Shown in pieces: positions 1 to 22,259 of a DNA stretch of 22,259 nucleotides. This DNA comes from Perkinsus marinus ATCC 50983 (Eukaryota > Perkinsozoa > Perkinsida > Perkinsidae), in NCBI RefSeq assembly GCF_000006405.1, contig NW_003213355.1, forward strand, positions 7,608-29,866. The letters run 5' to 3'. The translations under genes and the position numbers were made by a program. Within the stretch, counting starts at the first letter, position 1. The number at the start of each line of letters is the position of its first letter. The notes under the pieces were generated by a model. The model made no database searches and was not told where the DNA came from. It saw nothing but the letters and a program-made list of their open reading frames with translations.

Positions 1-886
1 TAGACTAGAAACTGATCCAGCATTGGATCTCTAGCTCAACACTACATGCATCCTGCAAACGCGCCCGAGGAAGCTACATCTGGGAAATTGCTTGCTCACT
101 ACGATGAACCGCGAGTTCACCAGTGAGATCGAGATCTCACGAGCTCTAAACAAATCGGAGAAGCTTCTGCATATCGTTAGAGTGGGTTTTTGAACTGCGA
201 AGTTTGCAGTGCAAACATGACGTCCCGAGGCATCTATTGCAGGCGGTGATTGGTACTGGCCATATCATCCAAATAAGCAGACGATACACGAGTGCATCAA
301 TGATTTGCGAACGACTACCTACTAAGAGATCGTGACATGTGACGTTGAACGTGTTTCGGCTATTGGTATTTCTATTGCTCGCTGAGATACGCTTTGAACC
401 CATGGAACAGCGGCATGCTACCAGGCTGGTAGTACCAGCCACACTACCTTGACTCGGTCTTTCTATCTCGAGGTAGATGCCTGTACGGACTAAACACGTC
501 GAGTAGATGGGCTACGCCCTAGAAGTAAAGCGAAGTCAAGCGGCCTATCACGTGCCGTCTCAACTTCCTGCTAGTATACAAATGCGCCTTCCACAATGAT
601 GCTGTCAGCGAAATGATTGTGCATACATTCTTCCAGACCCGTCACCGACTACCATTCTGCCACTTAGGCTCCATCACATCACCAGATCATGGCTACCACT
701 GCTGCAGCCCCTCGATAAACAACGCTCTCTAACGATGCTGCTTATAATAATCAGCTTATTCGACGAAGAGGACGAGTGCATACAAGCAATGAAAGAGCTT
801 CTCAAGGCGTACCGAATATGACCACGCGATAGTTGGGGGATCAACGCGGTACGAAAGCTCGCCACTGAAACGGTCATGCAGAAACA
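1..886. other. Unresolved low-coordinate end, no gene model
   Basis: I cannot build a gene here. The minus strand has short open stretches at 674-877 and 146-442, but neither shows a family I recognise. The first may hold the 3' exons of the FASTK/RAP-like gene, which is still open near 887 and for which I found no convincing stop. A TTTCAG at about 860 on the minus strand could be an acceptor. A C-terminal RAP domain, expected in many members of that family, is not visible. Confidence 0.3.
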
Positions 887-2737
887 TTATCCAGGATGTC
901 GGGATGATCGACCAGGACGGGGCTGCGCTGAGTTAACGGCTGCCCCCGAGGGCTCAGCCGACAACAATAGTTCGATCTCACCACCAGATATGTGGAACTT
1001 CTCACATACAGTTGTAAAGCACTGTGGTTTAGATGGAATAACAGCCGACTCCCATTGGATCGACACCATGGTGACCTGCACCATACCAACATCTTCCCGC
1101 GCAAGGTTAAACAGCTCGCACTACCTGCGGCATGAGCTTGCATACAGCACTGCAGAGCGCCAAGGCACTCCGGCGAGTCATGACATCCAAACAATGGTCG
1201 AATAATCTAGTGATATGAGACTCATCGAAGGCGTCCTGTCGAGCCACGAGAGCATCTTCTATAGTGCTCTTCAATAAGGGAGCTACCGCAAGGATATCAT
1301 CTGTGGATGCTATAGTTTCGATACAGCTGACCTAAACCCACTCTTAGCATGGCTACTTCTTTATGCCCCTACCAGTGCTCCAGGGGACATCGAGTTCCAC
1401 TTCCGCACGAACGCTCTCCGCCATACTTTCCAATTGAATGCATCGGGCACCTTTGTATGGGCTGCCCAGTAACCAAATAATGCGACTTGAGGCGGCGACA
1501 GCCTCCCGATATGATCCGATGCTGCCGCCACCGGCATGAGCATCTTTGTGACACTATCATCAGGTCGAATAGTACACGCTTCTATGGTCCCTGAAAAGCG
1601 ACAATTCCTTGCATTCAATCACGTTACCCCCACGAGCTATATCGCCCAAGTGCAGAACCCCGTCCTCATGCGCTTCCACAATCGCATTGACACACGTATG
1701 GCTCAGCTTCCGCGAGTGGAAGTTCATTCTGGCCAAAGCAAGGAGGATTCCTGAGATCCGACCACGATTCATAGCTCTCCCCGCAAAGCTAGTTATAGAC
1801 CTACTGGCTGCCTGTGCAGCTGTAATACTCTGGCATTCCATTGGCTCCTTCTGTTGAGGTAAACTCTTGGTGAGCACTACTACGATGCAATCTACCAAGC
1901 TCTTTGATCGATAAGATAGGAAAGCGAACGTATCCAATACTTCACATAACTGATCAACAGGACGGAGCATGTCATCGAGGAATGGATCCACACATAACTG
2001 GGCAATACATCTCCTGGGGACATCTGGAAGGCATTGTTCTTCACATATCTCACAACTTCATCAAGCACTTCCTCATCTAGCACCTGTTACCCACTGATGA
2101 CTGTAGGCATACGCAAGTGATAGACCTCACATTCAACTTCCTATATGCACGGCATAATCTCATGACGCTGGCCGCATCCACGAAGGATCTCTTGGCGGCC
2201 CAGACAGATAATATGCCCGTGAACAGACTCTCTTGATACAGCCTGAATATGGTGAACCCGTATAAGCTAGCGATACTAAGGCAGCAGCAGCAACTACTCC
2301 ACGCTCGCAGATATTTCAGCAAGGATAGACACTTGTGCAGGAGAGAAAAGCTGCAGTTTCTTCGATGCGGAATCAATGAGACTGCTCATGACCGTCCGCA
2401 GGCCGGTGTCTTTCAATACCTGCCGAGATCAGTCACATTACCCTTACAGAGCATATCCGTACCGAGTCACTGGTAGCAATACCGCTCATCAAGTGACAGT
2501 AGTCCTGAGGGTTGAGAATACTAGACAAGTGCTGCACCCTAAGAGCCAGTAAGTACCTGTTAATGAGACCGTGATACTACTCAAGAGTGCTGCATCGAGT
2601 CACCAGAAAGCTCGATCTGTGTGCTTATTCTGTATTGCCTTAGACACAACACTTGATAGTTGGGGAACAGTAAGCTTAGGCAAATCTTCAATCTTCCGCA
2701 GCCGGAAGAGGGAGGTCGACTTGGAAGCAGGCAACAT
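887..2737 (-). CDS. FASTK/RAP-like helical-repeat protein, probable organellar RNA-binding factor (3' end unresolved)
   Basis: Nine exons read in one frame: 2604-2737, 2463-2556, 2298-2419, 2131-2242, 2009-2083, 1628-1949, 1373-1590, 1125-1331 and one from 1075 downward. The introns are 37-59 nt with GT-AG ends. The start ATG (2735-2737) opens a basic, Ser-rich N-terminus (MLPASKSTSLFRLRKIEDLP) that could be a mitochondrial presequence. The product is a run of repeated helical units with the FASTK/RAP/OPR-like pattern, for example LFSPAQVSILAEISA, ISGILLALARMNFHSRKLS and LSPPQVALFGYWAAH. Proteins of this type bind organellar transcripts and are abundant in alveolates. No terminal RAP domain was seen, and the last exon and stop are unresolved. 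The family call rests on repeat texture, so a pentatricopeptide- or OPR-type protein is also possible. The gene lies 235 bp downstream of SUN copy B. Confidence 0.5.
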
Positions 2738-2739
2738 AA

Positions 2740-2741
2740 CT
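2740..2741 (-). promoter_or_regulatory. Candidate trans-splice acceptor, FASTK/RAP-like gene
   Basis: The sequence TTACATTTAG ends 2 nt before the start ATG and has no donor partner that would extend the reading frame upstream. It is a candidate spliced-leader acceptor. Confidence 0.3.
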
Positions 2742-2972
2742 AAATGTAATCTACGTGAGGGAATGAACAACCATCATCAGACATTCAACCCAAATTCATC
2801 CTACTTGGGAGAAAGAGCTACAAATATATCGTAACGACTTAAGTCTCGATATCCGAGGGGATAAACTATTCGAAATTGTATAGAAATGATACCAGAACGG
2901 CAGCAAGTGTATACGTTATCAAGTACAGTAGGTGAGTGAGAGTAATGTCTCCAGAAGGAGGCCACTCAAGCC

Positions 2973-4727
2973 TCATGCACTGGCAAAGCCATCTGACGGG
3001 ATAGGAGATGGGATAATAATGCGTTTCCTATTCCTCCTTCGATGCTTCCTTGGTTTACCGTTTGGTGAGACATTGCCTGCCTTATATGCCACAACCGGGC
3101 CACCTGCGAATACTCTATACGCTAGGTACATTTGGGATAGACTGAGCAAAACCACCATGTACAGGAGCAACTTGATGATGGTGTCGGAGCCCAGTGATGT
3201 GAATAAGTCTGGCAATAGCCCATCATCACTGAATTCGGAATGTCCATGACCAGTACGACGTTTCATCTCCGAGATATCCTGCTCATGGTATTTAAGGTCG
3301 GCGAGGAGAGTGTTGACATTGGTGGCTAGATTGTGGTAATTAGCTTCCAACTCAGTCATCTCCTCGATAAACCTCAGCAGTGGAGGGCCCTCAGCCACAT
3401 TCTCAACAGTGTCATTGTGGTCTCGCCCACCTCCGTCATTGTACGATGAGTTCCCAACTTTCCACGGCTTGGAAGTGCTCCCACTCTGCTCCACATTAGA
3501 CGCTTTTGCACCAGGAAACCTAAAGTTATCATATTGTGAGGATATACTTGTGCCATTTGGGTTTAAAGCCGAGCAGTCAGTCAACGACTTCAGGCTTTGT
3601 TCAGTAGCAAGTTCCATCTTCTCCGCACTGATGAACGCTGCTGGATGCTTCTGAACCTCGTAACGTTTCTGCAGCTTACCAATACTCTGTATCATAGTAC
3701 TACCAAATATTTGAACACGGGTCAAAGTACACATCGCATAACCTTCCATAGTGTGACTTGTCAGTACTCTAATTTTAATGTATTTAACATAGCATTTAGC
3801 ACACCTGCTAGTATGTGAGAGATCAAACCATTGTTGAGTCTCTGTAGGATCAGTTTCGATCTCCCCAAGAACACGCCAGGTATCAGTTGGATACTTGCGG
3901 GACCCTAAGATTTGCAGATGACGGAAAGTCGATGAGAAATACTCCTTAGTGTCGAGGGCAATCTTCTCAACATATGTGTCATCATCCAAAGCGAATGTTA
4001 TCCACTTCTTACGGAGATCACACTGACACATCATATACTTACCATCATCACCATTTAATACATCACTAGGATGAGATAATCCATCAGCTGCACCGAGAAG
4101 CTTCGCTCCGCCATTTACCGAAGCATGATCGACTAACGTCCGAGTCTGAGAATTTGTGTAGGGCGCCCCTCGGATGAACAGCCTGTCTTTCCGTTGCATA
4201 TAATCACATAATCCACTCGAGCAGGGCACAGGCTCGGCACCGGCACTTGGGCTAATCGGGGACCGATTCAGAGGAGGTGGAGGACTCACTCTTGTAAATA
4301 CACGCGCCCTCTCCAACATCGAAGGAGTTATGACATCATCATTCGGGCCGACTGTACAAACCGATAATAGAGCCCAAGGCTTACATATGGTGTCCGTTAC
4401 CGGGGTCCGCCAATACCGTCGCCAGAGCTCCTCATCCTCCGGGTAAGACCAATCCTTTAGAGGTAGACCACGACATGGGCAGACCAGGGAAGAGATGGAC
4501 GAATTAAATGGGGCCTCTGTCGGGAGTGGAACATCGGCTGATACATTATAGGTCCCGCTGGATGCGGACGACGGGCGAACATCCACCAGATCTTCCGAGA
4601 CCTGAATTTCTGGCGGACCAACTCGCATATCCGCATTCGATGCGGCACTGCTGTTGCCATATGATACGTCGGCTTCTCCTCGGCAGAAGGGTAGGAAGAG
4701 CAAAACAATCCAAGTATGTTTGAGCAT
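2973..4727 (-). CDS. SUN-domain membrane protein, Slp1/OPT (mid-SUN) type, copy B
   Basis: This is a single uninterrupted exon of 584 residues. I start at the ATG at 4725-4727 because it opens directly on a hydrophobic signal peptide (MLKHTWIVLLFLPFCRG); the frame is open a little further upstream but has no ATG. Residues about 197-345 form a SUN domain of the Slp1/Osteopotentia class, with signatures such as VDHASVNGGAKLL, FRHLQILGSRKYP and VKYIKIRVLTSH. A Cys-rich region (LVCPCRG) precedes it. Next come a coiled coil (PPLLRFIEEMTELEANYHNL), one membrane helix at about 517-539 and a short, strongly basic cytosolic tail. In yeast, Slp1 acts with Emp65 in the ER lumen on folding and stability of membrane and luminal proteins, and plant mid-SUN proteins sit in the ER and nuclear envelope. 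Its central ~740 bp is almost identical to copy A; its ends are not. Stop is TGA. Confidence 0.85.
   Translation of the reverse strand: MLKHTWIVLLFLPFCRGEADVSYGNSSAASNADMRVGPPEIQVSEDLVDVRPSSASSGTYNVSADVPLPTEAPFNSSISSLVCPCRGLPLKDWSYPEDEELWRRYWRTPVTDTICKPWALLSVCTVGPNDDVITPSMLERARVFTRVSPPPPLNRSPISPSAGAEPVPCSSGLCDYMQRKDRLFIRGAPYTNSQTRTLVDHASVNGGAKLLGAADGLSHPSDVLNGDDGKYMMCQCDLRKKWITFALDDDTYVEKIALDTKEYFSSTFRHLQILGSRKYPTDTWRVLGEIETDPTETQQWFDLSHTSRCAKCYVKYIKIRVLTSHTMEGYAMCTLTRVQIFGSTMIQSIGKLQKRYEVQKHPAAFISAEKMELATEQSLKSLTDCSALNPNGTSISSQYDNFRFPGAKASNVEQSGSTSKPWKVGNSSYNDGGGRDHNDTVENVAEGPPLLRFIEEMTELEANYHNLATNVNTLLADLKYHEQDISEMKRRTGHGHSEFSDDGLLPDLFTSLGSDTIIKLLLYMVVLLSLSQMYLAYRVFAGGPVVAYKAGNVSPNGKPRKHRRRNRKRIIIPSPIPSDGFASA
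3738..4480 (-). repeat. Near-identical SUN core, copy B
   Basis: This stretch matches 8468-9210 at a constant offset of 4730 bp with no indels. I count about 11 mismatches, including one fully identical run of roughly 380 bp (about 3777-4158). Identity falls off abruptly at both edges, inside coding sequence. It covers the Cys-rich N-terminal part and the whole SUN domain. Confidence 0.9.
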
Positions 4728-4752
4728 TGATATTTGTGGGTGAGTCAAACAA

Positions 4753-4769
4753 CTGACAATGATCTTCCT
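4753..4769 (-). promoter_or_regulatory. Candidate trans-splice acceptors upstream of SUN copy B
   Basis: Two acceptor-like sites, TTCTCTCAG (AG at 4768-4769) and TTGTCAG (AG at 4753-4754), lie 25-40 nt upstream of the ATG at 4727. Both sit in the 95-nt gap after the COG3-B stop. I found no donor in the last COG3-B exon whose phase would join in frame, so cis-fusion to SUN-B is not supported and a spliced-leader acceptor is the simplest reading. Confidence 0.35.
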
Positions 4770-4822
4770 GAGAGAATCAGAAATGCCCTCTCGTAGCGGA
4801 AAGACGACAAGTCACCAGAACC

Positions 4823-7536
4823 TCATGAAACCGGTACACTCGAGTCCACATGTTCATGGGCGTCACTGCTGGTATTCCGAAGGAGGCATGGAATGAGGTG
4901 TTCAAGCTCAGTGTCCATCAAGGTCGTGAGCAAACCAGTCATCCACCTACTCATACGCTCAAGAGACACAATAACAGACCTCCGTTTGTCAGATGGTGTG
5001 GGAAGATCGTCCTCAGAGATCGTCTCACTAGTCTTCTGAAACAGTACCAGCGAGAATTATCGCATGACAACTGATATTTAAACCCTCACACGATAATCTT
5101 CCGAGTGAGTCATGCCGCTGTTAATCGTTCTCTTCACTATTGAGCGGCACAAAGACGTCGATGTGACTGCCTCGGATGTTGGTCTCGATCCAGGCGACCC
5201 ATCACGTTCTGGAAGGATATCCGATGACTGAACCACATAGACTTACCAGGTAGTCCGATTTCTAAGAAGACCCGTATAGCGACTACGGCCTCAGCGAAAT
5301 ACTCACGTGCCTGTGATAGGAGGGCACCACAGGCAATGAGTACACCGAGTCGGTGTAGCGACATCCACTAACAAAGTCAGCTACCTTCAGCTCCTCTACT
5401 GAGAGGGAAAGACTTCGATCAGGTACGGGTACGTCGCCCAGGAGCAATGTCAGGGCCTCCTCTGAGTGAATCCATATGTGTAACAAATCAGCACAGTCCT
5501 CAATATCCCTACCTTCGCTGTGGCAATCGCTTGTTATGCCCTCAGCATCTTGCAGGTAGGAGATGACCATATCAGAAACGCTAACAATAAGCGCCTCTGA
5601 TGCCGCCAATAAAGGTTCACTGACTATACTCTCAGGCCGTCTCTGCTGCCGAGCAAACGTGACTACAGGAAGATACGAGAATGCGAGGAGTTGTTGCGCA
5701 TGCTACTGAGTGGACCACCTCTGCCCGATTTGACGAGCCTCAGGTAACTAGCGGGAGATAAAGAGTTGTGCGAAATATCTACGTCACTAGCGCTCCGCTT
5801 CATTATAGGTCCTCCTCCATCTCTGAATATCGGAGCACCTACTACTTCCGTGCTGTCACTTTCGAGATTCCCTACACGCCATGCCTGATCAGTCAATGGA
5901 GGAAAGTTGGTCATGACACATAGACGATGAGCAGATTCGTACACATTCTTTGAGGAGTAATAATTGGCGTATGAGAAACAATTCCCCATACACGTGTTTC
6001 ATGGCCATGCATATCTCTTTCGGAGGAGCAGCATCGATGGGAGGCTTGAGCATCAAAGCTGCGGCATCAGTGACAGATCGAACACATGCTTCACATGCTC
6101 CTTTAGTCAGATAATGGCATACAGTCGCCTCTATAAGTGGCGGTATGGTAACTATAAACGCCGCAGTACGACATACAGTAGGGTACCTAAAGATAGCGTG
6201 GTCCTGACTGTCCTACGTAGGGGGTATAGCTCTTACCATCCATTTAGGCTCGTACGCATCAATGTTCCAATGGCTCGCTTTTCCTCGTTTGTTACCTACG
6301 AAAAGAGTCATAATAACTGACAAAATCCCAAGACATAATTACGGCAGGAGTATCGAAGAGGCGTGCAGGATATTCGAGATCCTCGGATGATGGAACGTAA
6401 TCCAAAATATTATCACTGATGTAGTGTTGGATGGCGGAGTCGAGCGTCGCCCGTGAGATATCGAGTAGCCTATTGTAGCAGCACTCTACTGGCTGAAATG
6501 GTAGCCTCATGCCCACTCAATTAGGGCTGCATGCACAGGTCTCATTAATGGCTCTAACAGCAGCCCCTCGGAGTGCAGATCAGGTCCACCGTGATATTCG
6601 CCGAGGAGGAGTATGTCATTGTTATCAGATACCCCACCCGAACCTTGTATCTATAGCAGCCTGGTCCATCAGAATAGACTTACGATCACTCACTGCTTTA
6701 AAGAGCATCACGCATAACCTGCTCAGTGAAAATATATTCTTACACCCGGCAACATGATCCCGTAAAGAGCTGAAACAGAGATACAACACCCTTGGGGGCT
6801 CGGCTGGGCATTCGAACGGTTATAGGCAGTAGATCATGGACGCTCACTTGATGATAACGTGGCCATAGCACTCTTGCATCATATCGAGGAAATGCTCGTC
6901 TTTGTCCTTGAAGAAAACACATGTCCTCGGCCCAGTGTCCACAGCTGCCATGAAAGAGTGTCAGTCAGCGTATGAATAGGGACATCCGCACTACACTCAC
7001 TGAACAGGCTCCCATAGGTAGTACACTCCCGATGAGCCAGTATGATGATACTGTCGCAAATCTGACGATTCTATGGGGTGTTGATGATGCAGTAACAGCA
7101 GTCACCCGTGATACAAGAAGGTCCAATTCGTCGTATTGATGGTGTATAAATGAAGGTAGAATACTATCAATCATAGACTGTATAAGATGGTATACAGCCC
7201 TCCGCCGCGTAAAACAGTAGTAACGTTTCACCTAGAGTGAACACCTACCACATGCGGTTCACAGCTCCGCCAGTTCACCAGAGAGATGGCCTGCTTTCGT
7301 TCCTGTGACCTGTCAGGTCCTTTTCCCTCATGAAGCCATAGTTCTGCGACCTACCACAACCATTAAGTCTATGAGTCCGTGATACTGTCCTGAGCTGCTT
7401 CGCAAACTTATCTTGATCATACCTCGCTTGAACTTATGAGGTTCCTTAGTTTTGCCTCTGCAATAACCACCTCTCGAAAGCCTTCGTAAGCCTCCAACTG
7501 GAAATCATTTCGAGACGAATGCTGCTGTTCAGCCAC
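4823..7536 (-). CDS. Diverged COG3 copy B lacking the N-terminal third; probably the 3' part of a SUN::COG3 fusion gene
   Basis: COG3 (Sec34) is a subunit of the conserved oligomeric Golgi tethering complex. Exons 7423-7536, 7279-7350, 7106-7231, 7001-7061, 6848-6944, 6684-6769, 6537-6643 and one starting at 6492 join in frame, as do 5373-5702, 5247-5310, 5090-5208 and 4823-5035 (TGA stop). The stretch from about 6290 to 5703 is unresolved; an open segment at 5750-5989 probably belongs to it. Landmarks align with copy A: RICDSIIILAHRECTTYG, DEHFLDMMQECYG, and LLDISRATLDSAIQHYI followed by YVPSSEDLEYPARLF. The intron inside the CYG...LR segment has the same place and phase (2) in both copies. 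Frames are intact, so this is not an obvious pseudogene. The N-terminal coiled coil of COG3 is missing, and there is no ATG of its own before the first exon. Divergence from copy A is high, so function in the COG complex is uncertain. Confidence 0.75.
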
Positions 7537-9466
7537 CTGGAGCAGTATCAGCACAGACGGAGCATGAACGAAGATAAACAGTCCTAGTCGGTACCCTCGA
7601 GGCCTCATCTTCGATGATGGCTTCGTTCAACTTGGATGACGAAGCTGTTTCCAATATCTCAATGAAGTCGCTGCTCAACGACTTCCATCGCCGCTTTCCT
7701 GGGTCGGATACTTCCTCCCTCATTCCAATGGGGGTCCAACGACTCGGACTGCTGTTGTGACGAGATGCACTCACGTTAATACGATACATCGAGTAGAGTG
7801 TTGATATCACAGCTACAGCTAGTATGACATCGCGGAGAAATGATCCGTTATCATTTATCCAACGGGAGGCCCATGAGACATATAGGGGGCTAGCGTGAGG
7901 GTGAGGGGCGGCAGTCTTGTAGGGGTGTGCTCCTACGTCCAGCACTCCCTGGGTATTATGCAGAGAGGCCTTATCCCTTTCACGTATCTTGCCGATCAAC
8001 TCCTCGACCTTAGCTGATAGTTGATGATAATTCGTTTCCAACGCCGACATCTCTTCCACAAACCTAAGTAGCGGCGGACCCTCGGAAATGGCAGCCTCTA
8101 TCCCTGCCTCGAGGGGCGGAGGTGATGGAGCATCTCGATTGTTAAAGCTTTGACTTTCGTCATCCTCCCCTTGCGAAGGCTTGCCCACTTCTACAGTAGG
8201 CGACTTCAACAGCTCATCATGCGAGTCCCGCTTCTCAGGGCATGTCTCCACAGCGGAAAGGGTCTGCTCTTCCGTAGGGTTTGCATCCACGGGCCGCGAG
8301 GTAGACATCGAAAGTGACTCGAGCATGGCGGATGTAGACTTAATGAGTGCCGAGGCATCGATCGACGCCGCTGCGTGTTTGGGTGCTTCGTATTTCCTTT
8401 GCAGCCTGTGGAGATTCTGAAGCAGTGTACCACCAAAGAGCTGTAAACGAGTGAGAGTGCATATCCCATAACCTTCCATAGTGTGACTTGTCAGTACTCT
8501 TATTTTGATGTATTTAACATAGCATTTAGCACACCTGCTAGTATGTGAGAGATCAAACCATTGTTGAGTCTCTGTAGGATCAGTTTCGATCTCCCCAAGA
8601 ACACGCCAGGTATCAGTTGGATACTTGCGGGACCCTAAGATTTGCAGATGACGGAAAGTCGATGAGAAATACTCCTTAGTGTCGAGGGCAATCTTCTCAA
8701 CATATGTGTCATCATCCAAAGCGAATGTTATCCACTTCTTACGGAGATCACACTGACACATCATATACTTACCATCATCACCATTTAATACATCACTAGG
8801 ATGAGATAATCCATCAGCTGCACCGAGAAGCTTCGCTCCGCCATTTACCGAAGCATGATCGACTAACGTCCGAGTCTGAGAATTTGTATAGGGTGTCCCT
8901 CGTATGAACAGCCTGTCTTTCCGTTGCATATAATCACATAATCCACTCGAGCAGGGCACAGTCTCAGCGCCGGCACTTGGGCTAATCGGGGACCGATTCA
9001 GAGGAGGTGGAGGACTCACTCTTGTAAATACCCGCGCCCTCTCCAACATCGAAGGAGTTATGACATCATCATTCGGGCCGACTGTACAAACCGATAACAG
9101 AGCCCAAGGCTTACATATGGTGTCCGTTACCGGGGTCCGCCAATACCGTCGCCAGAGCTCCTCATCCTCCGGGTAAGACCAATCCTTTAGAGGTAGACCA
9201 CGACATGGGCAGACCAGAGACGAGATGGACCAATTAAGTGGGGTCTCTGTAGGGATTGAAACCTCCGCTGATCCAGTATCACTCCCGTTTGATAGGGCAG
9301 GCGATGAAGACAATGCGGGATCAGCCAACCAAGGTACGGGCCAATCGGTTTTCATGTGAGGGCGATCAATCTGTGTAGTCTCATTGACAATCGACGACAA
9401 GTTATCCTGGTCGTATGACGAAGCTGATTGGCATAGTATGAGAGAGGTAACCAGTAAGGGGAACAT
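7529..9466 (-). CDS. SUN-domain membrane protein, Slp1/OPT type, copy A; probable N-terminal part of a SUN::COG3 fusion
   Basis: Unspliced, this frame runs 645 residues to a TGA at 7529-7531. The start ATG (9464-9466) opens a signal peptide (MFPLLVTSLILCQSAS). The Cys-rich segment starts near residue 85 and the SUN domain covers about 198-346. A coiled coil lies at about 463-500 (LLRFVEEMSALETNYHQLSA) and a membrane helix at about 543-562, followed by a cytosolic tail. Predicted topology is a luminal SUN domain with the C-terminus in the cytosol. The tail after residue 595 (SLSSDFIEILE) already resembles the COG3 stretch found in copy A before its helical region. After Arg624 a good GT donor (7594) splits the frame, and splicing joins it to COG3-B in phase 0. 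The final 22 residues of the unspliced frame are then intron translation. Residues about 85-335 are nearly identical to SUN copy B. Confidence 0.85.
   Translation of the reverse strand: MFPLLVTSLILCQSASSYDQDNLSSIVNETTQIDRPHMKTDWPVPWLADPALSSSPALSNGSDTGSAEVSIPTETPLNWSISSLVCPCRGLPLKDWSYPEDEELWRRYWRTPVTDTICKPWALLSVCTVGPNDDVITPSMLERARVFTRVSPPPPLNRSPISPSAGAETVPCSSGLCDYMQRKDRLFIRGTPYTNSQTRTLVDHASVNGGAKLLGAADGLSHPSDVLNGDDGKYMMCQCDLRKKWITFALDDDTYVEKIALDTKEYFSSTFRHLQILGSRKYPTDTWRVLGEIETDPTETQQWFDLSHTSRCAKCYVKYIKIRVLTSHTMEGYGICTLTRLQLFGGTLLQNLHRLQRKYEAPKHAAASIDASALIKSTSAMLESLSMSTSRPVDANPTEEQTLSAVETCPEKRDSHDELLKSPTVEVGKPSQGEDDESQSFNNRDAPSPPPLEAGIEAAISEGPPLLRFVEEMSALETNYHQLSAKVEELIGKIRERDKASLHNTQGVLDVGAHPYKTAAPHPHASPLYVSWASRWINDNGSFLRDVILAVAVISTLYSMYRINVSASRHNSSPSRWTPIGMREEVSDPGKRRWKSLSSDFIEILETASSSKLNEAIIEDEASRVPTRTVYLRSCSVCADTAPGG
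7537..7594 (-). other. 58-nt intron joining SUN copy A to COG3 copy B in frame
   Basis: The donor AGG|GTACCG and acceptor CTGCTCCAG|GTGGCT flank 58 nt, within the size range of the other introns here. Both sides are phase 0: the SUN-A frame ends EDEASR and the COG3-B frame begins VAEQQH. Retention gives a TGA at 7529-7531, just past the acceptor. The next exon ends at another GT donor (GAG|GTATG at 7422). Confidence 0.6.
8468..9210 (-). repeat. Near-identical SUN core, copy A
   Basis: This is the partner of 3738-4480 at an offset of 4730 bp. At its low-coordinate edge identity stops at the residues after MEGY (GICTLTRLQLF here, AMCTLTRVQIF in copy B). The other edge is just before LVCPCRG. 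Confidence 0.9.
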
Positions 9467-9468
9467 AC

Positions 9469-9474
9469 CTAGCT
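9469..9474 (-). promoter_or_regulatory. Candidate trans-splice acceptor, SUN copy A
   Basis: CACAATTTCAGCTAG ends 2 nt before the start ATG (AG at 9469-9470, with a second AG at 9473-9474). No donor-linked upstream exon was found. The 230-bp gap up to COG3-A shows nothing else. Confidence 0.35.
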
Positions 9475-9698
9475 GAAATTGTGACTACACATGCTCCTAA
9501 AGTACCGAAGTCTCAAATCAGCGAGCCAGTACTTCTTCCACTCACTCAACAGGGCTAGTGTCAGTAGCATTCGGCAATGGAACAACAAACAATGGTAATG
9601 CTTTGCGACCTACGGCTCACTTCCTCAATACAACTGATTCAACTTCCTGACAAAGAAGATGATGAATAGCCTATGCCAATACAAAGAAGGACCCTCTT

Positions 9699-12600
9699 CT
9701 ACCTCAGGTGACTGTTCCATAGTCTTGTCGAACAGTCTAGAGAGCTCACACGATAGATCGGTCGACGACACCGATGTGTCATGGGATAAACCCTAAGCGA
9801 AGACCAACGATGCTCGTTTCCCAAGGAAAATGAAACTTGATCCAGCCTTTCTATACGAAAGAGAGTGAAAACCAATATTAGGCGTACATTCCTTTCTAGT
9901 TCCCGACACACGTCTACGACTCGAACATGTATTGGCTGGAAGAGGATGGCCGTCGTACTATCACGAGGCTCTTTGGACGTCGACGAGTCAGATCCTGAGT
10001 CAGACGATGATCACCATCGTGAACAAAGGGACGCCTCACCATTAGCGGCTGAAGGTTCGGACAATGTGAGATAGGCTCTCATCATAGAGACTACAACTGG
10101 TATGTCAGCCTCTACCTGCTAGATGAGTTGGAGAGCAACTTAGGTGTATGTGGACTTCCCTACCTTATCCATAGTGGACTTCCATGCTGCTTCGATATCA
10201 CCAGCAAGGGTAGGTCTCTCTGAGAAACGTAAAGGCATATACACTCAGCAGAAGCCCTAGATAAATCATTACCATCATCACAAGGAGGAGTCTTCGCTAC
10301 ATAGACCGTCGTCAAGGGGATGGTGAGACGTGCAGTGATGTGAGCAATTAGGCGATCGCATGCAGACTTGAGCTGAGCCTCGATATCCCGCTTCACATCA
10401 GATTGTCTGGATTGGATCACCGGTGTGAAAGTCGACAATATTCTAGAGGGTACATTGAATGCGGAACCTGAGTGCCTGTTCAGCACGAATCGTAAAAAAT
10501 GGAATACCACTACCTGTCGAATGTTGTTGTTGCTGTACACCCCACCCTTGATGGGTAACTGATGGTACATGGCCAGGTAATCGTAGGGATAGGACATCCA
10601 TTAAACTATGCTTAACGTTAGAGAAGTCCAGATATTGTGATGAGCTCACCAGATCAACATCGAATGAGGCAATCTAAGGCAATAACATCAGCAGTACTTA
10701 TGAGTACCAAGATGAATTCAATCGGACCCACCTGTTCTCGAAGGATCAACAAATGGCGTATGGTGAAAAGCGCCTCGTTGAGAGTAGTCCAACCATCAAT
10801 ATTATTGTCTTTGGATGTATCGTGAGAGTCTCTCTCTTCAGAGTAACTCCTCGCAATATCAACTGCTGCTATGTCGATAGTCTCCAAGCATGCCGATACA
10901 GCCTCATAAGCAAGGCTTTGGAAAGTCGTTGTCTCCAACACAGGAAGTATCTCAGCCAATATCCATAACGTCTTTCCCAGTGTTGGGTACCTGCCCAGCA
11001 TTAAATCAATGCTGCCGACATCACTCTCCTAATCCATTACCAGCCTCTGGTGGATACTCTCATTAATCGGCCATAAGCATCAATCTCGGGATGGACCTGA
11101 TAGACATGATGGGTAGAATTCATGACAAGGGCCTACCGTTAGTGCATCATGTTCGAAAAGCCGCAGAGGATACTCAAGGTCCTCTTTAGATGGGACAAAG
11201 CCACGGATATCATCTCTTATGTAGGTCTGTGTCCTGTATATCAGCCTTTCCTGCACATCCTTCAGCAACCTAACTTTGTTGTAGGCGGTATGGCAGGAGT
11301 ATGAGGAACATCTCACCTGTACACCACTGACAGGACAGGAACAAGCAGAGAGTTCTCTTCTGAACGTCCATCGGCATCAGGGGGCTGCTTCGCTCGGTTA
11401 ATGTCGTAGGAGTCGAATCCTTCTGGAGCCAGGATCTGATAGGTAGAATGGAGCATCGAGCTTGAGCGTTGCAAACGTACCTCTCGCGAGATGAGCTCTG
11501 CCAAACTCTTCAGAGTCTCGACCTTCTGACAGGAGACAATTTTGGATCGAAGGAACCTATATCCGCTCATGGGGGAGTCCTTGAAGACAGACGACTCACG
11601 CATAGAGAGGTTTGCCGTAACAATTGCTGAGGAAGCCTTCAATAGGTTCGTCTGCTCCTGGGGCTAAGCCAGTGGACTGGGAAGCACTCGGAGACCCAGT
11701 GGCTATACTGCTCGCATCGCCACCTGCATAGTGATGATAAGGATAGGCTGTTTTAATAGGAATAGTATGACCGAAGTATTGAGTGTAAGTCCTACACTCC
11801 GCTTTGGCCAAGGACAGGACCTGTCGGCAGACCTAGAAGAGTGAGAGTAATGATGAGCGTGATGGCAAGAGTCGAGTCACATGTCTCGTGTATGGTAATA
11901 TCTGACTCTCCTCTCCTTCAAGTATATTCTCATCGTTACCCTCACCGGCTGCCATGTCATCCAACATACTATTTATCCGCTCAGACACATGAGCCTGCCT
12001 TACTGTACAGTAGTATTGATGTACCTATCCATCGCCTATGATGCAGAGGGTTACAAGGATTTACCGCATAGATAGTAGCGACATAATCATCATTCCCACA
12101 ACATACACTATTGAGGACATCTATGATAGGACGGACCTGAAGCATCCAGAAATTCACTACTCAGATGTAAGTCGATTGTAGACTATCACCTCAGCCGCTC
12201 GGGCATCCTGATAACCCTGATAGAGGCTCTTACACACTTCTTCATGCGATCCAACTGTCTGATATGGTATAGGATAACAACCCTAGCACCCAACCTAGGA
12301 TACTCACTACCTTCAATTCTCGCCCAGCTTCATCCAGGAGCCTCATAAGGTGGGATCTCACAGCAAAACATGCTCGAGATCGTAGATGGGATATTTGTGA
12401 TAGACAAGCAGGTGCCTGAGGTGGCGATAATTTCCAGGAAATCCCCCCTCCCATAATCTCAAGGGCTAGAATGCATCGGGTAGCTCACCATCTGATAATC
12501 GTAATGTTCCTCCATGAACGCCGTTATAGTATCCAAACGGTGAAAAAGATCCTGTAGGCCCTCGGCAGTATCAACACTGGGAGGGAATAACTCGGATACA

Positions 12601-13648
12601 TCGTCAGTGTTCCCCGAGCTTAGGAGGCTCATCTGTCTGAGAAGGCAGCAGCCTCCAACGTGAACAGATATCCCACTCTGCATACCATACCTCGTTATCT
12701 TGTTGACGTCGTCAAAGATGGCCAGCTTGGATGATATGCTCTCCGCCGTTACTTCCAGGACATTGTGATCCTGAAAGAATCAATGAGTTCTCATTCCCGG
12801 ATCATGCTGACCATCCACATTATGCGAGTTCCACATCCTATAACTACACACACGGCCAACTAGCCTGTGACTATAGTATCCAAACATGAAGCTTAGATGT
12901 GCTTGCGCCACCGCTGTTTTTACATGTGCATGAGTGCATTTGATATACAGGACCCTCGCATACAATCCATCCCATACTACCCTCATCATCTTTTCGCAAC
13001 GCTTATGCAACTGTGTGGTCTTCTCCACCACTTGTTCACGTTCGGCGTCAACTTCGTCCAGGAGAGCTAAACTATCCCTCAATTTGTCATTAATGCTGGT
13101 ATATGCATCTCTGACATCAATAGCATTCTGCCATCGTTCACGACCTAGCAAGGGGATACTATCACCATCGCATAGTGCTACCTGCTAAAAGGAGCAGTGC
13201 TACCTGCAGCATCCTCTTTACTCGCCTGTTGCTCTTCTAATTGTGCGTAAGTCTTATAAAACTTCTCATAGACATCACGTGGCGTAACACAGTCGTTATT
13301 ACCATCAGCCTGAAAGCATAGCAGGTAACGACGTTATAGGGCAAACGATTGTGTATCGTCTATCAGCGTGACCACCTTGGTATCGACGAGCCGCTGCCAG
13401 GACTCATCAGTCATCCAATAATAACACCGACTAATATCCTCAGCATGATGGTCAGCCCAGCTGGCCGCTATATCGTCCAAGACACGCTGCTGTTCAGAGG
13501 ATAGTCTCTAAGCCAATAACCCAAACAGAGTACTCCAGGGATATGTAAACCTCACTCTCACCGAGAAATCCTCCTTCGATCGGTGCCCTTGGTCAAATGG
13601 TCGTTCTCTTGATGGTGATGCCGCCTGGTCGTCGTCAAGAGTAGTCAT
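9699..13648 (-). CDS. COG3: COG3 (Sec34), conserved oligomeric Golgi complex subunit 3, full-length copy A
   Basis: Golgi vesicle-tethering subunit of COG lobe A, acting in retrograde intra-Golgi traffic. Twenty exons join in frame: 13562-13648, 13376-13507, 13204-13309, 12981-13144, 12691-12770, 12489-12636, 12311-12415, 12190-12258, 12065-12136, 11881-11994, 11600-11832, 11317-11556, 11137-11269, 11041-11096, 10732-10990, 10514-10673, 10273-10467, 10164-10219, 10040-10115 and one from 9970 down. Start is the ATG at 13646-13648. Family hallmarks in order: N-terminal coiled coil (EKTTQLHKRCEKMM), LLKDVQERLIYRTQTYI, FVPSKEDLEYPLRLF, a WYPT motif created across the 10991-11040 intron, RHLLILREQIASF across the 10674-10731 intron, IEAQLKSACDRLIAH, and AILFQPIHVRVVD near the C-terminus. 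The exact C-terminus after about 9860 is unresolved; the frame stops at 9699. Predicted length is roughly 900 residues, slightly above the usual ~800. Confidence 0.9.
12771..12980 (-). other. Unusually long (210 nt) intron of COG3-A
   Basis: Donor AGG|GTAGTATGG and acceptor CTTTCAG|GATCAC link two exons in phase 0. All other confirmed introns of this gene are 40-73 nt. The first part of the intron stays open in the exon frame, but its translation has no COG3 similarity. Confidence 0.6.
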
Positions 13649-14165
13649 GAGGTTTGAAAAGCATCCAAAAAACTAATCATCATAGCCTGATCATCGAAGC
13701 GTCAATATCGGTTTCTTAATAACAGCAGATACTCCAGGTCTACAGGGCTTAACAATGACGCAAGCACTACCTGCTAACTGGTATGCTCGAATCAGTGTCA
13801 AGTTACGAGTAGCTCTGGAATACAACTGGGCTCCTAGTTATTACCATAGGAGTATTCACCAGGCCCCTGGCTATGCTATATACATAGGGATGGCCACCAC
13901 TACTAGGGTGAATGCGGCCAATAGCAGCATATATCATGATATCACGTATTTCAGTGTTTGTCAAAACGGCATATAATAACAAGGGGAGGGGTGGATGAAC
14001 ATGTAAAGCGTCCCTGCATGAATAGCATTGAACCCTCATGCGCCCCACTGGCTAGTGACCCTGCCACATTAGCATAGGTAGTTACAACGGGACTCTCGTC
14101 ACGCAAGACAGGCTCAGTTGACGAAGAAACTGTAATGGCATTCAATCCTAGTAACCAGATGTGGT
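13649..14165. other. Intergenic region between MON1 and COG3-A
   Basis: I see no gene here. Short open frames on both strands lack splice-linked partners or recognisable motifs. It should hold the MON1 3' UTR and the COG3-A 5' region. Unlike the other genes, COG3-A has no pyrimidine-rich AG within 20 nt of its ATG; the nearest AG is 24 nt upstream. Confidence 0.4.
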
Positions 14166-16289
14166 CTAGCGAAGGTCCCGCCCTCCAACACCTACTCCAC
14201 CCCTCCCTCCTTCCCATATCGGAATTTGAGTATCCAAAAATAGGAAGTCCTCAGCGGACTTTACCCACTGGTATGCATGTGTAATTACGCTTGTTGGTGT
14301 ACCACGTGGTACTGTTAGATACATATGGAAATCCTCTGTCCACCAGACCAGGAAGCACTCGTATGTTGTACAAAGGCAAACCTGAGAACTACTAAAACCA
14401 CCACCACCAGCAACAGCAGCAGCAAGGATACCAAGCCCCACCTGTTGTGGAAGTGACATGCCGAGTTGACCTGATGACGCTAGCCTGCCACTGGACTCCT
14501 CTCTGGACCGCATTACCTCAACACATTGTGCATAACGGGTGTGAATCTATACGGAGGGAATTAGTCTGGAATGATGAAATAGAGTACTACCTCTTTCACT
14601 ATGTGACCTCTGGATATACCCTCAACATTATAGTCCACTCTAGAAGAGAATAGCTGGGATGATGCAGGAAGGTACATCGCTGCATGTATCACCTATATAA
14701 CAAATGCTTGAATATCATATCGAGAGAGAGCATACCAACCTTCTCTAATATCTTGATACCCTCAGGAGCAGGAGTGTACCTCCTGGATTCTAATGTCTGG
14801 AAATCCCCCAGTGTCTGTAGAAGGGCAGGGTCACTAGCAATACTAATTGGAGCCGCATCAGAGGCTGCCTGGATGTCCTTGACTATACCAACAGGTGTTA
14901 GCATGCGTGATACATGGTCTGCCGCTTTTTGACAGGAATAGAAAGCATCCTGATCTGGACTGGCACAGAGAAATACAATAAATACATCACCAGACAACCG
15001 CTGGACATAAGAGTAGACAAAGGATCCACGGTCTAGGCCAGCGGGTAGACATACAGGAGACCTATAGACGATAGAGATGGGGGAGTCCGGCAGACGAGAG
15101 TATCATACCAGCATGATCCTGATCTCAGGGATCCAGATGCGATGGTAAGGTTGATGAATGTTGGCATATCGCAGGGCTTCAACAGCCTCGATGAATCGGA
15201 TACCATAGCTGAGATGGAATAATAGAATAGATGTATGGAAGCACTTTAATGAAATAAATACTCACCTGCAACACGATGACCACCGAGTATGATGGCGGCA
15301 AAACAATGAGAGGATAGCGATCCAGCAGGTCTGAGTCCCAATAATGTGTTGATAAGCTTATCCCTCGTCGATCGATGTAATGGTAGGGGTTCAAAGCATG
15401 ACAAATCTAACACAGTACATCAGAATGGATGTTAGCCTGCCGAGGGGTTGTTACCATCACAAAGCGTTATCAAGTCTCGTTCACCCCATCGAATAATGTT
15501 GGCCAGGACACTCTCTGTGCCACCAAGTAGGGCCCGTACATCGTAGCTAGGCCGTTGTAGCAGCATCTCTTCAACTCGAGATGTTAAAACTGTTATCAAC
15601 TGAAAGGCATCGTAGCGATGGTAATGAGCAAAGCGCCTCAAATACCTACTTGTCTATAGACGGCATTGAGCATTGACCTCAACTGTGCTAGAGGTACCGC
15701 TGGTAGAGGTGCTTGTTTCTTGTTATGAGCCGTTGTGTGTCGGCCTTTGCATATTGCCACCAACCACAAGGGCGTTCGATCTAGGAACACGAACCTATGT
15801 CGCATCCTTTCTGGGCTCTAATAGGAGGTATTTGGTCTTACCGAGTCCCACCAGATGTTGTAATGGACCTCAATGAATCGTCACTCACCCCACCCGACAT
15901 GTGATAAAACTGTCCAAACTTGGACACTATCGCTGCCAATGCTCCACAGAAAGCAGACACTCCATCCGGGGAGCCATAGCGGGTATAAACCGGTTTACCT
16001 GATACTATTGGTGCAGAGGGTATGCAGTTCGTAGGATCCTACCACTGTATGTGAAGACGATAACATGTGTCCGATGCTTCCGGAACCAATCTCCGAATGG
16101 CCCATCATCAGCACTCTCATTAGCATACCGTTTAGTCTTAACAGAAAGAGTGGTCTGCTCCTCTGAGCTTGCTAATAATGGCCCTTGAGCATTATCGACC
16201 ACAGCAGGCGCCACTGTGGATGACGTTGTCGAAGGCTCTCCGCCGTCTGCTACTACATCCTGTCCTTGTCCGGAGTCGATCGATGACAT
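14166..16289 (-). CDS. MON1: MON1, subunit of the Mon1-Ccz1 Rab7 guanine exchange factor
   Basis: Mon1-Ccz1 activates Rab7 on late endosomes and replaces Rab5. Ten exons join in frame: 16043-16289, 15842-15998, 15650-15794, 15455-15599, 15266-15406, 15109-15208, 14740-15061, 14591-14692, 14442-14546 and 14166-14381, giving about 559 residues, the normal MON1 size. Introns are 44-60 nt. Start is the ATG at 16287-16289. After an acidic, Ser/Thr-rich N-terminus come the three longin-type modules: HVIVFTYSGKPVYTRYGS (created across the first intron), RFVFLDRTPLWLVAICKG, PSYDVRALLGGTESVLANII, WSPVCLPAGLDRGSFVYSYV, and a final module with ECFLVWWTEDFHMYLTVP and WVKSAEDFLFLDTQIPIW. The C-terminus carries an unusual Gly-rich tail of about 15 residues after the normal end. 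No MON1 partner gene (CCZ1) is present. Confidence 0.92.
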
Positions 16290-16296
16290 AATGATA

Positions 16297-16298
16297 CT
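16297..16298 (-). promoter_or_regulatory. Candidate trans-splice acceptor, MON1
   Basis: The tract TTCGTTGTTCGCAG ends 7 nt before the MON1 start ATG. No upstream exon can be linked to it. Confidence 0.35.
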
Positions 16299-16683
16299 GC
16301 GAACAACGAATAATATGTGTAGTATTCATTAGCATCCTCTTCACTGAACTCAAGAGCACAAGCAAATACATGAACATCATCAGTGTTGAAGGTAGACATG
16401 CTAGAGAGTAGGGGTAGCGGAACATAGTGAGCACAAAGACGTGGTCATGATCGAAATACACGAGCTATAGACAGAGATATTGTAAAGTTTAGAGACGTGT
16501 AGTGATGATGACATAGAATTGTCAGTGTTGTCACCTTGACCTTTAGTTATATACAATAGTTATACCCTATACATCATGTATTAGAGCGTCCTTAGTTAGA
16601 CCCATGATGGAGGGCACGGTTAATTCTGGCATCTTCATTACGATCTATCATATCCATAATACGTCGTTCCCTGCCCATAAATA
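16299..16683. other. Intergenic region upstream of MON1
   Basis: About 385 bp between the stop of the unrecognised gene (16684-16686) and MON1. Apart from the candidate acceptor at its MON1 end I see no gene or clear element. It is AT-richer than the flanking coding sequence. Confidence 0.4.
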
Positions 16684-17769
16684 TCAAAACACAGTACCAT
16701 CCCGCGCCGCCGCCGCTGCCCACTTCTCATTTAGTCCTTCCATTCCATCATCATCATTATCATCACCTCTCTTCGACTGAGGCTTCAATAATTGTAGAGG
16801 CCACTGACCTAATATCAACAGCCTACTTCAAGGAGCTCCCCGGCCATTAGGTATACTACCATCAGCAGCGGCCAGACGAGGTCCATTGCTAGCCTTATTA
16901 GGGTGCAGCAAACGTAACTGAATGTAGAGCTGGTATAAAGTCGAGTAATACAGACACTACCCTTCCAGCGTTGACCAGTAGAGGCTTCTGACTCGTCGAT
17001 AAGATACTCGAGCCGGATCTACTGAGCCGTTTACCCCGACCAAGTGGCCGCCGCGTCTTTCTCCCTGCAACCATGCTTGGAGCACTAGCTCGAAATATTC
17101 TATTCACCTTTCCGGGAGCGTGTAACCGATGGCGGAGGCGGGACAGCAAGTTCGCCAAAGCGCCGCATCCTCTGTGGGCCATGCATTAGGAACCGTCTGA
17201 AGGTGTATCGTGCTGAAGATATTATAGCATAGTAATGAATACCGGCACAATTCTTTCATAGTTTCCTCCATGGGTACGTTGTGTGGAGGTCTGCTTAGAC
17301 CTATCCGTGCTACATTGCATAGGAATGTTCTGAATTGTGGTTCGCTTAGACACCTAGAGCCTCTACAGGCATATCTAAAGCACTCCAATACTTCTTCTCG
17401 ATTAACCTGTGAGCACTCCATCAACGTAGCCCAGCTCTTGTAGATCTAACTACCAAATAAGGGACGAAGGAAAGGTCCTTTGACAACTTCCACATCCCAG
17501 CAAGTGATAATTGATGTCTAGCTGCTTCTATAACATCAAAGGTTCCTGAATATGAAGTAATTACAACAGGGCCGATCATGCAACTACCACCCTCGATAGG
17601 ATTATGTGGTATATAGACGTTTTTGAGGGCATAGAAATGGAATGTATCAGTTATAGCTCTGTTATATTTCAGCTCCTCCATAGACGGTGGAGCCCCAGCC
17701 AATGGTAGCATAGATGCCAAGACCAGAGCAGACGAGGATTGATCCTGAAGGGAGCATCCGGAGCCAAAG

Positions 17770-17800
<31 letters not shown>

Positions 17801-18942
17801 CATATCCACATCGTTCCCGGCCTGCAGGCCAAGTTGGCCTGTAGCTCTGAACAGGGTATTCAACACTGCACGAGCCTGAACGAGAGAAGCATCAGCCATA
17901 GTCTGCTGATCTGAAACGTCACATGGCCAGCATTCCTCGTGTCACTGGGATATTCAGCCAGCATGTTCTGATACATATCGATCGCCTGACGTAAGGCTGA
18001 GGGTAAGCCATCCACACCTGCCGAGTTTAGCTCATAGACTTCCTGAGGGCAATACAAATCCAACATTCAATGAGCCTATATGTCCTACACTATCAACGAT
18101 CAGAGCTCTTCCACTGGTATTGGAGGGTGATACAGTATCGGGAGATTCATCTGCTGCTGCAGTGGAACTAGTATTGGATACCTCAGCATGAGCCTGTAAG
18201 AAGCCATACACCTAATGCCAAGGTCGTACCTCTCTCACTGTATTGCCTAACTCCTCAGGTGCTATCGGTGAGGACGGAGATTCGACCGGAGAAGGATCTG
18301 AGAACACAGGACTTACAAAGGTACACTCCACATCGCCTGTTCAAGTTGGAAAGCAGTGTAGTAGAAAAGTGACGAACCGCTGTCCTACCCTCAGCTGGAG
18401 GTCCACCATCTCCAACAAGAGACTCTTTCATGTCTTTTTTCTCTACGGAGACGACATCATCCCGGTCCGTATCGTTGGAAGGCTGGGATGGTGGGGGGAG
18501 CTGTTTCTCTTCTTCTTCTTGATGCTGCTGCTGCTCACCACCATCGTCTTCCCCTATTGACATGTTTACTGGAGTAGCTGTGATAATAACATCCCGAATC
18601 ACGCTTCGAACCAGGATCAACACAACGATGAACGTGTTGAAAACAAAGGACAACAGTTGTGAAGGTATTGGCTCAGGTGAACCAAGGTGGAGAAGTCCGG
18701 GAACAACATAGAGAATATGATCGGATGAGCTCCTATACCTGTGTATCGTGAGGAACCATAAGGGAGGAGCTCCAAGGGAAACCACCCCGATCGATAATGC
18801 CAATTGCGCTGTATCGAACGATATCTCCTACCATACCACGTACATCATAGGGTATAGCAGCAGATATCATGCTCTCTCTGATGGTGTCTCGGCACAAATT
18901 GTGTTGATACACCATGAGTGGGAGCTCATCCGCGAGCCCTGA
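16684..18942 (-). CDS. Unrecognised membrane protein with acidic linker and a conserved C-terminal region
   Basis: I do not recognise the family. A hydrophobic helix (FNTFIVVLILVRSVIRDVI, near 18620) is followed by an acidic, Gln/Pro-rich linker and then a long ordered region. Exons I can link there: AHAEVSN...IVDS to EVYELNSAGVDGLPSALRQ (near 18020); a segment ending NAGH to ARAVLNTLFRATGQLGLQAG; then, across intron 17745-17800, DQSSSALVLASM and MEELKYNRAITDTFHFYAL; then, across a 44-47 nt intron, VNREEVLECFRYACRG and LSEPQFRTFLCNVARIGLS. The last part has the spacing of a degenerate EF-hand-like element. The final exon ends MEGLNEKWAAAARDGTVF with TGA at 16684-16686. Splicing between about 17190 and 16990 is unresolved, and the 5' end is open and likely extends to 19320 or beyond. 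The neighbours are endomembrane genes, but that says little about this one. Confidence 0.45.
17745..17800 (-). other. 56-nt intron whose donor lies in a (GTA)10 repeat
   Basis: The exon frame reads GAT ATG, then the intron starts GTAGTAGTA and ends CCCTTCAG before GAT CAA TCC. The join is phase 0. All three frames were compared: the upstream exon is in the Val (GTA) frame and the downstream exon in the Ser (AGT) frame, and only removal of this intron connects them without a break. Confidence 0.6.
17771..17800 (+). repeat. (TAC)10 microsatellite
   Basis: Thirty bases of perfect TAC repeat on the plus strand, which is (GTA)10 on the coding strand. It forms the 5' half of the intron at 17745-17800. 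Confidence 0.95.
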
Positions 18943-19061
18943 GGGTCACGAGCGTATTCACCACTGCTTTGACAACCAGTATGTTACCTTCGGATGTGTT
19001 GATAGTTGTACCCTATCAACATCCTCACAATTGGGCGAGATATAACCTATAGGATTAATCC

Positions 19062-19320
19062 TTAGAGGCACCCACTGTCAATAGACCTGGCTTCCGAGTC
19101 ACCATCCACAAACGGGGTCTCCGTCCGATATAGTGTGCAACCCCTGGTCTCCGTGACGGTTGAGAACACTATATCGACTTTCAGAGAGATCTCTCCACAT
19201 TTCCATATCTCACGTTCCATGAGAACGATATCTGTGATCCTAGGTGCAGGAGTAAGGTCGGTATTACTCCATGGGATCATCAACAAGTAGTTCCAATCGT
19301 CACTGCTGTTGCAACGACGA
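19062..19320 (-). CDS. Candidate upstream exon of the membrane-protein gene
   Basis: This open segment on the minus strand reads ERGFIRRCNSSDDWNYLLMI and continues through ITDIVLMEREIWKCG and STVTETRGCTLYRTE. It is followed, in another frame and so probably across an intron, by WVPLRINPIGYISPNCEDVD. The cysteines and N-S-S sequon fit an extracellular or luminal domain upstream of the membrane helix of the gene ending at 16684. I could not define exact borders or prove the connection, and I do not recognise the domain. Confidence 0.35.
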
Positions 19321-19828
19321 ATGAAGCCGCGTTCTCAAGCCTACTGCGACAGGCCTGGCATCATGATCCATAGGTGTGCATGGCCCATCTAGAGTTCATA
19401 CAGCCCTCGCTCTAGAATCACCTGACGGAGTCTGGCCTTTCTCTGATGGATGATGATGGTTATGATGCATTCACCTCGCTGCATCATAGTCCGCTTACCC
19501 GTTTGCTTTTGAAGCAGTTATAGTCCTAAGCTCTTCTCAATAGTATGCGATGGTGGATAATTGTAATGCAGCTGATATCGCTACTCCTTCGAATCGTCTC
19601 TCAACTTGCCCGGGCATCACCCAGCAAGTCCTCAGACCGAATAGAGCACCATAAAACACGAGGGCACCTATTTAACTACATTACTCTATCATGTCAGAGT
19701 GTTTCGTCCCGACTAGCGGTGTCGATAAGGGAAATCAGCCCCGACATTCAGAGCTGGACACCATACGACCAGCAACTGTGGTAGCATTCCTATCCTCGCC
19801 TCCTCCACCTTCATTTAGATATCAGCTG

Positions 19829-20020
19829 TCAATCTCCTCCCGTGGGGCGCTCGCCATAATCCTTTGTACATTGCAATATGTCCATATAGAAGTATAACCC
19901 AACCACCCAAGAACCCTCAGTATTACGAGAATGAATCTCAGTTACATTGAGAGCTATTCTGAACATATCAAACTTTTTCTCTAGCTTGGCCTCAGATATA
20001 TGCTGACGACCTGTTAATGA
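19829..20020 (-). CDS. Candidate exon-like open frame
   Basis: A 63-codon frame with no obvious start reads SLTGRQHISEAKLEKKFDMF and later WVVGLYFYMDILQCTKDYGE, then stops. A TTAACAG at its beginning could be an acceptor. Its composition is protein-like and it might be a further 5' exon of the gene downstream, but nothing ties it there. Confidence 0.25.
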   Translation of the reverse strand, partial: SLTGRQHISEAKLEKKFDMFRIALNVTEIHSRNTEGSWVVGLYFYMDILQCTKDYGERPTGGD

Positions 20021-21113
20021 GACCTGTCCACCCCCTACCCATGGAACTCTACCTCAACCCATTCGTGAAGCGAGGCTCGCAGCGTACCAGAAGTGGTACT
20101 AGAGTATCTCAGTAGTCTCGCACCCTGTCGTCATACCAAGTATTACCATGCAGAAACCCCATCTCTCGAACAAGGATTCCGGTGCAATAACGAGTCGGGA
20201 TTGATATGTGAATAATCATATCTAGCAGCAATATGTCCCTACCCTTCCTCACTCTATCCACAACAATATTCGACCGGGATGGAACTATACGCGATAATTG
20301 AACCCCATATACATCTCAGTTTCACAGTTGAGTGATAAAATCCAATCATCAACCGAGATAGGGAACCGCCATGCCCTACATCCAGTAGGGCACGTTATGG
20401 TCCGATCAGATTTGAGCTCCTTTCTTGCAGCCCATCTTACCATGCCCTACTACACACAACCACGTTACGACTTCATTCGGCTTTCCCTAATCATGCAAAG
20501 CCCCCTATACAACTAGACTTCCTACACATGCTCCACCCAGCACATGTTCCGACTAAGCACATCGCTTCCGTATGATGAACATTGATCGATGGTCCTCCTT
20601 ACTTCAAAGCTATGTAGGATAACAATCTGGCAGCGAAAAGCTATCACAAAACGTGAACCCTACCCTTACAATACGTGACATACACGCACCAGTAAATTTA
20701 TACGTTTGAATTTGATGCATCATTGCTGATAACCATAAGAATTCCACGAATCACTGAATGCACTCCAATAGCCATCCTTCTCGGCATAACGTCAAATGGA
20801 TCGAGACGTAGCTAGGCGATTCATTACTCCCTTCCACAATGTACCCACAAACTACAAATTGTACGATTCTCCCAAACCTCTTCTCGCGGGGTCTTTCACC
20901 CGTCGTGTCCGCTGAGTTCGGAGTCGCGCTCGAACGATTCATGATTGCGAAAGAAGCCAACACAAACCTCTACTCCTACAACAATGCTCTAAGTTCAGCC
21001 AAACAACCAACCAACCCACTCCCCTTGAAACACGAACACGGTGATGATGATCACTGCAAGCTACCGTGCATGTAGTTTCCACGGTATGGAATTATATCAC
21101 AATAGCGGAGGGA
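20021..21113. other. No gene recognised
   Basis: About 1.1 kb with no open frame I can support on either strand. Opposed short frames at 20839-21075 (plus) and 20751-20963 (minus) overlap each other and have no motifs. A short hairpin with stem GCCCTA/TAGGGC lies at 20373-20391. No tRNA- or rRNA-like sequence was seen. Confidence 0.4.
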
Positions 21114-21959
21114 CTAGAAAGTCTCATCCTCGAAGAACTCTCTATTAAACCTGAACAACAGCTGGAATAACTTAGGATATATGATAAGTACCTCTCTTGG
21201 AGAGGCGTGCTGCTTCTACTGGATCGGAATGAAGACCTCCTGGACTCATCATAAAGGCCCAAATCTTGGATGGTTGACTTCAGTTTATTATCCACGACGA
21301 TATCATCATAATTATTATCATAATTATTAACGACAACCTCCTTACGGCAGAGTGGGCACTTGTAGCCATTACCGTGGGCATGTGTAACCATATCGATAAC
21401 ATGCTTACGGCATACATGATGGCCACAACCGCATACATCAACGGGTCGAACTAGCACCTAAACTCATCAAATCAAAGAGTGCACATCACGCTACTACCTA
21501 CATCACAACACACTGGACAACTAAAGTCGTCCTTGGTTGACTCCTGTGTGAGGTGAGGCACTGGTGACCCTCTAGATGATACCGTGCTCACAGGGGAAGC
21601 ATCATCCTGTCATAGACTGCACTACCAAGAACAGAGGTATCCTATCCTACCTCGACATGAGCAACAACCCGCTTGATTGGCTCCTCATCAACGAGCCTAG
21701 TGTATAAGTCAACAGCTGCAGGGGACGATACATGATCATCGTTCTCATCGTCACTAGCAGCCTCGACCTCAGCAGCATGCTTGATCAACTTTCGAGTAGC
21801 ATCTCTCTCACGATCGATTGTATTCGGGGTAATAACCGCAGAGCGTACTCTTTTGCCGCAAACGACTGGCGATAAGTCATGCCCTACCATAAGAATCTCG
21901 GCAGACGCTTGAGAAGCTACAACCGGTGAGCGGGTTGCAGACGCAGATGCCGCACTCAT
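21114..21959 (-). CDS. RING-finger protein, probable E3 ubiquitin ligase
   Basis: Four exons, 21651-21959, 21502-21606, 21192-21457 and 21114-21150, give 238 residues. Introns are 44, 44 and 41 nt. The start ATG (21957-21959) follows an acceptor-like TTTAG by 2 nt. Residues about 1-130 are low-complexity and acidic. The RING begins CPVC at the end of exon 2 and is completed across the intron by DVCGCGHHVCRKH and YKCPLCRKEV, giving all eight zinc ligands in a C3HC4-like arrangement with His in place of the usual sixth Cys. The C-terminus is rich in Ser and Arg and ends in an acidic stretch (FNREFFEDETF). RING proteins bring an E2-ubiquitin to a substrate; the substrate cannot be read from this sequence. 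No membrane helix is seen. Confidence 0.75.
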
Positions 21960-21961
21960 AG

Positions 21962-21963
21962 CT
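21962..21963 (-). promoter_or_regulatory. Candidate trans-splice acceptor, RING gene
   Basis: The pyrimidine-rich run GAGCTTTCTGTTTAG ends 2 nt before the start ATG, leaving almost no leader. This is hard to explain unless a leader is added by splicing. Confidence 0.4.
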
Positions 21964-22180
21964 AAACAGAAAGCTCTAATAAGGACAGTCGACAGATGTC
22001 TCCCGCGCTCTAATGCGCCGATGTCTGAGTAAATCTCGCTCGCCCGAAATTAACTCTGTCCTGCTTCGTCTTGGTGCGGCGCGCTGAGCGCGGTAAGAGA
22101 TCTCTCTCGCCCCTCAAAAACAGGCTGTCAGGACGCTCGGCTTCCACAAGCTATATTTTTGAGGAAATTTTCATCCTAAC

Positions 22181-22206
22181 GGTACCCCCCGGGGGGGGGG
22201 GGTACT
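22181..22206. repeat. Homopolymeric C6/G12 inverted repeat
   Basis: The sequence reads GGTACCCCCC followed by twelve G and TACT. GTAC-type ends on both sides make it partly self-complementary, and the G run could form a quadruplex. The flanks (22100-22259) hold no recognisable gene. It may mark a genuine structural element or a sequencing or assembly weak point. Confidence 0.7.
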
Positions 22207-22259
22207 TTACCGGCAATCCTAAGTTTCCTAGGATTCCTAACGTTAAAGGTGTACAAGAC

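What the first reader, a model, noticed from the sequence alone, without database searches (positions are those of the whole stretch)
4823..9466. A SUN-domain::COG3 fusion gene
Seen: the SUN-A frame ends with a GT donor and the COG3-B frame begins after a CAG acceptor 58 nt later, both phase 0 and in register. COG3-B lacks the N-terminal coiled coil found in COG3-A and has no own ATG. At least eight further exons then join in frame. Known: SUN/Slp1 proteins are ER or nuclear-envelope proteins with the SUN domain in the lumen; COG3 is a cytosolic Golgi tether. Inferred: the product has a luminal SUN domain, one membrane helix and a cytosolic COG3-like C-terminal part, in effect a membrane-anchored tethering subunit. 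I know of no described protein with this architecture.
Basis: partly seen in the sequence, partly recalled or inferred. Interest (0 to 1): 0.9.

Follow-up and report, generated by a model that had tools for sequence, protein, structure and literature searches.

The report
SUN–COG3 fusion gene conserved in Perkinsus
In the shellfish parasite genus Perkinsus, an old tandem duplication joined an endoplasmic-reticulum membrane gene to most of a Golgi vesicle-tether gene, and three species still keep the joined reading frame, which predicts a membrane-anchored tether-like protein.

Summary
On the minus strand SUN-A (ATG 9466) reads in frame through a 58-nt intron (7594-7537) into COG3-B: 16 exons, 1273 aa, ending at 4823. 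The window holds COG3-A, SUN-A::COG3-B, SUN-B, the only SUN and COG3 loci found in the 54 Mb genome. One staggered tandem duplication of a COG3-SUN pair explains the order: SUN-A lost its own tail and COG3-B its first exons, with the COG3_N coiled coil. Annotated P. olseni and P. chesapeaki proteins contain the same SUN-A-tail/COG3-B passage. COG3-B is open through 15 exons, is 52% identical to P. olseni (301 of 574) and keeps COG3-A intron positions. The duplication is older than the three species. Limits: both annotated proteins also swallow neighbouring genes; no transcript was available; the donor is weak, so a SUN-only form by intron retention is possible. Predicted topology: luminal SUN domain, one membrane helix, cytosolic COG3-derived rod. 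A tethering role is inferred, not shown.

The parts
7595..9466 (-). Fusion gene exon 1: SUN-A (N-terminal hydrophobic stretch read as signal peptide, mid-protein SUN domain, coiled coil, one membrane helix near aa 547-565) plus a tail conserved in three species and possibly derived from COG3 exon 6
7537..7594 (-). Fusion intron, 58 nt, GT-AG, phase 0; in the alignment three columns from COG3-A intron 6 (12310-12259, phase 0)
7423..7536 (-). COG3-B exon (fusion exon 2)
7279..7350 (-). COG3-B exon (fusion exon 3)
7106..7231 (-). COG3-B exon (fusion exon 4); its start matches COG3-A exon 9 start exactly
7001..7061 (-). COG3-B exon (fusion exon 5); start matches COG3-A exon 10 start exactly
6848..6944 (-). 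COG3-B exon (fusion exon 6)
6694..6769 (-). COG3-B exon (fusion exon 7); start matches COG3-A exon 11 start exactly
6517..6650 (-). COG3-B exon (fusion exon 8)
6343..6469 (-). COG3-B exon (fusion exon 9); start matches COG3-A exon 12 start exactly
6237..6295 (-). COG3-B exon (fusion exon 10)
5943..6186 (-). COG3-B exon (fusion exon 11), COG3_C domain core; start matches COG3-A exon 14 start exactly
5719..5884 (-). COG3-B exon (fusion exon 12); 3' end corrected with the P. olseni protein
5385..5662 (-). COG3-B exon (fusion exon 13); 5' end corrected with the P. olseni protein
5247..5310 (-). COG3-B exon (fusion exon 14)
5090..5208 (-). COG3-B exon (fusion exon 15); not clearly matched in the two relatives' annotated proteins
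4823..5035 (-). COG3-B last exon (fusion exon 16) with stop; not matched in the two relatives' annotated proteins
9617..13648 (-). COG3-A, neighbouring paralogue, modelled with 21 exons, 928 aa, COG3_N traces below cut-off and COG3_C above it; stop 150 nt before the SUN-A ATG
2973..4727 (-). SUN-B, intron-free stand-alone paralogue with a short basic tail and its own stop; ATG 95 nt after the COG3-B stop
8416..9293 (-). SUN-A part of an 878-bp block 95% identical to 3686-4563 in SUN-B (gene conversion tract)

Best explanation
This is a real fusion gene that arose in an ancestor of several Perkinsus species. A neighbouring COG3-SUN pair was duplicated in tandem, with one breakpoint in the 3' end of SUN and the other in or next to COG3 exon 6. 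That single event gives COG3-A (whole), SUN-A joined to COG3 from exon 6 or 7 onward, and SUN-B (whole), the order seen. The message is probably spliced through COG3's old intron 6, so no wholly new splice site was needed. The product is predicted to be a single-pass ER or nuclear-envelope membrane protein: signal peptide, SUN domain and coiled coil in the lumen, one helix, and a cytosolic rod equal to COG3 without its N-terminal assembly region. Most likely mechanism (inferred; about 0.4 on its own): the SUN part keeps a mid-SUN (Slp1/SUCO-like) role on folding or exported proteins in the lumen, while the CATCHR-type rod works as a membrane-fixed docking arm for vesicles, SNAREs or coats at the ER/cis-Golgi face, apart from the COG complex, which uses COG3-A. 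Shown here: gene layout, open frame, conservation, homology, relative age. Inferred: splicing in vivo, topology, function.
For: Open 16-exon frame with 15 GT-AG introns of 38-78 nt. P. chesapeaki P0057 has the same tail-to-COG3-B passage. The two annotated proteins differ in how they run into and out of neighbouring genes, but share this junction. COG3-B and COG3-A each group by three species (support 100/100 and 100/97 in the tree). Of 11 COG3-B introns in the alignable part (15 in all), 5 match a COG3-A intron exactly in column and phase and 8 within 3 columns; 0 of 100,000 random placements reach either count. SUN-A lacks SUN-B's basic tail and has a tail conserved in 3 of 3 species that resembles COG3 exon 6 (18 of 2000 column shuffles score as high). 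SUN-A and COG3-B overlap with no intergenic room, against 150 and 95 nt at the other two borders. The strongest hydropathy window lies after the coiled coil in 3 of 3 sequences, and the model has a helix at 532-566. Sequons are denser in the predicted luminal part: 6 in 529 against 2 in 708 residues; P. olseni 4 in 508 against 2 in 615.
Against: No RNA or protein evidence could be reached. The donor is weak. The relatives' proteins are visibly over-merged automatic models, so their calling it one gene proves little; only their sequence conservation counts. The P. chesapeaki match to window DNA runs past the donor to 7544, overlapping the next match by 6 residues, so for that species the donor edge is not sharp. 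The exon-6 test is modest: single species gave 31/1000 (window), 11/1000 on another diagonal (P. olseni) and 338/1000 (P. chesapeaki); of 11 control tails the best, P0008, reached 27/300; and in the matched register the segment ends 13 residues before the junction in the fusion but 2 before intron 6 in COG3-A. The membrane helix of the window sequence scores 1.61, hardly above a stretch inside COG3-B (1.52 at aa 1068); the gap is wider in the relatives (1.98 against 1.57; 2.51 against 1.44). COG3-B evolves fast (stem branch 2.28; 23% identity to COG3-A), so tether function may be lost or changed. The last two exons rest on open frames and splice signals only. Searches for TAPT1/Emp65 and for COG4, COG2 and RINT1 found nothing, but no control rang.
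Confidence: 0.78

Rival explanations
1. Two overlapping but separate genes: SUN-A ends at the TGA at 7531-7529, and COG3-B is made from its own message, by spliced-leader trans-splicing to an acceptor such as 7537 or one upstream of the ATG at 7608.
For: The genome carries spliced-leader-like copies (34 exact and 43 with one mismatch), 2 of the 8 exact ones read being followed by GTA as in an SL gene; Perkinsozoa use SL trans-splicing (PMC9399869, passages). An ATG at 7608 is in frame with COG3-B, and the SUN frame does have a stop. The fusion donor is weak, and the P. chesapeaki match runs on past it.
Against: An SL message starting at 7536 would first meet out-of-frame ATGs and reach an in-frame ATG only after 81 codons. 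The sequence before the 7608 ATG is itself conserved SUN-A tail in the other frame. There is no intergenic space, unlike the other two borders. P. olseni similarity stops one codon before the donor.
Confidence: 0.1
2. Both products exist: splicing yields the fusion, while retention of the weak-donor intron yields a SUN-only protein with a 21-residue extra tail.
For: Weak donor, fourth weakest of 35, with a strong acceptor; if the intron is kept, the SUN frame stays open and stops at 7531-7529, just past the acceptor.
Against: Conservation of the retained tail could not be tested, since DNA of relatives is not held.
Confidence: 0.3
3. COG3-B is a decaying pseudogene left by the duplication, read by gene finders as coding.
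For: Fast evolution, missing N-terminal part, very long stem branch.
Against: Open through 15 exons in the window despite 77% divergence from COG3-A; 52% identity to P. olseni over 574 residues and 39% to P. chesapeaki over 475; conserved intron positions.
Confidence: 0.04
4. The array is an assembly artefact.
For: A 95% identical 878-bp block lies in both SUN copies, which can confuse assemblers.
Against: Outside the block the copies are diverged (25% aa identity after it), and the annotated proteins of P. olseni (COG3-A, SUN-A, COG3-B) and P. chesapeaki (COG3-A, SUN-A part, COG3-B, SUN-B) run in the same order.
Confidence: 0.02

Closest known systems
Mid-SUN (cluster II) proteins: yeast Slp1, animal SUCO/osteopotentia, plant SUN3-5
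   Same: SUN domain in the middle, followed by a coiled coil and a C-terminal membrane helix; ER/nuclear-envelope family
   Different: The SUN relatives found here end within about 100 residues of the membrane (by eye); here some 700 residues with COG3-derived sequence follow. Arabidopsis members have two C-terminal helices and a lumenal C-terminus (PMC10180911, passages); only one helix is predicted here, which puts the C-terminus in the cytosol
COG3 (Sec34), subunit of lobe A of the conserved oligomeric Golgi complex
   Same: Profile homology to COG3 over fusion residues about 675-993, with shared intron positions and the COG3_C domain; the further C-terminal part aligns less clearly
   Different: No COG3_N region, predicted membrane anchor, fast-evolving; the same genome keeps a complete COG3-A
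Perkinsus olseni P0056 and P. chesapeaki P0057, both named 'Golgi transport complex subunit 3' by NCBI
   Same: Contain the same SUN-A tail joined to COG3-B
   Different: Annotated as larger merged proteins that also include COG3-A (part in P0056, whole in P0057) and, in P. chesapeaki, SUN-B; the names do not point out the fusion
Dsl1 complex (CATCHR tether at the ER; recalled)
   Same: A helical-rod tether acting at the ER is what the fusion would work like
   Different: Dsl1 sits on the ER through SNAREs (recalled) and is a separate family; no relation was tested

Membership tests
SUN (Sad1/UNC-84) domain proteins | Sad1_UNC domain PF07738 above the curated cut-off | tested here: met
   60.4 bits, cut-off 22; strands at 212-347 in the model, medium confidence only
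Mid-SUN (Slp1/SUCO) subgroup | SUN domain in the middle, then coiled coil, then C-terminal membrane helix | tested here: met
   helices 465-503 and 532-566 in the model; hydropathy peak 547-565, only just the highest in the window sequence
Mid-SUN (Slp1/SUCO) subgroup | partnership with a TAPT1/Emp65-type protein | tested here: inconclusive
   PF05346 search of the genome found nothing, but no control genome rang
COG3 (COG complex subunit 3) | COG3_C domain PF20671 | tested here: met
   31.9 bits, cut-off 26.8; 84.8 bits against a COG3 family profile
COG3 (COG complex subunit 3) | COG3_N coiled-coil domain PF04136 | tested here: not met
   not found in the fusion; weak, below-cut-off matches only in COG3-A
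COG3 (COG complex subunit 3) | assembly into COG lobe A at the Golgi | not testable with these tools
   needs protein interaction data
Expressed gene fusion | conserved in-frame coding sequence across the junction in other species | tested here: met
   in both Perkinsus proteins among the 4 hits (which scored 8000 candidates only)
Expressed gene fusion | transcripts crossing the junction | not testable with these tools
   no RNA data held

The most novel reading that the evidence does not exclude
Perkinsus has built a new kind of ER-membrane vesicle tether by accident of a tandem duplication: a protein that senses or binds folding cargo in the lumen through its SUN domain and, on the same chain, carries a COG3-derived CATCHR rod in the cytosol, so that cargo state and vesicle docking are coupled across the membrane without a separate receptor.
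Probability: 0.3. Interest if true: 0.78.

Novelty: new variant of a known kind. Interest (0 to 1): 0.6.

Why it matters
Known vesicle tethers of the COG type are peripheral proteins; one fixed in the ER membrane by its own chain would be unusual. The locus is also a clean example of how a staggered tandem duplication can make a lasting chimeric gene while leaving both parent genes whole. And it shows how automatic annotation hides such genes: two public entries bear it under the name of one parent, with neighbours merged in.

Tried and rejected
Early exon models of COG3-A had frame errors with stops and were corrected. One COG3-B intron was first placed wrongly (that model was used) and was corrected with the P. 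olseni protein. Because COG3-A and the relatives guided some exon choices, the intron-position test is partly circular; stop codons in the wrong frames limit that.

The sequence search of solved structures with SUN-A found nothing at E <= 0.01. The structure model of the SUN-A frame is weak overall (mean pLDDT 47.6; the tail is below 50) and was not used for a fold search. Family searches for TAPT1, COG4, RINT1 and COG2 in the genome rang nowhere, controls included, so I draw nothing from them.

Literature: no paper describing a SUN-COG3 fusion was found in searches for SUN domain + conserved oligomeric Golgi + fusion (2 papers, listings only), Perkinsus + COG complex (2 papers, passages), gene fusion + tandem duplication + Perkinsus (3 papers, listings only) and Perkinsus + SUN domain (0 papers). 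Only open-licence PMC papers are searched. Passages, not whole papers, were seen of PMC3785458, PMC4501334, PMC9399869, PMC9110389, PMC10180911, PMC4935880 and PMC10746232.

Full report
What is in the window. The genome has 54.5 Mb in 347 contigs. The closest named proteins to the fusion are from Perkinsus olseni and P. chesapeaki, and the genome carries copies of the sequence CCGTAGCCATCTTGGCTCAAG, which I recall as a Perkinsus spliced leader; so it is a Perkinsus or near kin, species not determined. On the minus strand, in order of transcription, lie COG3-A (13648-9617, modelled with 21 exons, 928 aa), SUN-A (from 9466), COG3-B (to 4823) and SUN-B (4727-2973). A search of the whole genome with PF07738 and PF20671 found only these two SUN and two COG3 loci; PF04136 (COG3_N) left one weak trace, in COG3-A. 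These searches go exon by exon, so counts are lower bounds.

The observation. With all exons joined the frame is open for 1273 codons over 16 exons, with 15 GT-AG introns of 38-78 nt. Only 1.7% of AG sites in the window score as high as the acceptor, but 27% of GT sites score as high as the donor. An ATG at 7608 is in frame with COG3-B across the unspliced intron, so 'no own ATG' needs qualifying.

Is it conserved? The protein search with the fusion (8000 candidates scored) returned four proteins, two of them from Perkinsus with both SUN and COG3_C. P0056 (P. olseni, partial, 1713 aa) matches residues 35-1161 of the first fusion model at 58% identity; P0057 (P. chesapeaki, 2149 aa) holds the SUN-A 3' part, COG3-B and SUN-B. 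Both also contain COG3-A (from exon 7 in P0056), enter SUN-A at different points and end differently after COG3-B, so they are over-merged gene models. What they share, with each other and with my model, is the passage from the SUN-A tail into COG3-B. In a search that does not depend on my exon model, the P. olseni protein matches window DNA 9364-7598, stopping one codon from the donor, and picks up in COG3-B at 7500; the P. chesapeaki match is less sharp, running to 7544 inside the intron and overlapping the next match (7518-7393) by six residues. Identity in COG3-B with its tail is 52% (301 of 574) to P. olseni and 39% (185 of 475) to P. chesapeaki, against 23% (113 of 499) to COG3-A in the same genome.

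How it arose. In a tree with 11 of the 42 COG3 homologues, COG3-B forms one three-species group (100/100) and COG3-A another (100/97), so the duplication is older than the split of these species; the COG3-B stem is long (2.28). Of the 11 COG3-B introns in the alignable part, 5 sit at exactly the same column and phase as a COG3-A intron and 8 within three columns; 0 of 100,000 random placements reach 5 exact or 8 near. The other 4 of 15 introns lie where the two cannot be aligned well. In that alignment the fusion intron lies three columns from COG3-A intron 6, same phase. SUN-B has a short basic tail after the membrane helix, and stand-alone SUN relatives carry a basic stretch there too (by eye); SUN-A has instead a tail conserved in all three species. 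That tail resembles COG3 exon 6: its best ungapped match to a COG3 profile is reached by 18 of 2000 column shuffles. The signal is modest: 31 of 1000 for the window alone, 11 of 1000 for P. olseni alone but on another diagonal, 338 of 1000 for P. chesapeaki alone; the reversed tails gave 83 of 500, and of 11 control tails the best gave 27 of 300; and the matched stretch ends 13 residues before the junction here but 2 before intron 6 in COG3-A. A tandem duplication running from COG3 exon 6 (or intron 6) to just before the end of SUN would yield this order, this truncation of COG3-B and this loss of the SUN-A tail in one event, with the old intron 6 joining the two.

Gene conversion. An 878-bp block of SUN-A and SUN-B is 95% identical. 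In proteins the block is 93% identical between the two window copies (272 of 293) but 87% between window and P. olseni SUN-A (256 of 293); after the block the copies share 25% while the orthologues share 51%. So the SUN domain was homogenised after the split from P. olseni while the rest was not.

What it probably does. The coiled-coil helix at 465-503 and the helix at 532-566, behind an N-terminal hydrophobic stretch, fit a mid-SUN protein of the Slp1/SUCO kind. These are ER proteins; the yeast Slp1-Emp65 complex protects folding soluble proteins through the SUN domain, and the plant complex guards export of receptors (PMC9110389, passages). With one helix after the SUN domain the COG3 part should be cytosolic; that helix is the most hydrophobic stretch in all three sequences, though in the window only just (1.61 against 1.52 for a stretch inside COG3-B). 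Sequons are denser on the predicted luminal side (6 in 529 against 2 in 708 residues). In Arabidopsis mid-SUN proteins two helices put the C-terminus in the lumen (PMC10180911, passages), so topology is worth testing. The fusion lacks COG3_N, so it is unlikely to assemble as an ordinary lobe A subunit; COG3-A remains for that. I think it most likely works as an ER-anchored docking arm made from a CATCHR rod (about 0.4), with the remaining weight on a changed, non-tether role of the rod.

Rivals. Separate genes with a spliced-leader message for COG3-B (0.1) cannot be excluded without RNA, but there is no intergenic space and no good in-frame start downstream of the acceptor. Dual products by intron retention are plausible given the weak donor (0.3, compatible with the best explanation). 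A pseudogene (0.04) and an assembly error (0.02) are disfavoured by conservation in proteins of two other species.

Novelty. No paper describing the fusion was found in the searches, which cover open-licence PMC papers only. The domain pair exists in public protein entries under the name of one parent. I rate it a new variant of a known kind: known domains, new chimera.

Noticed in passing
3686-4563 and 8416-9293: 878-bp tract 95% identical between SUN-A and SUN-B with far more diverged flanks; gene conversion after the split from P. olseni.
   Followed up: yes
13225-13182: COG3-A intron 3 needs a GC-AG splice pair to keep the frame; the other 34 modelled introns are GT-AG.
   Followed up: partly
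L009-L016 (own genome): 34 exact and 43 one-mismatch copies of a spliced-leader-like sequence; of the 8 exact copies read, 2 (L011, L012) go on as AAGGTA like SL genes, while the others run into different sequence and may be SL-tagged retrocopies or repeats.
   Followed up: partly
P0056, P0057: Public P. olseni and P. chesapeaki 'Golgi transport complex subunit 3' entries are over-merged models of two and three genes, counting the fusion as one.
   Followed up: yes
21095-21454, minus strand: Weak RING-type zinc finger in an open frame (about 20 bits, below cut-off).
   Followed up: no
12980-12771: Unusually long (210 nt) modelled intron in COG3-A; may hide an exon.
   Followed up: no
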